A DNA stretch of 64,000 nt from Halosimplex litoreum. Lineage in GTDB: Archaea > Halobacteriota > Halobacteria > Halobacteriales > Haloarculaceae. The translations under genes were made by a program, and so were the position numbers. Each line of letters starts with the position of its first letter. Within the stretch, counting starts at the first letter, position 1. Below the pieces are notes generated by a model. The model worked only from the letters and a program-made list of their open reading frames with translations, did no database searches and was not told the DNA's origin. The stretch is from assembly GCF_016065055.1 (NCBI RefSeq), contig NZ_CP065856.1, positions 1,983,836-2,047,835 on the forward strand, given 5' to 3'. Shown piece after piece: positions 1-64,000 of this stretch.

Positions 1-2444
1 TCGGCGGTCACGGGGCCGACCTCGGCGACGCTGGCGACGACGTACTCCTGTTGCTCGGCGAGCGTCTTCGAACTCTTCTCGCCGTGGACGCTGACCGTGC
101 GGTCCTCGTCCTCCTGTTCGCGGGCCGCGATGGTCGCCAGGAGGTCTCGGGTCTCGTCGGCGTCGGCGGTGCGGAGGACGCTCGCGCCGAAATCGACGGC
201 GATAGAGGCCAGCGCGCCGTTGATGGCGTTGGGGTGGACGTTGCGCTCGCCGTACAGGTCCTCGCCCTCGACGACGACGACGGGCCGGGCGTAGTAGCGC
301 GCGGCGTCGGTGAGCTGCTCGAACAGCGACCGCTCGTCGTCGCCGGTCAGCGTGTCCAAAAAGTCCGAGACGGTCTTGCGCTCGACGACCACCCGGTCCG
401 AGAGCACGTAGTCGCCGACCGCCAGCGTCTCCAGGCGCGTTACGATCCCCCCCTGGCGCGAGAGGTCCTTGGCGATCGCCGCGTCGAGTTCGCGCTGGTC
501 GACGACGATCTCCACGCTCTCGTCGTCGTCCGCGCTCGCCGTCGCGACTGCCCCGTCGGGCTCGTCGCGGTCCGCGCTCTCGTCGCTCCCGGAGCCACTA
601 CTGGCTTCGCCGCCCCCGGACTCGCGGTCGGCGAACGCGTCCAGCCCCGCCTGGCCGTCGCCGTCACCGCTGTCGGCCTCACCGTCGTCGCTCGATGGTC
701 GCGAGTCGGTTGCGGACTCCTCCGTTTCGGGTGCGGCGTCCTCACCTTCGGACGTAATTTCCGACGTGTCGGCTGCGGGTTCGCCCTCCGTTTCGTGTGG
801 AGCCAAACTCTCGTCCCCGTTCGCGTCGGCCGGGGCCTCGCCATTACTGCCGACGTCGGCGAACTCGTCCATCCCGGTCTGGGTGAGTTCGCTCTCGATC
901 TCGCCGGCCATCGACTTCAGCGAGCGCAGCTCTTTCTCCATGCGCTTCTGGTCGTTGCGGGCCTTCCAGAAGTACGCCTCGTCGCGGGTGTCCTCGGCCA
1001 GCAGCACCGACACCGCGCCCTCGGTCTGTCGACCCGTTCGACCCTTCCGCTGGATGGCCCGGATCGCGGTCGGCACCGGTTCGTAGAACAGCACCAGATC
1101 GACCTCGGGCACGTCCAGCCCCTCCTCGGCCACGGAGGTCGAGACCAGCACCTCGAACTCGCCCGCGCGGAACTCGTCTAAGGTCTCCTGTTGTTCGGTC
1201 TGGGTCATCCCGTCGCTGCCCTCGGTGTCGGACTGGCCGACGAACTTCCGAGCGGTGAAGTGGTCGCCGAGGAAGTCCGTCAGCGTCTCCGCCGTGTCGC
1301 GCGATTCGGTGAAGACGATGACTCGCTCGCCGTTCTCGATGCCGAGCGTCTGGGCGATGAGCATCCGCGTCCGCCGGAACTTCGGGTGCAGGTCGTCGTA
1401 ATCCTCCGCGCGACGGATCGCCTCCCGAACCCTGGGCTCGGAGATCATCCGCTGGTCGGCCTTCGAGGCGCCCGAGGAACGAGCGGCCTGTTTCTGCCGT
1501 TCGAAGTAGCGCCGCAGACTCTCGACGCTCTGGGTCTCGGCGTAGGTGACGGCGGTCCGCAGCTTGCGCACTTCCGCGAGGAAGCTCATCCCCTCGTAGC
1601 CCTCCGACTGGTCGTTGTTCATCAGCTCCCGGAGCTTGCCCTGTATCTTCTGTATCTCGCGTTCGGACACGTCCGGCTTGCTGGTGTTCGTGACGCCCAG
1701 GTCCCGAAGTTTCGACAACCTGTCGGCGATCACGTCGTTGACGGCGTCGCGGATCTCGACGACGGTCTCGGGCAACTCCACGCGCTCCCAGTCGACGGTG
1801 GTCTCGTGGGTGTAGGTCGCCACGTCGGCGTCGTCCTCGGTCATCACCTCCACCTGCGCGAGCCCGAGGTTCCCGCAGACTTCGAGGATGGCCTCCTCGT
1901 CGTCGCCGGGCGAGGCGCTCATGCCGGTCGCCAGCGGGTCGCGAGCCTGTTCGTGGTAGCGCTCGGCGATGTAGTTGTAGGCGTAATCGCCGGTCGCGCG
2001 GTGGCACTCGTCGAAGGTGCAGTGGACCACGTCGGTCAGGTTGATACGGTTCCCGACGAGGTCGTTCTCGACGACCTCGGGGGTCGCGACGACGATGCGG
2101 GCGCCCGACCACAGCTCCGCGCGGTCGTCCGGGCGGGTGTCGCCGGTGTAGACGACGATCTCGTCGTCGGGGACTTCCAGCGCCTCCCGGTAGAACTCGG
2201 CGTGCTGGGTGACCAGCGGCTTCGTCGGCGCGAGCAGCAGCGACTTGTTCACCACGTCGCCGGCCAGCCGGTCGGCGGTCACCAGCAGGCTCACGGTCGT
2301 CTTGCCCAGCCCGGTCGGGAGACAGACCAGGGTGTGAGTCTCCAGCGCCGCGTCGGCCAGCTTGCGCTGGTAGGTCCGGTCCTCGAGAAAGCCGTCCGCG
2401 AGGAGCGGCCCGGAGACCCCCTCGCCCTCGTCGGTCGTCGCCAT
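1..2444 (-). CDS. hef: Hef-type helicase/nuclease (3' end outside window)
   Basis: Archaeal Hef (FANCM/XPF relative): an SF2 helicase fused to an XPF-type nuclease that acts on stalled forks and branched DNA. About 814 residues are visible. Walker A PTGLGKTT lies at residues 43-50, the DECH box at 145-148 and a motif VI-like QRKGRTGR near 465. A long acidic, low-complexity linker (about 525-630) separates the helicase from the nuclease, whose catalytic ERK is at 688-690, followed by an SDFLD segment. The sequence runs off the window in the terminal helix-hairpin-helix region (EQQEYVVASVAEVGPVTA). The ATG at 2444 puts the Q-motif-like YQRKL just before Walker A, which supports this start. Identification is firm; only the last part of the C-terminus is missing. 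Confidence 0.95.
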   Translation of the reverse strand, partial: MATTDEGEGVSGPLLADGFLEDRTYQRKLADAALETHTLVCLPTGLGKTTVSLLVTADRLAGDVVNKSLLLAPTKPLVTQHAEFYREALEVPDDEIVVYTGDTRPDDRAELWSGARIVVATPEVVENDLVGNRINLTDVVHCTFDECHRATGDYAYNYIAERYHEQARDPLATGMSASPGDDEEAILEVCGNLGLAQVEVMTEDDADVATYTHETTVDWERVELPETVVEIRDAVNDVIADRLSKLRDLGVTNTSKPDVSEREIQKIQGKLRELMNNDQSEGYEGMSFLAEVRKLRTAVTYAETQSVESLRRYFERQKQAARSSGASKADQRMISEPRVREAIRRAEDYDDLHPKFRRTRMLIAQTLGIENGERVIVFTESRDTAETLTDFLGDHFTARKFVGQSDTEGSDGMTQTEQQETLDEFRAGEFEVLVSTSVAEEGLDVPEVDLVLFYEPVPTAIRAIQRKGRTGRQTEGAVSVLLAEDTRDEAYFWKARNDQKRMEKELRSLKSMAGEIESELTQTGMDEFADVGSNGEAPADANGDESLAPHETEGEPAADTSEITSEGEDAAPETEESATDSRPSSDDGEADSGDGDGQAGLDAFADRESGGGEASSGSGSDESADRDEPDGAVATASADDDESVEIVVDQRELDAAIAKDLSRQGGIVTRLETLAVGDYVLSDRVVVERKTVSDFLDTLTGDDERSLFEQLTDAARYYARPVVVVEGEDLYGERNVHPNAINGALASIAVDFGASVLRTADADETRDLLATIAAREQEDEDRTVSVHGEKSSKTLAEQQEYVVASVAEVGPVTA

Positions 2445-2521
2445 TTCGTTTGGGTAGTTCCCGCCGCCCGATAAGGGTTCAGGTAGCGCGGCGAAAGTGA
2501 AACGGGGTGCCGGGCGGCGCG

Positions 2522-2851
2522 TCACGTCGCGCTGACGAGTCGCAGTTCATCGCCGTCCTCGCTCTCCTCGAGCCGGGCGTTCGGCAACGTGCAGGGCCAC
2601 TCGTCGTAGTCGACGGGCAGATCGCTTGCCCCGTCACGCCAGCGGTCGTAGTCGACGTCTTCCCAGTTCACGTCGTAGTCGGCACTGTCGCCCCAGCCCA
2701 GCCCGTCCCAGGTGTTCTCGTCGATCTCCGGGGACGGTTCGAGGTAGAACGCCGCGCGGTCGGCGTCGAAGTCGACGACCGTCCCGATCGGCTTCCCGCG
2801 GTCGCGGACCTGGACGCCGAGGTACGTCTGCCAGTCCGGGTTGTCGAGCAT
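2522..2851 (-). CDS. small acidic protein, possible PRC-barrel-like fold
   Basis: A 109-residue acidic protein of unknown function. The N-terminal half (YLGVQVRDRGKPIGTVVDFD, then FYLEP) has the strand pattern of a PRC-barrel-like small beta domain; this is inferred from pattern only. The rest is rich in Trp, Asp and Tyr (WDGLGWGDSADYDVNWEDVDYDRW) with no recognised catalytic motif. It lies between hef and the dolichol-kinase-like gene on the same strand, with a 90-bp gap upstream, so it may be the last member of that transcription unit. Codon use matches its neighbours. No cysteines or membrane segments are seen. Confidence 0.7.
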   Translation of the reverse strand: MLDNPDWQTYLGVQVRDRGKPIGTVVDFDADRAAFYLEPSPEIDENTWDGLGWGDSADYDVNWEDVDYDRWRDGASDLPVDYDEWPCTLPNARLEESEDGDELRLVSAT

Positions 2852-2941
2852 ACCTGCGTTTGCCGCGAGACGTGGATGAGCGCCGGGCCTGCCGTGGCAA
2901 GCCCCGAGTGGGGCTGTCGGGTCACGAGCGCCCGGTAGTCG

Positions 2942-3565
2942 TCAGAGCGGACTCGCGGGGAGAAACTGCACCGCGAGGAACATCACGGCCGCGCTCGCCA
3001 GGGGGATCGAGAGGTTGTCGTCGATCACGTAACCGCTGATCACGGGCTTGATGCCGTCGGCGACGGTCGCGGCGACGCCGCCGAGGACGGCCGCCAGGGG
3101 CGTGACGAACGGGACCGCAAGCAGCGTTGCGACGGCGAAGGTCACCAGCAGGACGGTCACCTCCTTGGCGGTCCGCAACTCGCCCGATCCCAGGAGGCCG
3201 GAGACGGGGTCGGCGATCGTGAGCATGAGGATCGCCGGGACGGCGACCCGCGACGGTTCGAGCCCCCGAACGAGCGTCTCGGCGGCGCTCGGCGGCGGGA
3301 AGACCAGCGCGACGACGGCCATCGAGAACACGGCGAGGAAATAGCCAGCGAGGTTGTCCTGTTCGTACTCACGGGTGAGCTTCTCGTAGATCCACCAGTC
3401 CAGCCCGACGACCAGTCGGACGACTTCGAGCACGAGCGCGACGCCGAGACCGGCGACCAGCAGCGCCTGGACGTGGATCCACTCGACGCCCGGGACGAAC
3501 AGATAGGCGAGTGGCACCGCTGTCCCGCTGGCGTGGACCATCCGTCGGACGATCTCGTCGCGCAT
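2942..3565 (-). CDS. dolichol/phytol kinase-like CTP-dependent membrane kinase
   Basis: An integral membrane protein of 207 residues with about six hydrophobic segments. The C-terminal signature ADGIKPVISGYVIDDNLSIPL-like stretch (about residues 168-188) is typical of the SEC59/VTE5 polyprenol and phytol kinase family, which phosphorylates dolichol, phytol or diacylglycerol with CTP. IADPVSGLLG (about 116-125) is a second conserved loop. In an archaeon the likely substrate is dolichol for glycan carriers, or a geranylgeranyl alcohol for lipid salvage. The start lies 33 bp after the glyS stop on the same strand, so it is probably co-transcribed with it. The exact substrate is inferred only. 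Confidence 0.8.
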   Translation of the reverse strand: MRDEIVRRMVHASGTAVPLAYLFVPGVEWIHVQALLVAGLGVALVLEVVRLVVGLDWWIYEKLTREYEQDNLAGYFLAVFSMAVVALVFPPPSAAETLVRGLEPSRVAVPAILMLTIADPVSGLLGSGELRTAKEVTVLLVTFAVATLLAVPFVTPLAAVLGGVAATVADGIKPVISGYVIDDNLSIPLASAAVMFLAVQFLPASPL

Positions 3566-3597
3566 TGAACTCCTCTATCGCGTCGTCTGAATCGCTT

Positions 3598-5418
3598 CTA
3601 CAGGTCGGCGAACTCGACGTCGCCCTCGCGCAGCGCGTCCAGCGTCTCGGCCAGGTCCTCGACGGCGATCCGCTTCTGGGCGGTCGTGTCCCGCTCGCGG
3701 ACCGTCACGGTGCCGGGCTCGCCCTCGTCGTCGTCGCGGGCCTCGCCGACCGTCGCGTAGTCGACGGTGACGCAGAAGGGAGTCCCGACTTCGTCCTGGC
3801 GGCGGTAGCGCCGGCCGATGGCGCCCGAGTCGTCGTACGCCACGGAGAGACCCCGCTCCCGGAGGTCGGCGGCGACCTCGCGGGCCTCCTCGCCGAGGCC
3901 GTCGCGGTCCATCAGCGGGAAGACGCCGACCGTGGTCGGTGCCACGCTCGCGGGGAGCTCGAGGAAGGTTCGCTCCTCGCCGTCGACCTCGTCCTCGCGG
4001 TAGCAGTGGTCGAGGACGGTGTACAGCGCGCGGTCGATACCGAGCGACGGCTCGACGACGTGCGGGAGGAAGTGTTCGCCGGACTCGGTGACCTCCTCGA
4101 CGGAAAAGCCCGTCTGACCGACGGGCACGTCGTACGCGTCGCCGTCGACCTCGACGGTGACTGTCCCCTCGCCGTCCGTATCGCTTTCGGCGTCACGGAA
4201 CGCGTCGGGCGCCTCCTCGGCCAGATCCGCGAGCGCGTCGGCGATATCGCCGGCGGCGCCGCCGAACGCCGGCCCGAGGGAGCTCATATCGGGGTCGACG
4301 GTCGGCCGCTCGGTCGTGATCGGCTCGTCGTACTGCCGGAAGACGGTGAAGTCCTCGTCGGAGTACTCGTCGTGTTTCGAGAGGTCGTAATCGGAGCGGT
4401 AGGCGAAGCCGGCGAGTTCGATCCAGTCGCCGTCGACCTCGGCCTCGGCGTCCCAGCAGTCGGCGGCGTAGTGGGCGCGCTCGCCGCTCTGGTGTTGGCG
4501 AAACCGGAACCGGTCCATGTCGACACCGATGGAGTCGTACCACTCGGCGGCGACGCCCAGGTAGTAGGCGATCCACGGGTCGGCGACGAGGCCGCGCTCG
4601 TGGGCCTCGCCGACGGTGATATCGAGGGGGTCACCGTCGTCGGCCGCCTGCTGGTCGACGCCGTAGAACGGCGCGACTACGTCGACCACGGAGTCGAGGT
4701 CCGGCCCCTCGCCGTCCTCGGGGTCGACGAACAGTTCGAGCTCGGCCTGCGTGAACTCCCGCACGCGCAGCAGCGACTTGCGCGGGCTGATCTCGTTGCG
4801 GTAGGCGCGGCCGATCTGTGTGACGCCGAAGGGGAGCTGATTCCGCGCGTACTCTTTGAGTTGGGGGAACTCGACGAAGATGCCCTGGGCGGTCTCCGGG
4901 CGGAGATACCCCGGCGACGAACTGCCTGGACCGATGTTCGTCTCGAACATGAGGTTGAAGTCCTCGATGGCCTGGCCGGCCAGGCCCGTGCCGCAGGTGG
5001 GGCAGACGAGTTCGTACTCCTCGATGATCTCGCCGACGCGGTCGGGACCGAGGCCCTCCGCTTCCTCGTAGTCGGTGTTGTCCTCGACGACGTGGTCGGC
5101 GCGGTGTGACTCGCCACACGACGGGCACTCGACGAGCATGTCGTCGAAGCCGTCGAGGTGGCCCGACGCCTCGAAGACGGGCTCGGGCATGATCGTGGGG
5201 GCGTCGATCTCGACGTTCCCCTCTCGCACCGTGAAGCGGTCGCGCCAGGAGTCCTCGATGTTGTCCTTGAGGCCGGCGCCGTTGGGACCGAAGGTGTAGA
5301 AGCCGGAGACGCCGCCGTAGGCGCCGGCGGACTGCAGGAAGAAACCGCGGCGCTTGGCGAGTTCGGTGAGGTCGGCGCTGCGGTCGTCGGTCGCGCCGTC
5401 GGCCTCGCCCTCGCTCAT
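3598..5418 (-). CDS. glyS: glycine--tRNA ligase
   Basis: A class II archaeal/eukaryal-type glycyl-tRNA synthetase of 606 residues that charges tRNA-Gly in the cytoplasm. Visible features: the N-terminal KRRGFFLQSAGAYGGVSGFYTFGPNG segment (motif 1 region), an inserted zinc-binding domain with two CxxC pairs (CPSC and CPTC), motif 2-type FRNEISPRKSLLRVREFTQ-like sequence (here YRNEISPRKSLLRVREF), and the C-terminal anticodon-binding domain. The ATG at 5418 overlaps the stop of the CBS gene as ATGA, which fixes the start and implies translational coupling. Upstream in-frame codons read as arginine-rich noise and are excluded. Confidence 0.96.
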   Translation of the reverse strand: MSEGEADGATDDRSADLTELAKRRGFFLQSAGAYGGVSGFYTFGPNGAGLKDNIEDSWRDRFTVREGNVEIDAPTIMPEPVFEASGHLDGFDDMLVECPSCGESHRADHVVEDNTDYEEAEGLGPDRVGEIIEEYELVCPTCGTGLAGQAIEDFNLMFETNIGPGSSSPGYLRPETAQGIFVEFPQLKEYARNQLPFGVTQIGRAYRNEISPRKSLLRVREFTQAELELFVDPEDGEGPDLDSVVDVVAPFYGVDQQAADDGDPLDITVGEAHERGLVADPWIAYYLGVAAEWYDSIGVDMDRFRFRQHQSGERAHYAADCWDAEAEVDGDWIELAGFAYRSDYDLSKHDEYSDEDFTVFRQYDEPITTERPTVDPDMSSLGPAFGGAAGDIADALADLAEEAPDAFRDAESDTDGEGTVTVEVDGDAYDVPVGQTGFSVEEVTESGEHFLPHVVEPSLGIDRALYTVLDHCYREDEVDGEERTFLELPASVAPTTVGVFPLMDRDGLGEEAREVAADLRERGLSVAYDDSGAIGRRYRRQDEVGTPFCVTVDYATVGEARDDDEGEPGTVTVRERDTTAQKRIAVEDLAETLDALREGDVEFADL

Positions 5419-6263
5419 CGAAGCGCCTCCAGCAGGTCCATATCGCGGACGACGCCGGTCAGGTCGTCGCCGGAGACGAGCGGGATCTGCTCGATGTCGT
5501 GTTCGATCATCAGCTGGGCGGCCTCGGTGGCGGTGCGGCGGCCGCTGATGGTGACGAGATCGCTCGTCATGAACTCCGAGACGGGGCCGGCGGGGATCTC
5601 GACGTTGCGGGTGGGCATGTACCGCGAGCCGACGGCCTTGACGCTCTCCCACTTCCAGTCGTCGTCGTCGGCGGCGAGGCTGTCGCCAGTCTCCTCTTCG
5701 CCCTCGACGACGCGGGCCACGTCGATGATGTCGACCTCGGTGATCATCCCGCTGGTCTCGCCGTCGTCGTCCAGGGCGACGCCGTAGGGGGCGTCGGCGT
5801 GAGAGAGCTCCCGTTCGGCGACCGGCAGCGGCGCGCCCTCGTAGACGCAGTTGATCGCCGACTGTGCGAGGCCGTCGACGGTCACGTCGCCGTCGACGTC
5901 GCCGGTAGCGATGGCTCGGATCACGTCGGTGATGGTGACGATCCCTTCGAGTTGGCCGTCGACCACGGGGACGCGGCGGGCGCCCTCCTCGAGCATGAGC
6001 TCGGCCAGCTCGGTGAGGGTGGCGCCGCCAGTGGTGGTGGGAACCTCCTCGACGAGCAGGGCGAGCTGGTCCTCGTCGGGCTGGTCGATCAGTACGTCAC
6101 GGGAGACGAGACCGCGGAACTGTTCCCCGTCGTCGCCCTCCTTGACGACCGGGACCGACGAGAACGCCCGTTCCTGGAGGTACTCGAGGACGTCGTCGCG
6201 GGTACCGGGCAACTCGACCGTGACGAGGTCCTCGCGGGGCGTCATTACGTCTGCGACGTTCAT
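5415..6263 (-). CDS. four-CBS-domain protein
   Basis: A 282-residue protein made of four CBS repeats, i.e. two Bateman modules. Repeats begin near MNVADVMTPREDLVTVE, near TTGGATLTELAEL, near LPVAERELSHADA and near VSEFMTSDLVTISG. CBS pairs usually bind adenosyl nucleotides such as AMP, ATP or SAM and act as energy sensors; no enzyme domain is attached. The stop overlaps the glyS start (ATGA), so it may sense nucleotide state in connection with glycyl-tRNA charging, but that is inference. The ATG at 6263 is preferred over the in-frame codon 24 nt upstream because a TATA-like box lies about 27 nt before it. Confidence 0.9.
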   Translation of the reverse strand: MNVADVMTPREDLVTVELPGTRDDVLEYLQERAFSSVPVVKEGDDGEQFRGLVSRDVLIDQPDEDQLALLVEEVPTTTGGATLTELAELMLEEGARRVPVVDGQLEGIVTITDVIRAIATGDVDGDVTVDGLAQSAINCVYEGAPLPVAERELSHADAPYGVALDDDGETSGMITEVDIIDVARVVEGEEETGDSLAADDDDWKWESVKAVGSRYMPTRNVEIPAGPVSEFMTSDLVTISGRRTATEAAQLMIEHDIEQIPLVSGDDLTGVVRDMDLLEALR

Positions 6264-6285
6264 AGTACAGCGTACTCCCAGCCCC

Positions 6286-6294
6286 AAATACTAA
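6286..6294 (-). promoter_or_regulatory. TATA-like box for the CBS-glyS operon
   Basis: On the minus strand the AT-rich stretch TTAGTATTT stands about 27 nt before the ATG at 6263 in otherwise GC-rich DNA. This is the normal spacing for a leaderless haloarchaeal transcript beginning at or next to the start codon. No Shine-Dalgarno-like sequence is seen. Confidence 0.5.
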
Positions 6295-6389
6295 GACCTT
6301 ACACTTCACCGTTCGCGCGAACGCCGTCCGGCGGCGCGGCCGTGCGGACGGTCACGTCCCGGAACGACCCCGGTCGTTCATACTCCGTA

Positions 6390-6848
6390 TCACTCACCGG
6401 CCAGCGGGAGCGGCTCGTTCTCGGCGACGACCTCCAGCGCGATGTTCGTCGCGATCGACTCGATGTCGTCGTCGACGAGCAGTTCCTTGATCCGAGCGTT
6501 CAGCGACGCGGTGTCGGTGAACTTGCCGATCGCGACCACGTCCTGGCTCCCGGTGACCTCGTAGACGCCGACCATGTCGCCGGCGTCGGCCAGGTCGGCG
6601 ACGACGGCCTCGATCCCGTCGCCGGCCACGTCGAGGTTGAACACCGCCGTCACCGCGAAGCCGAACGCGGCGTAGTCGATCCTGGGCCGATAGCCGTCGA
6701 TGATCCCGGCGTTCTCCAGCGTCTGCACGCGCTTGGTCGCCGTCGCGGTCGCGATCCCGACCTCGGCGGCGAGCTCGTTCGCGCTGGCACGGCCGTCGGC
6801 CAGCAGCGCGTCGACCAGTCGCCTGTCCGTCTCGTCGATATCGACCAT
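6390..6848 (-). CDS. Lrp/AsnC family regulator (third gene of amt operon 1)
   Basis: A 152-residue Lrp/AsnC protein. The N-terminal winged HTH starts MVDIDETDRRLVDALLADGR; the recognition region carries GIATATATKRVQTLE, followed by IDGYRPRIDY. The C-terminal RAM domain (about 70-150) contains the conserved GVYEVTGSQDVV. Lrp-like proteins sense amino acids or nitrogen state and bind DNA as oligomers. It starts 20 bp after glnK and is the last gene of amt-glnK-lrp copy 1. It is closely similar to the Lrp at 9182-9646. It probably regulates its own or the neighbouring ammonium operons (inference). Confidence 0.93.
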   Translation of the reverse strand: MVDIDETDRRLVDALLADGRASANELAAEVGIATATATKRVQTLENAGIIDGYRPRIDYAAFGFAVTAVFNLDVAGDGIEAVVADLADAGDMVGVYEVTGSQDVVAIGKFTDTASLNARIKELLVDDDIESIATNIALEVVAENEPLPLAGE

Positions 6849-6868
6849 CTGTCCCCCTCCTCGGATCC

Positions 6869-7372
6869 TTAGACCGCGTCCTGGCCGGTCTTGCCCGTCC
6901 GGATCTGCGTCGCGCTCTCGACGGGCAGGACGAACACCTTGCCGTCGCCCTTCTCGCCGGTATTGGCGCCCTCGGCGATGGCGTCGACCACGTCCTGAGC
7001 GGGGATGTCCGCCACGACGCACTCGATTTTGACCTTCTGGTGGAGGTCGACGACGTACTCCTCGCCGCGCCACTGGCCCTTCTTCGCCGGCTGGGAGCCC
7101 CGCCCCGAGACGTTCGTCACCGTCAGCGAGGGGGCGCCGATCTCCGCCAGCGCCTGTTTCACGTCGCCGAGCTTGTCGGGACGGACGACCGCGACCACCA
7201 TCTTGATCTCGCCGTCGTTCGGTGCCTCGCCGCCGTCGGTGCGGAGTTCGCGGTCGGTTTCGTCCGTGTCGATGCCGCCGTCCGTTCGGATGTCGTGTTC
7301 GGTCATAGTCGTTGACTCCGCGTTCGCGTGGTCGTCCGCGTCGATGCTGTCAGTTGGGGTGTCGTCGGTCAT
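6869..7372 (-). CDS. glnK: PII nitrogen regulator GlnK with N-terminal extension (copy 1)
   Basis: A PII signalling protein of 167 residues. The core begins near residue 56 ([20 protein letters not shown]) and includes the T-loop [17 protein letters not shown] and the B-loop region [18 protein letters not shown] trimers bind ATP, ADP and 2-oxoglutarate, and GlnK blocks Amt channels. An acidic, probably disordered extension of about 55 residues precedes the core and holds two RTDGG motifs; copy 2 lacks it. The start at 7372 lies only 3 nt after the amt stop. An internal ATG at 7306 would give a shorter extension and cannot be excluded. Confidence 0.94.
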
Positions 7373-7375
7373 CGG

Positions 7376-8785
7376 TCAGTCACTCCGTTCGTCCGTGGTG
7401 CGCTCGGCGGGGACGGGGGTCTCTTCGCTCACGAACCCGCCGTCGGAGCGGAGCTCCGACGAGGCGTCGTTCGATTCACTCACGAACCCGCCGTCGGCCA
7501 CCGCCGCGCCCTCGTCGCCGAACTCGGGGTAGGTCTCGACGCCGTGTTCGCTCACGTCGAGGCCCTCCTGCTCGTGTTCGCGGCTGACGCGGGCCTGGCC
7601 GACGGCCTTGAACGCGTACCAGATGACGCCGGTCGCGAGGACCGTCCAGCCGGCGATGAGGACGACCCCGACCGCCTGCGCGAACAGCCCTTCGATCATG
7701 AAGCCGATGTCCGGCGTGAGGCCGTTCCAGCCGGCGACGGCGACGAACGGGTACAGCAGCGTGCCGAGGACGCCCGCGCTCCCGTGGACCGGGAAGACGG
7801 CGCAGACGTCGTCGATCTTCAGGCGCTTCTCGACGAACTCGAAGACGATCGGGAGCTGCGCGCCGGCGAGCACGCCGACGAGGGCCGCGCCCCACACGGT
7901 CGTCGTGTGGGGGATCGCCGTGATGCCGACGAGACCGGCCAGCAGCCCGTTGGCGACGTAGAGGGTGTCGACCTTCCCCGTCTTCGCCCAGGCGATGCCC
8001 GCGGCGCCCATCGCGCCGGCGGCCATCGAGAGCGTGGTGGTCATGGCGACACGACCGAGCTGGTCGCCCAGGAAGGCGCCGTCGGAGAAGATCGCCGAGG
8101 TACCCACGTTGAAGCCGTACCAGCCGAACGCGAGCATCAGCGTGCCCAGCACGGCGAAGGTCATCGAGTGGCCCGGGATGACGTTCGACGAGCCGTCGTC
8201 GTTGTAGCGGCCGATCCGGGGACCGAGGACGGCCGCGGCGGTGAGACCCGCGATGCCGCCCATGCCGTGGACGATCATCCCGCCGGCGAAGTCGGTGAAC
8301 GCGACGCCGGTGATCATCTCGACGGGGCCGGTCACGCCCTCGGCGACCGACCACGTCATCCCGATGACGACCGGGTAGATGACCGCGGCCAGTAGGAACG
8401 TGTAGGTCACGTACGCCCGCAGTTTGGCCCGGCCGGCCACGGCACCCGAGACGATGGTCGCCGCGGTCATCGCGAACACGGCGCCGTAGAGCCAGTCGAT
8501 CCAGCCGGTACCGCTGGAGAGGTAGGCCGCGCCCCACCCGCCGCCGCCGACCAGCGAGGAGACTCCCGACCCGATGGCGAAGAAGACCGTCACCCCGACC
8601 GACCAAGTGAGCAGGTTCTTCGTCAACTGGTTCGAGACGTTCTTCGAGCGCACCTGGCCCGCCTCCAGCATGGCGAAGCCGGCGTGCATGAAGAAGATCA
8701 TGAACGAGACGACCAGTATCCAGGTGTAGTTGATCGCGTCTATCAGCGTCCCCGTCTCCGTCTGCAGTGCGGTGAGTTCGAGCAT
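7376..8785 (-). CDS. amt: ammonium transporter Amt (copy 1)
   Basis: An Amt/Mep/Rh channel of 469 residues with about 11 membrane helices that imports ammonium. The first helix includes NYTWILVVSFMIFFMHAGFAMLE-type sequence (residues about 19-41). The pore histidines lie in GGMIVHGMGG and FPVHGSAGVLG. The cytosolic C-terminal tail after the last helix is long and acidic and repeats DGGFVSE twice. It is the first gene of amt-glnK-lrp. The ATG at 8785 is chosen because it immediately precedes the conserved N-terminus, while upstream in-frame sequence is low-GC noncoding DNA. A second copy lies at 9999-11456. Confidence 0.95.
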   Translation of the reverse strand: MLELTALQTETGTLIDAINYTWILVVSFMIFFMHAGFAMLEAGQVRSKNVSNQLTKNLLTWSVGVTVFFAIGSGVSSLVGGGGWGAAYLSSGTGWIDWLYGAVFAMTAATIVSGAVAGRAKLRAYVTYTFLLAAVIYPVVIGMTWSVAEGVTGPVEMITGVAFTDFAGGMIVHGMGGIAGLTAAAVLGPRIGRYNDDGSSNVIPGHSMTFAVLGTLMLAFGWYGFNVGTSAIFSDGAFLGDQLGRVAMTTTLSMAAGAMGAAGIAWAKTGKVDTLYVANGLLAGLVGITAIPHTTTVWGAALVGVLAGAQLPIVFEFVEKRLKIDDVCAVFPVHGSAGVLGTLLYPFVAVAGWNGLTPDIGFMIEGLFAQAVGVVLIAGWTVLATGVIWYAFKAVGQARVSREHEQEGLDVSEHGVETYPEFGDEGAAVADGGFVSESNDASSELRSDGGFVSEETPVPAERTTDERSD

Positions 8786-8895
8786 GATGTGGTGTGTGAT
8801 TGTGGCCCCGACTGGTTTCGGATCGTTCAGTCGAGCGCTGTTTTGCCCTCCGAACGTTTCGGAGAGTACGGGAGAACTGTGCGGAATCACCCCGT

Positions 8896-8996
8896 ATAAG
8901 GATTTGCTTTACAATGCTGCAAATTTCATGGGTTGCGTAGACGCTCGTCAAAATTACGGTAGAGTATTATCGATTTAAGGTTGTATTCCGTCCAGA
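8896..8996 (-). promoter_or_regulatory. two-box upstream region of amt operon 1
   Basis: Two boxes here are shared with the upstream region of amt operon 2. The proximal box at 8896-8909 reads ATAAGGATTTGCTT on the plus strand. The distal box at 8963-8981 reads AGTATTATcGATtTAAGGT and is followed after 7 nt by CGTCCAGA (8989-8996). The start-to-start spacing is 67 bp, exactly as in copy 2. Read on the minus strand, each box contains a TATA-like core (CCTTATA, CCTTAAATC). The proximal box is 111 nt before the amt start codon, so the mRNA probably has a leader. Confidence 0.6.
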
Positions 8997-9003
8997 AAGT
9001 CTG

Positions 9004-9038
9004 GGTTGACACGCGTCTAATTTGGACGCACGTCAACC
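9004..9038. repeat. 35-bp imperfect inverted repeat between lrp2 and amt1
   Basis: Arms GGTTGACaCGCGTC-like (9004-9017) and GACGCACGTCAACC (9025-9038) are complementary at 12 of 14 positions around a 7-nt spacer TAATTTG. The repeat lies downstream of the lrp2 stop and 8 nt beyond the distal promoter box of amt operon 1, so it could be a terminator hairpin or an operator. No T-run follows it. Confidence 0.5.
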
Positions 9039-9181
9039 GAGGATCCCGGCAAAATCGGCCGGTCAGGGGGGTAGACGCTCTCGCGCGCTCGGCGTGGTGA
9101 TCGAACGCAGATGGGGGTAGAAAGTGATCGGGTGTGTTCCGACCGAAGTGGTCGGAGGTTGTCCGACCGCGGGGACGACCG

Positions 9182-9646
9182 TTACTCCTCGGTGTCGACG
9201 GGGAGGCGGTCGTACTCGCAGACGGTGTCGAGGACGATGCTCGTCCGGGCCGAGCGCACCTCGGGGTGGGTGAGCACCGACTTGATCTGGGCGTTCAGGG
9301 CTTCGGTGTTCTCGAACTTCCCGACGGCGACCACGTCGTCGCTCCCGGTGACCTCGTAGACGCCGACCATGTTGCCGGCGTCGCGCAGGTCGGAGACGAC
9401 GGTCTCCAGCCCGGCGCCGTCCACGTCCAGTCGGAAGACGGCGGTGACCTCGTAGCCGAAGGCGCCGTAGTCGATCTCGGGCTGGTAGCCGTCGATGACG
9501 CCCTCGGCTTCGAGGCGCTGGAGTCGCTTGGTGGCGGTCGCGGTCGCGACCTCGGCCTGCTCGGCGAGTTCGCTGGCGCTGGCGCGCCCGTTGTCGAGCA
9601 GGGCGTCGATGATCCGCCGGTCGGTATCGTCCAGTTCTGCCGACAT
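9182..9646 (-). CDS. Lrp/AsnC family regulator (third gene of amt operon 2)
   Basis: A 154-residue Lrp/AsnC protein: HTH from about residue 6 (DDTDRRIIDALLDNGRAS) with recognition region EVATATATKRLQRLE, then a RAM domain containing GVYEVTGSDDVVAVGKF. It is a close paralogue of the Lrp at 6390-6848 and occupies the same position after glnK, starting 6 nt beyond the glnK stop. Ligand and targets are unknown; context suggests amino-acid or nitrogen control. Retention of both copies suggests the two operons may be cross-regulated. Confidence 0.93.
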   Translation of the reverse strand: MSAELDDTDRRIIDALLDNGRASASELAEQAEVATATATKRLQRLEAEGVIDGYQPEIDYGAFGYEVTAVFRLDVDGAGLETVVSDLRDAGNMVGVYEVTGSDDVVAVGKFENTEALNAQIKSVLTHPEVRSARTSIVLDTVCEYDRLPVDTEE

Positions 9647-9652
9647 CGAATC

Positions 9653-10006
9653 TCAGACGGCCTCTGGCCCCGAGTCGCCGGTCCGGACCTGGGTGGCGTC
9701 CTCGACGGGGAGGACGAAGATCTTGCCGTCGCCGGGCTCGCCCGTCTGGGCGGCGTCGGCGATGGCGTCGACCACGTCTTCGGCGGGGATCTCCGAGACG
9801 ACACACTCGATTTTGACCTTCTGGTGGAGGTCGACGACGTACTCCTCGCCGCGCCACTGGCCGGTCTTGGCGGGCTGGGAGCCCCGTCCCGAGACGTTCG
9901 TGACGGTGAGCGAGGGGGCGCCGGCTTCGGCCAGCGCCTGTTTCACGTCGCCCAGCTTGTCGGGACGGACGACCGCGACGACCATCTTGATCTCGTCGTC
10001 ACTCAT
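9653..10006 (-). CDS. glnK: PII nitrogen regulator GlnK (copy 2)
   Basis: A PII protein of 117 residues starting [19 protein letters not shown], without the N-terminal extension of copy 1. T-loop [17 protein letters not shown] and B-loop [13 protein letters not shown] are present. The ATG at 10006 lies inside the amt2 gene, giving an 8-nt overlap that suggests coupled translation with its channel partner. A 59-bp run (9804-9862) is identical to 7020-7078 in copy 1, pointing to recent duplication or gene conversion. Confidence 0.95.
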
Positions 10007-11456
10007 CGGTCTCACCCCCGTCGTCCGCGGCGGACGCGTCGACTGCCGGGTCGGTCGCGGCACCACCGTCGGTGCGGAGGTCGCGGCCACCGTCCGCGCT
10101 CACGGCCGGGCTGTCGCGGCTGCCGCCGGCGGTGAACTCGGGGTAGACCGAGACGCCGTGTTCGCTCTCGTCGAGGCCGGCTTCCTCCTCGGCCTCCGAG
10201 ACGCGCAGGCCGAAGAGCACGTCGGCGATCTTGAACGCGACGATGCTGGCGAGCACGGTCCACGTGCCGACCACGAGGACGCCGGCGACCTGCATGATCA
10301 GTTGGTTGACCCCGAGGAACGTGTAGCCGCCCGAGGCGGTGACGCCGAAGACGGGGATCAGGATGGTGCCGACCGCGCCGGCCATGCCGTGGACGGCGAA
10401 GACGCCGCAGACGTCGTCGATCTTCAGCGAGTCGACGACCCAGCGGAAGGTCGGCAGGACGAGCGCACCGGCGAGACCGCCGAGGATGACGCCGCCCCAC
10501 CAGGTGACGTGGGGGACCGCGCCGGTGACGGCGACCAGACCGGCGAGCAGGCCGTTGGCGGCCCACAGCGGGTCGGGCTTGCCCTGCCACGCCGAGGAGA
10601 CGAGCATGGCGGCGACGCCGCCCGCGCCCATGCCCAGCGTCGTGTTCATGACGACCTGACCCAGCGCGCCGCCCTGGAAGGCGACGCCGCTGTCGGTGAC
10701 CGAGAGGACCGTCGCCTGCGTGCCGACGTTGAAGCCGTACCAGCCGAACGCGAGGAACAGCGTGCCCAGCACGGCCAGGAGCATCGAGTGACCGGGGATG
10801 GGCTGGCTGTTGCCGCTGGAGTCGTAGCGCCCCGAGCGGGGGCCGACCATCTTCGCGCCCACGAGCCCGGCCACGCCGCCGCACATGTGGACGATGGTCG
10901 CACCGGCGAAGTCGAGGTAGCCGGCGCCGATCGCCTGGCCGAGGTAGCCGTCACCCGAGAGCAGGCCCGTGCCGCCCCAGGCGATGCCCGGCATCGCGGG
11001 GTAGATGATCGCCACCATCGCCGCGGCGACGAAGACGTACGCGCGGAAGTTCATCCGCTCGGCGACCGCGCCGGAGACGATGGTCGCCGCGGTCATCGCG
11101 AACACCGCGCCGAAGAACCAGCCGATGTACGCGCTGGGGTCGTTGACGTAGCCCCACGCGCCGGCGATGTCCAGCGCCACGCCGGGCGTCGTCAGCTGCC
11201 CGACGAGCGCGCTGAACGCCGACCCGATGGCGAAAAAGACCAGCACGCCGAGCACCCAGTCGGTCATGTTCTTCATCAGGACGTTCCCGACGTTTTTCGC
11301 CCGTACCTGGCCGCTCTCCAGCAGCGCGAAGCCGGGCTGCATGAAGAAGATCAGGAAACAGACCACGAGGATCCAGACGTTGTTCACGCCGTTGGCGACC
11401 TGCGTCGGGTCCAGCTGCAGGAGCGCGTCGGCCGTCGGCGCCAGCAGCGCCGTCAT
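9999..11456 (-). CDS. amt: ammonium transporter Amt (copy 2)
   Basis: An Amt channel of 485 residues with about 11 membrane helices. Helix 1 follows [27 protein letters not shown]-type sequence near residues 24-50. Pore histidines occur in [13 protein letters not shown] and [12 protein letters not shown]. The C-terminal tail is acidic and Ser/Asp/Gly-rich, with [13 protein letters not shown]. It is the first gene of the second amt-glnK-lrp operon and overlaps glnK by 8 nt. Similarity to copy 1 covers the whole channel, but the two have diverged far more than the paired GlnK proteins, so they may differ in affinity or regulation (inference). Confidence 0.95.
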
Positions 11457-11577
11457 GCGGCCGTCACCTCCGCTTCGGCTGGACTCCCTCTGCTATCTTG
11501 ATAATCGCCTACCGTTCCACCTATTCCCGCTACGTTCGTAGTGTACATCTCGGTTGAGGGTCATGGAATCCTACCAC

Positions 11578-11678
11578 ATAAGGGTATGCTTGAAAAAATC
11601 GAAATTATACTCGCATAACGAGACGGCTGTGGAAACTATCGCATAGTATTATGGATATAAGGTCTCCGTTCGTCCAGA
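11578..11678 (-). promoter_or_regulatory. two-box upstream region of amt operon 2
   Basis: The proximal box ATAAGGGTATGCTT (11578-11591) matches 12 of 14 bases of the amt1 proximal box. The distal box AGTATTATgGATaTAAGGT (11645-11663) plus CGTCCAGA after 7 nt (11671-11678) matches the amt1 distal box. Start-to-start spacing is again 67 bp. The rest of the 575-bp intergenic space 11461-12036 is unusually AT-rich and holds no credible gene. Confidence 0.6.
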
Positions 11679-11712
11679 TATCCCGACGTTCGTCCGATCG
11701 AATCGAACGTTC

Positions 11713-11733
11713 GTCGACCGATAAGCGGTCGAC
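11713..11733. repeat. perfect 8-bp inverted repeat upstream of amt operon 2
   Basis: GTCGACCG-ATAAG-CGGTCGAC: 8-bp arms and a 5-nt spacer, sitting beyond the distal amt2 box. It follows two nearby copies of ACGTTCGTC (about 11686 and 11706). It may be an operator for the amt2 operon or for the divergent transducer gene; nothing in the sequence decides between them. Confidence 0.4.
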
Positions 11734-12036
11734 GGGCGGTCGATCGGCGGTGCTGGGCTCGCGCGCGGCGACCGTCCCGGGAGTCCGGTGGCGGCGGTAC
11801 TCGACCCGTATCGGAACGGACCCAGACGCCACAGTGGCACGAGCGGGGTAGCCGGCCCACCGACGGTGGCGCCCGTCCTCGACGGGCCGCGCGAATTGTG
11901 GCAAACACTGGTATTATGCGTGATTAGCAGAGTCCTAAAATCGACTACGAATGTTCGCACATATGCCGAAAAACGTGTTGATAACTGGTTGTTGTGGCGA
12001 CATCACTATTGGATCTGGAACTTCTGAATCGGTGCG

Positions 12037-13644
12037 ATGACCGTGGGCGAGCAACGGGTCCGAGCGGGGGCCGACGACGACCACGACGAGCAGATGATCG
12101 CGAACGCGGCCGGCGCACTGGACGTGGTCAGGACGGCGTCGGCGACCGTCGACGCGGAACTCGACGCGATCGCCGACGAAGCGAGCCGTCAGGTCGACGA
12201 CGCGAACGCGGCGGTCGACGACGTGTCGTCGCTGTCGGCGACGATCGAGGAGGTCGCCGCGACGGCCACCGCGGTCAGCGAGCAGTCCGAGCGGGCCGCG
12301 TCGGAGGCGGCCGAGGGCCGGGAAGCGGCCGCGGGTGCCACCGAGGCGCTGCGGGAAGCCCGCGAGGCCGGAGCGGCGGCGCTCGAACGGATCGACGCGC
12401 TCACGACGCAGATCGACCGGATCGCCGAAGCGCTGGCGGGGATCGACGACATCGCCGACCAGACGAACATGCTCGCGCTGAACGCGAGCATCGAGGCCGC
12501 CCGCGCCGGCGACGGCAGCGACGGGTTCGCGGTCGTCGCAGAGGAGATCAAGTCACTCGCGGGCGAGTCCCAGTCACAGGCCGACGACATCGACGCGCTG
12601 TTGACGGACGTGCGGGCCGCGACCGACGAGACCGTCGCCCAGCTCGAACGGGCGGTCGAGCGGATAGACCGCGGGACCGGCCACGCCGAGGAGACTAAAG
12701 CCGCGTTCGACGACGTGACCGAGGCGGTCGAGGAGACCGCCGCCGATATCGGGTCGGTGTCGGCGGCGGCCGACGAACAGGCCGCTACGAGCGAGCGCGT
12801 CGCCGCGACCGTCGAGGCCGTCGCGTCGAGCGCCGAGAGCGTCGAGCGCGACATCGAGACGATCCGCGACGCTCGCGGCGAACAGACCGAGATGCTCTCG
12901 GAGGTCGAGGACGCACTCGACAGCGTCGCCGGGTCGCGCGAGCGCGAACTCGCCGAGGCGGAGCGGATACCCACCGGCATCGACGGCGTCGACGGGCTCT
13001 GTGAAGGCGGGATCGCGCAGGGCAGCCGGGCGGTCGTCCGCCACGACGGGTCCGCGCCGGTCGGGCGGTTCGTCGCCCAGCTCTGTGCAGCCGCGATCGC
13101 CGACGGGCGGGCGGTGTCGCTGTCGCCCCCACCCGGGTTCGACCGGGCGACGCTCGACGCCGCGCTGGACGCCGTCGGAACCGGCGTCGAGGAGGCGCTC
13201 GCTGCCGACCGACTGTTCGTGCTGGACATGTTCGACGACTGGGCCGGCGACTCCAACGTGTTCGACCTCGACCGCCGGTCGCTGGGCGATGTCAACGAGC
13301 GCAGCGCCGAGCGGCGCGACCGGCCGCTCCTCGTGGTCGGGAACGTCGCCGGCGAGATCGAGGTCCTGGGCGAGCGGGCCGCTAGAGCCGCTCGGTACGA
13401 CAACGACGACGGCGTCCTCGAGCCGACGGACACGGTCGTCAACGTGGTCGACGACGACGCGGTCAGCGACTCCTTCGCCGCCTTCTACGCCGGCGCGGCC
13501 GACCAGGTCCTGTCGCTGACCGCCGGCGACGGACGACCGACCGTCGAACTCGCGACCGCCGTCGACGGGACCGGTGGTGCGACCCGTCCGTTGACCGCGT
13601 CGCGAGCGCCCCCGTTCCTCACCGTCGCCGACGAGGAACCGTGA
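12037..13644 (+). CDS. soluble methyl-accepting transducer fused to a degenerate KaiC-like domain
   Basis: A 535-residue protein without membrane segments. Residues about 40-300 form a methyl-accepting chemotaxis signalling coiled coil; the CheA/CheW-contact hairpin is [20 protein letters not shown] (about 141-160). From about residue 308 a RecA/KaiC-like domain begins with [20 protein letters not shown], but the expected Walker A is replaced by [12 protein letters not shown], lacking GKT, so ATP hydrolysis is doubtful. RLFVLDMF looks like a Walker B remnant. The stop overlaps the following histidine kinase (GTGA). It probably passes a cytosolic signal to the Che system or its partner kinase (inference). 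Confidence 0.85.
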
Positions 13645-14669
13645 CGAGCGACGACCGGGCCGTCGACCGGTTCGAAGCGCTGTTCGACCTCATCGGCGAC
13701 GCCGTCGTCGAGGTGGAAGTCGTGGACATGCGACCGGTCGTCCGCGCGGTCAACCCCGGGTTCGAGTCGGTGTTCGGCTGGTCGGCCGAGACCGTCGTCG
13801 GCGAGTCGCTCAACGACTTCGTCGTCCCGGAGGGCCGTGCCGAACAGGCGGTCGACTTCGACCAGCGGACCGCCGACGGGAAGGTCAACAGCGACACGGT
13901 GACCCGCCGAACGGCCGACGGACTCCGCCAGTTCATCTACCGCGGGATCCCCTACGAGCGCGACGACGGCGGCCGGGGCGGGCTGGCCATCTACACCGAC
14001 ATCACAGAGCAGAACCGCCGCAAGCGCCACCACGCGGTCGTCCATCGCGTGCTCCGCCACAACCTCCGCAACGCGCTGACGGTCATCCTCGGGAGCGTGA
14101 CCGAGATCGAACGCATGACCGACGGGCCGGTCGCCGAGCAGGCCCGCCTCGCCCGTTCGGCGGCGCGGGATCTGGAGACGCTCAGCGACCGCGCGCGACT
14201 CGTCGAGCGCGCGTTCGACGACGATATCGACCGCCAGGTGGTCGATATCGCCGACCTGTCGCGCTCGGTGGCGACCGCGGCGCGTTCGGTGAGCGAGTCG
14301 GCGACGATCGCGACGGAGTTCCCCGACCGGCTCCCGGTCCTCGCCGGCGGACCGCTCGAAGCCGCGCTGGAGAACCTCGTCTCCAACGCCGTGACCCACG
14401 GCGGCGACGCGCCCGCCGTTCGACTCGTCGGCCGGCGGACGGGCGACGCGGTCGAGATCGACGTCGTCGACGACGGCCCGGGGATCCCGGAGGAGGTCCG
14501 GACGGTGGTCTTCGCGGACCGACCGCTCACCCAGCTCTCTCACAGCACGGGACTCGGCCTCTGGCTGGCCAAGTGGGCCGTCGAGTCCTGCCACGGCCGT
14601 CTCGACTACCGACGGGTCGACGGCGAGACCGTCGTCCGCGTGACGCTCCCCGCCGTCGACGCGTCGTGA
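13641..14669 (+). CDS. PAS-domain histidine kinase
   Basis: A 342-residue cytosolic sensor kinase with a GTG start overlapping the previous stop as GTGA. A PAS domain spans about residues 8-125 (ending [12 protein letters not shown]). The DHp helix has the phospho-acceptor in [13 protein letters not shown] (His about 139). The HATPase_c domain has an N-box [12 protein letters not shown] and a G1 box DDGPGIPEE, followed by [19 protein letters not shown] is typical of haloarchaeal kinases. No receiver domain is attached. The partner is probably the upstream transducer-like protein, and the phosphorylation target is unknown. Confidence 0.92.
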
Positions 14670-14696
14670 CCAGTCGTCACCGCCGATGGTCGCCCG

Positions 14697-15677
14697 CTAC
14701 AGCCGCCTGGCCACGTCCTCGGCGAAGTACGTGAGGATCAGGTCCGCGCCCGCCCGTTTGATCGACAGCAGCGACTCGTGGGCGACCGCGTCGAGGTCCA
14801 GCCACCCCTTCTCGGCGGCGGCGTGCAGCATCGCGTACTCCCCGGAGACGTTGTAGGCGGCGACCGGGTGGTCGAAGGTCTCGCGCACGTCCGCGACCAC
14901 GTCCAGGTAGGCAAGCGCCGGCTTGATCAGCAACACGTCGGCCCCCTCTTCGACGTCGAGGGCGACCTCGCGCGTCGCCTCGCGGCCGTTGGCGGGGTCC
15001 ATCTGGTAGTGGCGACGGTCGCCGAAGGCGGGCGCGCCGTCGGCGGCGTCGCGGAACGGGCCGTAGAAGGCGGACTCGTACTTGGCGGCGTAGCTCATGA
15101 TCGGGAGCGACTCGAACCCGTGGTCGTCCAGCGCGGTGCGGATGGCCCCGACCATCCCGTCGGTCATGCTGGAGGGCGCGACCATGTCCGCACCGGCCTC
15201 GGCGTGGGAGACGGCGGTCTTCGCCAGCAGCTCCAGGGTGCGGTCGTTGTCGACGGTCATGTGCGGGTCCGCGCGGGCTCCCGATTCTATCGCCCCGCAG
15301 TGGCCGTGGTCGGTGTACTCGCAGAGGCACACGTCGGTGATCACGTAGGCGTCGGTCTCCTCGACGATCCGGCGGACGGCGCGCTGGACGACGCCGTCGT
15401 CGGCCCACGCCCGCGATCCCTCGGCGTCCTTCGACTCGGGGACCCCGAAGACGATGACGGCCTCGACGCCCGTCTCGCGGACTTCTCGGACGCGCTCGGC
15501 GGCCTGGTCGACCGGCACGCGCGTGTGGCCGGGCATCGACCCGATCGGTACCCGCTCGTCGGTCGTCGCGTCGACGAACACGGGGGCGACGAGGTCCGAC
15601 GCCGAGAGTTCGGTCTCTCGCACGAGCGAGCGGACACCGTCGCTACGGAGGCGACGGGGTCGGTGTGACATGTCCAT
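14697..15677 (-). CDS. hemB: delta-aminolevulinic acid dehydratase (porphobilinogen synthase)
   Basis: HemB, 326 residues, condenses two 5-aminolevulinate molecules to porphobilinogen in heme and cobalamin biosynthesis. The zinc-binding cluster CLCEYTDHGHC gives Cys117, Cys119 and Cys127. The Schiff-base lysines are Lys199 (MSYAAKYES) and Lys252 (LLIKPALAYLD). Length fits the family. The start at 15677 (or MSHRP at 15671) has a TATA-like TGATTAG about 26 nt upstream. No other heme gene is adjacent. Confidence 0.97.
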   Translation of the reverse strand: MDMSHRPRRLRSDGVRSLVRETELSASDLVAPVFVDATTDERVPIGSMPGHTRVPVDQAAERVREVRETGVEAVIVFGVPESKDAEGSRAWADDGVVQRAVRRIVEETDAYVITDVCLCEYTDHGHCGAIESGARADPHMTVDNDRTLELLAKTAVSHAEAGADMVAPSSMTDGMVGAIRTALDDHGFESLPIMSYAAKYESAFYGPFRDAADGAPAFGDRRHYQMDPANGREATREVALDVEEGADVLLIKPALAYLDVVADVRETFDHPVAAYNVSGEYAMLHAAAEKGWLDLDAVAHESLLSIKRAGADLILTYFAEDVARRL

Positions 15678-15786
15678 ACCCCCGTTCGGCGTCTCGGGCT
15701 AATCAGGGTAGCGACTGGCCGACTTCCGGCTCCGACGACGGGCGAGCGGAAGACATTTGACCGATACGCTCGGACCGTTCGGGTGA

Positions 15787-16434
15787 ATGGCATCACTGGA
15801 CTCGACCCGTCGGTCCCGGCTGCGCGGGTTCGCCGAGGACTACGGGTTGATCGTCGTCGCCGGCTTCTTCTTCCTGCTGGCGGTCGCCGGCGCCGTCCTG
15901 TTCGTCTTCGGCGACGAGCAGTTCGCCCAGCGGATCATCGACACCTACGGCCTGCCCGCCTTGCTCCCCATCTTCGTCCTCGAAGGCGCGATGCTGCTGT
16001 ACTTCGCGCCCAGCGAGGCGCTCGTGCCCGGCGCCATCGAGTTCCTCGCCACCGAGCCCTCGGGGTACCAGTGGCCGACGATCGCGGCCATCTTCGTCGT
16101 CGCCACCGTCGGCGCGACGCTGGGCCAGGTCGCCCTGTTCCAGCTCGCCAAACGGGGCGGCCGCGAGTGGCTGCTGCAGAAACCGTGGTTCCGTATCGAC
16201 GAGTCGAAACTCGACCGCTTCGACCGCTGGTTCGACCGCTGGGGCAAGTGGGCCGTGCCCGTCAGCAACGCCTTGCTGTTCACCCGCGGCATGCTCACGG
16301 TCCCCGCCGGCGTCGCCGAGATCGACACCCGCGAGTTCGCGGTCCTCTCGGCGGCCGGCACCGTCGTCTTCGAGGCCTGGCTCGCGCTGGCCTACCACTA
16401 CGCCGTCTCGCTCGGGCTGCTCGACTTCTTCTGA
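15787..16434 (+). CDS. DedA/VTT-family membrane protein
   Basis: A 215-residue polytopic protein of the DedA (SNARE-associated/VTT) family. Hydrophobic segments lie near residues 22-43, 57-75, 95-118 and 170-205. Family-typical motifs include the acidic, helix-breaking LYFAPSEALVPG segment, GATLGQVALFQLAKRGG and FTRGMLTVPAGVAE. Members act in membrane lipid handling and proton-motive-force homeostasis, probably as lipid scramblases. ATG 15787 is chosen because the protein runs from there; the ATG 4 nt upstream is in another frame. It stands alone and is divergent from hemB. Confidence 0.87.
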   Translation: MASLDSTRRSRLRGFAEDYGLIVVAGFFFLLAVAGAVLFVFGDEQFAQRIIDTYGLPALLPIFVLEGAMLLYFAPSEALVPGAIEFLATEPSGYQWPTIAAIFVVATVGATLGQVALFQLAKRGGREWLLQKPWFRIDESKLDRFDRWFDRWGKWAVPVSNALLFTRGMLTVPAGVAEIDTREFAVLSAAGTVVFEAWLALAYHYAVSLGLLDFF

Positions 16435-16502
16435 GCGGCGACGACGAGACGGAGCCACACACCACCCCAACGCTTTCGCCGCGACCGTGCGAGTCGCCGG
16501 GT

Positions 16503-17105
16503 ATGTCCGCTTCTGTCTTCCTCCAGGGCGGCGGCGTCTCGCTGCGCCCCGTCGAGGAGGCCGACTACGACTTCTTCCAGCGCAACGCCAACCATCCCGA
16601 CGTACGCCCCGGTTTCGGCGGCGGTCGACCCGCGTCTGCCGACGACGTCGCCGGCCGCGTCGAGGAGATGCAGGACGACGACGAGGCAGAGACGTTCCTC
16701 GTCTGTGCCGAGGGCCCCAGAGCCGACGATTCGGCAGACGAGGCGGACGGCTCGCCGACCCGCGTCGGCGAGGTGTTCCTCTTCGACCTGTACGACGGTC
16801 GCGGGAGCGTCGAACTGGGGTACTGGATCGCGCCGGCTCACCAGGGCAACGGCTACGCCACCGCCGCAGCGGAGTTGGCCGTCGACTACTGTCTCATCGA
16901 GCGCCGGCTCCACAAGGTGAACGCGCGCGTCCTCGCGTTCAACGACGGGTCGCGTGCGGTGCTGGAGAAACTCGGCTTCGAGCGCGAGGGGTGCCGTCGC
17001 GACGACTTCTACGTCGCGGGCGAGTACGTCGACGCCGACCTGTACGGACTCCTCGCCGACGAGTGGGACGGTCTGGGCGCCGCAGACTCGGGGAGGAGTG
17101 CCTGA
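16503..17105 (+). CDS. GNAT family N-acetyltransferase (RimJ/RimL-like), copy 1
   Basis: A 200-residue GNAT acetyltransferase. The N-terminal SLRPVEEADYDFFQRN and the acetyl-CoA binding segment HQGNGYATAAAELAVDY are typical of the RimJ/RimL-like group that acetylates N-termini or small amines; an ALEKLGF-type element (VLEKLGFEREG) follows. A Ser/Asp-rich insert (about 70-85) separates two strands. The stop overlaps the next GNAT gene by one base (TGATG). The two are clearly tandem duplicates. The substrate is unknown. Confidence 0.88.
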   Translation: MSASVFLQGGGVSLRPVEEADYDFFQRNANHPDVRPGFGGGRPASADDVAGRVEEMQDDDEAETFLVCAEGPRADDSADEADGSPTRVGEVFLFDLYDGRGSVELGYWIAPAHQGNGYATAAAELAVDYCLIERRLHKVNARVLAFNDGSRAVLEKLGFEREGCRRDDFYVAGEYVDADLYGLLADEWDGLGAADSGRSA

Positions 17106-17644
17106 TGCCCGGGCCGGTCTTCCTCCGTGGCGACCGCGTCACGCTCAGACCGCCCGAAGACGAGGACCTCGACTTCCTCCAGCGGAACCACAACGACCCC
17201 GCCGTCAGGCGGTCGATGCCGCGGGTCCACCCCCAGAACCGTGAGGCGACCCGCGAAGAGTACGTCGAGGGCGGCGACGGGACGGTCGGACTACTGGTCT
17301 GCGACGGCGACGGGGCAAACCCCGACCGTCTGGGGTTCTGCGCGCTGTTCGATATCGAGCGGACCTCAGGCCGTGGGGAGGTCGGCGCGTGGCTCGCCCC
17401 CGAGGCCCGGGGTGAGGGGCACGCGACCGAGGCCCTCTCGCTACTGGTCGACTACGCCTTCGCCGAGCGGCGGCTCGAACGCCTGAACGCCGGTCGGCTG
17501 GCGACCAACGGCCGGTCGGCGGCGCTGTTAGATCGGCTCGGCTTCGTCGCGGAGGGTCGCCGCCGCGGGTACTACTTCGTCGGCGGCGAGCGCGTCGACC
17601 GCGTCGAGTACGGCCTGCTCGGCGACGAGTGGGACGGCGCGTAG
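17105..17644 (+). CDS. GNAT family N-acetyltransferase, copy 2
   Basis: A 179-residue GNAT protein paralogous to the preceding gene (shared starts VFLRGDRVTLRPPEDEDLDFLQRN against VFLQGGGVSLRPVEEADYDFFQRN; shared ends LLGDEWDG and LLADEWDG). The CoA loop is ARGEGHATEALSLLVDYAF, followed by LLDRLGFVAEG. It begins on the last base of the upstream stop codon, so the pair is translated as a coupled unit. The shorter length comes from loss of the acidic insert seen in copy 1. The substrate is unknown. Confidence 0.88.
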   Translation: MPGPVFLRGDRVTLRPPEDEDLDFLQRNHNDPAVRRSMPRVHPQNREATREEYVEGGDGTVGLLVCDGDGANPDRLGFCALFDIERTSGRGEVGAWLAPEARGEGHATEALSLLVDYAFAERRLERLNAGRLATNGRSAALLDRLGFVAEGRRRGYYFVGGERVDRVEYGLLGDEWDGA

Positions 17645-17659
17645 CGCCCGCCGCGTCGG

Positions 17660-18412
17660 TCACTCACCGGAGTCGGGGTCGGATTCGACGTCGGCGACCC
17701 GCTCGTCGACCCACTCGACGGCGCGCTCGACCGTCGCGGGGTCGGTCCCGGTCACCTTCACCCGACCGGGCTTGCCGCGACGGGCGGGGTAGCTCCCGAC
17801 CGCCACGTCGAACCGCTCGCGCGCGCCGGCGAGCACGTCCTTCAGCGCGCCCTCGGGCGTCGCGGTCTCGACCGACGCGGAGACGGCGTCGCCCCCGAAC
17901 TCCGCTGCTACCGAGTCGAACATCACCCGTAGCTCCTCGGGGAACCCCGGGAAGACGTAGACGTTCTCGACGACGCAGCCGGGGTTGAAGCTCTCGGCCG
18001 TCTGGAGCGGCCGGGCGCCCTCGGGTAGCGCCGCCGTCTCGTCGAGGTCCAGGTCGAAGTCGTGGGTCTCGTAGTACTCGGGGTCTTCCTCGCGGAACTG
18101 TCTCGCCTTCTCGGCGATCCGGTCGCGCACTTCGGGCTGGACCGTCAGGTCTCGATCGAACGCGTCGGCGACGGCCTCGACCGTCACGTCGTCGGGCGTG
18201 TCGCCCAGCCCGCCGGTGACGATCACGGCGTCGAACGAGTCGGCGAAGTCGCCGACCCACCGGGCGATCAGTGTGCGGTCGTCCGGGACGGTGAGCATCC
18301 GTGTGACCGTGGCACCGCGCTCGGTGAGCTGGCGAGCCAGCCACGTCGCGTTCGTGTTCTCCGTGTCCCCCGCGAGCAGTTCGTCGCCGACAGTGACGAG
18401 CGCGACTTCCAT
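17660..18412 (-). CDS. CinA/MoaB-like molybdopterin-binding-fold protein
   Basis: A 250-residue protein with the MoCF/CinA N-terminal domain: VALVTVGDELLAGDTENTN at the start, LIARWVGDFADSFDAVIVTGGLG, then DDVTVEAVAD and a C-terminal region including NVYVFPGFPEELRVMF. The CinA C-terminal deamidase domain is absent. Family roles include ADP-ribose or nucleotide hydrolysis; the activity here is uncertain. The start could be 12 nt upstream (18424, MDAP), but MEVALVTVGDELL is the family-typical N-terminus. It faces the GNAT pair tail to tail with a 15-bp gap. Confidence 0.85.
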   Translation of the reverse strand: MEVALVTVGDELLAGDTENTNATWLARQLTERGATVTRMLTVPDDRTLIARWVGDFADSFDAVIVTGGLGDTPDDVTVEAVADAFDRDLTVQPEVRDRIAEKARQFREEDPEYYETHDFDLDLDETAALPEGARPLQTAESFNPGCVVENVYVFPGFPEELRVMFDSVAAEFGGDAVSASVETATPEGALKDVLAGARERFDVAVGSYPARRGKPGRVKVTGTDPATVERAVEWVDERVADVESDPDSGE

Positions 18413-18571
18413 GGGAGCGTCCAAGGAGTAGAACGGGTAAACGCTACCGGGTCCGCGACGACGCTTCGCTCGTGTCGCGAGCGTCCCGGTCGGTTCTCGC
18501 CCGGCCGGGCGCCCGGAACTGTCGCCGGCCGATCCGGTGGGGTTTTCCCGGGGCTACACCTTCGTTCGGCT

Positions 18572-19849
18572 ATGACCGAGCCGATCACCGAGCGCGTCGA
18601 CGACCCCGAGACGGCACGGGAGTCCGGCCGCCGGAAGATGGAGTGGGCGCGCCAGCACATGCCGATCTGCGAGTCGCTGCGTGCCGACTTCGAGGAGAGC
18701 CAGCCGTTCGCCGACGAGGTCGTCGGCATGGCGATGCACGTCGAGGCCAAGACCGCGATCCTCGCGGAACTGCTCGCCGTCGGCGGTGCCGAGGTCGCCA
18801 TCACCGGCTGTAACCCGCTGTCGACCCACGACGACGTGAGCGTCGCCCTCGACGCCGTCGAAGGCGTCACCTCCTACGCCGAGCGTGGCGTCGGCGACGA
18901 GGCGTACTACGCCGCCATCGAGGCGGTCATCGAGCACGAGCCGACGATCACCGTCGACGACGGGATGGACCTGGTCGCGGCGATCCACGAGGACTACCCG
19001 GAACTCATCGACTCCATCGTCGGCGGGTGCGAGGAGACGACGACCGGCGTCCACCGCCTGCGTGCGATGGACGACGACGGCGAGCTCGCCTACCCGATGT
19101 TCGCCGTCAACGACACGCCGATGAAGCGGCTGTTCGACAACGTCCACGGCACCGGCGAGTCCTCGCTGGCGTCGATCGCGATGACGACCAACCTCTCGTG
19201 GGCCGGCAAGACCGTCGTCGTCGCCGGCTACGGCCACTGCGGCAAAGGCGTCGCGAAGAAAGCCAGCGGCCAGAACGCCGACGTGGTCGTCACGGAGGTC
19301 GAGCCCCGCCGCGCGCTGGAGGCGCACATGGAGGGCTACGACGTACTCCCGATGGCCGAGGCCGCCGCCGAGGGCGACGTGTTTATCACGACCACCGGCA
19401 ATCGCGACGTGATCGTCGACGAGCACTTCGAGGACATGCAGGACGGGGTCCTGCTGGCCAACGCCGGCCACTTCGACGTCGAGATCGATCTCGACGCGCT
19501 CTCCGAGATGGCGGTCGACAGCTACGAGGCCCGCGACGGCGTGCAGGCCTACGAGCTGGCCGACGGCCGTCGGCTGAACGTCCTCGCCGAAGGGCGGCTG
19601 GTCAACCTCGCGACGCCGATCGCGCTGGGCCACCCCGTCGAGGTGATGGACCAGAGCTTCGGCGTCCAGGCCGTCTGCGTCCGCGAACTGGTCGAGTCCG
19701 GTGAGGAGTACGAGCCGGGCGTCCACGACGTGCCCGACCGGCTGGACAAGGAGGTCGCGGAGATCAAGCTGGCGGCGGAGGGCGTGGAGTTCGACGCGCT
19801 GACGGAGACCCAGGCGGAGTACATGGGCTCCTGGCAGCACGGGACGTAG
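18572..19849 (+). CDS. ahcY: adenosylhomocysteinase
   Basis: S-adenosylhomocysteine hydrolase, 425 residues, splits SAH to adenosine and homocysteine and so relieves product inhibition of methyltransferases. The N-terminal catalytic domain contains HVEAKTAILAELL and ITGCNPLSTHDDV. The NAD-binding glycine loop is G219-Y-G-H-C-G-K-G226, where family members usually have GYGDVGKG. The C-terminus (VPDRLDKEVAEIKLA, ending near QAEYMGSW) is typical. It is monocistronic, followed directly by a hairpin-rich noncoding stretch. Confidence 0.97.
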   Translation: MTEPITERVDDPETARESGRRKMEWARQHMPICESLRADFEESQPFADEVVGMAMHVEAKTAILAELLAVGGAEVAITGCNPLSTHDDVSVALDAVEGVTSYAERGVGDEAYYAAIEAVIEHEPTITVDDGMDLVAAIHEDYPELIDSIVGGCEETTTGVHRLRAMDDDGELAYPMFAVNDTPMKRLFDNVHGTGESSLASIAMTTNLSWAGKTVVVAGYGHCGKGVAKKASGQNADVVVTEVEPRRALEAHMEGYDVLPMAEAAAEGDVFITTTGNRDVIVDEHFEDMQDGVLLANAGHFDVEIDLDALSEMAVDSYEARDGVQAYELADGRRLNVLAEGRLVNLATPIALGHPVEVMDQSFGVQAVCVRELVESGEEYEPGVHDVPDRLDKEVAEIKLAAEGVEFDALTETQAEYMGSWQHGT

Positions 19850-20028
19850 GGAGGTCGCGACCGCAGGGAGCGACCTCCGACGCGAGCGGGGAACGAAGTG
19901 ACCCGCGAGCAGTAGCGAGGCGCGAACGAAGTGAGCGCCTCGAACCGGAGCGGCGTCCTGTCGAGCGCGAGCGAGACAGGGCTCGGAAGACGAACGCAGT
20001 GAATCTTCCGGCGAACGTCGGTGAGCCG
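19850..20028 (+). repeat. cluster of six small hairpins with a shared apex motif
   Basis: Six hairpins follow the ahcY stop. Stems lie at 19850-19858/19870-19878 (9 bp), 19886-19890/19902-19906 (5), 19916-19923/19935-19942 (8), 19957-19962/19975-19980 (6), 19985-19990/20004-20009 (6, with an extra C.A mismatch) and 20009-20012/20025-20028 (4). Four apices are 11-nt copies of GANCGNAGNGA (for example GAACGAAGTGA); two are 12-nt variants with a four-base tip. Stems differ in sequence while the apex is constant. The remaining bases to 20107 show no gene. Confidence 0.65.
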
Positions 20029-20107
20029 CGGAGCGTAGGGAGGTCTTCGCGTCGCTCGGGTCGACAACGCGCGAGAAGCTCCGAAAGGTGTGCCGTAAGT
20101 GGGGCGA

Positions 20108-20884
20108 CTACTCCCCCGAGCCGGTGAGACAGAACACGAGCGAGCCGTCGTCGAGGCCGGCGAGGCGGGTCTGTGCGGTGAAGGTGTCGCCGCCGTCGGT
20201 CTCACAGACGGTGCCGCCGGTCCACTGCCAGTCGTCGCGGACGGTCTCCAGCGCGGTGGATTCGAGGCGCTCGACCTCGTCGTCGGGGAAACACTCGCGC
20301 CACGGGTGGCCGAGCAGGTCGTCGGGAGCGGTACCGAAGCGGCTGGCGAACACCCGGTTGACGAACGCGAACGCGCCGTCGGGGCCGACGACGGCGACGG
20401 CGTCGCCGGTGGCCTCGATGGCGGTCAGGCTGCGCTCGGCGGTCCGCATCGTGCGGTGGTGGTGAACGAGCCGTCGGATCCGCCCGGCGAGGATCGACAT
20501 GGTCACCGCGGGGTTGTCCTTCCGGAGGAACTCGGTCCACGTCGACTCGGGGAACCCCTCGGCGATGTCGGCCCGTTCGGACCCGGCGAAGAGGACGAAC
20601 GGCAGCGTCGGTGCCCGTTCGCGCACCTCCGAGAGGAACTCGAGGCCGTTCGTCCCGGGCATGTCGTAGTCGCTGACGACGCAGTCGACGGCGTCGAGAT
20701 AGTCGAGCGCGTCGGCCGGCGCCGTCTCGGTCCGGACCGTCAGGTCGTCGTGTTCGGAGAGGTGGGCCGCTGTCAGGTCCAGGTAGTCGCGGTCGTCGTC
20801 GACGCAGACCACGTCGATCGACTCGTCGCTGCTCGCCGGTGCGTTCTCCGTCGCCGCAGCGATGTCTTCTATCACGGCTGTCAT
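20108..20884 (-). CDS. response regulator receiver + PAS protein
   Basis: A 258-residue cytosolic protein. The receiver domain (about 23-140) has the acidic pocket VCVDDD, the phospho-acceptor in VVSDYDMPGTNGLEFL (Asp about 70) and a KDNPAV-type lysine. A PAS domain follows (about 148-255: IEATGDAVAVVGPDGAFAFVNRVF). It has no kinase or DNA-binding domain, so it probably relays phosphorylation to other sensors. The ATG at 20884 overlaps the stop of the TER-repeat ORF (ATGA), placing it last in a four-gene chain read from 21468. Confidence 0.9.
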   Translation of the reverse strand: MTAVIEDIAAATENAPASSDESIDVVCVDDDRDYLDLTAAHLSEHDDLTVRTETAPADALDYLDAVDCVVSDYDMPGTNGLEFLSEVRERAPTLPFVLFAGSERADIAEGFPESTWTEFLRKDNPAVTMSILAGRIRRLVHHHRTMRTAERSLTAIEATGDAVAVVGPDGAFAFVNRVFASRFGTAPDDLLGHPWRECFPDDEVERLESTALETVRDDWQWTGGTVCETDGGDTFTAQTRLAGLDDGSLVFCLTGSGE

Positions 20885-21075
20885 TCCCGTTCGTGTCGGT
20901 GCGCCGCCGCCCCCGGCGGCGCGTCGGTCGTCCGCCCGACCCGTTCGGTCCGTTCGGTCCGTTCGGTCCGTTCGGTCCGCCCGACCCGTTCGGTCCGTTC
21001 GGTCCGCCCGACCCGTTCGGTCCGTTCGGTCCGTTCGGTCGCCGCCCCGCTCCCCACGGCCCCCGGACGCCTCAT
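20881..21075 (-). CDS. putative 64-residue TER-tripeptide-repeat protein
   Basis: A short ORF whose start overlaps the upstream stop as ATGA (21072-21075) and whose stop overlaps the response regulator start as ATGA (20881-20884). The middle of the protein is built of TER triplets interrupted by VGR, encoded by a 9-bp tandem repeat that keeps frame. The ends are Gly/Ala and His/Arg-rich. The double overlap is the main argument that it is translated. No homologue or function is recognised. It could still be a chance frame through a GC-rich repeat. Confidence 0.45.
   Translation of the reverse strand: MRRPGAVGSGAATERTERTERVGRTERTERVGRTERTERTERTERVGRTTDAPPGAAAHRHERE
20933..21040. repeat. 9-bp tandem repeat, 12 units
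   Basis: Twelve contiguous 9-bp units on the plus strand: A = CGTTCGGTC and B = CGCCCGACC in the order B-AAAA-B-AA-B-AAA. The unit is a multiple of three, so length changes keep the minus-strand TER ORF open. The repeat lies between the response regulator and the small HalOD1-linked gene. There are no spacers, so it is not a CRISPR array. Confidence 0.9.
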
Positions 21076-21227
21076 TGCTCGATCTGTTCGGTCACGTCCG
21101 ACTGGATCCAGGCGTGTTCGTTCTCGGGGTCGGCGATCATCGCCAGGCGGGTGTCGCCCACGTCGTACTCCTCGTAGGTCTCGCGGATCGCGCCCGCCGC
21201 GTCCTCGGTCGAGCCCGTCGACGACAT
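21072..21227 (-). CDS. small acidic haloarchaeal protein next to HalOD1
   Basis: A 51-residue acidic protein (MSSTGSTEDAAGAIRETYEE then YDVGDTRLAMIADPENEHAWIQSD). The pattern tentatively resembles the DUF7331 group of small haloarchaeal proteins; the assignment is from memory. It begins 1 nt after the HalOD1 gene stop and ends in an ATGA overlap with the next ORF, so it is translated from the same mRNA. No cysteines or membrane segment are seen. The function is unknown, presumably linked to HalOD1 signalling. Confidence 0.7.
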   Translation of the reverse strand: MSSTGSTEDAAGAIRETYEEYDVGDTRLAMIADPENEHAWIQSDVTEQIEQ

Positions 21228-21228
21228 C

Positions 21229-21468
21229 TCAGGCCCCTCCCGCGCCGTCCACGGTGACGGTTCCGTCGCCGTCGACGACGACGCTGTGGCCGTCGTACTC
21301 GAACTCCACGGTCGCGCTCGCACCGCTCTCGTAGAGCGCGTCCAGCGCGTCCGTGTCCACGACCTCGTACAGCGGCGGCTCCATCGTCAGCGGGTCGGTC
21401 CCGGTCACGTCGGCTATCGTCTCGATCACGTCGATGCTTATCTGCTCGCCGGGCTCTTGCACTGCCAT
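21229..21468 (-). CDS. HalOD1 output-domain protein
   Basis: A 79-residue protein consisting of one HalOD1 domain, a haloarchaeal signalling output module (ISIDVIETIADVTGTDPLTM, then PPLYEVVDTDALDALYES and a C-terminal beta strand pair FEYDGHSVVVDGDGTVTV). It is the first gene of the chain ending in the response regulator. The start at 21468 is preferred; MDGM at 21477 is possible. A TATA-like CTATACATA element lies about 90 nt upstream on the minus strand, in a 267-bp region divergent from the LOV regulator. Confidence 0.82.
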   Translation of the reverse strand: MAVQEPGEQISIDVIETIADVTGTDPLTMEPPLYEVVDTDALDALYESGASATVEFEYDGHSVVVDGDGTVTVDGAGGA

Positions 21469-21735
21469 ACCGTCCATTCTATCTTTCGGTAGGGCGACAA
21501 CTGGTATCCGACTGTCCGCTACGTGCATACCGCGAGCCCCGAACTGGGGGCAATATGTATAGTGTCTCCCTCTGCACGACGAACCGGCGACGTGGCTCAC
21601 CCTCCTCGGGGCGATCCGGTGGGGCAGATCCGGGGTGGAACCCCGGGCCGATCGGACTGGCCCGCGGCGGGGCGGGCGATACGTATCAGCTGACGGGGAC
21701 CAACCGTTAATTGCGCGCCGTTTCAATACCCGCCA

Positions 21736-24700
21736 ATGGACGCAGGTTCGCTCCGCGACGCCGTCACAGGCTGGGGCGTCGCGGACAGGGGGAGTACCAT
21801 CGCCAGAGGGGGGGCCGGACGCGTTCCGGGTCGGCCGTCGGGCGTCGGTGCCGTGTTCGTCGCGGTCGCAGTCGCCACGCTCGCGGCGGTCACGGGACTC
21901 GTCACCGTCGACGTGGCCCCGTCGCTCCGGTCGGCCGGTCCACTCGCCGGCCTTCTGGGGACGGGGCTGCTCGGGCTCGCGGTGTCGGGCGACCGCGACG
22001 ACGGGGTCGCCGAACTGGTCGCGGACGTCGAACGGGTCCGCGACGGCGAGGACGTGACCTTCGAGACCGACCGGGCGGACGGCCTGGGCGATCTCGCCGA
22101 GGCCGTCGAGGGCCTGGCCGAGGACCTCCGCGAGTGCGAGCGCGAGCGATCGCTGCAGGAACGAGTCATCGAGTCGGCGCCGGTCGGGATCACGGTCGCC
22201 GACGTGACCGAACCGGACGAGCCGCTGGTCGCCGTCAACGACCGGTTCGAGGCGTTGACCGGCTACGACGAGTCGGAGTGTCTGGGTCGCAACTGTCGGT
22301 TCCTCCAGGGCGAGGACACCGACGAGGAGGCGGTCGCGCGGTTGCGGCGGGCGGTCGACGACGAGGCGACGGCGACGGTCGAACTGCGCAACTATCGGGC
22401 CGACGGCACCGAGTTCTGGAACCGGGTCCGGCTGGCGCCCGTGGCGGACGACGACGGCGAGGTGACCCACTACGTCGGCTTTCAGGAGGACGTGACAGAT
22501 CGGGTCGAGCGGCAGGCGGAACTCGACCGCGAGCGGTCGCTGCTCGATTCGATCTTCGATCAGGTGCCGATCCACCTCTACGTCAAGGATCGGGACGGTC
22601 GCTACGAACGGGTCAGCAGCGCCTACCTCGAGGCGGCCTACGACTGGGACCCCGAGCGGGTCGTCGGCCAGACAGACCCCGAACTGTTCGACGACGAGCT
22701 GGCCGCGGAGAGCCACGCCGACGACCTCCGGGTCGTCGAGACGGGCGACCCGATCGTCGGCAAGGAGGAGTACGTGCCGGACGTCGAGGAGTGGAACCTC
22801 ACGACGAAGGTGCCCTGGCGCGGCCCCGACGGGGCGGTCCGGGGGCTGTTCGGCGTCTCTCAGAAGATCACCGAACGCAAGCAGCGCGAGCGCGACCTCG
22901 CGCGGTACCGAGAGTACACCGACGAGATCCTCGACGCGATCGACGACGTGTTCTACGTGCTCGACGCCGACGGCGACGTCGTCCGGTGGAACGAGACGCT
23001 CACCGAGGTGACCGGCTACGACGACGCCGAGATCGACGACATGCAAGCGACGGACTTCGTCGTCGAGGCCGACCGCGAGGCGGTCGAACGCGGGATCGCG
23101 AACATCGACGATCTGGCGGGCGTCCCGCTGGAGGCTCGCTTCGAGACGAAAGGGGGTGAGGTGATCCCCTTCGAGATCGTCGCTTCGCCGATGGAGAATC
23201 CGGACGGCGAACGGGTCGTCTCCGGTATCGCTCGCGACATCACCGAACGCAAAGCCGCCGAGGAGCGACTGCGCGACCGCGAGCGCCGGCTGCAGGAGTA
23301 CCGCGAGTACACCGAGGACGTCCTCGACGCGATCGACGACGTGTTCTACGTGTTCGACGACACCGGAGCGATCCAGCGCTGGAACGACACCGTCGCGGAG
23401 GTGACCGGCTACGACGACGAGACGATCGCCGAGATGCACGGGACCGACTTCTTCCCCGAGCACGCCCGCGAGGACGTGGTCGAGGCGATCGGGTCGGTCT
23501 TCGAGGACGGCGAAGAGCGCGTCGACGCGCCCGTGCTGACCAGCGACGGCGAGGAGATCCCCTACGAGTTCGTCGCCTCCATGCTGGAGACCCCCGACGG
23601 CGACGCCGTCCTCGTCGGTATCGGTCGGGACGTCTCCGAGCGGAAGGCCCGCGAGCGGGAACTGCGCGCGACCAAAGAGCGCATGCAGAAGTTCGTCGAG
23701 ACGTCGCCGGTCGGGGTGGTCGCGACCGATCCGGAGGGGACGATCACCCTGTGGAACGACGCGATGGCCGATATATTCGGCTGGTCGGCCCCGGAGACGC
23801 TGGGCGAACCGTACCCCGCGGTGCCCGCCGACCGCGACGACGAGATCCGCCAGCGCGTCCTCGCCGGCGAGTCGTTCAGACAGGTCGAACGCGAGCGCAT
23901 CCGCAAGGACGGCGAGCGTATCGACATCTCGCTGTCGACCGCGCCCATCCGAGACGACCAGGGGGAGGTCACCGAACTCGTCGGGTACGTCGAGGACATC
24001 ACCGACCGGAAAGAGCGCGAACGCGAGCTCGAGCGGACGAAAGACTTGCTCCAGCAGGCCGGCCGTATCGCCGCTATCGGCGGCTGGGAGCTCGATCTCA
24101 CCGGATCCGAGCGGGAGATGACCTGGACGGACGAGCTCTACCGGCTCCACGGGATCGCACCGGACACGGACATCGACCTGGAGACCGCCGTCGGGTTCTA
24201 CCACCCCGACGACCGCGAGCGCATCCGCGGGTACTTCCGGCGCGCCGTCGAGGTCGGCGAGAGCTACGACATGGAGGTGCGCCTGGAGACCGACGAGTCG
24301 CTCCGCTGGGTGCGCGCCATCGGCGAGCCCGTCCGCGACGACGACGGCGAGGTCGTCCGTGTTCGCGGTTCCATCCAGGACATCACCGCGCAGAAGGAGC
24401 GCGAACTCGCCCTGCAGTCGCTCCACGAGGCCACGCGGGACCTGCTGGGCGTCGAGACCGACGCCGAGACGGCCGAACTCGTCGTCGACACCGCCCAGTC
24501 CGTGCTCGACGTAGCGGGGGTCGCCGTCTACCTGCTCGACGACACGGCCAACCACCTCGACGCCGTCGCCTGCTCGGAGGGATTCGAGCGGCTCTGCGAC
24601 GCGGCGCCGGTCGGCGCCGGCGCGGCGGACTCGTTGCTGTGGAACACGTACGTCACCGGGACGCCGACGGTGTTCGACGACACCGGGACCGTCGCCGAGT

Positions 24701-26154
24701 CGCAGGTGTTCGGCTCGGCGGTCAGCGGGGGGTTGCTCGTCCCGGTCGGCGACCACGGCGTGTTCGTCGTCGCCACCGAGGACCGGGCGGTCGGCGGGTC
24801 GACCCGCCAGCTCGCGGAGACGCTCGTCGCGACGACCGAGGCGGCCTTCGACCGCCTGGCCAGCGAGCGGACGCTCCGTGAGCGCGACGCCGAACTCGCC
24901 GAGCAGAACGCCCGGCTGCGCCGCCAGATCGGGATCACCGACCTCATCCGGCGGATCGACCAGTCGCTCATCCAGGCCGAGTCCCGCGAGGCCATCGAGG
25001 CGGCGGTCTGCGACCGCCTCGTCGAGAGCGACGACGTGGCCTTCGCGTGGATCGGCGGCCTCGACGCGGCGGGCGAGCGCGTCGAACCGTCGGCCTGGGC
25101 CGGCGAGGGTGCCGAGTACCTCGACGCGGTCGATCTCGCGCTCGGCGGCGACGAGCCCGCCGCCAGGACGGCCGCCGCCGAGGCGCCGACGGTCGTCGGC
25201 AACGTCGTCGACGACCTCCAGCGAGAGGACTGGCGCAAGGCCGCGCTCGCGCGGGAGTTCCACTCCGTCGTGAGCGTGCCGCTGGCCTTCGAGGAGTACT
25301 TCTACGGCGTGCTCACGGTGTACGCGTCGGAACCGGACGACTTCGGCGATCTCGAACGCGAGGTGTTCGCCGAGCTCGGCGAGAACATCGCCCACTCGAT
25401 CAGCGCCGTCGAGACCCAGCGGGCGCTGCACACCGACCAGCGGGTCGAACTCTCCCTGTCGTTCGACGCGGGCGACGACGTGCTCGGTCGACTGGCTCGC
25501 ACGGCCGACTGCAGCGTCGCCTTCGAGGGGCTGGCCACCGACTCCGAGTCGGAGACCGGCCTGTTCCTCACCACCGCGGGCGCGTCCGTCGAGTCGGTGA
25601 CCGACGCGCTGGACGCGCTCGTCTCCGTCGGTGACTACCGGCTGGTCGGCGAGCCCGCGGTCGACGGCGACGGGGCGGACGGAGGGGCCGACGCCGAGAC
25701 GAGCGCGCTGTTCGAGGTGACCGTCGACGGCGACTCCCTCCCCGCGGCGCTCGTTCGCCACGGGGCCGACCCGCGGTCGCTCCGGGCCGATCCCGACGGG
25801 ATCGAGGCGGTCGTCGACGTGTCGGCGGCGACGGAGGTACGGGCGTTCGTCGAGATGCTCGGCGAGACCCATCCCGGCGTCGAACTGACGAGCCGGCGGA
25901 CCGTCGACCGCTCCGACGACCGCGAGCGCCGGGCCGGCTCGGCGTTCGAGGCGCTGACCGACCGCCAGCTGGAGGTGCTGCGGACGGCCTACTACGCCGG
26001 CTTCTTCGAGTGGCCCCGCACCTCTACCGGCGAGGACGTGGCCGAGATGCTCGACGTGAGCCAGCCCACCGTCAACCGCCACCTCCGCGTCGGCCAGCAG
26101 CGCCTGCTCGACCGGCTGTTCGACGAGCACACCGTCGCCGCCGACGCCGACTGA
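21736..26154 (+). CDS. LOV/multi-PAS/GAF regulator with bacterio-opsin-activator HTH
   Basis: A 1472-residue one-component regulator. Two hydrophobic segments near residues 38-84 suggest a membrane anchor. A PAS domain at about 145-257 has the LOV flavin signature GRNCRFLQ (photoactive Cys187) and ELRNYRADGTEFWN, so blue-light sensing is likely. Five further PAS domains follow (about 270-378, 392-508, 520-636, 648-764, 778-890), then two GAF-like domains (905-1045, 1060-1235), a Bat-type middle region and a C-terminal HTH_10 (about 1410-1465: LTDRQLEVLRTAYYAGFFEW). There is no histidine kinase core. A TATA-like TTAATT stands about 25 nt before the ATG. Targets are unknown. Confidence 0.92.
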   Translation: MDAGSLRDAVTGWGVADRGSTIARGGAGRVPGRPSGVGAVFVAVAVATLAAVTGLVTVDVAPSLRSAGPLAGLLGTGLLGLAVSGDRDDGVAELVADVERVRDGEDVTFETDRADGLGDLAEAVEGLAEDLRECERERSLQERVIESAPVGITVADVTEPDEPLVAVNDRFEALTGYDESECLGRNCRFLQGEDTDEEAVARLRRAVDDEATATVELRNYRADGTEFWNRVRLAPVADDDGEVTHYVGFQEDVTDRVERQAELDRERSLLDSIFDQVPIHLYVKDRDGRYERVSSAYLEAAYDWDPERVVGQTDPELFDDELAAESHADDLRVVETGDPIVGKEEYVPDVEEWNLTTKVPWRGPDGAVRGLFGVSQKITERKQRERDLARYREYTDEILDAIDDVFYVLDADGDVVRWNETLTEVTGYDDAEIDDMQATDFVVEADREAVERGIANIDDLAGVPLEARFETKGGEVIPFEIVASPMENPDGERVVSGIARDITERKAAEERLRDRERRLQEYREYTEDVLDAIDDVFYVFDDTGAIQRWNDTVAEVTGYDDETIAEMHGTDFFPEHAREDVVEAIGSVFEDGEERVDAPVLTSDGEEIPYEFVASMLETPDGDAVLVGIGRDVSERKARERELRATKERMQKFVETSPVGVVATDPEGTITLWNDAMADIFGWSAPETLGEPYPAVPADRDDEIRQRVLAGESFRQVERERIRKDGERIDISLSTAPIRDDQGEVTELVGYVEDITDRKERERELERTKDLLQQAGRIAAIGGWELDLTGSEREMTWTDELYRLHGIAPDTDIDLETAVGFYHPDDRERIRGYFRRAVEVGESYDMEVRLETDESLRWVRAIGEPVRDDDGEVVRVRGSIQDITAQKERELALQSLHEATRDLLGVETDAETAELVVDTAQSVLDVAGVAVYLLDDTANHLDAVACSEGFERLCDAAPVGAGAADSLLWNTYVTGTPTVFDDTGTVAESQVFGSAVSGGLLVPVGDHGVFVVATEDRAVGGSTRQLAETLVATTEAAFDRLASERTLRERDAELAEQNARLRRQIGITDLIRRIDQSLIQAESREAIEAAVCDRLVESDDVAFAWIGGLDAAGERVEPSAWAGEGAEYLDAVDLALGGDEPAARTAAAEAPTVVGNVVDDLQREDWRKAALAREFHSVVSVPLAFEEYFYGVLTVYASEPDDFGDLEREVFAELGENIAHSISAVETQRALHTDQRVELSLSFDAGDDVLGRLARTADCSVAFEGLATDSESETGLFLTTAGASVESVTDALDALVSVGDYRLVGEPAVDGDGADGGADAETSALFEVTVDGDSLPAALVRHGADPRSLRADPDGIEAVVDVSAATEVRAFVEMLGETHPGVELTSRRTVDRSDDRERRAGSAFEALTDRQLEVLRTAYYAGFFEWPRTSTGEDVAEMLDVSQPTVNRHLRVGQQRLLDRLFDEHTVAADAD

Positions 26155-26258
26155 CGGCGACGGCCGTCGACCTCTCCCCGTCGCCCCACGCCGCGACGCG
26201 GTGTCGACCCCTCCCACGCCGCCGGAACCTTCAGGCGACCTCGCTCCCCACTCGGAGT

Positions 26259-27068
26259 ATGTCCGACGACTCGCTCGGGAGTCCGGCCGAGGACGCCAGC
26301 AACGAGTGGGACCCCGAGGCCTACGACGACGACACCGGCTTCGTCCACGAGTACGGCGGCTCCGTCGTCGAGTTGCTCGACCCGCGACCCGGTGAGACCG
26401 TCCTCGACCTGGGTTGCGGGACCGGCCACCTCACCGCCGACATCGCCGAGCGCGTCGGCGGGTCGGGCGTCGCGGTCGGCGTCGACGCCTCGGCCGAGAT
26501 GGTCGAACGGGCCCGGGAGACCTACCCCGAGCGCCGGTTCGTCGTCGCCGACGCCCGCGAGTACGCGCCCGACCGGCCGTTCGACGCCGTCTTCTCCAAC
26601 GCCGCGCTGCACTGGATCCCCCGCGAGGACCAGCCCGCCGTCGCCGAGCGCGTCGCGGCTCTGCTGGAGCCGGGCGGCCGGTTCGTCGCCGAGCTGGGCG
26701 GGACGGGGAACGTGAGCACAGTCGTCGACGCGACGCTCGCGGAAGTTCGCGAGCGCGGCCACGAGGCCGACCACCCGTGGTACTTCCCAACCGTGGGCGA
26801 GCACGCAGCCGTGCTGGAGTCGGCCGGCTTCGAGGTGCGGCTCGCGCGGCTGTTCGACCGCCCGACCGAACTTGCGGGGGGCCGCGAGGGGCTTGCGAAC
26901 TGGCTCGACGTGTTCGGCGACTCGCTCTTTGCGGATCTGGACGACGCGGAGACGGACGCGGTCGTCTCGGCCGTCGAGGACCGCCTGCGCGACGACCTGT
27001 TCGACGCCGACACCGGAACGTGGACCGCCGACTACCGCCGGCTGCGGTTCGTCGCCGTCCGCGAGTAG
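26259..27068 (+). CDS. class I SAM-dependent methyltransferase (Tam-like)
   Basis: A 269-residue Rossmann-fold methyltransferase. SAM motif I is VLDLGCGTGHLTADIA (about 48-63), the acidic motif II is GVDASAEMVERAR, and FDAVFSNAALHWI resembles the trans-aconitate methyltransferase group. The C-terminal half (FPTVGEHAAVLESAGFEVRLA, NWLDVFGDSLF) fits the same group. The substrate is uncertain. It lies 104 bp after the LOV regulator on the same strand and probably has its own promoter. Confidence 0.88.
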   Translation: MSDDSLGSPAEDASNEWDPEAYDDDTGFVHEYGGSVVELLDPRPGETVLDLGCGTGHLTADIAERVGGSGVAVGVDASAEMVERARETYPERRFVVADAREYAPDRPFDAVFSNAALHWIPREDQPAVAERVAALLEPGGRFVAELGGTGNVSTVVDATLAEVRERGHEADHPWYFPTVGEHAAVLESAGFEVRLARLFDRPTELAGGREGLANWLDVFGDSLFADLDDAETDAVVSAVEDRLRDDLFDADTGTWTADYRRLRFVAVRE

Positions 27069-27255
27069 CTCACGGTTCGGACGGCACGCGGGTCGGGCGG
27101 CGAGTACGAGCACGAAGGGTACCGTTTCGGGTGGAACGAGCCCGGAACCGACGCCGAGACGACGCGACGAGCCCCGACTGCGCCGCGGTCCCGAACCGGC
27201 CACCACTTCCGCGCCGTGGCGGGCCGTTATGTGCGGGGCGGGTCCATCGCCGGTG

Positions 27256-27642
27256 ATGTCGACCGAAGACCAGGACCGTGGACCGCGGATGGAGCTGACG
27301 ACCGTCTACGTCGGTGTCGAGGACATGGGCCGGGCACTCGACTTTTACGAGTCGCTGTTCGGGACGGCGCCCGCGCAGGTCGACGAGCGGTTCTCGACGT
27401 TCGCGTTCGACGGCGTCGACTTCGGGCTCTACGACGCGAGCGCCGACGGCGGGTCCGTCGAGTTCGGCGACAACTGCGTCCCGAACTTCGAGGTCGAAGA
27501 CGTGGACGCGGCGTTCGAGCGGGTCTCCGAGCTGGCGCCCGAGGTCGTCCACGGGATCGTCGATACCGACGGCTACCGCTGTTTCCACGTCCGCGACACG
27601 GAGGGAAACGTCGTCGAGATCTTCGGCGTCGACTCGAAGTGA
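27256..27642 (+). CDS. VOC-family (glyoxalase/dioxygenase-fold) protein
   Basis: A 128-residue vicinal-oxygen-chelate protein made of two beta-alpha-beta-beta-beta modules: TTVYVGVEDMGRALDFYESLFG at the start and FHVRDTEGNVVEIFG at the end (metal Glu in VVEIFG). Members bind a metal and act on diverse small molecules; this one cannot be assigned. The start may instead be MELTT at 27289. The 187 bp upstream show no gene. Confidence 0.85.
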   Translation: MSTEDQDRGPRMELTTVYVGVEDMGRALDFYESLFGTAPAQVDERFSTFAFDGVDFGLYDASADGGSVEFGDNCVPNFEVEDVDAAFERVSELAPEVVHGIVDTDGYRCFHVRDTEGNVVEIFGVDSK

Positions 27643-27671
27643 CGGCCTCCGGGGGTCCCCGGGCCCGTGGA

Positions 27672-27678
27672 TTTAAAT
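27672..27678 (+). promoter_or_regulatory. TATA box of the pilin gene
   Basis: TTTAAAT at 27672-27678 is centred 28 nt before GTG 27703. It overlaps the region just after the in-frame ATG at 27667, making that ATG an unlikely start and the GTG at 27703 the likely leaderless one. Confidence 0.65.
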
Positions 27679-27702
27679 CCGAACGGGCGACCAGCCCGGC
27701 GC

Positions 27703-28266
27703 GTGACCGACGGCGCTCCCGCACCGGCTCGACCACCTCTCGCCAGCGACCGCGCCGCGACGCCGGTCGTCGGGGTCGTCCTGCTGGTCGGGCTGACGGT
27801 CCTGCTCGCGTCGGTCGTGGCGGCGACGGTCGGGTTCGAGAGCGCTCGCTCGGAGCCGGCGCCGCAGGTCCGCCTGGACGCCGAGCTGTCGGCGACCGAC
27901 GGCTGGCCCGAGGGCCAGCGACTCCGATTCGTCCACGAGGGCGGGGACACGCTGGCGGTCGCGGAGCTGGCCGTCGTCGTGGAATTCGAGCGCACGGGCG
28001 CTCGAGCGCGGCTCTCGGGGTTTCCGACGCGGCGACTCACCGACGACCACCGCCGGGGCGCGGATCTGTTCGACCGGACGTACGCGGGCATCGACGGGGA
28101 ATTAGACGCCGCTCACACCGACGAGCGGTGGACTGCGGGCGAGACGGCCTCGGTCCGGATCGCCCAGGGCGAACTGGACGTGCGACCGGGCGACCACGCG
28201 GCGGTCCGAGTGATCCACCGCCCGTCCGGCGCGCAACTCGTCGACGTCGAGGTGCGGGCGTCGTGA
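27703..28266 (+). CDS. archaeal type IV pilin-like protein
   Basis: A 187-residue secreted or surface protein with an archaeal prepilin signal. A short N-terminus ends in SDRAATPVVGV, matching the class III cleavage pattern, followed by a 20-residue hydrophobic helix (VVGVVLLVGLTVLLASVVAA). Cleavage before the helix by a PibD-type peptidase is expected; a candidate is encoded at 42643. The C-terminal domain is beta-rich and acidic. The GTG start is supported by the TATA box 28 nt upstream. It stands alone, not in a pil cluster. Confidence 0.85.
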   Translation: MTDGAPAPARPPLASDRAATPVVGVVLLVGLTVLLASVVAATVGFESARSEPAPQVRLDAELSATDGWPEGQRLRFVHEGGDTLAVAELAVVVEFERTGARARLSGFPTRRLTDDHRRGADLFDRTYAGIDGELDAAHTDERWTAGETASVRIAQGELDVRPGDHAAVRVIHRPSGAQLVDVEVRAS

Positions 28267-28377
28267 GGCGTCGAGTCGGCAGTCTCCGGCGTTGGCTGGA
28301 CGATCACGGGACCGGAGGTGCGTTCTCGCTCGAAACAGACAGGAAGCGCGTGTTTCTCGATCATGTGAAGGTCCGGT

Positions 28378-29835
28378 ATGACAAGTCTTAATTTCGCGCC
28401 CCGTCAACTCATGGCGTCGATGGGTATACCCGCAGTGGCGTGGTCACAAGCGATCCCCGCCGCACAGCAGACGATCGACGTGTTCGGGCTTCAGCTGCAG
28501 GAGAGCGCCATCATCATCACCGGCTCGCTCACGATCGTCGTCCTGATCGGGCTGTCGGCGTTTTTCTCCTCGTCGGAGATCGCGATGTTCTCGCTGCCGG
28601 CCCACCGGATCGAAGCGCTCGTCGAAGACGGGCGCCGCGGTGCGAGAACGCTCAAGGGGCTCAAGGACGACCCTCACCGCCTGCTGATCACTATCCTCGT
28701 CGGTAACAACCTGGTCAACATCGCGATGTCGTCGATCGCCACGGGGATTCTCGCGCTGGCGACCGGGAGCCAGGGCCAGGCGGTCCTGCTGTCGACGTTC
28801 GGGATCACGGCCATCGTCCTGTTGTTCGGCGAGAGCGCACCCAAGTCCTACGCCGTCGAGAACAGCGAGTCGTGGTCGCTGCGGATCGCCCGCCCGCTGA
28901 AGATGGCCGAGTACGTGCTGTTGCCGCTGATCGTCCTGTTCGACTACCTCACCCGGATCGTCAACAAGGTGACCGGCGGCCGCTCGGCCATCGAGGAGTC
29001 ATACGTCACCCGCGAGGAGATCCGCGAGATGATCGAGACCGGCGAGCGCGAGGGCGTCCTCGACGAGGAGGAGCGGGAGATGCTCCAGCGCACGCTCCGG
29101 TTCAACAACACGATCGCCAAGGAGGTCATGACGCCGCGCCTGGACATGGACGCCATCTCGACCGACGCCTCCGTCGACGAGGCTATCGAGCAGTGCATCC
29201 ACAGCGGCCACGCTCGCATCCCCGTCTACGAGGGGAGTCTGGACAACGTCATCGGTGTCGTCAACATCCGCGACCTCGTCCGCGACCGCAACTACGGCGA
29301 GGCCGGGGGCGACGGACTGGAACTCGAAGACCTCATCCAGCCGACCCTGCACGTCCCCGAGTCGAAGAACGTCGACGATCTGTTGACCGAGATGCGCAAG
29401 GAGCGGTTGCACATGGTCATCGTCATCGACGAGTTCGGGACCACCGAGGGGCTCGTGACGATGGAAGACCTGACCGAGGAGATCGTCGGCGAGATCCTCG
29501 AGGGCGGCGAGGAGGAGCCGATCGAGTACGAGGGCGACGACACGGTCGTCGTCAAGGGCGAGGTCAACATCGAGGAGGTCAACGAGGCGCTCGACATCGA
29601 CATCCCCGAGGGCGAGGAGTTCGAGACCATCGCCGGGTTCATCTTCAACCTCGCCGGTCGCCTCGTCGAGGAGGGCGAGGTGATCGACTACGACGGCGTC
29701 GAGATCGCCGTCGAGGCCGTCGAGAACACCCGTATCATGAAGGCCCGGGTCACCCGAACCGACGCCTACGACCCCGACGACACGCCCGACGAGGAGGACG
29801 TCGAAGCCGACGCGGACGAGGCCCAGCCCGAGTGA
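28378..29835 (+). CDS. CNNM/CorC (hemolysin C) family membrane protein
   Basis: A 485-residue protein: N-terminal DUF21/CNNM membrane domain (about 40-190, with SSSEIAMFSLPAHR and ILVGNNLVNIA), a linker with VTREEIREMIETGE, a CBS pair (about 245-375, starting VMTPRLDMDAIS) and a C-terminal CorC_HlyC domain (about 395-465, GFIFNLAGR). The family is linked to magnesium or other divalent cation export and stress tolerance. The acidic C-terminal tail is typical of haloarchaea. The start at 28378 could alternatively be MASMG at 28411. It is monocistronic. Confidence 0.92.
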   Translation: MTSLNFAPRQLMASMGIPAVAWSQAIPAAQQTIDVFGLQLQESAIIITGSLTIVVLIGLSAFFSSSEIAMFSLPAHRIEALVEDGRRGARTLKGLKDDPHRLLITILVGNNLVNIAMSSIATGILALATGSQGQAVLLSTFGITAIVLLFGESAPKSYAVENSESWSLRIARPLKMAEYVLLPLIVLFDYLTRIVNKVTGGRSAIEESYVTREEIREMIETGEREGVLDEEEREMLQRTLRFNNTIAKEVMTPRLDMDAISTDASVDEAIEQCIHSGHARIPVYEGSLDNVIGVVNIRDLVRDRNYGEAGGDGLELEDLIQPTLHVPESKNVDDLLTEMRKERLHMVIVIDEFGTTEGLVTMEDLTEEIVGEILEGGEEEPIEYEGDDTVVVKGEVNIEEVNEALDIDIPEGEEFETIAGFIFNLAGRLVEEGEVIDYDGVEIAVEAVENTRIMKARVTRTDAYDPDDTPDEEDVEADADEAQPE

Positions 29836-29986
29836 GCGCGACTCCGACTCTCCGGCGCCCGTGTGATCCGTCCCCGAACGCCTTCGTTTCCGCTGGAGAT
29901 CCGCTCTATAGCGACCACGTCGGCCCGTTCGATAGACTCCGAGTTCCACGTCGGCGAAGGTGTGGCCGCGGTGGCTTCGCGTCCGG

Positions 29987-30592
29987 CTATCGGTCGATCT
30001 CGGCTCGACCGCTGGTGGCGCTGCGGATCCGGTCGCGCAGTGCGCTCCCCTCCTCGACGGGGACGCGCACGTCGAAGACGACCCGCTCGGCGTAGTCGGC
30101 GTCGAACTCGGCGGACTCGCTCTCGAAGATGCCCCTGACGGTGCCCGAATCGTCGTAGTCGACGACGACCGAGAACGTCTCGTGGGGGCGCTCGGTCGTC
30201 GTGCCGGCGGCGTCGAGGCCGTCCTTGACGGCGCGCGAATAGGAGCGGGCCAGGCCGCCGACGCCGAGGTTCGTCCCGCCGTAGTAGCGGGTGACGACGG
30301 CGACGACGTTCTCGATCTCCTCCTGCTGGAGGACGTTCAGCGCGGGGTCGCCGGCCGACCCGGAGGGCTCGCCGTCGTCGCTGGCCCACTCGCGGAACGG
30401 GTCGGCCCGCACGCGGTAGGCCGGCACGTTGTGGGTCGCGTCGGGGTACGCCTCGCGGACCTCGTCGACGAAGTGCTCGGCGGCGTCGACGGTCCGGGCG
30501 GGCGCGACGTGGCCGACGAACTCGGATCCACGCACCTCGAAGCGGGCCTCGCCGCGGCCGGCGACGGTCCGGTATGGCTCGCGCTGGCTCAC
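29987..30592 (-). CDS. YigZ/IMPACT family protein
   Basis: A 201-residue protein of the UPF0029/YigZ-IMPACT family. The N-terminal domain has the family motifs FVGHVAPARTVDAAEHFV, DDGEPSGSAGDPAL and VVTRYYGGTNLGVGGLARSY; the C-terminal DUF1949-like domain follows (about 130-200). The bacterial and eukaryal members bind nucleic acid or modulate translation, and the precise role is unsettled. GTG 30592 (or GTG 30598) is chosen because residues from VSQREPY fit the family. It lies downstream of the ferredoxin gene on the same strand with a 37-bp gap. Confidence 0.9.
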   Translation of the reverse strand: MSQREPYRTVAGRGEARFEVRGSEFVGHVAPARTVDAAEHFVDEVREAYPDATHNVPAYRVRADPFREWASDDGEPSGSAGDPALNVLQQEEIENVVAVVTRYYGGTNLGVGGLARSYSRAVKDGLDAAGTTTERPHETFSVVVDYDDSGTVRGIFESESAEFDADYAERVVFDVRVPVEEGSALRDRIRSATSGRAEIDR

Positions 30593-30629
30593 GGTCACGA
30601 GTTTCCGCGGGAGTCGAAAAGCGTTTGCG

Positions 30630-31007
30630 TTACTCGGGGTCGTCGCCGTCGGCGGATGGCGGCGCTGGCGCCGGATCGTCACCGCCCGCGCGGCCGCCCC
30701 ACACACGCTTGTCGAGCAGCCTCACCGCCATCCCGTCGCGGACGCGGAGCTGACAGGAGAGTCTGGGATAGCCGAAGCGGTCGGCCATGTCGTCGTGCCA
30801 GTGGTCGGGTTCGGCGGGGTCGGCCGGGCGGACGCCGCAGGTCGCACAGAGCCCGCGCCCGCCGCAGTTGACCCGGCGGGCGTAGCGGCCGTGGGGTGAG
30901 AGTCCGGCCGCTAGCAGCACGTCCCGGAGGACCGCCCCTTCGTCCGCGGTCAGTTCGCGGCGCTCGCCGTCGGGCGTCTCGACCGTGAGTCGCGCGTCGC
31001 CGCTCAT
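30630..31007 (-). CDS. 2Fe-2S ferredoxin
   Basis: A 125-residue [2Fe-2S] ferredoxin-fold protein. Cluster cysteines are Cys48, Cys54, Cys57 and Cys85 (NCGGRGLCATCGV, later LSCQLRV), with C-x5-C-x2-C spacing. A Pro/Asp-rich tail follows (about 105-125). It carries electrons in the cytoplasm for an unknown partner. It differs from the 128-residue halobacterial ferredoxin at 42142 in length and cysteine spacing. It lies 38 bp after the transducer stop and may form a unit with the YigZ gene. Confidence 0.9.
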   Translation of the reverse strand: MSGDARLTVETPDGERRELTADEGAVLRDVLLAAGLSPHGRYARRVNCGGRGLCATCGVRPADPAEPDHWHDDMADRFGYPRLSCQLRVRDGMAVRLLDKRVWGGRAGGDDPAPAPPSADGDDPE

Positions 31008-31045
31008 GTTCGTCCTCGGGGACGCCAGCGACAGGAGCGTGTCGG

Positions 31046-32683
31046 TCAGTCGTCGGCGACGGCGGGTGTCGCCGTCCCCTCGGCACCGGTCTCGAAGTAC
31101 GCCAGCGACGCCTCCAGCGTAGTGGCGCCGTCGGCCAGGTCGTCGGCGCGCTCGCGAGCGTCGGCCAGCGCGTCCAGTTGCGCCCGCACCGCCTCGCCGA
31201 CCGCGGTGGCTCGCTCGGCGGTGGCGTCGCCGTCAGCGGCCACGTCCTCGACCAGCTCGACCGCCGCGGCCGTCGAGGCGGCCTGGTCGTCGGTGGCGGC
31301 GCGGATCTCTCGGACGCGGCCGTCGGTCCGCTCGACGCGTTCGCCGACGGTCTCGAACGCCGAGGCGACGGTGTCGACGCCGCCGGCGGCGTCGTCGACC
31401 CGATCGCGCGTCTCGTCCATCCGGTCGACGACCGCCCGCGAGCGCCGCTGGACGCTGTCGACCAGCGCCGCGATCTCCTGAACCTGTTCCCGGGTCTCGT
31501 CGGCCAGCTCCTTGACGTTGTCCGCGACGACCTCGAAGCCGGCGCCGTCGGCGCCGGCCCGCGAGGCCTCGACGTTGGCGTTCAGCGCGAGCATGTTCGT
31601 CTGCTCGGCGATGTCGTCGATGACGGTGACGACCGACTCGATGGCCTCGATCTCGTCGGCGAGCGCGTCGAGTTCCGCGGCAGTCTCGACGGTCGCCTCG
31701 CGGGTCGCCGCCACGTCGTCGGCCAGCTCGTCGGCGACCGCCCGCCCCTCTTCGCAGGCGTCGGCGGCGGCCGCCGACTCCTCCGCGACGGCCGCGACCC
31801 CGTCGACGACCTCGTCGACCGACGCCGACAGCGCCCCGAGTTCCTCGACGACCGACCCGAGCCGGTCGGCCTGGCGCTCGGTCGCGGCCTCGATCTCGCC
31901 GGCGGCGTCGGCGGCCCGCTCGCCGGCGCCGTGGGCCTCGCCGACCGCGGCGCTCACGGCGTCGGTCCCCTCGCCCACGTCGGCCGCGAACCGTTTCGTC
32001 GTCGTCAGGGTCTCCTCCCACTCGACGACGAGCTCGTTGAACGCCGTCTCGATGTCGGCCATCGCCTCCGTGTCGTCGCCCAGGTCGATCCGCTCGCGGA
32101 GGTCGCCCGCGGCGACCGCACGCATCGTCTCCTCGCAGGTCGCCGCCGCGGCCTCCAGCGCCTCGGCCAGCGTCTCGGCCTGCTCGCGCTGGGTCGCGAC
32201 GCGTTCGGCCTGCTCCTGGGCGCGCTCTTCCTGGCGCTCGGCGCGCTCGCGGGCCGCCCGCGCCTCGGTCAGCGTCTCGTCCAGTTCGGCCGCGGTGTCC
32301 TCGACCGCGGCGTACAGTTCGCCGACCTCGTCGACCCGCTCGGACTCGAAGTCCACGTCGAACTCCTCGGCGCGCATCCGCGACACCGCCTCGTGCAACC
32401 GGTCCAGCGCCCGGTACATCTCGCAGTAGCCCAGAAAGCCCAGCAGGATCGTCCAGAAGCTGACGAAGGCGATCCCGTACAGCGCCCGCTGGAAGTACCA
32501 CATCGCGAACGCCGGCGAGACGACGAGCACGAACGTCGCGATCGCCAACAGCCGCAGCCCGAAGTCGCGCCGCAGGAACGCAGGGAGGTACCGCTCGGCG
32601 GCCGCCGGGACGGCCCCGATCGCGACCAGCACGCGACCGGCCGCCCGCGTGTCGCCACCCGTGGCAGGCGTGGTGTCTGACAT
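31046..32683 (-). CDS. membrane-anchored methyl-accepting chemotaxis transducer
   Basis: A 545-residue transducer. Two hydrophobic helices (about 43-62 and 68-88) anchor it without a periplasmic domain, suggesting a cytosolic or membrane signal. HAMP-like and coiled-coil segments follow (about 85-240). The signalling tip is [20 protein letters not shown] (about 372-391). No sensor domain is recognised. It should contact CheA and CheW at the tip hairpin, and glutamate/glutamine methylation sites flank it. Ala-rich coiled-coil composition is normal for the family. Confidence 0.9.
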   Translation of the reverse strand: MSDTTPATGGDTRAAGRVLVAIGAVPAAAERYLPAFLRRDFGLRLLAIATFVLVVSPAFAMWYFQRALYGIAFVSFWTILLGFLGYCEMYRALDRLHEAVSRMRAEEFDVDFESERVDEVGELYAAVEDTAAELDETLTEARAARERAERQEERAQEQAERVATQREQAETLAEALEAAAATCEETMRAVAAGDLRERIDLGDDTEAMADIETAFNELVVEWEETLTTTKRFAADVGEGTDAVSAAVGEAHGAGERAADAAGEIEAATERQADRLGSVVEELGALSASVDEVVDGVAAVAEESAAAADACEEGRAVADELADDVAATREATVETAAELDALADEIEAIESVVTVIDDIAEQTNMLALNANVEASRAGADGAGFEVVADNVKELADETREQVQEIAALVDSVQRRSRAVVDRMDETRDRVDDAAGGVDTVASAFETVGERVERTDGRVREIRAATDDQAASTAAAVELVEDVAADGDATAERATAVGEAVRAQLDALADARERADDLADGATTLEASLAYFETGAEGTATPAVADD

Positions 32684-32752
32684 GGGCGGACCCCAGGGCG
32701 ACGCCGACCTAAATCCTGCCCGCCGGTTCTCGCGATTGATTCCGACTCGCGC

Positions 32753-33322
32753 TCACCGCAGCTCGATGCTGTGGACGAACGGCATGTCGCGGATCTCCGT
32801 CAGCAGATCACCCGGAATCGACCCGTCGGTGATGACGTAGAGTCTGGGCTGGTCGGTGAACTCGGGGTCCTCGCTGATTGTCTGGCGGATGGAGATCCCG
32901 CGGTCGGCGATGGCGCCCGTGACGGTGGCGACGATGCCGGACTCCTCGGCGTCACGGACCGTGATCGCCAGCGCCGACAGGTCGAGGACGGGCGCGAGGT
33001 CCATCAGGCTCGGGATGGCCGAGATGTTCTGGAAGATCCGTCGCAGCTGGTCGTCGTCGAGGATCGCGTCGGTGGTGGCGTCGACGACGCGGCGGTCGAC
33101 GTCGACCTCGCGGGCGATGCCGGTGTTGGGGATCTCGATACCGCCCGAGACCACCCGCCCCTCGTCGTTGACGGAGAAGCCGCGTTCGAGCAGCAGGCGG
33201 ATGACCGCCTGCTGGCTGGGCGAGTCGGCGAACTTCTCCATGATCGCGTCGAAGGTGGCCTCCTGGTCGGTCCCGCCGTCGGCCCGGACGACGGGCGGGA
33301 CGCGCTCGTCGTCCCCGCTCAT
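32753..33322 (-). CDS. ACT-domain regulator of amino acid metabolism
   Basis: A 189-residue archaeal protein. The N-terminal part (about 20-100) is helical and HTH-like ([21 protein letters not shown]). The C-terminal ACT domain (about 110-189) begins [20 protein letters not shown], with [17 protein letters not shown] domains bind amino acids. It starts inside the hisB stop (ATGA), so the two are translationally coupled; this points to histidine or general amino acid sensing (inference). Confidence 0.88.
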
Positions 33323-33906
33323 AGCTCGCCTTTCGTGCTGGCCACGTCGGTCCGGCGCTCGTCGATGCGGGTGGCGTCGTCGAGCGCGCGGGCCAGTCCC
33401 TTGAACAGCGCCTCGATCTCGTGGTGGGCGTTCTCGCCGTCGACCTCGACGTGCAGCGTCAGCCCGGCGTTCGTGGCCAGCGAGCGACAGAAGTGCTGGG
33501 CCATGTGACTGGTCAGCTCGCCGACCTCGCCCTGGGAGAACTCGCCGTCGAAGTCGAAGTACGGGCGGCCGCTCACGTCGACGACGACGCCGGCGACGGC
33601 CTCGTCGAGGGGGACCTTCCGGTCGGCGAAGCGGACGATCCCGCGCTTGTCGCCCAGCGCCTCCGTGAAGGCCTCCCCGAGGGTGATGGCCACGTCCTCG
33701 ACGGTGTGGTGGTCGTCGATCTCCAGGTCGCCGTCGCAGTCGACGGTCAGGTCGAACAGCCCGTGGGTGGCGAACGATTCGAGCATGTGGTCGAAAAAGC
33801 CGATCCCCGTGTCGACGGTGGCGTCGCCGTCGCCGTCGAGGTCGAGCGTTACCTCTATCGCCGTCTCGGCGGTCTCCCGGGTCACCGCCGCCGTCCGCTC
33901 GGTCAT
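33319..33906 (-). CDS. hisB: imidazoleglycerol-phosphate dehydratase
   Basis: HisB, 195 residues, catalyses the dehydration of imidazole glycerol phosphate in histidine synthesis. Metal-binding motifs are [42 protein letters not shown] and [18 protein letters not shown]. Start: ATG 33906 (MTERTAAV); the upstream MLGRD extension is unlikely. It forms an overlapping pair with the ACT regulator. Other his genes in the window are separate: hisA at 36916 and hisI at 44218. Confidence 0.97.
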
Positions 33907-33989
33907 GTCCCGACCAAGCACAGCCGTCTATTTGGCCGTTGTGTTCCCCCTGGCGACTCGGCTCCACTCTCGCCGACGTAGCGCCCCGC

Positions 33990-35231
33990 TCAGTCGTCGA
34001 AGGCCGCCGAGCCGCTCGCGGCCCGCGCGTCGCGGCGGCTCTGGGCGACCCTCGCGAGCGCGATCACGCCCAGCGCGGCGACCAGCGGCGCGACGAGCAG
34101 TCGCATCGCCGTCGCGGCGTCGGCCCCGCCGACGACGACGCCCATGACCGCGGGTACGCCGCCGACCGAGACCGACGACACCGCCGACGCCAGTGCGTTG
34201 ACCGGGCCGCTGTGCTCGGGGACGGCGTCGGTCGCGTAGGCCATCATCGTCGGGAACACGCCCGAGATCAGCAGCCCGATCGCGACGACGCCGCCCAGCA
34301 CGGCGAGGCCGTCGGCGAGGAAGAAGGTGAACGCGAAGGCGGGCACGAGCAGCCCGAGCACGCCGAGCAAGAGCGTCAGCGGTCCCAGGCGGTCGGTCAG
34401 CGCGCCGCAGACGAACCGCCCGGGAACGTAGGCGGCGAGCATGACCGTCAGCGTCAGCTCGGCCCACCCGGCCGGCAGTTCGGCCTGCGCGTAGTAGGGC
34501 AGCCAGGTGAACAGCCCGCCCTCGACGCCGGTCACGAAAAAGAGGGCGGCCAGCAGGGCGAGCACCTCGGGTCGGCGGACCAGTTCGGCCAGATCCGAAC
34601 GGGTGAGCGGCTCCTCGTTCGACTCGACCGCCGGCGACCGGAGCGACCGGAAGGCGACCGCGAGCGCGAGGACGGCGACGCCGACCGCGCCGTAGACGAG
34701 TCGCCACGAGCCCGCCCGCAGCGCGAGGACGACCGCCAGCGGGCCGAGCGCGGCGCCGATCGCCCAGGTCGCGTCGTAGCGATTGTACACGCGCCCGCGC
34801 TGGCTCGGGTAGAAGTGACTGAGCAGCGGCCGATCGAGGGCGCGGAACACACCGACGGCCGCCCCCTGGACGACGAGCGCGGCGAGGAAGACGGGGAACG
34901 AGGGCGAGAGACCCATCGCGAGCAGCGCGCCCGCCGTCAGGAAGGCGCCGCCGGCGATGAACCGCCGCGCGTCGACTCGACCCGCGCTCGACCCGACGGC
35001 GAGGATGACCAGCAGATAGCCGACGGTCCCCGCCGGCGCCACGAGCCCGAGCTGCCACTCCGGGACGGTGAAATAGCCCTCCAGCGTCGGCAACACCGCG
35101 CCGCGGACCTGCATCACCGCGCCCGTACACGCCATCGTCAGGAAGATCACGACCGTCCACAGCCGCCGGTTGCGGGCGTCCGCTGCGGTCCCGCCGTCGC
35201 TCCCCGAACCGCCCGTCGACGGCCCGCTCAC
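33990..35231 (-). CDS. MFS transporter
   Basis: A 413-residue major facilitator with about 12 membrane helices. Helix 1 begins WTVVIFLTMACTGAVMQVRG; the helix 2-3 loop has GSSAGRVDARRF and the mid-protein loop is charged (about 195-215). Near helix 8 is the second family loop GALTDRLGPL. The substrate is unknown. It is divergent from a TrmB-family regulator whose promoter carries palindromes, so the cargo may be a sugar or a small metabolite controlled by that regulator (inference). Confidence 0.88.
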   Translation of the reverse strand: MSGPSTGGSGSDGGTAADARNRRLWTVVIFLTMACTGAVMQVRGAVLPTLEGYFTVPEWQLGLVAPAGTVGYLLVILAVGSSAGRVDARRFIAGGAFLTAGALLAMGLSPSFPVFLAALVVQGAAVGVFRALDRPLLSHFYPSQRGRVYNRYDATWAIGAALGPLAVVLALRAGSWRLVYGAVGVAVLALAVAFRSLRSPAVESNEEPLTRSDLAELVRRPEVLALLAALFFVTGVEGGLFTWLPYYAQAELPAGWAELTLTVMLAAYVPGRFVCGALTDRLGPLTLLLGVLGLLVPAFAFTFFLADGLAVLGGVVAIGLLISGVFPTMMAYATDAVPEHSGPVNALASAVSSVSVGGVPAVMGVVVGGADAATAMRLLVAPLVAALGVIALARVAQSRRDARAASGSAAFDD

Positions 35232-35321
35232 CGGGCGTCCTCCTGCGGTCGCCGACCGTGTCGACGCGCCGCGTGCTGCTCGCTCGTCGGGTGCATACCA
35301 CTCCCTCTCGGTTCGATCCGG

Positions 35322-35354
35322 AAAACGTTTTTGTAGATAGTCAAAGAACTATCT
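35322..35354 (+). promoter_or_regulatory. promoter with two palindromes before the TrmB gene
   Basis: AAAACGTTTT (35322-35331) is a perfect 10-bp palindrome next to the TATA-like TTTTTGTAG. Just after it AGATAGT-CAAAGA-ACTATCT (35335-35354) is a perfect 7-bp inverted repeat with a 6-nt spacer, ending 2 nt before the ATG at 35357. A protein bound there would block the transcription start, consistent with autorepression. Confidence 0.6.
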
Positions 35355-35356
35355 CA

Positions 35357-36430
35357 ATGAGCGAGTCGCGGATCAGAGAGCACCTGGGGGCGTTCGGGTT
35401 GTCGACGACGGAGGTGGCGACGTATCTGGCTGTCCTCCGGCGGGGGGAGGCGACGACGGGGGACGTCGCGGCCGCGGCGGACGTGTCACAGGGGTACGTC
35501 TACGAGGTGGCCGAGACGCTGGTCGACCGCGGGCTGGTCACCGTCGACGAGAGCGCGAACCCGACCGTGCTGCGGGCGCGGCCGGCCGCCGAGGCGATCG
35601 CCGAACTGTCGACGCGTGTCTCGGACCTGCAGTCGGCGATCGGGGACGTCTACAGCGAGCCGACGACGGCGGACGTGGGCTTCGAAATGGTCCGCTCGCG
35701 CCGGACCGTCGAGCGGCGCGCCCGCCGGTTCCTCGACGACGCGACCCACGAGGCGTTCGTGGTCATCCCCGCGACCGCTTTCGCGAGCGTGAAGGGAGCG
35801 ATGGCCGACGCGGTCGATCGCGGCGTGTTCGTCTACTGCATGCTGTTGGCACCGGACACCGAGGTCGTCGCCGACGCGGTCGCCGACTTCGGTCGGTACG
35901 CCCACGTCGTCCGGGCGTGGGAGGCCCGGCCGCAGGTGTTCGTCCTCCGGGACGCCCGCGCCGGACTCGTCGGTTCCCACGGCGTCCTCACGGGGCGCCA
36001 CGGCGACGAGTACGCCGTCGCCTTCGGCCAGCCGGAGGTGGCGAACGGTTTCTACGGCAACATGGTCTCCAACGTCTGGCCGATGGGCGAGGCCCGCCAC
36101 GTCGCCGACCCGCCCGAACTGCCGACGACCTTCGAGTACTTCCGCAACGGCGTCACGGCCGCCGCCCAGCACCTCGACGCGGGCCGCGATATCGTCGCGG
36201 ACGTGACCGTCGCCGACACGGGCACCGACCACGAGATCGACTTCGAGGGCGTCCCGATCCGCGAGACGAACCAGACGCTCGTCCCGCCGGCCACGAGTTC
36301 GTTCCCCGTCGAGAGCGCCCTGGTCGTCGAGACCGACGGCGGCCCCGTCAGCGTCGGCGGCGACTCCCCCGGCTTCGACCCCTACTTCGAGGAGTTCGCC
36401 GCCAGGGACGTCACCCTTCGCAGGGCGTGA
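35357..36430 (+). CDS. TrmB-family transcriptional regulator
   Basis: A 357-residue regulator: N-terminal TrmB winged HTH (about 5-75: LGAFGLSTTEVATYLAVLRRG, SQGYVYEVAETLVDRGL), a central phospholipase-D-like/effector region (about 105-230) and a C-terminal beta domain (about 265-350). TrmB proteins respond to sugars or related metabolites and can repress or activate. It is divergent from the MFS gene 125 bp away. Its 3' end overlaps the convergent gene at 36411 by 20 bp. Confidence 0.9.
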   Translation: MSESRIREHLGAFGLSTTEVATYLAVLRRGEATTGDVAAAADVSQGYVYEVAETLVDRGLVTVDESANPTVLRARPAAEAIAELSTRVSDLQSAIGDVYSEPTTADVGFEMVRSRRTVERRARRFLDDATHEAFVVIPATAFASVKGAMADAVDRGVFVYCMLLAPDTEVVADAVADFGRYAHVVRAWEARPQVFVLRDARAGLVGSHGVLTGRHGDEYAVAFGQPEVANGFYGNMVSNVWPMGEARHVADPPELPTTFEYFRNGVTAAAQHLDAGRDIVADVTVADTGTDHEIDFEGVPIRETNQTLVPPATSSFPVESALVVETDGGPVSVGGDSPGFDPYFEEFAARDVTLRRA

Positions 36431-36734
36431 CCGCGGCGTCGACCGCCGGGTCGCCCCGGCCATCGATGTCGTCAGCCGCGTCGCTCTCCCCCTCCCCGTC
36501 CCGTTCCCTCGCGCCGTTGGCGACCCGGTCGAGGCCCACCGTCGCCAGGAAACACACCGCCCCTACGTACAGCAGCGAACTCGGCTCGGTCACCAGTCGG
36601 CTCACGACGCTGTTGCCGTAGCCCAACACCGTCCCGAGAAAGCCCAGCGTCGAGGTGGTCCACCCCAGCCCGGCGAGGCCCGCGAGCTGTTCGGCGAGGT
36701 CGGTGTCGAGCGAGACGGTCGGCTTCCGGATCAT
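36411..36734 (-). CDS. small membrane protein, unknown
   Basis: A 107-residue protein (MIRKPTVSLDTDLAEQLAGL) with one or two hydrophobic segments (about 26-45 and 53-72) and an acidic Asp/Glu/Gly-rich C-terminus. It converges on the TrmB gene, overlapping its last 20 bp. No family is recognised. ATG 36734 is preferred over a codon 27 nt upstream, where composition becomes less coding-like. The 180 bp between this gene and hisA hold nothing clear. Confidence 0.6.
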   Translation of the reverse strand: MIRKPTVSLDTDLAEQLAGLAGLGWTTSTLGFLGTVLGYGNSVVSRLVTEPSSLLYVGAVCFLATVGLDRVANGARERDGEGESDAADDIDGRGDPAVDAAVTPCEG

Positions 36735-36915
36735 TGCCGGGTCACTCCCTCGCCCGAACAAAACGATTCACCTTTCCTGACCAATTCGCGGGTAAGAATC
36801 CCCGAACGGCCCAGATCCGATCAGTATCCGACGCGAAACGCGCAGCGAACCGGCGACCGTCGCGGACGGGAACCGACCGGGATCGGTACGGAACCGGCCG
36901 GTGTCCGTTCGCCCG

Positions 36916-37635
36916 CTACACCGCGTCGAGCGCCGCCTCGAGCGTGAACGACCCCTCGTAGAGGGCACTGCCGACGACGACCGCCGCGGCGCCCGCGCCT
37001 TCCAGCGCGCGCACGTCGTCCAGGGTCGCGACGCCCCCGCTGGCGACGACGGGGACGTCGACCGCATCGACGACCCGTTCGACCGGGTCGGTTCGGACCC
37101 CTTCGAGCTGGCCCTCCACGTCCACGTCGGTGAAGAGGATCCCGCCGGCACCCAGCTCCTCGTACCGGGCGGCGGCCTCGGCCGGGTCCAGGCCCGTCCC
37201 CTCGGTCCAGCCGGAGACGACGACCTCCCCGTCCTTCGCGTCGAGGCTCACGAGGACGCTCTCGGGGTGTTCCTCGCCGATCTCGGCGACGATATCGGGA
37301 TTCTCGACGGCCGCGGTGCCGAGGATCACCCGGTCGATCCCGGCGTCCAGCAGGGAGACGGCGTCGTCGACGGTGCGGATGCCGCCGCCGAGTTGCGTCT
37401 CGACGTCGACGGCGTCGACGACCGCCTCGATGGCCTCGGCGTTCGCGCGCTCGCCCTCGAAGGCGCCGTCCAGGTCGACGAGATGCAGGGTGCGCGCGCC
37501 CTGCTCGACCCACCCCTCGGCGGCCTCGACGGGGTCGCCGTACTCCTTGCCCGTGCCGCGCTCGCCGCCGACCAGCTGGACGACCTGCCCGTCCTGTACG
37601 TCGACCGCCGGCACGACCTCGAACTCCGGAAACAT
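36916..37635 (-). CDS. hisA: phosphoribosylformimino-AICAR-P isomerase (HisA)
   Basis: A (beta/alpha)8 enzyme of 239 residues that isomerises ProFAR in histidine biosynthesis. The catalytic Asp8-equivalent is in VVPAVDVQDGQVVQL, and the second Asp is in FTDVDVEGQLEG. Phosphate-binding glycines lie in QLGGGIRTVDD and VASGGVATLDDV. It is distinguished from HisF by the VDLDGAFEG and DVDVEG patterns. ATG 37635 gives the family-length N-terminus; upstream in-frame residues are not conserved-like. Confidence 0.95.
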   Translation of the reverse strand: MFPEFEVVPAVDVQDGQVVQLVGGERGTGKEYGDPVEAAEGWVEQGARTLHLVDLDGAFEGERANAEAIEAVVDAVDVETQLGGGIRTVDDAVSLLDAGIDRVILGTAAVENPDIVAEIGEEHPESVLVSLDAKDGEVVVSGWTEGTGLDPAEAAARYEELGAGGILFTDVDVEGQLEGVRTDPVERVVDAVDVPVVASGGVATLDDVRALEGAGAAAVVVGSALYEGSFTLEAALDAV

Positions 37636-37799
37636 GCTCCCCAGTGGGCGAGCCCGGGGCGAAAGGGTATCGATCGCCGGCTTCGAGGCCCGGCTGTCCT
37701 CCACGAATCGCCCGACAGCAGTATCACGCGCGAAAACTCGGCGGGTAGTGTTAAGAGCACCAGCGGGGAACGGTCGCGTACATATTCGGGTACCTATCG

Positions 37800-39446
37800 A
37801 TGAACGACTACGCTGACGAATTCGGCCGTGGCGGACTGAACTCGGAAGTCGACCTCGACTCGCTGCTGACCGATATCGGACTCGACGGCGAGGAGATCGA
37901 CTGGCGCAAGGAGTTCGTCGGCTTCGACGACGCCGACGCCGAGCGACTCGCGGACCTGGAGCCGCTGTTCGCCGACCACGCCGACGAGATCGCCGACGAC
38001 TTCTACGACAACCTCACCGGCCACGAGGAGACGACCGCGGTCATCGGTCGCTCTCCGAAGACCGTCGAGCAGCTCAAGCGTACCCAGTCGGCGTACTTCG
38101 CGACGCTGGCCGCTGGGGAGTACGGCGAGGAGTACTTCGCCAACCGCGCGCGCATCGGGAAGATCCACGACGTGCTGGAGATGCCGATGAAACACTACAT
38201 CGGCCAGTACGGCGTCTACTACGACCTGATCCTCGACCTGCTCCGCGAGCGACTGCAGGAGAATCTCGTCGACGCGCTCCGCGCGGAACTGACCGGCGCC
38301 GCGACCGATGGAGGCGTCGCGGCCGGCCGCGACGGCGGCGACGAGCCCCGGCCCGACGACGGCCCGGGAACCGGTGAGGGGGCGGTCGACGTGGACGCGA
38401 TCGAGCGGGTCGTCGAGTCGGAGGTCGCCGCCGGCATGGACGAGGTGCTGTCGGTGCTGCGGGTGATCAATCTGGACATGCAGGTCGTCGCCGACACCTA
38501 CATCCACTCGTACAACGAGCGCCTGCAGGACGAGATCGACCGGCGCGAGCGGGCGGCGGGCGAGCGCGATCGCCTCCAGAAACAGGTCCGGGCGGACATC
38601 GAGCGGCCGGTCGACCGGCTGCTCGACGCCTCGGAGGACATCGCCGACAGCGCTCGCGAGATGTCCGAGCTGACCGACGAGCAGGCCGGCCGCGTCGACG
38701 AGATCGCGGGCGAGGTCTCGCGGATGAGCGCGACGGTCGAGGAAGTGGCGGCGACCGCCGACGAGGTCGAGACCACGAGCGAGCGCGCCCGCGCGCTGGC
38801 CGCGGAGGGTCGTGACGAGGCCGACGGGGCGGTCGGCGTAATGGACACCGTCGGGACGGCCGTCGACGACGTGGCCGAGGACGTCGATTCGCTACAGGCC
38901 CGCATCGGCGAGATCGACGAGGTCGTCGAGGTGATCAACGAGATCGCCGACCAGACGAACATCCTCGCGCTGAACGCCTCGATCGAGGCCGCCCGCGCCG
39001 GCGAGGCGGGGTCGGGTTTCGCCGTCGTCGCCGACGAGGTGAAGTCGCTGGCGACGGAGTCCCAGGAGCGCGCCGGCGAGATCGAGCGGATGGTCACCGA
39101 GATCCAGACCGACGCAGACGAGACGGTCGACAACCTCGCGACGACGACCGAGCGGGTCGAGGAGGGGATCGACCGGGTCGAGACGGCGATGCGGAACCTC
39201 GACGATATCGTCGAAGCCGTCACCGAGGCCGCCCGAGGGATCGCCGAAGTCGCCGACGCGACCGACGACCAGGCCGCCAGCGCCGAGGAGGTCGCGAGCA
39301 TGCTCGACGACCTGGTCGAGCGAACCGAGGCGGTCTCGACCGAGATCGCCGACGTGGCGGCCGCCAGCGAGCAACAGGCCGAGATGGTCCGCGAGATCGA
39401 CCGGACGGTCGACCGCCTCGACACCGCCGGGACCGACGCCGCGTAG
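37800..39446 (+). CDS. hemAT: HemAT-type globin-coupled aerotaxis transducer
   Basis: A 548-residue soluble transducer. The N-terminal protoglobin/globin-sensor domain (about 20-170) has the proximal heme ligand His123 in [20 protein letters not shown], and [16 protein letters not shown] is typical. A variable acidic linker follows (about 170-200). A helical region leads to the MCP domain (about 270-540), whose tip is [20 protein letters not shown] (about 381-400). It senses oxygen through bound heme and directs aerotaxis via CheA/CheW. It is divergent from hisA. Confidence 0.94.
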
Positions 39447-39550
39447 GCGGACCGCTCGGGGCCCGTCGAGCGAGCGACGGTCGCCCCGGCGGACCGCCGG
39501 CGGTCGGCGACTCCGCCAGCCTTTATGTACCGTCGTCCGACCGTCCGGAC

Positions 39551-40714
39551 ATGGTATCGCTGTTGCTCGTCGCCGGGGTCGCCGTCGCGGCGTTCGTCGG
39601 GTTCAACATCGGCGGGTCCTCGACGGGGGTCGCCTTCGGCCCAGCCGTCGGGAGCGGCTCAGTGTCGAAGACCGGTGCCGCGGCGCTGATGACCGGCTTC
39701 GCCGTCCTCGGCGGCGCCAACTCCGGGACGAACGTCATCGAGACGATGGGCGGCCGGATCGTCCCGAGCGACCAGTTCACCCTGGCCGCCAGCGTCGCCG
39801 TCCTCTTTTTCGTCGGGCTCGCGCTGCTGGTCTCCAATCTGTTCGGCGTCCCCGCCTCGACGTCGATGACCGCCGTCGGCGCCATCGCCGGCCTCGGCGT
39901 CGCGACCGGGAGCATCGACTGGGAGGTCATGGGCCGGATCGTCACCTGGTGGCTGGTCGCGCCGATCACCGCCTTCTGGCTCTGCGCGGTCATCGGCCGG
40001 TATCTCTTCCCGCACCTCGAAGCGCGGTTCACCCTCGAATCGCCCGGCGAGGAGACGACGCTTCGCGAACGGTTCGGCGCCGTGCTGGTCGTCGTGATCG
40101 GCTGTTACATGGCCTACGCGGCGGGCGCAAGTAACGTCGCCAACGCCGTCGGCCCGCTGTACGGCGGCCGCGTGCTCGGCGACGCGTTCCTGCCGTACGT
40201 CGGGCTGGCCGGCGTGGCTATCGGGGTCGGCGCCTTCACGATCGCCCGGCGGACGCTCGACACCGTCGGCAACGACCTGACGGACCTGCCGATCCTCGCC
40301 GCGCTCATCGTCGAGGTGGTGAGCGCGAGCATCATCACCGGCCTCTCGGAGATCGGCATCCCCGCCAGCCTCGCGGTCTCGGCGACGATGTGCATCGTCG
40401 GCCTGGGTTGGGGGCGGGCGACCCGGACGACGAAACTCGCCGACGCCGCCGCCGAGGCCGTCGCCGGCCCGCCCGAAGCGAGCGAGGGCGAGGCGGGCGG
40501 CGTCACGGTCGACGCTATCGCCGACGGGGACGAACCGGAGACCCCGGAACCGGACGAGGTCGCGAAGATCGGCGAGGAGGACCCCGACGAGGTCACCGCC
40601 GCGGATCTGTTCGACCCCGCGGCCACCGGGCGGGTCGTCATGCTCTGGATCCTCACGCCGTCGATCTCGGCGCTCGCCTCGTATCTCGTCTTCCGGTATC
40701 TCCCGGTCGTCTGA
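39551..40714 (+). CDS. PiT-family inorganic phosphate transporter, copy 1
   Basis: A 387-residue permease of the PiT family with about 10 helices and a central to C-terminal acidic loop (about 300-355). The second repeat signature is present as GASNVANAVGPL; the N-terminal one reads GFNIGGSSTGVAFGPAVG rather than the usual G-x-N-D-x-A-N. TVGNDLTDLP is conserved in both copies. It probably moves phosphate with Na+ or H+. A TATA-like CTTTATG lies about 26 nt before the ATG, so it is probably leaderless. A paralogue follows at 40794. Confidence 0.9.
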   Translation: MVSLLLVAGVAVAAFVGFNIGGSSTGVAFGPAVGSGSVSKTGAAALMTGFAVLGGANSGTNVIETMGGRIVPSDQFTLAASVAVLFFVGLALLVSNLFGVPASTSMTAVGAIAGLGVATGSIDWEVMGRIVTWWLVAPITAFWLCAVIGRYLFPHLEARFTLESPGEETTLRERFGAVLVVVIGCYMAYAAGASNVANAVGPLYGGRVLGDAFLPYVGLAGVAIGVGAFTIARRTLDTVGNDLTDLPILAALIVEVVSASIITGLSEIGIPASLAVSATMCIVGLGWGRATRTTKLADAAAEAVAGPPEASEGEAGGVTVDAIADGDEPETPEPDEVAKIGEEDPDEVTAADLFDPAATGRVVMLWILTPSISALASYLVFRYLPVV

Positions 40715-40793
40715 CGCCGGTGGCCCGACCGCGTCGAGGCCCGTCGACGACCGCTGTCGGTAGGCTTTACCCCTCACTGTCCGAGGTATCGGT

Positions 40794-41993
40794 ATGGTCG
40801 AGGTCCTCCTGCTCGTCGGGCTGTTCGTCGCCGTCTTCGTCGGGTTCAATATCGGCGGGTCCTCGACGGGCGTGGCGTTCGGTCCGGCGGTCGGCAGCAA
40901 CACGATCTCGAAAGTGACGGCCGCGGCGCTGATGACCGTCTTCGCGCTGCTGGGCGGTTGGACCGTCGGTCGCGAGGTGATCGACACGCTCGGCAGCGAC
41001 ATCGTCACGACGACGTTCACGCTGGAGATCAGCATCGGCGTCCTCTTTTTCATCGGACTGGCCCTCTTTCTCTCGAACGTCGCGGGCGTCCCCGCCTCGA
41101 CGTCGATGACGGCCGTCGGCGCGATGGCGGGGCTAGGGCTGGCCCGCGGGACGCTCAACTGGGCGGAGATGGGACAGATCGTCACCTGGTGGCTCGTCTC
41201 GCCGGTGCTGGCCTTCTGGGTCAGCGCCGTCATCGGCCGCTACTACTACCCGCGGCTGGTCGAGTGGTTCGCGGTCACCCAGACCGAGGGGTCGCTGCTC
41301 GTCCTCGACCGCTCGGGCGCGCTCCCACGACCGGTCCTCGGCCCGAACACCACCCAGCGCGAACTCGTCGGGACGCTCTCGGTCGTCGGTATCGGCTGTT
41401 ACATGGCTTTCTCGGCGGGTGCGAGCAACGTCGCAAACGCCGTCGCGCCGCTGGTCGGCAGCGAGTCAATCGGGATGAACCCCGCCATCCTGCTCGGCGG
41501 GGGCGCCATCGGCCTCGGCGCGTTCACCATCGCCCGCCGGACCATGGACACGGTCGGCAACGACCTGACGGACCTGCCGCTGCTGGCGGCGCTGGTCGTC
41601 GCGACGGTCAGCTCGACCATCGTCACCGGGCTCTCGGCGCTGGGCGTGCCCGCGAGCTTCGTCATCATCGCGACGATGAGTATCGTCGGCCTGGGCTGGG
41701 GGCGAGCGACGCGGACGGTCACCATCGCCGACGCCAGGGAGGGCGACTCGCCGGCGGTGTCGGTCGGCGCGCTGGCCGCCGAGGCCGACGAGGCGCCGAC
41801 CGTCGGCGGCGACGGCGGGACGCCGGACGCGGCCGACGCCCCGCCGATCGGCAGCGAGGACCGCGAGTCGATCCCCGACGCCGAGGACCTGTTCGAGCCG
41901 GCGACGACCGCCCGGGTCATCTTCCTCCAGAACGTCGTGCCCGGGATCGCGACGGTCGCCTCGTTCCTCCTCTTTCGGTTCGTCCCGTTGTGA
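40794..41993 (+). CDS. PiT-family inorganic phosphate transporter, copy 2
   Basis: A 399-residue paralogue of the preceding permease. Shared segments: GFNIGGSSTGVAFGPAVGS at the N-terminus, GVPASTSMTAVGAMAGL, GASNVANAVAPL and TVGNDLTDLP. The C-terminal acidic loop is different in sequence (about 325-370). It has its own TATA-like CTTTACC about 26 nt before the ATG, so the two copies are separately transcribed and may differ in affinity or regulation. No PhoU or phosphate ABC gene is adjacent. Confidence 0.9.
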   Translation: MVEVLLLVGLFVAVFVGFNIGGSSTGVAFGPAVGSNTISKVTAAALMTVFALLGGWTVGREVIDTLGSDIVTTTFTLEISIGVLFFIGLALFLSNVAGVPASTSMTAVGAMAGLGLARGTLNWAEMGQIVTWWLVSPVLAFWVSAVIGRYYYPRLVEWFAVTQTEGSLLVLDRSGALPRPVLGPNTTQRELVGTLSVVGIGCYMAFSAGASNVANAVAPLVGSESIGMNPAILLGGGAIGLGAFTIARRTMDTVGNDLTDLPLLAALVVATVSSTIVTGLSALGVPASFVIIATMSIVGLGWGRATRTVTIADAREGDSPAVSVGALAAEADEAPTVGGDGGTPDAADAPPIGSEDRESIPDAEDLFEPATTARVIFLQNVVPGIATVASFLLFRFVPL

Positions 41994-42141
41994 GTCGCCG
42001 CGCGTCGGACCCACCGAACGACCGCGCCGGACACACGTCTGCTCGACGCTCGCCGAGAGCGGCAGATATTGCGCTCGCGAGCCGCGAAACGGTGCGACGA
42101 ACAGCAAGGTCTAACAGTCAGGGGGCCGAATCCTGCAAGTG

Positions 42142-42528
42142 ATGCCCACCGTAGAGTACCTGAATTACGAAGTGCTGGACGACCAGGGTTGGGACATGGA
42201 CGCATCGGCTTTCGACGAGGCCGCCGACGCCGGCCTCGACGACGAGGACCACGGCACGCTGGAGGTCAACGAGGGCGAGTACATCCTCGAGGCCGCCGAA
42301 GCCCAGGGCTTCGACTGGCCGTTCTCGTGCCGCGCCGGCGCGTGTGCGAACTGCGCCGCCATCGCGGTCGAGGGCGACATCGACATGGACATGCAGCAGA
42401 TCCTCTCCGACGAAGAGGTCGAGGAGAAGAACGTCCGCCTGACCTGCATCGGTAGCGCGGCCACCGACGAGGTCAAGATCGTCTACAACGCCAAGCACCT
42501 CGACTACCTGCAGAACCGCGTCATATAA
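42142..42528 (+). CDS. fdx: 2Fe-2S ferredoxin (halobacterial type)
   Basis: A 128-residue halobacterial ferredoxin with cluster cysteines Cys63, Cys68, Cys71 and Cys102 ([13 protein letters not shown], later RLTCIG). The acidic N-terminal insertion (about 12-40: [19 protein letters not shown]) is the hyperacidic domain known from Haloarcula and Halobacterium ferredoxins, which keeps the protein soluble in salt. It is the electron acceptor for pyruvate and 2-oxoglutarate oxidoreductases in these organisms. ATG 42142 gives the known length; a GTG 3 nt upstream is possible. Confidence 0.96.
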
Positions 42529-42642
42529 TCGGACCGTCCCGGTTCGGCGTTTCTGGGCGAGCCGACTCGCCCACTTTCGCCCCGCTCCAGCGGCCGCGCC
42601 GTCGTCGAAACCACTAATGCACGCCAGCGCGCTGGTTCGGTC

Positions 42643-43704
42643 GTGATCGACTGGCTGGGAACCGTCCTGACCGAGAGCCCGCCGCCGGACCTGCTGCGGC
42701 TGGTGGCCGTCCCCGTCTTCGCCTGGGCCGCCTATCGGGATATCCGTACCCGGCGGGTGCCCAACGCCACGTGGCTCCCGCTCGCGCTGCTCGGGGTCGC
42801 CCTGCTGGCCTGGGACATCTCGCGAGTGTCGGCCGGCGACCTCCCTGGCGGGCTGGTCGCTCGCGAGCGATTCTATCTCCGTGTCGCGCTCTCGCTGGGG
42901 ATGGTCGGCTCGATCGGCTACCTGTTCTACTGGTTCGGTGGCTTCGGCGGCGCCGACGCGAAGGCGCTGATCGTCCTCGCCGTCCTCTTCCCGACCTTCC
43001 CGACCTACATCTTCCCGGCGGAGGCGCTGCCGCTGACCCGGACGACCGTCGGCGTCTTCTCGCTGACCGTCCTCTCGAACACCGTCCTCGTCGGCGCGGC
43101 CTACCCCGTCGCCGTCACGCTGCGCAACGCCCTCACCGGCCACCTCGCGCCGATCATGTTCATCGGCAAGCCGATCCGCACCGCGGACGCGACCACCGAG
43201 TACGGCTCGCTGCTCCAGACGCCGGAGGGGTTCACCCGCCGCGGCCTCGACCTGGACGCCCTGCGGATGTACCTGTGCTGGCGCGGCACGACGCTGGCGG
43301 CGGTCCGCGACGACCCCGCCCGCCACCGCGACCCCGCGAGCCTCCCCGACGACCCCAACGCTCCCGGCGACGGCTCGATCCCCGAGAGCGGCGCGGTCGC
43401 GACCGAAACCGACGGCGAGGCGGTCACCGACGGCGGTCGCGAGGATGCGGACGGTCCCGCTGCTGCTCGAGCCCGAACCGACTACGACGACCCCTGGGGT
43501 GCGCGAGCGTTCCTCGACGACATCGAAGGGTCGGCCTACGGGACGACTCCCGAGGGGCTGGCCGACGGACTCGACGTGCTCGCCGAGGAGGACGTGGTCT
43601 GGATCTCCCCGGGGATGCCGTTCATCGTCCCGATGTTCCTCGCGCTGCTCGTCAGCCTCGTCTACGGCGACCTGTTTTTCACACTCGTCTCCGTGCTGGT
43701 GTGA
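42643..43704 (+). CDS. A24 prepilin/prearchaellin peptidase (PibD-like)
   Basis: A 353-residue membrane aspartyl protease. The first catalytic Asp lies in YRDIRTRRVPN (about 32-42) and the second in FGGADAKAL (GxGD-like, about 103-111). Several hydrophobic segments and a long acidic cytosolic insertion (about 225-300) precede a final helix. It processes class III signal peptides of pilins and archaellins, such as that of the protein at 27703. GTG 42643 has a weak AT-rich element about 28 nt upstream and fits a leaderless start. Confidence 0.87.
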   Translation: MIDWLGTVLTESPPPDLLRLVAVPVFAWAAYRDIRTRRVPNATWLPLALLGVALLAWDISRVSAGDLPGGLVARERFYLRVALSLGMVGSIGYLFYWFGGFGGADAKALIVLAVLFPTFPTYIFPAEALPLTRTTVGVFSLTVLSNTVLVGAAYPVAVTLRNALTGHLAPIMFIGKPIRTADATTEYGSLLQTPEGFTRRGLDLDALRMYLCWRGTTLAAVRDDPARHRDPASLPDDPNAPGDGSIPESGAVATETDGEAVTDGGREDADGPAAARARTDYDDPWGARAFLDDIEGSAYGTTPEGLADGLDVLAEEDVVWISPGMPFIVPMFLALLVSLVYGDLFFTLVSVLV

Positions 43705-43755
43705 GGTCACCGCTCGCGTCGGTGTGTTCGAGGGGGCCGCCGTGTCTCGCGAGCG

Positions 43756-44013
43756 CTACGTTTCGGGGACGACCCGGTCGTACAGCGGTCCGATGGTGAA
43801 GATGGAGACGAGCCACAGGACGGCGAGGGTGATGTAGGCCAGCAGGACGTCGCGCTGGAACCCGGGCGCGTTGGTCACGACCAGCAGGGCGAACGCGCCG
43901 ACGAGCAGGCCGACGGCGCCGACGGTGTTGCCCGCGTTCCAGAGCAGAAACACCCGGGTCCGCGCGTCCTCCTCGGCCATCGTCGCCAGGAATCGCCGGA
44001 CGGATCCGATCAT
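43756..44013 (-). CDS. small membrane protein, unknown
   Basis: An 85-residue protein with two hydrophobic helices (about 22-47 and 55-76) after a charged N-terminus (MIGSVRRFLATMAEEDARTR) and ending YDRVVPET. No family is recognised. MAEED at 43980 is an alternative start. It converges on the peptidase gene and is divergent from hisI. Its promoter would lie in the 200-bp region that holds a degenerate copy of the apex-motif hairpin. Confidence 0.6.
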   Translation of the reverse strand: MIGSVRRFLATMAEEDARTRVFLLWNAGNTVGAVGLLVGAFALLVVTNAPGFQRDVLLAYITLAVLWLVSIFTIGPLYDRVVPET

Positions 44014-44115
44014 CGCCAGTGGGTTGTCGTCGGTCCGGCATAAGTGTGGTCGACGGGGCTTTCGGCGCGGTTCGTCCCCCACGGACGATGCCGCGCTCCG
44101 CCGAGTCGTTTCGCT

Positions 44116-44136
44116 GCGGCTCACTCCGTTCCCCGC
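44116..44136 (-). repeat. apex-motif hairpin (degenerate stem)
   Basis: On the minus strand GAACGGAGTGA (44121-44131) is flanked by GCGG/CCGC arms with one innermost G.G mismatch. The apex matches GANCGNAGNGA, with position 3/9 pairing A-T. It lies between two divergent genes. Confidence 0.45.
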
Positions 44137-44217
44137 TCGTCTCGGGGGCTCCCTCCGCTCGGCCCCGCGGTCGCCGGCGACAAAAGACCTATTCGGCGGT
44201 CGGACCCAGTTGCGGGT

Positions 44218-44583
44218 ATGAGCGACATCGACCTGGCGTTCGACGACAACGAGCGCCTCCCCGCGGTCGCCCAGGACGCCGACTCGGGTGAGGTGCTCAT
44301 GCTCGCGTACGTCACTCCCGAAGCCGTCGAGCGCACCCGCGAGACCGGCTTCGCCCACTACTACTCGCGCAGCCGCGAAGAGCTCTGGAAGAAGGGCGGC
44401 TCCAGCGGCCACGTCCAGGCGATCGAGGAGGTCCGCGTCGACTGCGACGGCGACGCCCTGCTGTACCTCGTCGACCAGGCGGGCGGCGCTTGCCACACCG
44501 GCTACGAGTCGTGTTTCTACCGCACGCTCGACGGCGAGACCGTCGGTGAACGGGTGTTCGACCCCGACGAGGTCTACGAGTAG
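44218..44583 (+). CDS. hisI: phosphoribosyl-AMP cyclohydrolase
   Basis: HisI, 121 residues, opens the adenine ring of phosphoribosyl-AMP in the third step of histidine synthesis. Zinc and magnesium motifs are visible: [32 protein letters not shown] and [13 protein letters not shown] (Cys residues in DCDGD and CHTGYESC). It is the short archaeal form without a fused HisE domain. It is followed 4 bp later by the coiled-coil gene at 44588, probably in the same transcript. Confidence 0.96.
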
Positions 44584-44587
44584 CCGA

Positions 44588-45763
44588 ATGAGCGACGCCG
44601 CCTTCGACCCCGCGACCGACGACCCCCGCGCCGTCGCCGCCGACCTCGTCGCCGACCTGCGCGAGGCTCGCCAGGCCCTCCAGCGCGCTCGCGACCGCGT
44701 CGACGAGGTCGGCGAGTCCGAGTTGCAGGCGGTGGCCGACGCCGACGACGACCTCACGACGCTGTTCGACCGCTACGAGGAGGAAGTCACCGGCGACGGC
44801 GACTTCAAGACGTTCATCGAGTTCCAGAGCCAGATCGCCGCGATCACCGAGGAACTGCCCGAGGACGTGCGCCACCGCGAGGTCTTCGAGGAGGTCGACG
44901 ACCTGCTCCAGCAGCGCCGGCTCACCGAGTCCGACTGGCGCAAGGTCCGCTCGGCGCTCGAACCCGTCCGCGCGGACGTGGCCCGTCTCGACGACCGCGA
45001 GGAGGCCCGCGAACGCTACGCGGACGTCCGCTTTTCCGCCGAGCGCCGTATCGACGACCTCGCCGACCGCATCGACGACCTGTCGGACCTGCAGCGGCTG
45101 GGCGACGCCGACCTCGACGCCCCGACCGAGCGCCTGCGCGACCCCATCGAGGCCTACAACGACCGCGTCGCCGACGCCTTCGCCGACTTCCGCTCGTCGG
45201 CGAGCGCTCGGGATCTGCTGGCGTTCGTCGCGAAGGCCGACGCCTACCCGCTCGTCCCCTTCGAGTCGCCCCCCGCCGACCTCCGGGAGTACGTCGAGAC
45301 CCACGCGGCCGGCGAGCAATCCGTCGGGCAACTGCTGGAGTACGCCGAGTACTCGAAGTCGAAGCTGGACCACTACGTCGACGACTCCGACGCGCTCAAA
45401 CGGAACGTCTCGACCCAGCGGACGTACCTGCGGCGGCTGGACGCCGAGCCTCTGACCGTCGACTGGCCGCCCGTCGGGGCCGAGACGCTCCGCTATCGGG
45501 CGCGGGAGCTGACCAGCGTCGTCGCCCGCTTCGCCGACCACGTCGACGAGGGTGAGGCGACACTCGTGGCGCTTCGCGAGGTGCGCGAGCTACCTCGCGA
45601 GACCGACTACGACCGACTTCGCGACAGTGCGCAGGCCCGCGCCCAGCTGGGTACCGAGGAGCGCGAGCGACTGTCGAGCGGCGCGGTCGACGACGAACTG
45701 GCCGCGTGTCGTGCTGCGAAAGAGCAGCTGGAAGCGGCGCTGGAGGAGTATCCTGCGCTTTGA
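44588..45763 (+). CDS. coiled-coil haloarchaeal protein, unknown
   Basis: A 391-residue acidic, highly charged helical protein. Heptad-like patterns occur near residues 15-60 and 120-175 (DDLADRIDDLSDLQRLGDAD). A less coiled middle has LLAFVAKADAYPLVPFESPP; the end is again helical. There are no membrane segments, and few cysteines. It tentatively resembles the haloarchaeal DUF7118 group (from memory). It is coupled to hisI by a 4-bp gap. The function is unknown. Confidence 0.8.
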   Translation: MSDAAFDPATDDPRAVAADLVADLREARQALQRARDRVDEVGESELQAVADADDDLTTLFDRYEEEVTGDGDFKTFIEFQSQIAAITEELPEDVRHREVFEEVDDLLQQRRLTESDWRKVRSALEPVRADVARLDDREEARERYADVRFSAERRIDDLADRIDDLSDLQRLGDADLDAPTERLRDPIEAYNDRVADAFADFRSSASARDLLAFVAKADAYPLVPFESPPADLREYVETHAAGEQSVGQLLEYAEYSKSKLDHYVDDSDALKRNVSTQRTYLRRLDAEPLTVDWPPVGAETLRYRARELTSVVARFADHVDEGEATLVALREVRELPRETDYDRLRDSAQARAQLGTEERERLSSGAVDDELAACRAAKEQLEAALEEYPAL

Positions 45764-45844
45764 GCTGGTGTCTTCGACACGTTCGGAACTCTCGGTGAAT
45801 CGACTGCCGTCAGCATCGCGACCGACTCGACCGAGAACGCCGCG

Positions 45845-46188
45845 GCAAACAGCGTGAAAGCCCCTCGAACAGCGACCGCTACCGCACCCGCCCTCGCGAC
45901 CGGAACCGCAGACGGCGTGAAAGCCCCAGCCGGTTCGACTTGAGGGGCTCGCTGCGCGCCTCGCTCGCTGCGTTCGCTTCGGTGCTTGCATCGCCCGTCT
46001 ACGTCGAACCGGCTGCCCCTTTCATTCCCACCCGCACAGACTGGTCGGTCAGTAGAAACGGGCGGGAACGAAAGGGGCGACCGTCTCGGCGACAGCCGGG
46101 GAGGCAAGCACCGCAGCCGAGTGAAACGAGGCGAGGCGCGCAGCGAGCCGCCCGAGCCGAGACGGTCGGGGCTTTCACGCTGTTTTGC
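45845..46188. repeat. nested long palindromic element (MITE-like)
   Basis: Centred near 46047. Pairs found: 45915-45927 with 46168-46180 (GCGTGAAAGCCCC), 45946-45964 with 46131-46149 (19 bp, perfect), 45981-45989 with 46104-46112 (GGTGCTTGC), and 46010-46034 with 46059-46083 (25 bp, about 4 mismatches). All share the same centre, so 45915-46180 can fold as one imperfect hairpin of about 120-bp arms. A further copy of the outer arm (GCAAACAGCGTGAAAGCCCC) lies at 45845-45864. No ORF here looks real. It fills the 507-bp gap between the coiled-coil gene and bolA. Confidence 0.7.
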
Positions 46189-46270
46189 ACTGCGATACCC
46201 ACGGCGCTCGCGGTCGCGGTTCGGTCGGTATTTGTTGGGGCGGTCGCGGTTCGGTCGGGGACTGTGGCGA

Positions 46271-46516
46271 CTACTCCTCCCGTTCCTCGGGGGTGTAGGT
46301 CTCCACTTCCAGCGCGTGGATGTCTGTGGTCATGCGGTCGCCCAGGGCGTCGTAGACCATCTGGTGGCGGTCGACGAGCGACTCGTCGGCGAAGGCGGGC
46401 GAGACGACGGTGGCGGCGAGGTGGTCGTCGTCGTCGGCACCGCGGGCGCGAGTGACGGTCGCCGCCGCGTCGGGGATCGACTCCTCGATGAGGGACTCGA
46501 TGTCGCCGAGTTGCAT
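46271..46516 (-). CDS. BolA-family protein
   Basis: An 81-residue BolA protein. The fold core runs IESLIEESIPDAAATVTRARG to FADESLVDRHQMVYDALGDRM, with the invariant RHQMVYDAL-type helix and a C-terminal HALEVETYTPEE. BolA pairs with monothiol glutaredoxins to handle Fe-S clusters; a CGYS glutaredoxin is encoded at 58781. The His in RHQ is a likely cluster ligand. Start: ATG 46516; codons further upstream are not BolA-like. Confidence 0.9.
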   Translation of the reverse strand: MQLGDIESLIEESIPDAAATVTRARGADDDDHLAATVVSPAFADESLVDRHQMVYDALGDRMTTDIHALEVETYTPEEREE

Positions 46517-46710
46517 GCCCGGACGGAGGCGACCGAGCCGAAAAACGCTTGTCACTGTCCCTTCGGGAGACGGGAGTTTGATACGGCCCCACCGCCTCCC
46601 CTCGCGTGGCGGCGATGACGAATGGTTACCCCTCCGAGCCCCTTGTGACGACACGGGACTCCGAGCCGCCACGACCGACCCGTGAGCGACGGCGCCGCGC
46701 TCCCGGCTCC

Positions 46711-47922
46711 TCACACCAGTACGTCGACCTCGTACCCCTCCTCGCGCAGCGCTTCCAGCAGCGCATCGGCGTGGTCCGGTCCCTTGGTCTCTAGATCTAG
46801 CTCCACCTCGGCGGCGTTCATGGCCACGTCCTTGCCGGTGCGGTCGTGCTCGATGGCGTGGATGTTCGCGCGGGCGTCGCTGATGATCTCGACGAGCCGT
46901 TCGAGCTCGCCGGGCCGGTCCTTGAGGATCGTGCGGACCCGCAGGTAGCGACCGGTCTCGACGAGCCCGCGCATGATCACGGTGGTGAGGACGTTCAGGT
47001 CGATGTTGCCGCCGCAGAGACACGGGACGATCACCTCGTCGTCCTCGTAGTCGAACTTGCCTTCGAGCAGCGCCGCCAGCGGCACCGCGCCGGCGCCCTC
47101 GACGAGGGTCTTGCCGCGTTCGAGCAGCGTCGTCAGCGCGACCGCGGTCTCGGCGTCGGAGACGGTGACGACCTCGTCGACGCGCTCGCGGATGACCTCG
47201 AAGGTCCCCTCGCCCACTTTCCGGGTGGCGATGCCGTCGGCGATGGTGTCGACGTGCTCCCGTTCGACGATCTCGCCCTTCCGCAGGGAGTCGGCGACGC
47301 TGGAGGCGCCTTCGGCCTGGACGCCGACGATGCGGGTGTCCGGATTCTTGGCCTTGACGGCCGTGGCGATGCCGGAGATGAGGCCGCCGCCGCCGATCGG
47401 GACGAGGAGGGTCTCGACCTCGGGCAGTTCTTCGAGGACTTCGAGGCCGATGGTGCCCTGGCCGGCCATCACCATCGGGTCGTCGAAGGCGTGGACGTAG
47501 ACCCGGTCCTCCGCGCGTTCGATCTCGTGGGCTCGCTCGGCGGCCTCGTCGTAGTCGGCGCCGTCGAGGACGACCTCGGCGCCGTAGTTGCGGGTGGCCT
47601 TGACCTTCGAGACGGGGGCGTGCTCGGGCATGACGATCTTCGAGTCGACGCCGATGCGGGTGGCGGCGAGCGCGACGCCCTGGGCGTGGTTGCCCGCGGA
47701 GGCGGTGACGACGCCGGCGGCCTGCTGTTCGTCCGAGAGGGTGGCGATCTTGTTGGTGGCGCCGCGGATCTTGAACGACCCCGTCCGCTGGAACGTCTCC
47801 AGTTTCAGGTGGACGTCGGCGCCGGTCATCGACGAGAAGGTGTGGGAGTAATCCAGCGGTGTGTGCCGGGCGGTCGCCGCGACCCGCTCGCGCGCGTCCA
47901 GCACGTCCGCGAGTTCGATCAT
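46711..47922 (-). CDS. ilvA: threonine ammonia-lyase
   Basis: A PLP enzyme of 403 residues that deaminates threonine to 2-oxobutyrate, the entry to isoleucine synthesis. The Schiff-base lysine is Lys51 in GSFKIRGA. The phosphate-binding loop is GGGGLISGIA, and SAGNHAQGVA precedes it. A C-terminal ACT-like domain (about 325-403: RVRTILKDRPGELERLVEII) suggests allosteric control; the length matches the single-ACT catabolic/biosynthetic form. RidA at 59212 removes the reactive enamine products. Confidence 0.95.
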   Translation of the reverse strand: MIELADVLDARERVAATARHTPLDYSHTFSSMTGADVHLKLETFQRTGSFKIRGATNKIATLSDEQQAAGVVTASAGNHAQGVALAATRIGVDSKIVMPEHAPVSKVKATRNYGAEVVLDGADYDEAAERAHEIERAEDRVYVHAFDDPMVMAGQGTIGLEVLEELPEVETLLVPIGGGGLISGIATAVKAKNPDTRIVGVQAEGASSVADSLRKGEIVEREHVDTIADGIATRKVGEGTFEVIRERVDEVVTVSDAETAVALTTLLERGKTLVEGAGAVPLAALLEGKFDYEDDEVIVPCLCGGNIDLNVLTTVIMRGLVETGRYLRVRTILKDRPGELERLVEIISDARANIHAIEHDRTGKDVAMNAAEVELDLETKGPDHADALLEALREEGYEVDVLV

Positions 47923-48061
47923 ACCACCGTTACCGCTCGACGGGAGTTAGATGTACGGGAACGAGCGTGTGACGCCGGCGACTACCGGGCGGCGACATTC
48001 GACGGCGAGCCACGCGCAGTGAACGAGGGTTTTCGGGGGTCGACGGCGACGACGCCCGGCG

Positions 48062-48964
48062 TCACCGAGAGAGGAACCGTTCGATGCGGACGCCCGTTTC
48101 GGGGAGCGTGATCGCGTAGGACACGCGGTCGGACCGATAAGTCCCGAACGGCTGATATTTCGCCTTCGCGTGGGCCGTCCCTTCGAGGACGGACCGGTCG
48201 GCGGGCATCGAGATCGTCATCACGGCCCACCGGGAGCCGTATTCGACTCCTCGCGGGCGGTGGTACACCCAGTACGGGTCGTTGCGGTAGTGGTTCATCG
48301 CTCTGACCGACGTGACGGTCCTCGTGAAGCTGACCGCCTTCTCGACGCCGCCGCCGACCGAGACCTTGCCGGGCACGAGTTCGAGCCCGGCGTTCAGCCA
48401 GTACTTCTCGTCGACGGTCCACTGTTCGATCCGGTCGGCCGCCCAGCCGTGGTCGGGGGCCAACCCGAGCGCGATGGCGTCCGGCGTCTCCAGATCGAAG
48501 TGCACCGCGACGGACTCGTACCCCGCGTACCACGGCGGCTGACCGATCGTGAACGGGATCGCCAGCAGGTAGTAGTCGTACCGGGGGTCGGAGTCGAACG
48601 GGAAGGTCTCGGGGTCTAACGCCTCCACGCGGGAGTGGCCGAAGTTGATCCGTCGCGCTCGCGTCGACGGAGCGGCCTGCTGGGTCGGCCGCTCGACGGC
48701 CGAGACCGGCTGGGACTGCTGGGCTATCGTCGCGGGCGCTTCGGCGGCCGTCGCGGACGCCGCTCGGCCGAACTGCTGACCCAGCGGCGGCGTCGGGACC
48801 ACGAGCCGTCCGACAGCCGCGTCGTCGACGATCGGTACACCGCCGAGTTCGACCTCGTCGTACCCCGGTTCGCCCGTCGCTCGGACGCCGTACCCGTCCA
48901 CCTCCGCTTTCGCCTCCGCCGTCGCCGCTGTCGTCTCCTCGAATTGCTGTGCGCACATATCCAT
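48062..48964 (-). CDS. unknown 300-residue protein with Ala/Gln-rich linker
   Basis: No family is recognised. Residues 1-45 form a small N-terminal segment, 50-105 a Pro/Ala/Gln-rich probably disordered linker, and 115-300 a compact, aromatic-rich domain (FDSDPRYDYYLLAIPFT; PPWYAGYESVAVHFDLE; YRNDPYWVYHRPRG). Strand-rich patterning and conserved-looking Trp/Tyr suggest a beta-sheet binding domain. There is no signal peptide or membrane helix, and only one cysteine at the start. MCAQQ at 48958 is an alternative start. A 12-bp palindrome stands just upstream. Confidence 0.7.
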   Translation of the reverse strand: MDMCAQQFEETTAATAEAKAEVDGYGVRATGEPGYDEVELGGVPIVDDAAVGRLVVPTPPLGQQFGRAASATAAEAPATIAQQSQPVSAVERPTQQAAPSTRARRINFGHSRVEALDPETFPFDSDPRYDYYLLAIPFTIGQPPWYAGYESVAVHFDLETPDAIALGLAPDHGWAADRIEQWTVDEKYWLNAGLELVPGKVSVGGGVEKAVSFTRTVTSVRAMNHYRNDPYWVYHRPRGVEYGSRWAVMTISMPADRSVLEGTAHAKAKYQPFGTYRSDRVSYAITLPETGVRIERFLSR

Positions 48965-48969
48965 CGTAC

Positions 48970-48981
48970 TGTTCGAACAGC
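48970..48981. promoter_or_regulatory. 12-bp palindrome upstream of the unknown gene
   Basis: CTGTTCGAACAG is a perfect palindrome beginning 5 nt before the start codon at 48964 in a divergent intergenic space. It may be an operator for the unknown gene, for the divergent MATE gene, or for both. Confidence 0.4.
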
Positions 48982-49137
48982 TGTCACATTCGGTTCGTGC
49001 TTGCCAACGCAGGGGTATCGATGGGGAGACCGACCGGGATAGAGCTACGTCGCGTTGGCGGGCTGGTCGTCGGAACGGTCGTCTGTGCCAGTCCTCTCAT
49101 CGACAGCTTCAACGGGGGCGAGTCCTCAGAGCGGTCA

Positions 49138-50553
49138 ATGTCGGCCGCGAGCGCGCGCGAGCGCGGACTCGACGTCTGGCGGCGAGTGCTCTCGCTGTCG
49201 TGGCCGATGATGATCCAGCACGTCTTCCGCACGCTCATGCGGACGACGGACGTGATCGTCACCGGGCTGTTCTCGCCGGCGGCGGTCGCCGCGGTCGGGC
49301 TGGCGGATCTGTACGCCCGCTTTCCGCTGCGGATCGGCCTCGGCCTCGGCAGCGGCGCCATCGCGCTGTCCAGCCAGGACACCGGCAGCGCGGCCGTCGA
49401 GAACCGCGACCAGGCGGTCACCCAGGCCGTCCTGCTGGGGCTGCTGTCGGGGATCCCCTTCGTCGCGTTCGGCGTCCTGTTCGGCGAGGCCGCGATCTCC
49501 CTGCTCGGCGCGCCCGCGGACGTGGCCGAGATGGGTGGTACCTACCTCGCGATCGTCTTCGCGAGCGCGCCGGCGCGACACGTCGCCCTCGTGGCGGCCC
49601 GCGCACTGCAGGGCACCGGCGACACGCGGACACCGATGTACGTCGACGTGACCTCCTCGCTGCTCAACATCGTCGGCTCGCTCGTCCTCGGCCTCGGCCT
49701 GTTCGGTGCGCCCAGACTCGCCATCGTCGGCGTCGGGATCGCGACGGCGGTCGGCAACACCGTCACCGCCGGTGCGCTCTCGGTCGCCATCTGGAGTTCG
49801 CGGACGGAGGCGTCGTTCGCCCGCCCGCGGGATCCGGTCATCGCCAAGCAACTGCTGGCGGTGAGCGCCCCCCGGATCGGCGAGGGGCTGGCGACGACGC
49901 TGGCGGAGTTCCCCTTCAACGCCCTGCTACTCACCTTCGGGACCGACGTCAACGCCGCCTACCAGATCGGCCGGCGGATGTACCAGCAGGTTACCTCCCC
50001 GCTCGGGCGGGCCTACCACACCGCCGCCAGCGTCGTCGTCGGGCAGTCGCTGGGCGACGGCGACGTGGCCGCCGCCCGCTTCCAGGGGTGGGCGACGACC
50101 GTTCTCGCCGTCCTCACGATGGGCGCTATCGCCGTCGCACTCTTTTTCGGCGCCGACTGGTTCGTCTCGCTGTTCACGGGCGACCCCTCGACCGCCGAGT
50201 ACGCCGTCGGCTTCTGTCGCGCCTACGCCGTCGCCGCCCCCGCGATCGGCGCCTACCTCGCCATCTCGGGCTCGCTCCAGGGCGGTAGCGACACCCGGAC
50301 ACCCTTCCTCGCGCGGACGACGGGGATGTTCGGGTTCCTGCTCGGCTTCGGTTACCTGACGAGCGTGCTCCTCGGCTGGGGCGTGATCGGCATCTACGCG
50401 GCTATCGCCCTCCAGCAGTTCTGGGCGCTGGCCGTCGTCGCCTGGGGGTTCGCCCGCGGTGACTGGGCCGAGAAAGCCGCGGCGATGATGGACGAGCGCG
50501 GGAGCGCGAGCGGCGACGCCCCCGCCGAAGCCGACGCGGAGGCGGGCGATTAA
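49138..50553 (+). CDS. MATE-family efflux transporter
   Basis: A 471-residue multidrug and toxin extrusion protein with about 12 helices in two repeats (LSLSWPMMIQHVFRTLMRTTDVIVTG at the start; LLAVSAPRIGEGLATTLAEFPFN begins the second). It probably exports organic cations using Na+ or H+. Start: ATG 49138 is chosen over ATG 49021 because the 39 intervening codons have many A/T third positions and rare agA and atA codons, unlike the body of the gene. It lies 24 bp before folA, possibly in one unit. Confidence 0.9.
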   Translation: MSAASARERGLDVWRRVLSLSWPMMIQHVFRTLMRTTDVIVTGLFSPAAVAAVGLADLYARFPLRIGLGLGSGAIALSSQDTGSAAVENRDQAVTQAVLLGLLSGIPFVAFGVLFGEAAISLLGAPADVAEMGGTYLAIVFASAPARHVALVAARALQGTGDTRTPMYVDVTSSLLNIVGSLVLGLGLFGAPRLAIVGVGIATAVGNTVTAGALSVAIWSSRTEASFARPRDPVIAKQLLAVSAPRIGEGLATTLAEFPFNALLLTFGTDVNAAYQIGRRMYQQVTSPLGRAYHTAASVVVGQSLGDGDVAAARFQGWATTVLAVLTMGAIAVALFFGADWFVSLFTGDPSTAEYAVGFCRAYAVAAPAIGAYLAISGSLQGGSDTRTPFLARTTGMFGFLLGFGYLTSVLLGWGVIGIYAAIALQQFWALAVVAWGFARGDWAEKAAAMMDERGSASGDAPAEADAEAGD

Positions 50554-50577
50554 GCCGCTCCCGTCCGAAGCGGGGCT

Positions 50578-51066
50578 ATGAAACTGATCTCCGTCGCCGC
50601 GGTCGCCGAGAACGGCGTCATCGGCGACGACGACGAGGTGCCCTGGCACCTCCCCGAGGACAAGAAGCAGTACCGCGAGCGGGTCGCCGGCTCCCCAACT
50701 ATCTTCGGCCGGCGCACCTACGAGATGTTCGACGACCCGCCGGGGTCGGCGTACGTCGTCCTCAGTCGGAGCGAACGAGAGTACGACGACGAAAACGCCT
50801 ATCACGCCTCGTCGGTCGACGAGGCTGGCGCGGTCGCCGAGTCGCTGGGCGCCGACCGTGCCTACGTCCTCGGCGGCGCCGGCATCTACGCGCTCTTCCA
50901 GCCCCACCTCGACGGGATGGTCCTGACGCGAGTCCCCGGCGAGTACGACGGCGACACCTCCTATCCGGAGTGGGACGAGGACGACTGGGACCTGGTCGAG
51001 ACGGAGGACTACGAGCACTTCACCGTCGAGACCTGGGAGCGCCGCGAGGGCGACGGGACCGCCTGA
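50578..51066 (+). CDS. folA: dihydrofolate reductase
   Basis: A 162-residue DHFR reducing dihydrofolate with NADPH. Visible: [30 protein letters not shown], with the substrate-binding acidic residue near Asp28; the NADPH loop FGRRTYEMF; and [14 protein letters not shown]. The length matches the halobacterial enzyme. It follows the MATE gene with a 24-bp gap and converges on the M48 protease. Confidence 0.95.
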
Positions 51067-51111
51067 GCGCTCTCGCCTCGGCTCGGTGTTCGGGGCGTTC
51101 ACGAGCCGATC

Positions 51112-52029
51112 TCAGGCGGTCTCGGCCCGCTCGACGAGCCGTTCGAGGCGCTCGATCCGCGCAGCGGTGTCGGGGTGGGTCGCCGTCGGTCCGCGGCGCG
51201 ACCGGTCGAGCGGGGGGATCGACAGCGCGTCGGTCGCGACGGCGCGCTCGCGGCGGTCGCGGTCGGGCGGGTCGGCCAGTTCGTCGTCGAGCGTCCGTAA
51301 CGCCGCCGCGAGCGCCGCCGGGTCGCCGGTGAGCCGCGCCGCGGCCGCGTCGGCGGCGAACTCCCGGCCCCGGGAGAAGACGCCGACGCCGACGGCCCCC
51401 CACAGCAGCAAGGAGTCGCCCGCCCGGTCGACGGCCCGCGCGACCGGGTCGTGCGACGCGGGTTCGCCCTCGGACACCTGTGCCGCGGCGACGACCGGCG
51501 TCAGCACCCACCGCATCACCCGATGGTCGCGGTTCGCGAGGTGGGCGACCTCGTGGGCCACCACCGCGCGGCGCTCGCGCTCGTCGAGCGCGTCGAGGAG
51601 CCCGGCCGAAACCACGATCACCGGCGTCTCGTCGCTTTCGACGGTGTAACAGCGCGGGTCGATCCGGTCGGCGGTGCGAACGGCTGGCGGCGCCACCCCG
51701 GCCTGGTGTGCCAGCCGGGAGACCTGCTCGGCGAGCGCCCCGGCCGTGTCGTCGTCCGGCGCCGGCTCCGGCAGGAGCGCCTCGCGCCGTCGGTCGAACC
51801 GTCTCTCGACTTCCGTCGCCAGCCCGGCGAGGACCATGACGCCCGCGACCGCTATCAGCCACGGCGCGTCGGCCCGGAACCCCATCCCCGGCACCACCAG
51901 CGACGCGACCGCGACCCCGACGGCCAGCCAGCAGACCACGACCGCGCCGACGGCGACGGCCAGCGTCGACTGGATACACAGCGCGGCCACGGCGCGCGCG
52001 GCGAGTCCGAGAGCGGTCCGTCTACGCAC
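51112..52029 (-). CDS. M48-family membrane zinc metalloprotease
   Basis: A HtpX-like protease of 305 residues. Two hydrophobic regions near the N-terminus (about 15-45 and 55-70) anchor it. The zinc motif is HEVAH (about 159-163), with the third ligand Glu about 223 in GREFAADAAA. It degrades membrane or misfolded proteins. GTG 52029 is preferred because GATTAACAG gives a TATA-like element 28 nt upstream. The in-frame ATG at 52077 lies before that element, in codons with poor GC3. Confidence 0.9.
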   Translation of the reverse strand: MRRRTALGLAARAVAALCIQSTLAVAVGAVVVCWLAVGVAVASLVVPGMGFRADAPWLIAVAGVMVLAGLATEVERRFDRRREALLPEPAPDDDTAGALAEQVSRLAHQAGVAPPAVRTADRIDPRCYTVESDETPVIVVSAGLLDALDERERRAVVAHEVAHLANRDHRVMRWVLTPVVAAAQVSEGEPASHDPVARAVDRAGDSLLLWGAVGVGVFSRGREFAADAAAARLTGDPAALAAALRTLDDELADPPDRDRRERAVATDALSIPPLDRSRRGPTATHPDTAARIERLERLVERAETA

Positions 52030-52101
52030 GGCAGAACTGTCGGAACTGAAACTGTTAATCGCTACGATCGCGACCACCGACGGGTGGCCGACCGGCGTCG
52101 A

Positions 52102-53058
52102 TCAGTAACTGTCCACGTCGGTCCCGACCGAACAGACGTACTCGCCGGTGGCGACCTGCGGGAGTCGGCGAGTGCGCCAGAACACGCCCGAGGAGTCGGC
52201 GGTGACGGTCTCCTTGACGCCGCCGAAGGGGTCGGTGACCTCGAAGAGGGTCTCGCCGCGGCCGACGCGCTGACCCAGATCGGGTTTCAGCGAGACGAGG
52301 CCGCCGGCGGGGGCGCCGTACTGCTCGAAGCCGCTGGCGCGGGTCTGCGGGGAGGTGTCGACGGTTCCGTCGGCGAACCCGTAGTAGGAGAGGACGTTGA
52401 AGACGCCCTCGACGCCCTTCCGGATCGAGGTCTCGTCCCAGCCCACGCATCCCCCCAGCTCGGGGTCGATGGTGGGGATGCCCTCGTCGGGGGCGGCGCG
52501 GGCGAGCTGGCCGTCGGGGCCCTTCTGGTCGAGGACGTAGCCGCAGTCGAACACCTTCGCGAGTTCCAGGCAGGCGTCGTGGAGGCGGTGGCGTTTGCCA
52601 CAGCGGACGCGACACTCGTCGATCATCCGGGAGGTCGACCCCTGGTGCAGATCGAGGATGAGGTCGGCGCGGCGAGCGGCGCCGAACGTCGCGGCAGCGA
52701 TGCGTTCGGTGGAGGTGCCGTGTTCGTCGCCGGGGTAGGCGCGGTTGGTCTTGGTGTCGTCGATGGGGTTGCGGTGCTCGGCCACCTGGAAGGCGTGGTA
52801 GTTCACGATGCCGACGACCAGGATCGTCCCCGACAGCTCGGCGGGGTCGAGCTGCGGGACGACCCGCTGGAGGACGCCGACGCCGTTGAGTTCGTCGCCG
52901 TCGCTGGCCGCCTGCATGTAGAGCGTGTCGCCGTCGTCGGCACCGTCGATGACCGCGACCGGGAGCCCCACTTCGGTCCCGTCGCGCGTCTCGCCGACCG
53001 ACAGCCGCCCCGTGTCCATCTCACCTGGGGCCGCCTGGGCCGTCCCGAGCGTCGTCAT
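52102..53058 (-). CDS. succinylglutamate desuccinylase/aspartoacylase-family protein
   Basis: A 318-residue zinc carboxypeptidase-like hydrolase of the AstE/AspA family. The first metal motif is SDGDELNG (residues 52-59), where Asp53 takes the place of the usual His of HGDE. The third ligand is in LILDLHQGST; RNPIDDTKTNRAYPG carries the arginine and asparagine substrate motif. A C-terminal beta domain (about 225-318) is present. It could deacylate amino acids or small amides. ATG 53058 is preferred over 53067. Confidence 0.85.
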   Translation of the reverse strand: MTTLGTAQAAPGEMDTGRLSVGETRDGTEVGLPVAVIDGADDGDTLYMQAASDGDELNGVGVLQRVVPQLDPAELSGTILVVGIVNYHAFQVAEHRNPIDDTKTNRAYPGDEHGTSTERIAAATFGAARRADLILDLHQGSTSRMIDECRVRCGKRHRLHDACLELAKVFDCGYVLDQKGPDGQLARAAPDEGIPTIDPELGGCVGWDETSIRKGVEGVFNVLSYYGFADGTVDTSPQTRASGFEQYGAPAGGLVSLKPDLGQRVGRGETLFEVTDPFGGVKETVTADSSGVFWRTRRLPQVATGEYVCSVGTDVDSY

Positions 53059-53193
53059 TATCACCACTGCGGGACCGCCCGTTCTTTAGCGGTTCGGTGT
53101 CTCCCGGCCGTCGAGACCGGTGACCCCCGGTCTCGCGGCACGGCTTCGGTCACCGATCGACGCGACTTTGCCGGTCGTGGCCCTATCGCTGGT

Positions 53194-53496
53194 ATGGCCA
53201 GTGAGCGACCGGACCGCGGCGAGTCGGCCGGACCAGTCGACGGCGTCGACGACGCCGACAGCGGCAGAGCGGCCTTCGTCGCCGCGCTCCGCGTCCGTCG
53301 CAACGCCACGTGGGGACTCGCCGCCGGGCTCGTCCTCGCGCTCGCGGCGTTCGTCCTCTTCGTCCTCGTCCCCGGGTCGCGGCGTTCGCCCGCGCTGTAT
53401 GTCGGCCTCGCGTTCGTCCTCGCGATGTCGACCGCCGGCCTCGTCGCCTTCCTCCTGACCCTTGGCCGGGCCGTTCGTCTCTCCCGCCGGCTGTGA
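53194..53496 (+). CDS. small two-helix membrane protein, unknown
   Basis: A 100-residue protein with an acidic N-terminus (about 1-30) and two helices (about 40-60 and 67-90: GLAAGLVLALAAFVLFVLV; YVGLAFVLAMSTAGLVAFLL). It ends RAVRLSRRL. No family is assigned with confidence. It is divergent from the AstE-like gene across 135 bp. Confidence 0.7.
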   Translation: MASERPDRGESAGPVDGVDDADSGRAAFVAALRVRRNATWGLAAGLVLALAAFVLFVLVPGSRRSPALYVGLAFVLAMSTAGLVAFLLTLGRAVRLSRRL

Positions 53497-53860
53497 ACGC
53501 GCCGTCCATCGACTCCCAGCGGACCCATCCGCTCACCTCCGACCCCCTCGAACAGTAGCCCGCGACCACACCGTCGACCCGCCCTCGCTACCCACCCGGA
53601 CGCCCCGTCAGAGCTGCCACGCCGTCGTTCGCGAGAATCGAACACCTCCGCGATCCGGCGACGTGAATTCGACGATTAACGAAATACGTATCGACGACTG
53701 GATCGTCCGTTCGTCGGGGTCTGTGGTGTGGTGCTCGTCGATCTCGGGGGTCGTCGCGGTCGGGTGGGTGGACGTTCGTCCAGAACGGTGTTCGGTGATT
53801 CCGTACGCGTCCGCCGATGAACGGTAACCCTTTTGGCCGGTCCAGGCGAACGACTGGGGT
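53497..53860 (+). other. 364-bp intergenic region with citZ promoter
   Basis: No credible gene is seen. A relatively AT-rich stretch (about 53660-53700) stands out. Near the end ACGGTAACCCTTTTGG (53821-53835) provides a T-rich element about 28 nt before the ATG at 53861, consistent with a leaderless citrate synthase transcript. Confidence 0.5.
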
Positions 53861-54997
53861 ATGACCGACGAGCTACGGAAGGGCCTCGAGGGCGTGCTCG
53901 TCGCCGAGTCCGATCTCAGCCAGATCGACGGCGACGAGGGGCGACTCATCTACCGCGGCTACGCCATCGAGGACCTGGCCAGACACGCGAGCTACGAGGA
54001 AGTCATCCACCTGCTCTGGCACGGCGAGTTGCCCGACGCCGACCGCCTCGACGCCTTCACCGACTCGATGGTCGCCGAACGCTCGGTCGACGAGGACGTA
54101 CTCGAAACCGTCGGCCAGCTGGCCGCCGCCGACGAGAACCCCATGGCCGCGCTGCGCACGGCGGTCTCGATGTGTTCGGCCTACGACCCCGACGCCGACG
54201 AGCCCGCTACCGACCGCGAGGCCACCCTCCGCAAGGGGCGGCGCATCACCGCCAAGATCCCCACTATCCTCGCGGCGTTCACGCGGATGCGCGACGGCGA
54301 CGACCCCGTCGAGCCCCGTGAGGACCTCTCGCATGCGGCGAACTTCCTCTACATGCTCAACGACGAGGAGCCCGACGAGGTCCTCGCCGAGACCTTCGAC
54401 ATGGCGCTGGTGCTGCACGCCGACCACGGGTTCAACGCCTCGACGTTCTCCGCGATCACCACCGCCTCCACGCTCTCGGACATCCACAGCTCCGTCACCT
54501 CCGCCATCGGCACGCTGAAGGGACCGCTGCACGGCGGCGCCAACCAGGACGTCATGGAGATGCTCAAGGAGGTCGACGAGAGCGACCGCGACCCTCTCGG
54601 CTGGGTCGAGACGGCACTCGAGGACGGCCGTCGCATCTCCGGGTTCGGCCACCGCGTCTACAACGTCAAAGACCCCCGCGCGAAGATCCTCGGCGAGCGC
54701 TCCCAGGAGCTCGGTGAGGCCGCCGGTACCCCCAAGTGGTACGAGTACTCCACGAAGATCGAGCAGTTCATGGCCGACGAGAAGGGCCTGGCCCCGAACG
54801 TCGACTTCTATTCCGCCTCGACCTACTACCAGATGGGCATCCCCGTCGACATCTACACACCCATCTTCGCGATGAGCCGCGCCGCCGGCTGGATCGCCCA
54901 CGCCATCGAGTACGTCGAGGACAACCGCCTCATCCGTCCCCGCGCCCGGTACACCGGGCCCGAGGATCTCGACTACCCAGACCTCGACGAGCGGTAA
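53861..54997 (+). CDS. citZ: citrate synthase
   Basis: A 378-residue type I-like citrate synthase condensing acetyl-CoA and oxaloacetate in the TCA cycle. Catalytic motifs: LHADHGFNAS, GPLHGGANQDV (His), GFGHRVYNVKDPRA (His) and NVDFYSASTYYQMGI (Asp). The N-terminus starts TDELRKGLEGVLVAESDLS, as in thermophilic and halophilic archaea. It is monocistronic. Confidence 0.97.
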   Translation: MTDELRKGLEGVLVAESDLSQIDGDEGRLIYRGYAIEDLARHASYEEVIHLLWHGELPDADRLDAFTDSMVAERSVDEDVLETVGQLAAADENPMAALRTAVSMCSAYDPDADEPATDREATLRKGRRITAKIPTILAAFTRMRDGDDPVEPREDLSHAANFLYMLNDEEPDEVLAETFDMALVLHADHGFNASTFSAITTASTLSDIHSSVTSAIGTLKGPLHGGANQDVMEMLKEVDESDRDPLGWVETALEDGRRISGFGHRVYNVKDPRAKILGERSQELGEAAGTPKWYEYSTKIEQFMADEKGLAPNVDFYSASTYYQMGIPVDIYTPIFAMSRAAGWIAHAIEYVEDNRLIRPRARYTGPEDLDYPDLDER

Positions 54998-55093
54998 CCG
55001 AACCGACGCCACGGGACAACCGACCGCCTTTCTCCGGTCTTCTGCTGCCGACAGTCGTCCATGGCGCGCGCCGTCGAGCGTGCCCGAGCGGTG

Positions 55094-55142
55094 CGAGGTC
55101 GAGCGCAGCGAGACCTCGATTCGAAGGCGACCGAAGGGAGCC
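55094..55142 (+). repeat. two apex-motif hairpins
   Basis: CGAGGTC/GACCTCG (55094-55100/55112-55118) encloses GAGCGCAGCGA; GGC/GCC (55126-55128/55140-55142) encloses GACCGAAGGGA. Both apices fit GANCGNAGNGA with complementary positions 3/9 (G-C and C-G). They sit in the 340-bp gap 54998-55337, which otherwise shows no gene; a variant GAGCGACAGCGA lies just downstream. Confidence 0.55.
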
Positions 55143-55337
55143 GTGAGCGACAGCGAGGGCCGCGAGACGAAGCCGTGCGAGCGGGTCGAGAGCTCTCGTC
55201 GCTCCGTATCGAAGTCAGCCGAAACGGCCGCGAACGATCGGGTCGGGGGCGTTCGAGAGTCACTATCTCGTTCGCCCGTACTCACACCCAGTCGATCGAC
55301 CAACACCTACACCAACGACCGCCACTACACCACACAC

Positions 55338-56435
55338 ATGCTCACTTGCGGTGACTGCGGCCGCACCTACGCCGACGACGCCGACGCCCCGTGGCGCTGC
55401 GACTGTGGCCACCCGCTCGACTACGACACCCGACCACTCCCCGAAGCCGACCACCCACCAGCCCACCTCGACCGCGACCGCGGGCTGTGGGCGTTCGAAC
55501 CGTTTCTCGATACCGAACGCGCGGTCACGCTGGGCGAAGGGTGGACGCCGCTGGTCGACGCGCCGGAGTGGGACACCCGGTTCAAACTCGAATCGATCTT
55601 CCCGACGGGGAGTTTCAAGGACCGTGGCGCCGCCCTCACTGTCTCGCGGGCGGCCGAACTCGGCGTCGACCGCGTCCTCGAAGACTCCTCGGGCAACGCC
55701 GGCCTGGCGATCGCCACCTACGCCGCCCGCGCGGGCATCGACGCCGAGATCTACGTCCCGGCGGACGCCAAACCCGGGAAACTCCGTGCCATCGAGCGGA
55801 CCGGTGCCGACGTGGTCCGCGTCGAGGGCTCGCGGGGCGACGTGACCGACGCCTGCGTCGAGGCGGTCGAGGGCGGCGCGGGCGGCGCGGGCGGCTGGTA
55901 CGCGAGCCACGCCTGGAATCCCGCTTTCTTCCGCGGCACCGCGACGTTCGCGTTCGAACTCGCCGCCCAGCGCGACTGGACGGTCCCCGACGCGGTCGTC
56001 ACACCGCTGGGACACGGCACCCTCTTTCTCGGCGCGTATCGCGGCTTCCGGGCGCTTCGCGACGCCGGCTGGACAGACTCGATACCGCGACTGCTCGGGG
56101 CGCAAGCGACCGGCGCGGCGCCGGTCGCCGACGCGCTCGGCGACGACTCGACCGCCGACCGGCCCGCCAACGACGGCGCCGACGGGATCCAGATCCGCGA
56201 GCCCGCCCGGTTCGGACAGATCCTCGACGCTATCGAAGCCACCGACGGCGACGCCCTCGCGGTCGGTCCCGACGCGACCGAGCGCGAGCACGACCGCCTC
56301 GCCCGGGCAGGGTTTCACGTCGAACCGACCTGCGCGACCGCGACCGCGGCGCTCGCCGAGTATCGCGACCAGGGGGTCGTCGCGCCCGAGGACGACGTGG
56401 CCGTCGCGCTCACCGGGACGGGGCTGAAGGGGTGA
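55338..56435 (+). CDS. thrC: threonine synthase-like PLP enzyme
   Basis: A 365-residue fold-type II PLP enzyme. The N-terminal zinc ribbon has Cys4, Cys7, Cys21 and Cys23 (LTCGDCGRTY, WRCDCGHPL). The Schiff-base lysine is Lys94 in TGSFKDRGAA. The phosphate loop lies near PLGHGTLFLGAYRGF, and SSGNAGLAIATYAARAG is conserved. It probably converts O-phosphohomoserine to threonine, although some relatives have other roles. ATG 55338 gives the zinc ribbon at the N-terminus as in thermophilic homologues. Confidence 0.88.
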   Translation: MLTCGDCGRTYADDADAPWRCDCGHPLDYDTRPLPEADHPPAHLDRDRGLWAFEPFLDTERAVTLGEGWTPLVDAPEWDTRFKLESIFPTGSFKDRGAALTVSRAAELGVDRVLEDSSGNAGLAIATYAARAGIDAEIYVPADAKPGKLRAIERTGADVVRVEGSRGDVTDACVEAVEGGAGGAGGWYASHAWNPAFFRGTATFAFELAAQRDWTVPDAVVTPLGHGTLFLGAYRGFRALRDAGWTDSIPRLLGAQATGAAPVADALGDDSTADRPANDGADGIQIREPARFGQILDAIEATDGDALAVGPDATEREHDRLARAGFHVEPTCATATAALAEYRDQGVVAPEDDVAVALTGTGLKG

Positions 56436-56450
56436 TCCGACGGCACGGTT

Positions 56451-56474
56451 TTGTGTCTGTGTACACAAACACAA
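56451..56474 (+). promoter_or_regulatory. 24-bp palindromic operator before vapB
   Basis: A near-perfect palindrome centred at 56462.5 with half-site TTGTGTCTGTGT and a single symmetrical mismatch. It ends 3 nt before the vapB ATG and covers the expected transcription start; GGTTTTGTG supplies a TATA-like element about 28 nt upstream. It fits autorepression by the VapBC complex. Confidence 0.65.
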
Positions 56475-56477
56475 CCT

Positions 56478-56777
56478 ATGGGGACGAAGACGATCGGACT
56501 CGACGACGAAGCCTACGAGCGACTCAGCGCGGAGAAACGTGAGGGAGAGAGTTTCAGCGACGTGGTCAAGCGAATGACCGAGGCGGCCCGGACGGACTGG
56601 CGGCGGGGGTTCGGAAAGTACGACGGCACGGACGGCGAGCGGCTGGAGCGGGCGGCTCGGGCGAGCAGGAAGCGACGCCGAGCGGGTCTCGCGGCCAGGC
56701 AGTCCGAGGTACTCGACGCGCTGGCCGGTGACGGGGACGACGGCCCGCGACGGAGCGACGACGAGGGCGACGCGTGA
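56478..56777 (+). CDS. vapB: VapB-type antitoxin
   Basis: A 99-residue protein. The N-terminus KTIGLDDEAYERLSAEKREG is the ribbon-helix-helix-like part of the UPF0330/VapB antitoxin family, followed by SFSDVVKRM. The rest is a charged, probably disordered toxin-neutralising tail. The stop overlaps the vapC start (GTGA). A palindromic operator directly upstream supports autoregulation. Confidence 0.87.
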   Translation: MGTKTIGLDDEAYERLSAEKREGESFSDVVKRMTEAARTDWRRGFGKYDGTDGERLERAARASRKRRRAGLAARQSEVLDALAGDGDDGPRRSDDEGDA

Positions 56778-57178
56778 AGCTGCTCGACACGACGTTTCTG
56801 GCCCACTACTATCGCGGCGACGACCGCGTCGAGTCGTTCCTCGAAGCCCACGACGACGAGGAGGACCTGGTCACCTCGGCGATCAACGTCGAGGAGATCG
56901 CGGTCGGCGTCCACACCGTCGAGGATGACCCGTCGCTGGAGTCGGTTCTCGCCGATCTGGGCTGGCTCACGATCTTGCCGTTCAAACCCGAGGACGCGTT
57001 CGCGGCCGCCAGGATCGAGGCGGCCCTCCACGCGGACGAGACCGTCGCGCAGGACCGGATCAACGCGCTGGCGGGTGACGTGTTGATCGCGGGCGTCGCC
57101 GAGAACCGCGATGCGACGATCGTCACCGAGAACGTCGATGATTTCGAGGCGCTCGGGGTCTCGGTGGAGGCGTACTGA
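56774..57178 (+). CDS. vapC: VapC-type PIN-domain ribonuclease toxin
   Basis: A 134-residue PIN-domain protein. Acidic active-site candidates are Asp5 (KLLDTTFLAHYYRG), Glu40 (INVEEIAVG), Asp102 (GDVLIAGVAE) and the TENVDDF segment near 118-124. It probably cleaves an RNA such as tRNA or rRNA when VapB is lost. The GTG start overlaps the vapB stop. Its own stop overlaps the Nudix start by one base, so three genes are coupled. Confidence 0.9.
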   Translation: MKLLDTTFLAHYYRGDDRVESFLEAHDDEEDLVTSAINVEEIAVGVHTVEDDPSLESVLADLGWLTILPFKPEDAFAAARIEAALHADETVAQDRINALAGDVLIAGVAENRDATIVTENVDDFEALGVSVEAY

Positions 57179-57774
57179 TGACCAAACGCGAGGCCGACTA
57201 CTGTCCGTACTGCGGGGTCGCGCTGGAGACGACGACCTTCGAGGACCGGGACCGGCGGTACTGTCCCGACTGCGAGGAGATCGTCTTCCAGAACCCGGTG
57301 CCCGGGGGGAGCGTCGTCGTCCTCGACAGCGGGGGACCGACTCGGCCGGGCAGTGCGGCGACGCCGCACGACGGCGACGCGGCGCTCCTGATCGAGCGCG
57401 CCAACGAACCGCACCGCGGCGCCTGGGCGGTCCCGGGTGGCATCCTCGAAGTCGACGAGTCCGCGCGGGTCGGCGCCGCCCGCGAACTCGAAGAGGAGGC
57501 CGGGCTGGCGGTCGACCCCGACGCGCTCGAACTCGTCCGCACCGGCTTCGATATCGAGGACCCGGCGGACGGCTCCTACCTCTCCGTCTGCTTCGCGGTC
57601 GAGCGGGCCGAGACGACGGGATCGCTCGACCCCGGCTCGGAGTGTAGCGACGCCCGCTGGTGGCCCGTCGCGGAGCTGTCGGCGACCGACGCCTGGATCC
57701 GCCCGATCGACCGCCGGCGGGTCGCGGCCGCCGTCGAGCGGTTGCGCGGCAATTCCCCTGGATCCGACGACTGA
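57178..57774 (+). CDS. Nudix hydrolase with N-terminal zinc ribbon
   Basis: A 198-residue Nudix enzyme. The zinc ribbon has Cys9, Cys12, Cys29 and Cys32 (YCPYC, YCPDC), as in NudC-like NADH pyrophosphatases. The Nudix box runs Gly88 to Leu110 with Glu94, Arg102, Glu103, Glu105, Glu106 and Gly109 in register. It hydrolyses a nucleoside diphosphate linked to another moiety; the substrate is not determined. The ATG overlaps the vapC stop by one base, an unusual partnership. Confidence 0.92.
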   Translation: MTKREADYCPYCGVALETTTFEDRDRRYCPDCEEIVFQNPVPGGSVVVLDSGGPTRPGSAATPHDGDAALLIERANEPHRGAWAVPGGILEVDESARVGAARELEEEAGLAVDPDALELVRTGFDIEDPADGSYLSVCFAVERAETTGSLDPGSECSDARWWPVAELSATDAWIRPIDRRRVAAAVERLRGNSPGSDD

Positions 57775-57857
57775 TACGGAGTCTTGCGAGCGTTCACCGG
57801 GTCGACCGCACGACTGCGTGTGGTCGTTCCCGGACTGTCTTGAATAATCCGCGTGGG

Positions 57858-58082
57858 CTACCGCCACAGCTCCCGCTCGACGACGGCGTCGACGTCGACC
57901 GACAGCCGCGTCTCGGCGACGCCGTCGTACTCCGAGGCGGCGGAGTAGCAGATGTACCGCTCGCTGTCGTCGCTGCGCGTCCGGACGACCGCCGGGAGCA
58001 CGTCCTCCGGCGCAGCCGTCGGCGGCGGCGGCGGCCCGACGACGACGCGCCCCTCGGGCGGGTCCGAGTGATCCTCTCGCAT
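57858..58082 (-). CDS. small haloarchaeal protein, unknown
   Basis: A 74-residue protein (MREDHSDPPEGRVVVGPPPP, then ERYICYSAASEYDGVAETRL). It tentatively resembles the DUF7511 group (from memory). A Pro-rich stretch lies near residues 17-24 and one Cys in YICY. ATG 58082 is preferred over 58109. Upstream the 8-mer GTTACCGG occurs twice, about 12 nt apart (near 58110-58130). The function is unknown. Confidence 0.7.
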   Translation of the reverse strand: MREDHSDPPEGRVVVGPPPPPTAAPEDVLPAVVRTRSDDSERYICYSAASEYDGVAETRLSVDVDAVVERELWR

Positions 58083-58262
58083 GGCCGAGCTTACGCCCTC
58101 GCCGATCATTGTTACCGGTCAGTTACCGGCTATCAACACCGTATACTCACAGATTCGGACCTCCTTACCGACCACGCCCCACATCCGGTGCGGCGGGGAC
58201 GACCGCCCGTTCGACCGCTCCGGACCGACACCGTTTCGACGCTGGCCCGCGCGGACTCGTCC

Positions 58263-58679
58263 ATGTCCGGAAGCGTCCACCACACCGGGACGACCGTCGC
58301 CGACTTGGATCGGGCCGTCGACTTCTACACCGAGACCTTCGACCTGGAAGTCCTCGCCGAGTTCGAGTCCGCGGGCGAGAACTTCTCCCGGGGCGTCGGC
58401 GTCGCGAACGCCACCGGCCGCTTCGCCCATCTCGACGGCGACGGTACCCGCGTCGAACTCGTCGAGTACGAGCCCGAAGGCGACGAGGCCGTCGCCGAGA
58501 GCGTCAACGACCGCGGCGCCAAGCACCTCGGCTTCGGCGTCGAGGACGTGGAAGCGTTCTACGAGGCCCTCCCCGACGACGTGGAGACGGTCAGCGAACC
58601 CCAGACCTCGAGCACCGGCACGACCATCCTCTTCCTCCGTGACCCCGAGGGCAACCTGATCGAAGTCCTCGACGCGTAA
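58263..58679 (+). CDS. VOC-family protein (lactoylglutathione lyase-like)
   Basis: A 138-residue VOC protein. The first module begins VHHTGTTVADLDRAVDFYTETFDLEVL; the second contains KHLGFGVEDVEAFYEAL, and the protein ends LRDPEGNLIEVLDA. Metal ligands are likely His6 or His7, a Glu in VELVEY, a His in KHLGF and a Glu in LIEVLD. A dioxygenase, epimerase or lyase role is possible; the substrate is unknown. It is separate from the other VOC gene at 27256. Confidence 0.85.
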   Translation: MSGSVHHTGTTVADLDRAVDFYTETFDLEVLAEFESAGENFSRGVGVANATGRFAHLDGDGTRVELVEYEPEGDEAVAESVNDRGAKHLGFGVEDVEAFYEALPDDVETVSEPQTSSTGTTILFLRDPEGNLIEVLDA

Positions 58680-58780
58680 CCGTCGGCCCCGGGACCGTCC
58701 TGCCCACGCTCAAGATCCGGACGGCGACGACGACTCCCGCCGTCGCAAGAGGTATCCACGAGGGGACCCAGACCACGGGT

Positions 58781-59122
58781 ATGACGTTCGAACCCAACGA
58801 GAGCCTTCCGCAGGAGGAGGTCGACGAACGCGTCGACGAGGCCATCGAGGCCAACGACGTGGTGCTGTTCATGAAGGGCACGGAGATCATGCCTCAGTGT
58901 GGCTACTCCGACCGCGCGCTGACGCTGCTCAAACAGTACCGCGAGGACGTCGAGGTCGTCGACACCCTCGAATCGCTCGACGAGTTCCGCACCGCGCTCG
59001 ATCGCCACAGCGGCCGCGAGACCATCCCCCAGACGTTCGTCGACGGCGAGTTCGTCGGCGGCAGCGACATCCTCAAACAGCTCGACGAACGGGGCGACCT
59101 CGAACCGAAGCTGACCGCCTGA
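58781..59122 (+). CDS. monothiol glutaredoxin-family protein
   Basis: A 113-residue Grx4/GrxD-like protein. The active-site motif is CGYS at 40-43 (EIMPQCGYSDRAL), where most family members have CGFS. The glutathione-binding segment IPQTFVDGEFVGGSDIL is complete. Monothiol glutaredoxins transfer Fe-S clusters, often with a BolA partner (46271). Haloarchaea use gamma-glutamylcysteine rather than glutathione, so the natural thiol here may differ. Confidence 0.92.
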   Translation: MTFEPNESLPQEEVDERVDEAIEANDVVLFMKGTEIMPQCGYSDRALTLLKQYREDVEVVDTLESLDEFRTALDRHSGRETIPQTFVDGEFVGGSDILKQLDERGDLEPKLTA

Positions 59123-59211
59123 ACGGGTCAGAACGCCCCGACGGCGCGACCGCCGCCGTCCGCTCGTCCCGTCGTCACGGAGTTTAAGCCCGTCGCGGCC
59201 GCCCGTCCGGT

Positions 59212-59589
59212 ATGAAGCGCATCGTCAGCACCAACGCGGCACCCGAGGCGGTCGGCGCGTACAGCCAGGCGACCGAGACCGACGATCTGGTCTTTACGGC
59301 GGGCCAGATCCCCCTGACACCCGACGGCGAACTGCTCGACGACGCCGCGATCGACGTCCAGACCCAGCAGGCCCTGGAGAACCTCGTCGCCGTCCTCGCC
59401 GAGGCCGACGCCCAACCCGAGGACGTGCTGAAAGTCACCGTCTACCTCGACGACATCGACGACTTCGACGAGATGAACGACACCTACGAGACCTTCTTCG
59501 ACGACGAGCCGCCCGCCCGCAGCGCCGTCGGCGTCGAGGCCCTCCCGAAAGGCGTCGGCGTCGAAGTCGAGGCCATCGCGACGAAGTGA
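59212..59589 (+). CDS. ridA: RidA-family enamine/imine deaminase
   Basis: A 125-residue RidA (YjgF/YER057c/UK114) protein that hydrolyses reactive 2-aminoacrylate and related enamines made by PLP enzymes such as IlvA (46711). The trimer active-site Arg is in PARSAVGVEALPKG, and the N-terminal APEAVGAYSQA and FTAGQIPLTPDG segments are typical. The stop overlaps the next gene by one base. Confidence 0.95.
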   Translation: MKRIVSTNAAPEAVGAYSQATETDDLVFTAGQIPLTPDGELLDDAAIDVQTQQALENLVAVLAEADAQPEDVLKVTVYLDDIDDFDEMNDTYETFFDDEPPARSAVGVEALPKGVGVEVEAIATK

Positions 59590-59870
59590 TGGCCGACTCT
59601 ACCGGTTCCCACGGCGATAGCGCGTCCGCCGACGACCCCGATCCGGACGCCACCCCGCGGGAGTCGCTGCTCGCTCCCGCGACGAAATCCAGCCTGCTGT
59701 GGGGCCTGGTCGGCGGCCTCGCCTTCCTCGTGCTCGCCCAGGGCTACGAACTGCTCGGCGATCTGGGCGTCGGGTTCGGCCCGAAAGTTGCCGTGGCGCT
59801 GGTCGTCGGCGTCGCTGCCGCCGGGACGACCCATCTGACCCGGGATCGACTGCCGACCGGCGGCCGCTGA
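59589..59870 (+). CDS. small membrane protein coupled to ridA
   Basis: A 93-residue protein with an acidic N-terminus (1-30) and two hydrophobic segments (about 37-55 and 63-80: LWGLVGGLAFLVLAQGYELL; VAVALVVGVAAAGTTHL). Its ATG begins on the last base of the ridA stop. No family is recognised. The function is unknown. Confidence 0.7.
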   Translation: MADSTGSHGDSASADDPDPDATPRESLLAPATKSSLLWGLVGGLAFLVLAQGYELLGDLGVGFGPKVAVALVVGVAAAGTTHLTRDRLPTGGR

Positions 59871-59935
59871 CCGGCGGTCGACCGCCGACCGAGAACGAAA
59901 GCCATTAACCACCCGACCGCGGTAATTCCAGACGA

Positions 59936-60016
59936 GCCAGGATGGCCGAACGGTAAGGCGCACGCCTGGAAAGCGTGTTCCCTTTGGGATTCTGGGTTCA
60001 AATCCCAGTCCTGGCG
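59936..60016 (+). tRNA. tRNA-Ser (anticodon GGA)
   Basis: A complete 81-nt class II tRNA. The acceptor stem GCCAGGA/TCCTGGC is perfect, with discriminator G60016. The anticodon stem CACGC/GCGTG holds loop CTGGAAA, giving anticodon GGA. A long variable arm and the T-arm CTGGG-TTCAAAT-CCCAG follow. No intron and no encoded CCA. A TATA-like CATTAACC lies about 30 nt upstream. Confidence 0.95.
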
Positions 60017-60085
60017 CTTCTGACGCGAACGATCCGGCGAGCACCTCGTGTGCTCGCCATCGCAAGCGTTCGAACCGATTTCGAG

Positions 60086-60185
60086 TGGGATTTGAACCCC
60101 TGGAAGTCGCAGCCCCGGAACGGTCGAACGGAGTGAGACCGCACGCCCGGAACGTCTTCCTCCGGTTCAAATCCCAGTCCTGGCG
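60086..60185. repeat. tRNA-derived palindrome and att-like direct repeat
   Basis: 60164-60185 is an exact 22-bp direct copy of the tRNA-Ser 3' end (59995-60016). 60086-60098 is an inverted copy of the T-arm part. Together with GGAAG/CTTCC (60102-60106/60156-60160) they form a palindrome 60086-60176 centred at 60131, capped by the hairpin CGGTC-GAACGGAGTGA-GACCG (60121-60141). It could be the scar of a small integrated element or a transcribed structure. A separate stem GGCGAGCAC/GTGCTCGCC lies at about 60035-60058. No gene is seen. Confidence 0.75.
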
Positions 60186-60214
60186 TACCACCTTTTTCAT
60201 CGTCGCCCTTCGTC

Positions 60215-60294
60215 GCGCAGCCTGACGGCTGCGCTGCGGGAGGGCTCCTCGAAAAAGATGGGGCAAAAAGGCCGAGCGCGCGGAGCGCGCTCGG
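60215..60294. terminator. two strong hairpins between tRNA region and MFS gene
   Basis: GCGCAGCC-TGAC-GGCTGCGC (60215-60234), then CCGAGCGCGC-GGA-GCGCGCTCGG (60272-60294), a 10-bp perfect stem with a three-base tip. Between them is an A-rich stretch (CTCGAAAAAG, GCAAAAAGG). They probably end the MFS transcript (minus strand) and separate it from the tRNA unit. Confidence 0.4.
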
Positions 60295-60305
60295 TACGTT
60301 CTCCC

Positions 60306-60363
60306 ACCGCCCAGCCGCCGCACTGCACCGCCCAGCCGCCGCACTGCACCACCCAGCCGCCGC
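60306..60363. repeat. 21-bp tandem repeat, about 2.7 copies
   Basis: Units ACCGCCCAGCCGCCGCACTGC at 60306-60326 and 60327-60347, then a diverged partial copy. The repeat lies between the hairpins and the MFS stop codon. It is too few and too contiguous for CRISPR. Confidence 0.7.
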
Positions 60364-60378
60364 GACCGCACTGCCCCC

Positions 60379-61569
60379 TTACTCCGCGAACGTCGCGGTC
60401 CGCCCGATGTCAAGCCGCAGGAACACGGGCAGCGTCGCGGCGGCGACGAGGATCTCCAGGCCGCCGGCGACGAGGAACGCCTCGGGGTAGCCGTAGGCGC
60501 TCGCGACGCCGCCACCGACGACGACGCCGGCCAGGAAGCCCAGGCTGCCGAAGACGTTGAACCCGGCCATCGCGACGCCGCGCTCGCGCTCGTCGGCCAG
60601 ATCGCTCACGAGCGCCATCGTCGCGGGTGACATCAGCGCGCCGAGGACTCCGACCGCGAGCATGCCGACGCCGGCGAGCGTGACCGTCGGCGCGCGGCCG
60701 ACGCCGATCACGACCAGGCCGTAACACGCCGACCCGGCGACGATGGGGGCGGTGCGGCCCACCCTGTCCGAGAGGATGCCCATCGGGTACTGCAGCAGCG
60801 CGAACGGTGCGAAAAAGAGGGCGAGCATCAGCCCCGTCGCGCCGGGACCGAGTTCGAACGCCGACCGGAAATAGAGCGTGCCGACGAGCGCGAAGAAGCC
60901 GGCGGTGAGCCGGTCGAGGAAGCCGAAGGCGTAGGGGACGGCGAGCGTGGGCGTCCCGCGGAGGTTCGCGACGGCGCGGGCGAGCGAGTCGCGGTCGCCG
61001 GCGGACGCGCGGTCGTCGACCGCCAGCGCGAGGACGGCGACGAGCGCCAGCAGCGCGCTCGCGAGGTATAGGGGCACGAACGGTCCCACTTCGTAGAGCT
61101 GACCGCCCAGGGGGGCGCCCAGCGCCGTCCCGCCGCCGATAGCTGCACCGGCGGCGGCCATGTTCCGGCCGTGGCCCCCCTCCAGATCCATCAGCATCGT
61201 CATCGCGAGCGAGAAGGCGCCGATGGTGGCAGCGCCCTGTGCCGCGCGGACGACGAGCACGCCCTCGAAGGAGAGCGCGGTGAATCCGGGGACGAGCGCC
61301 AGGGCGAGATATCCGACGCTGCCGCCCAGCGCGCCGGCGGCGATGAACGGCGTCCGGCGACCGGCGCGGTCGCTGGCGGCGCCCCAGAGGCCGGCGAAGG
61401 CGACGAACGCCGCGAACTCCGCCGCGAGGAACCACATGCTCGCGTCCAGATCCGTCGTCGCGCCCAGGGCGCCGACCAGCCGGTCGACGCCCGGATACAG
61501 CAGCACCTGCGCGAGCAGGACGGCGAACACCATCGCCGCGAGCCACGCGCGGTCCCGCGAGTCCGTCAT
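60379..61569 (-). CDS. MFS transporter (drug-efflux-like)
   Basis: A 396-residue major facilitator with about 12 helices. The helix 2-3 loop GAASDRAGRRTP is the classic MFS signature, and its second-half counterpart GILSDRVGRTAP is present. Helix 5 contains GAAIGGGTALGAPLGGQLYE, resembling the antiporter motif C, so efflux of a small drug or metabolite is likely. The substrate is unknown. It stands alone. Confidence 0.9.
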   Translation of the reverse strand: MTDSRDRAWLAAMVFAVLLAQVLLYPGVDRLVGALGATTDLDASMWFLAAEFAAFVAFAGLWGAASDRAGRRTPFIAAGALGGSVGYLALALVPGFTALSFEGVLVVRAAQGAATIGAFSLAMTMLMDLEGGHGRNMAAAGAAIGGGTALGAPLGGQLYEVGPFVPLYLASALLALVAVLALAVDDRASAGDRDSLARAVANLRGTPTLAVPYAFGFLDRLTAGFFALVGTLYFRSAFELGPGATGLMLALFFAPFALLQYPMGILSDRVGRTAPIVAGSACYGLVVIGVGRAPTVTLAGVGMLAVGVLGALMSPATMALVSDLADERERGVAMAGFNVFGSLGFLAGVVVGGGVASAYGYPEAFLVAGGLEILVAAATLPVFLRLDIGRTATFAE

Positions 61570-61658
61570 CTACCGTCTCCAAGGGTCCAGTGGAATATCC
61601 GACTGTCGGAAGTGACACTGCGACGCCACCGCGTCGACATCGCCGACCTCGCGCACGC

Positions 61659-62306
61659 TCAGAACGGTGACCGCGACCCGTCGCGACCGGGCGCCCCCGC
61701 GACGTCGTCGTCGAACCCGTTCCCGGGCGTCCCCGCGTCCCCGTTCTCCGGTTCGGGCAACGAACCGGTCTCGACGAGCGCAGCCTCCGCCTCGCGGAGC
61801 GCGGCGTTGATCTGACCCGCGCGCTGGTGTGTGGGCGCCACGCGGACGCGGACGAGATCGAACTCGTGGCACCCGGCGAGGCCGTTCCACGCGCGCAGTG
61901 ACCCTCTGCTGAGCGTGTCGCTCTGCGGGCAGAAGGCGGTCGTCGGCGTGAACTCCGCGCGCAGGACGCGCGCCGGCTCGTGGCCCGCCGACTCGCCGTC
62001 CCCGTCGGGGATCGACAGGTCGTCGGCGACCGCCGCGGACCGCTCGACTGCGTAGCGATACCCCGCGTCGGTGTGGCGGCGGTCGTTGTTGAGCCGCGCG
62101 AGGTTGTAGCCGAACGTCACGTCGTACACCCCCCGCTCCTCGAACAGTTCCCGGGCCAGCCGGTGGACCGCGAGGTGTTCGCGGCCGTCGAGCACGTCGT
62201 GACCCTCGAGAAAGTCGCCGGGCGCCGGCGCGTGTTCCGGAACGAACTCGTCGTAGGCGTCGAAGGTGTCGTCGCTCCCGCCGAACGGCGACGGAACGTT
62301 GACCAT
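61659..62306 (-). CDS. uncharacterised haloarchaeal protein with FCPQ motif
   Basis: A 215-residue acidic protein. Core features: LEGHDVLDGREHLAVHRLARELFEE, VYDVTFGYNLARLNND and a C-terminal RAEFTPTTAFCPQSDTLSRG... GCHEFDLVRVRVAPTHQ (two cysteines about 21 apart). The FCP-x(n)-C pattern recalls small metal- or Fe-S-assembly domains, but I cannot place it in a family. The tail is Gly/Asp-rich and probably disordered. No membrane segment. Confidence 0.72.
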   Translation of the reverse strand: MVNVPSPFGGSDDTFDAYDEFVPEHAPAPGDFLEGHDVLDGREHLAVHRLARELFEERGVYDVTFGYNLARLNNDRRHTDAGYRYAVERSAAVADDLSIPDGDGESAGHEPARVLRAEFTPTTAFCPQSDTLSRGSLRAWNGLAGCHEFDLVRVRVAPTHQRAGQINAALREAEAALVETGSLPEPENGDAGTPGNGFDDDVAGAPGRDGSRSPF

Positions 62307-62357
62307 GTTCCGGCTTGGGTCGCCGCTCCGCTATGCGTCGTCCCGAACCGGTTCGGC

Positions 62358-62822
62358 TCACCCGGTGGGGTCGGCCCGTCGCCCGCGCCCGGTCCGCCTC
62401 CCCAGCCAGTCGCCGGCCGCCGCACCGAGGACGGCGACTAGCACCGAGAGCGCCGCGCCGAGCGCGACGACGACCGGCGCCGCGAGGACGGCGACGACGG
62501 CGGCGAAACTCGCGGGACTGGTCGCGACGGTGACCGCCGCATTCGCGAGATACACGACGACGACGCCGATCGACCCGGCCAGGCCGACCCGCGTACCGAC
62601 CGCTCGCGGCCCCGCTCGGCGGTCACCGTAGTAGTACCCGGCTGCGACGGCAGCTACCACCAGCGCCAGCCCCGAAACGGTGCCGCCGGCGACGACCGTC
62701 GGGTCCCCGACGCCGTCCCAGGAGGCGGCGACCGTGAACGGCACGGACGCGAGGCCCGCCAGCGTCGCCGGTCGCCACCGCTCGTCGAACGCCGTCAAGA
62801 GTATCCCTCGAATCGCCGTCAT
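62358..62822 (-). CDS. DUF5518-like membrane protein
   Basis: A 154-residue polytopic protein with four hydrophobic segments (about 18-34, 43-63, 82-104, 108-137) and a basic C-terminus. It tentatively fits the haloarchaeal DUF5518 membrane family. The GYYYGDRR loop lies after the second helix. The function is unknown. It lies 51 bp upstream of the FCPQ-motif gene on the same strand. Confidence 0.75.
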   Translation of the reverse strand: MTAIRGILLTAFDERWRPATLAGLASVPFTVAASWDGVGDPTVVAGGTVSGLALVVAAVAAGYYYGDRRAGPRAVGTRVGLAGSIGVVVVYLANAAVTVATSPASFAAVVAVLAAPVVVALGAALSVLVAVLGAAAGDWLGRRTGRGRRADPTG

Positions 62823-62933
62823 CGAGCGACTGTACGCGGCCGCTGCGGAAAAGTATACTGTGCTGTCAAGTAGTCCGCTCCACCGACGGCGACGCCGCGC
62901 GGGCGGCTCCTGTCTCTCGATCGGGGGTCACCG

Positions 62934-63173
62934 TCATTCCGCGCGGCTGATATACACGTGGACCTCGTTTTCGCTCGCGCGTTCGGTCTCGTGGTCGAAC
63001 CCGCGGTCGTCGAGCACGCCGTACAGCGGTTCCGGCTCGAAGCTGTTGACGAGTTCGAGCGTGCCCTCCGCCGAGAGGTCCTCCAGCGCGGCCACGATCT
63101 CGCCGAACGGTTCGCCGTCGATCTCCCGGGCGTCGAGCGTCCGCGTCGGCTCTCTCGATACGTCGCTGACCAT
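62934..63173 (-). CDS. DUF2249-domain protein
   Basis: A 79-residue single-domain DUF2249 protein: TLDAREIDGEPFGEIVAALE, then LELVNSFEPEPLYGVLDDRG and VHVYISRAE. It has the TusA-like two-layer fold pattern (an NSFEPEPLY-type loop) without the TusA cysteine. Such proteins occur near respiratory and redox genes. ATG 63173 is the only start fitting the domain. The partner is unknown. Confidence 0.85.
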   Translation of the reverse strand: MVSDVSREPTRTLDAREIDGEPFGEIVAALEDLSAEGTLELVNSFEPEPLYGVLDDRGFDHETERASENEVHVYISRAE

Positions 63174-63284
63174 ATCCGTCCTTGGGGCTCTGCGGGCGAG
63201 CGCGTTGTGCCGAAGACGTTCGGGAATCGGCGCCCGAACCGGTGCGGCGTGACACTGACGGGGCTGGGGCGTCTCGCTCCCCGT

Positions 63285-63698
63285 ATGCAGACGGTGACGG
63301 TTTCGCGACGGCTCGACGCCTCGCCGGAGCGGGTGCGCGCCGCGATGGACGACCTGGAGGCGTTCATGCTCGCCGCAGGGTTCACCGAGGTGGCCCTCGA
63401 CGGCGAGACGATGCATCTGGAGAACCAGGTGGGGCTCGCGACGGTGACCCTCGACCTGCGACTGGTCGACGACGAGTCGGACCTCGCCTACGAGCAGGCC
63501 GACGGCTTCTTCGAGACCATGGACACCGTCTACCACGTCGAACCCGTCGACGGCGCCACCGAGGTCACAGCGACGACCGACTTCGAACTCGACGTTGCCC
63601 TCGTCGGACAGATCCTCGACGCCACGGTGATCAAACGCCAGCGACGGCACGAACTCGAATCGCAGTTCGACTGGCTGGAAGCCGAGGTCGCGGGGTAG
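63285..63698 (+). CDS. SRPBCC-fold (START-like) protein
   Basis: A 137-residue protein with the SRPBCC polyketide-cyclase-like layout: TVSRRLDASPERVRAAMDDLEAF at the start, strand repeats in the middle (LENQVGLATVTLDLRLV; ATEVTATTDFELD) and a long C-terminal helix (ILDATVIKRQRRHELESQFDWL). It forms a hydrophobic ligand cavity. The ligand is unknown. It is divergent from the DUF2249 gene over 111 bp. Confidence 0.85.
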   Translation: MQTVTVSRRLDASPERVRAAMDDLEAFMLAAGFTEVALDGETMHLENQVGLATVTLDLRLVDDESDLAYEQADGFFETMDTVYHVEPVDGATEVTATTDFELDVALVGQILDATVIKRQRRHELESQFDWLEAEVAG

Positions 63699-63744
63699 GC
63701 CACCCGGTCGCCAGCGAGCGGTGTCGCGGCGTCGCGAACCGGAG

Positions 63745-64000
63745 CTACCGCTCGGGATGGACGGGTGCGTCGAATCCGCCGCGGACCAGCGGCTTCGCGA
63801 CGTGTCTGCGGGCGCAGGGCGGCACCTCGTACCAGCCCAGTTCCAGTTCCCGTTCGACGGGCACCTCGACCTTCCCGTCGGCGCTCGTCTCGCAGTCCCG
63901 ACAGCGGTAGCCCTGGTCGGCGCCCGCCGACCCCATCGAGCGACCGCACTCGGGACACTCCGGATTGGTCGGTTCGGTCCGCACGAGCTCCCTGACGGCG
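63745..64000 (-). CDS. tiaS: TiaS, tRNA-Ile2 agmatinylcytidine synthetase (C-terminus only)
   Basis: The last 85 codons of a gene entering from beyond the right edge. Residues REL then VRTEPTNPECPECGRSMGS carry a zinc ribbon (CPEC, CRDC), followed by WYEVPPCARRHVAKPLVRGG, the conserved C-terminal signature of TiaS. TiaS attaches agmatine to C34 of the AUA-reading tRNA-Ile in archaea. The catalytic domains lie outside the window. Confidence 0.9.
   Translation of the reverse strand, partial: AVRELVRTEPTNPECPECGRSMGSAGADQGYRCRDCETSADGKVEVPVERELELGWYEVPPCARRHVAKPLVRGGFDAPVHPER

Follow-up and report, generated by a model that had tools for sequence, protein, structure and literature searches.

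Behind a tRNA-Ser(GGA) gene of Halosimplex litoreum lies a 169-bp unit that holds no genes and no integrase. It consists of a linker, a palindrome and a further copy of the 3' end of the tRNA. The features are listed below in the coordinates of the window, the whole 64,000-nucleotide stretch of DNA that was analysed.

59936..60016, + strand: tRNA-Ser(GGA) gene, the integration target (Rfam; the ARAGORN call is 59936-60017)
59997-60016, + strand: tail of tRNA-Ser(GGA), from the T-loop to base 73 (set by the repeat boundary and the tail boundaries of the family)
60017..60185, equivalently 59997-60165, + strand: 169-bp inserted unit, absent at the orthologous tRNA in the relatives G003, G007 and G009
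60017..60082, + strand: linker, counted as insert from the empty-site comparison
60036-60058, + strand: linker hairpin GGCGAGCAC/GTGCTCGCC, part of the insert by the empty sites
60083..60099, + strand: left arm, an inverted copy of the T-loop and 3' T-stem
60086..60176, + strand: whole palindrome, as a match to covariance model R1 (64.3 bits; other strand, 34.5)
60102..60106 with 60156-60160, + strand: covarying inner stem, GGAAG pairing with CTTCC
60126..60136, + strand: apex GAACGGAGTGA, a C(GNA)G triloop with flanking G.A pairs, at the palindrome centre
60166..60185, + strand: displaced tRNA tail, T54 to base 73 (the exact repeat begins at 60164)

The last 22 nucleotides of tRNA-Ser (59995-60016) are repeated identically at 60164-60185, and the left arm at 60083-60099 is 94% complementary to positions 59994-60010 of the tRNA gene. 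The arms of the palindrome (60083-60109 and 60153-60179) are 27 nt long and 81% complementary, and its centre falls at 60131 in GAACGGAGTGA. An earlier reading made from the sequence alone had claimed the exact 22-bp repeat, an inverted T-arm copy at 60086-60098 and a palindrome with GGAAG/CTTCC centred exactly on 60131. All three claims held, with the inverted copy measured at 60083-60099; the linker hairpin was absent from that reading. Folding of 60018-60190 was compared with that of shuffled sequences and gave z scores of -5.1 and -5.7 for the two strands as DNA and -4.65 as RNA. The palindrome is the sole significant match in the window to R1, a covariance model built from 47 related palindromes.

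Filled and empty sites in related genomes

Comparison with relatives shows that the 169-bp unit was inserted, and copies of the tRNA tail mark its two ends. In G003, G007 and G009, the end of the orthologous tRNA-Ser gene joins TACCACCTTTTT directly (flank TACCACC), and in the window these same bases come after the tail copy and not after the tRNA. The downstream gene sequence is common to the window, G003 and G007; in G009, agreement with the window flank is limited to the first bases past the tRNA.

G003 belongs to the same genus as the window genome and is rated 7% contaminated. Unit number differs between these two genomes at ten tRNA loci with matching flanks, and so varies between related genomes. 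Clean filled and empty junctions within the genus were seen at four loci: the Ser (169 bp), Val(TAC) (129 bp) and Tyr (141 bp) sites are filled in the window genome and empty in G003, and the Gly(GCC) site (155 bp) is filled in G003 and empty in the window genome. At tRNA-Met, the window genome has two units and G003 has one. The second of the two aligns with the sole G003 unit, and therefore the extra unit is the tRNA-adjacent one. Gain on the tRNA-proximal side is the simpler account of this one clear case, although proximal loss in G003 would give the same picture. The empty sites in relatives support a mobile, tRNA-targeted origin, as the sequence-only reading had proposed. Genomes were compared one per species, without experiments or expression data.

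One family behind many tRNA genes

Of 40 relatives, 25 contain the pattern GATTYGAACC-N(40-70)-GGTTCRAATC, and none has the reversed control. Almost every haloarchaeal copy lies just 3' of a tRNA gene, on the same strand, and ends in the 3' sequence of that tRNA. Where ARAGORN initially gave no tRNA, most copies are preceded by a matching T-arm copy, as would be the case with intron-bearing tRNA genes; the remaining exceptions are L047 and L145. The fetched loci, which were partly gathered through this pattern and are not a random sample, contain 173 units, 169 of which are 69-243 bp long, and units of the family occur behind 32 tRNA species. A single family sits behind many tRNAs, each unit bearing the tail of its own tRNA together with its T-loop and T-stem in inverted copy. 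Recurrence of the unit at orthologous and at other tRNA genes rules out a chance origin. The earlier prediction that the palindrome would follow other tRNAs with their own T-arm sequences was borne out, and the outcome that would have refuted it (the same 250 bp conserved in all relatives, with no tRNA-matched copies elsewhere) was not observed.

R1 matches 140 of 145 Halobacteria genomes, with 1-34 matches each, and, outside the class, none of 204 genomes of the same phylum; these scans used stricter filters, and 186 of the negatives were not itemised singly. The five R1-negative Halobacteria genomes have no tail copies at 43 sampled tRNAs, with none at the 15 sampled in one of the five. The absence of tail copies from the five negatives indicates that tail copies and palindromes go together. 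In the window genome, 25 of the 27 R1 matches follow a same-strand tRNA at a distance of no more than 500 bp (expected, 0.27%), and tail copies within 500 bp, weak ones included, were counted for 18 tRNA genes. One of the two remaining matches is a displaced tRNA-Ile unit, whose tail copy lies 9.1 kb from its tRNA, displaced by an integrated element. This element (G000 908081-917427, locus L217) is a 9.1-kb insertion with an SNJ2-type integrase between tRNA-Ile and the palindromic unit, and its attR has no palindrome.

A search of a phage collection gave no match to the unit, and a plasmid search gave just three weak, partial matches. Fifteen viral contigs with the bare pattern were rejected, as they overlap tRNAs or lack the motif. 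Nothing describing the element was found in the literature searched, most subscription papers being outside its scope.

Several loci depart from the common plan. In the tRNA-Ser units of G005, G004 and G006 (L002, L005 and L006, respectively), the tail copy is split by an insert of ~60 bp forming a double hairpin, and L005 has a further hairpin inserted into the left half of its palindrome; such inserts seem to be another family of small palindromic inserts. In Halorubrum rubrum (L154 2990-4230), a 1.1-kb stretch with two small genes lies between two tail copies behind tRNA-Gly and ends in a degenerate palindrome. One gene has a weak PemK/MazF-like match (22.0 bits, under the Pfam cut-off), and the other encodes a MarR-type winged-helix protein; this is the sole gene-bearing unit seen. 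Dense clusters of tRNA genes, many low-scoring and possibly viral, were noted at G003 5114186-5116692 and G006 2778898-2783297.

Anatomy and fold of the unit

The boundaries of the tail copy are sharp. Per-base identity to the host tRNA is 93-100% from position 54 to 73 (157-160 units, 32 tRNA species). On the 5' side it is 0.92-0.98 at 52-53 and 0.22-0.46 at earlier positions; on the 3' side it is 0.64 at the first base past 73 and 0.32-0.47 thereafter. For the left arm, the match to its own tRNA exceeds that of shuffled controls at 57, 59, 60 and 62-65; past 65 it does not. The arm was located using positions 54-61, so that only 62-65 are unbiased; here the match reaches z values of 3.9-7.5 and declines through 84, 66, 41 and 41%. 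The acceptor part of the tail (66-73) is conserved, yet it has no pairing partner in the unit. The units have a T-rich start after the tRNA end, and their orientation is nearly fixed, with two (L017 and L035) read as reversed.

Pairing within the palindrome is kept while its sequence changes. In the alignment, 90.8% of cells are paired, and covariation is 0.260, compared with 0.104 after shuffling and no more than 0.057 in slid controls. The rows were chosen for anchors near AGNCNC and GTCT, which fixes those columns and leaves three variable inner positions free; these pair at 92, 89 and 59%, against 33-37% when shuffled. The pair changes comprise 111 double-sided and 10 one-sided events, the latter summed by hand from the pair table, and the scarcity of one-sided changes points to DNA rather than RNA pairing. 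A wobble test at position 57 for which strand folds was uninformative (10 versus 11).

In the clearest single-stranded DNA folds, a 10-bp stem leads through a 2x3 internal loop to a 5-bp stem, beyond which come a mismatch, a small asymmetric loop and a GNA-capped apex; of the four sequences checked as single folds, two were less clean. The mismatched loops are conserved. The linker, inner stem and apex vary independently of one another, and the apex is similar within one genome and different between congeners. Elsewhere in the window (19859-20002 and 55101-55139), away from tRNAs, GANCGNAGNGA hairpins with GNA triloops and flanking G.A pairs occur in clusters; across the whole window, those with a complementary N-N pair number 9, against 1.9 in a Markov control.

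Possible mechanism, rival explanations and known systems

We propose that the unit is a mobile mini-element, itself non-autonomous, whose integration site is the tRNA T-loop, a reading for which support and doubt are closely balanced. The data demonstrate insertion and specificity for the tRNA; the folded site and the enzyme are inferences. In this model, a circular or single-stranded unit would recombine with the tRNA near G53/T54, the tail carried by the element would restore the tRNA, and the original tail would be displaced downstream. By analogy with integron attC, the palindrome may fold so that its two T-loop copies pair into one core site for a recombinase acting in trans, probably a tyrosine recombinase, which is unidentified. 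Units may also be excised precisely, as suggested by the good conservation of the displaced tail, and the way in which linker, stem and apex vary independently suggests a contribution from conversion or template switching as well. Several points count against the model: no recombinase has been linked to the units, the universal Int3908 also occurs in the negative genomes, SNJ2-type viral attP cores are acceptor-end sequences with no palindrome, a circle of 120-170 bp is short for duplex recombination, independent variation of the linker, inner stem and apex is not predicted by simple cut-and-paste, and the integron core GTTRRRY is not conserved.

Among candidate enzymes, the universal tyrosine recombinase Int3908 was rejected as a sufficient cause, since it is present in all 24 genomes tested, the five negatives included. 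Homologs of SNJ2-type integrases are more numerous in 19 positive than in the 5 negative genomes (P value, 0.001), in counts that include fragments and in which one split gene in a negative was hand-counted once. This excess possibly just mirrors general mobile DNA load. Total PF00589 counts showed no difference between positives and negatives (P value, 0.13).

The rival that survives best is replication and repair: template switching and gene conversion between T-arms (shared TTCRAATC) would spread the units, hairpin-templated correction would maintain the match of palindrome and left arm, and there would be no dedicated recombinase. It remains possible, and is favored by the independent exchange of linker, stem and apex, the likeness of apices within a genome and their difference between congeners, the double-sided pair changes and the gradual fading of the left arm across 62-65, as from partial correction. 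However, it does not account well for the exact boundaries (T54 and base 73) of 157 units, the almost fixed orientation, tRNA-proximal addition at Met, or the conserved mismatched loops, which correction should erase.

An RNA element, cotranscribed with the tRNA as a structured trailer or terminator and keeping the tail copy for folding, is unlikely. For it speak the strong folding as RNA, the fixed orientation and T-rich start past the tRNA end, and the similar plan of the Escherichia coli tyrT repeats, the source of RtT RNA. Against it, units are present or absent at the same tRNA within one genus, tail positions 66-73 are conserved without a pairing partner, and Rfam gives no match to the unit. 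It is less favored because double-sided pair changes far outnumber the wobble-type ones. The sequence-only reading had suggested a mobility of the unit's own or a processed RNA; the former is now favored and the latter is not excluded.

Least tenable, and in our view very unlikely, is the leftover of a larger island that integrated at the tRNA and then lost its genes, leaving two att sites: tail duplications usually mark such islands (PMC8371274, PMC9897764) and the window genome has its SNJ2-type element at tRNA-Ile, but unit lengths are narrow, the interior is common to units at 32 tRNA species, the attR of the 9.1-kb element has no palindrome, and the palindrome was not found in six integrase-bearing haloviruses. 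The unit does have a displaced tRNA 3' end at its distal boundary, as in an island, but no integrase or other genes between the tails. The earlier suggestion that only about 170 bp of an integrated element remain therefore failed, given the narrow lengths and common interior.

The mini-element reading invites comparison with integrons, whose attC sites are imperfect palindromes with inverted core boxes, UCS and VTS (PMC2727003). The palindrome likewise has two inverted core boxes, an unpaired central spacer, a paired inner box and a variable apex, and conserves pairing rather than sequence. The folded-palindrome criterion (paired outer box, spacer, paired inner box, variable apex) is met, apart from the two less clean folds. 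Insertion beside a fixed entry site may also be shared with cassettes, tRNA-Met being the one clear case. However, the core GNNTYGAAC/GTTCRANNC does not meet the integron criterion (RYYYAAC/GTTRRRY), and the units are almost always gene-free whereas cassettes usually carry genes. Since these core-sequence and gene-content criteria fail, the units are not filed as integron cassettes, despite their integron-like working. Unlike in integrons, the entry sites are the T-loops of many tRNA genes and the outer arms follow the host tRNA; integrons are recombined by IntI on the folded bottom strand, whereas no IntI has been identified for the units, in which folded-strand recombination is inferred. A bolder reading, which we think less likely than not, is a haloarchaeal system on the integron principle, with folded single-strand sites, many tRNA T-loops as fixed entry points, outward-growing arrays and occasional gene cassettes (for example, the weakly PemK-like pair of Halorubrum rubrum).

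The units point to an integron-like class of tiny mobile DNA that is undescribed in the literature searched, with their mobility as likely to be upheld as not. If true, this would be a class-wide, gene-free mobile element outside bacterial integrons, one that restores each tRNA gene on entry and has a folded palindrome for its site, and it would account for many of the short fragments of tRNA tails seen in haloarchaea. The 140 positive and 5 negative genomes, together with tractable haloarchaea, make the enzyme search direct.

SNJ2-type elements (SNJ2, HHPV4, Halfgib1) resemble the units in entering tRNA genes, duplicating the 3' end and being confined to Halobacteria, but they are 10-20 kb long, encode an integrase and have no palindrome. 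Their viral attP cores are acceptor-end sequences of 13-15 nt, whereas unit copies begin at T54, and R1 had no match in six integrase-bearing haloviruses. An SNJ2-type attP was rejected as the parent of the units on core position and the missing palindrome. SMR-A/B of Haloquadratum walsbyi are small mobile repeats of ~80-110 bp (PMC3119063). Like the units, they are small and gene-free, with inverted repeats and unknown mobilisation, and SMR-A targets palindromes; unlike the units, they insert into IS605/PATE palindromes without target duplication. The outer arms of the units are tRNA sequence.

The E. coli tyrT repeats (RtT RNA, RF00391) are 178-bp tandem repeats, each ending in the tRNA-Tyr tail and, like the units, containing part of that tail in inverted form (GGGGAAGGAT ... 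ATCCTTCCCC). Unlike the units, they occupy one tRNA locus and their copy starts further 3' in the T-arm. R1 did not match these repeats; RF00391 matches them and gave no match to the window or L001. Inverted T-arm copies also follow bacterial or other archaeal tRNA genes at L134 861-1229, L093 669-826, L122, L127 and L270 711-1623. The same plan occurs in a Clostridia bin (behind tRNA-Pro) and a Lachnospiraceae bin (behind tRNA-Ala), with only weak R1 matches. The E. coli, Clostridia and Lachnospiraceae look-alikes may be convergent, and those of E. coli and Clostridia raise the question of whether tRNA tails are repeatedly landing sites for palindromic mini-elements. At L134 and L093, two tandem units each end in the tRNA tail, as in the tyrT repeats.
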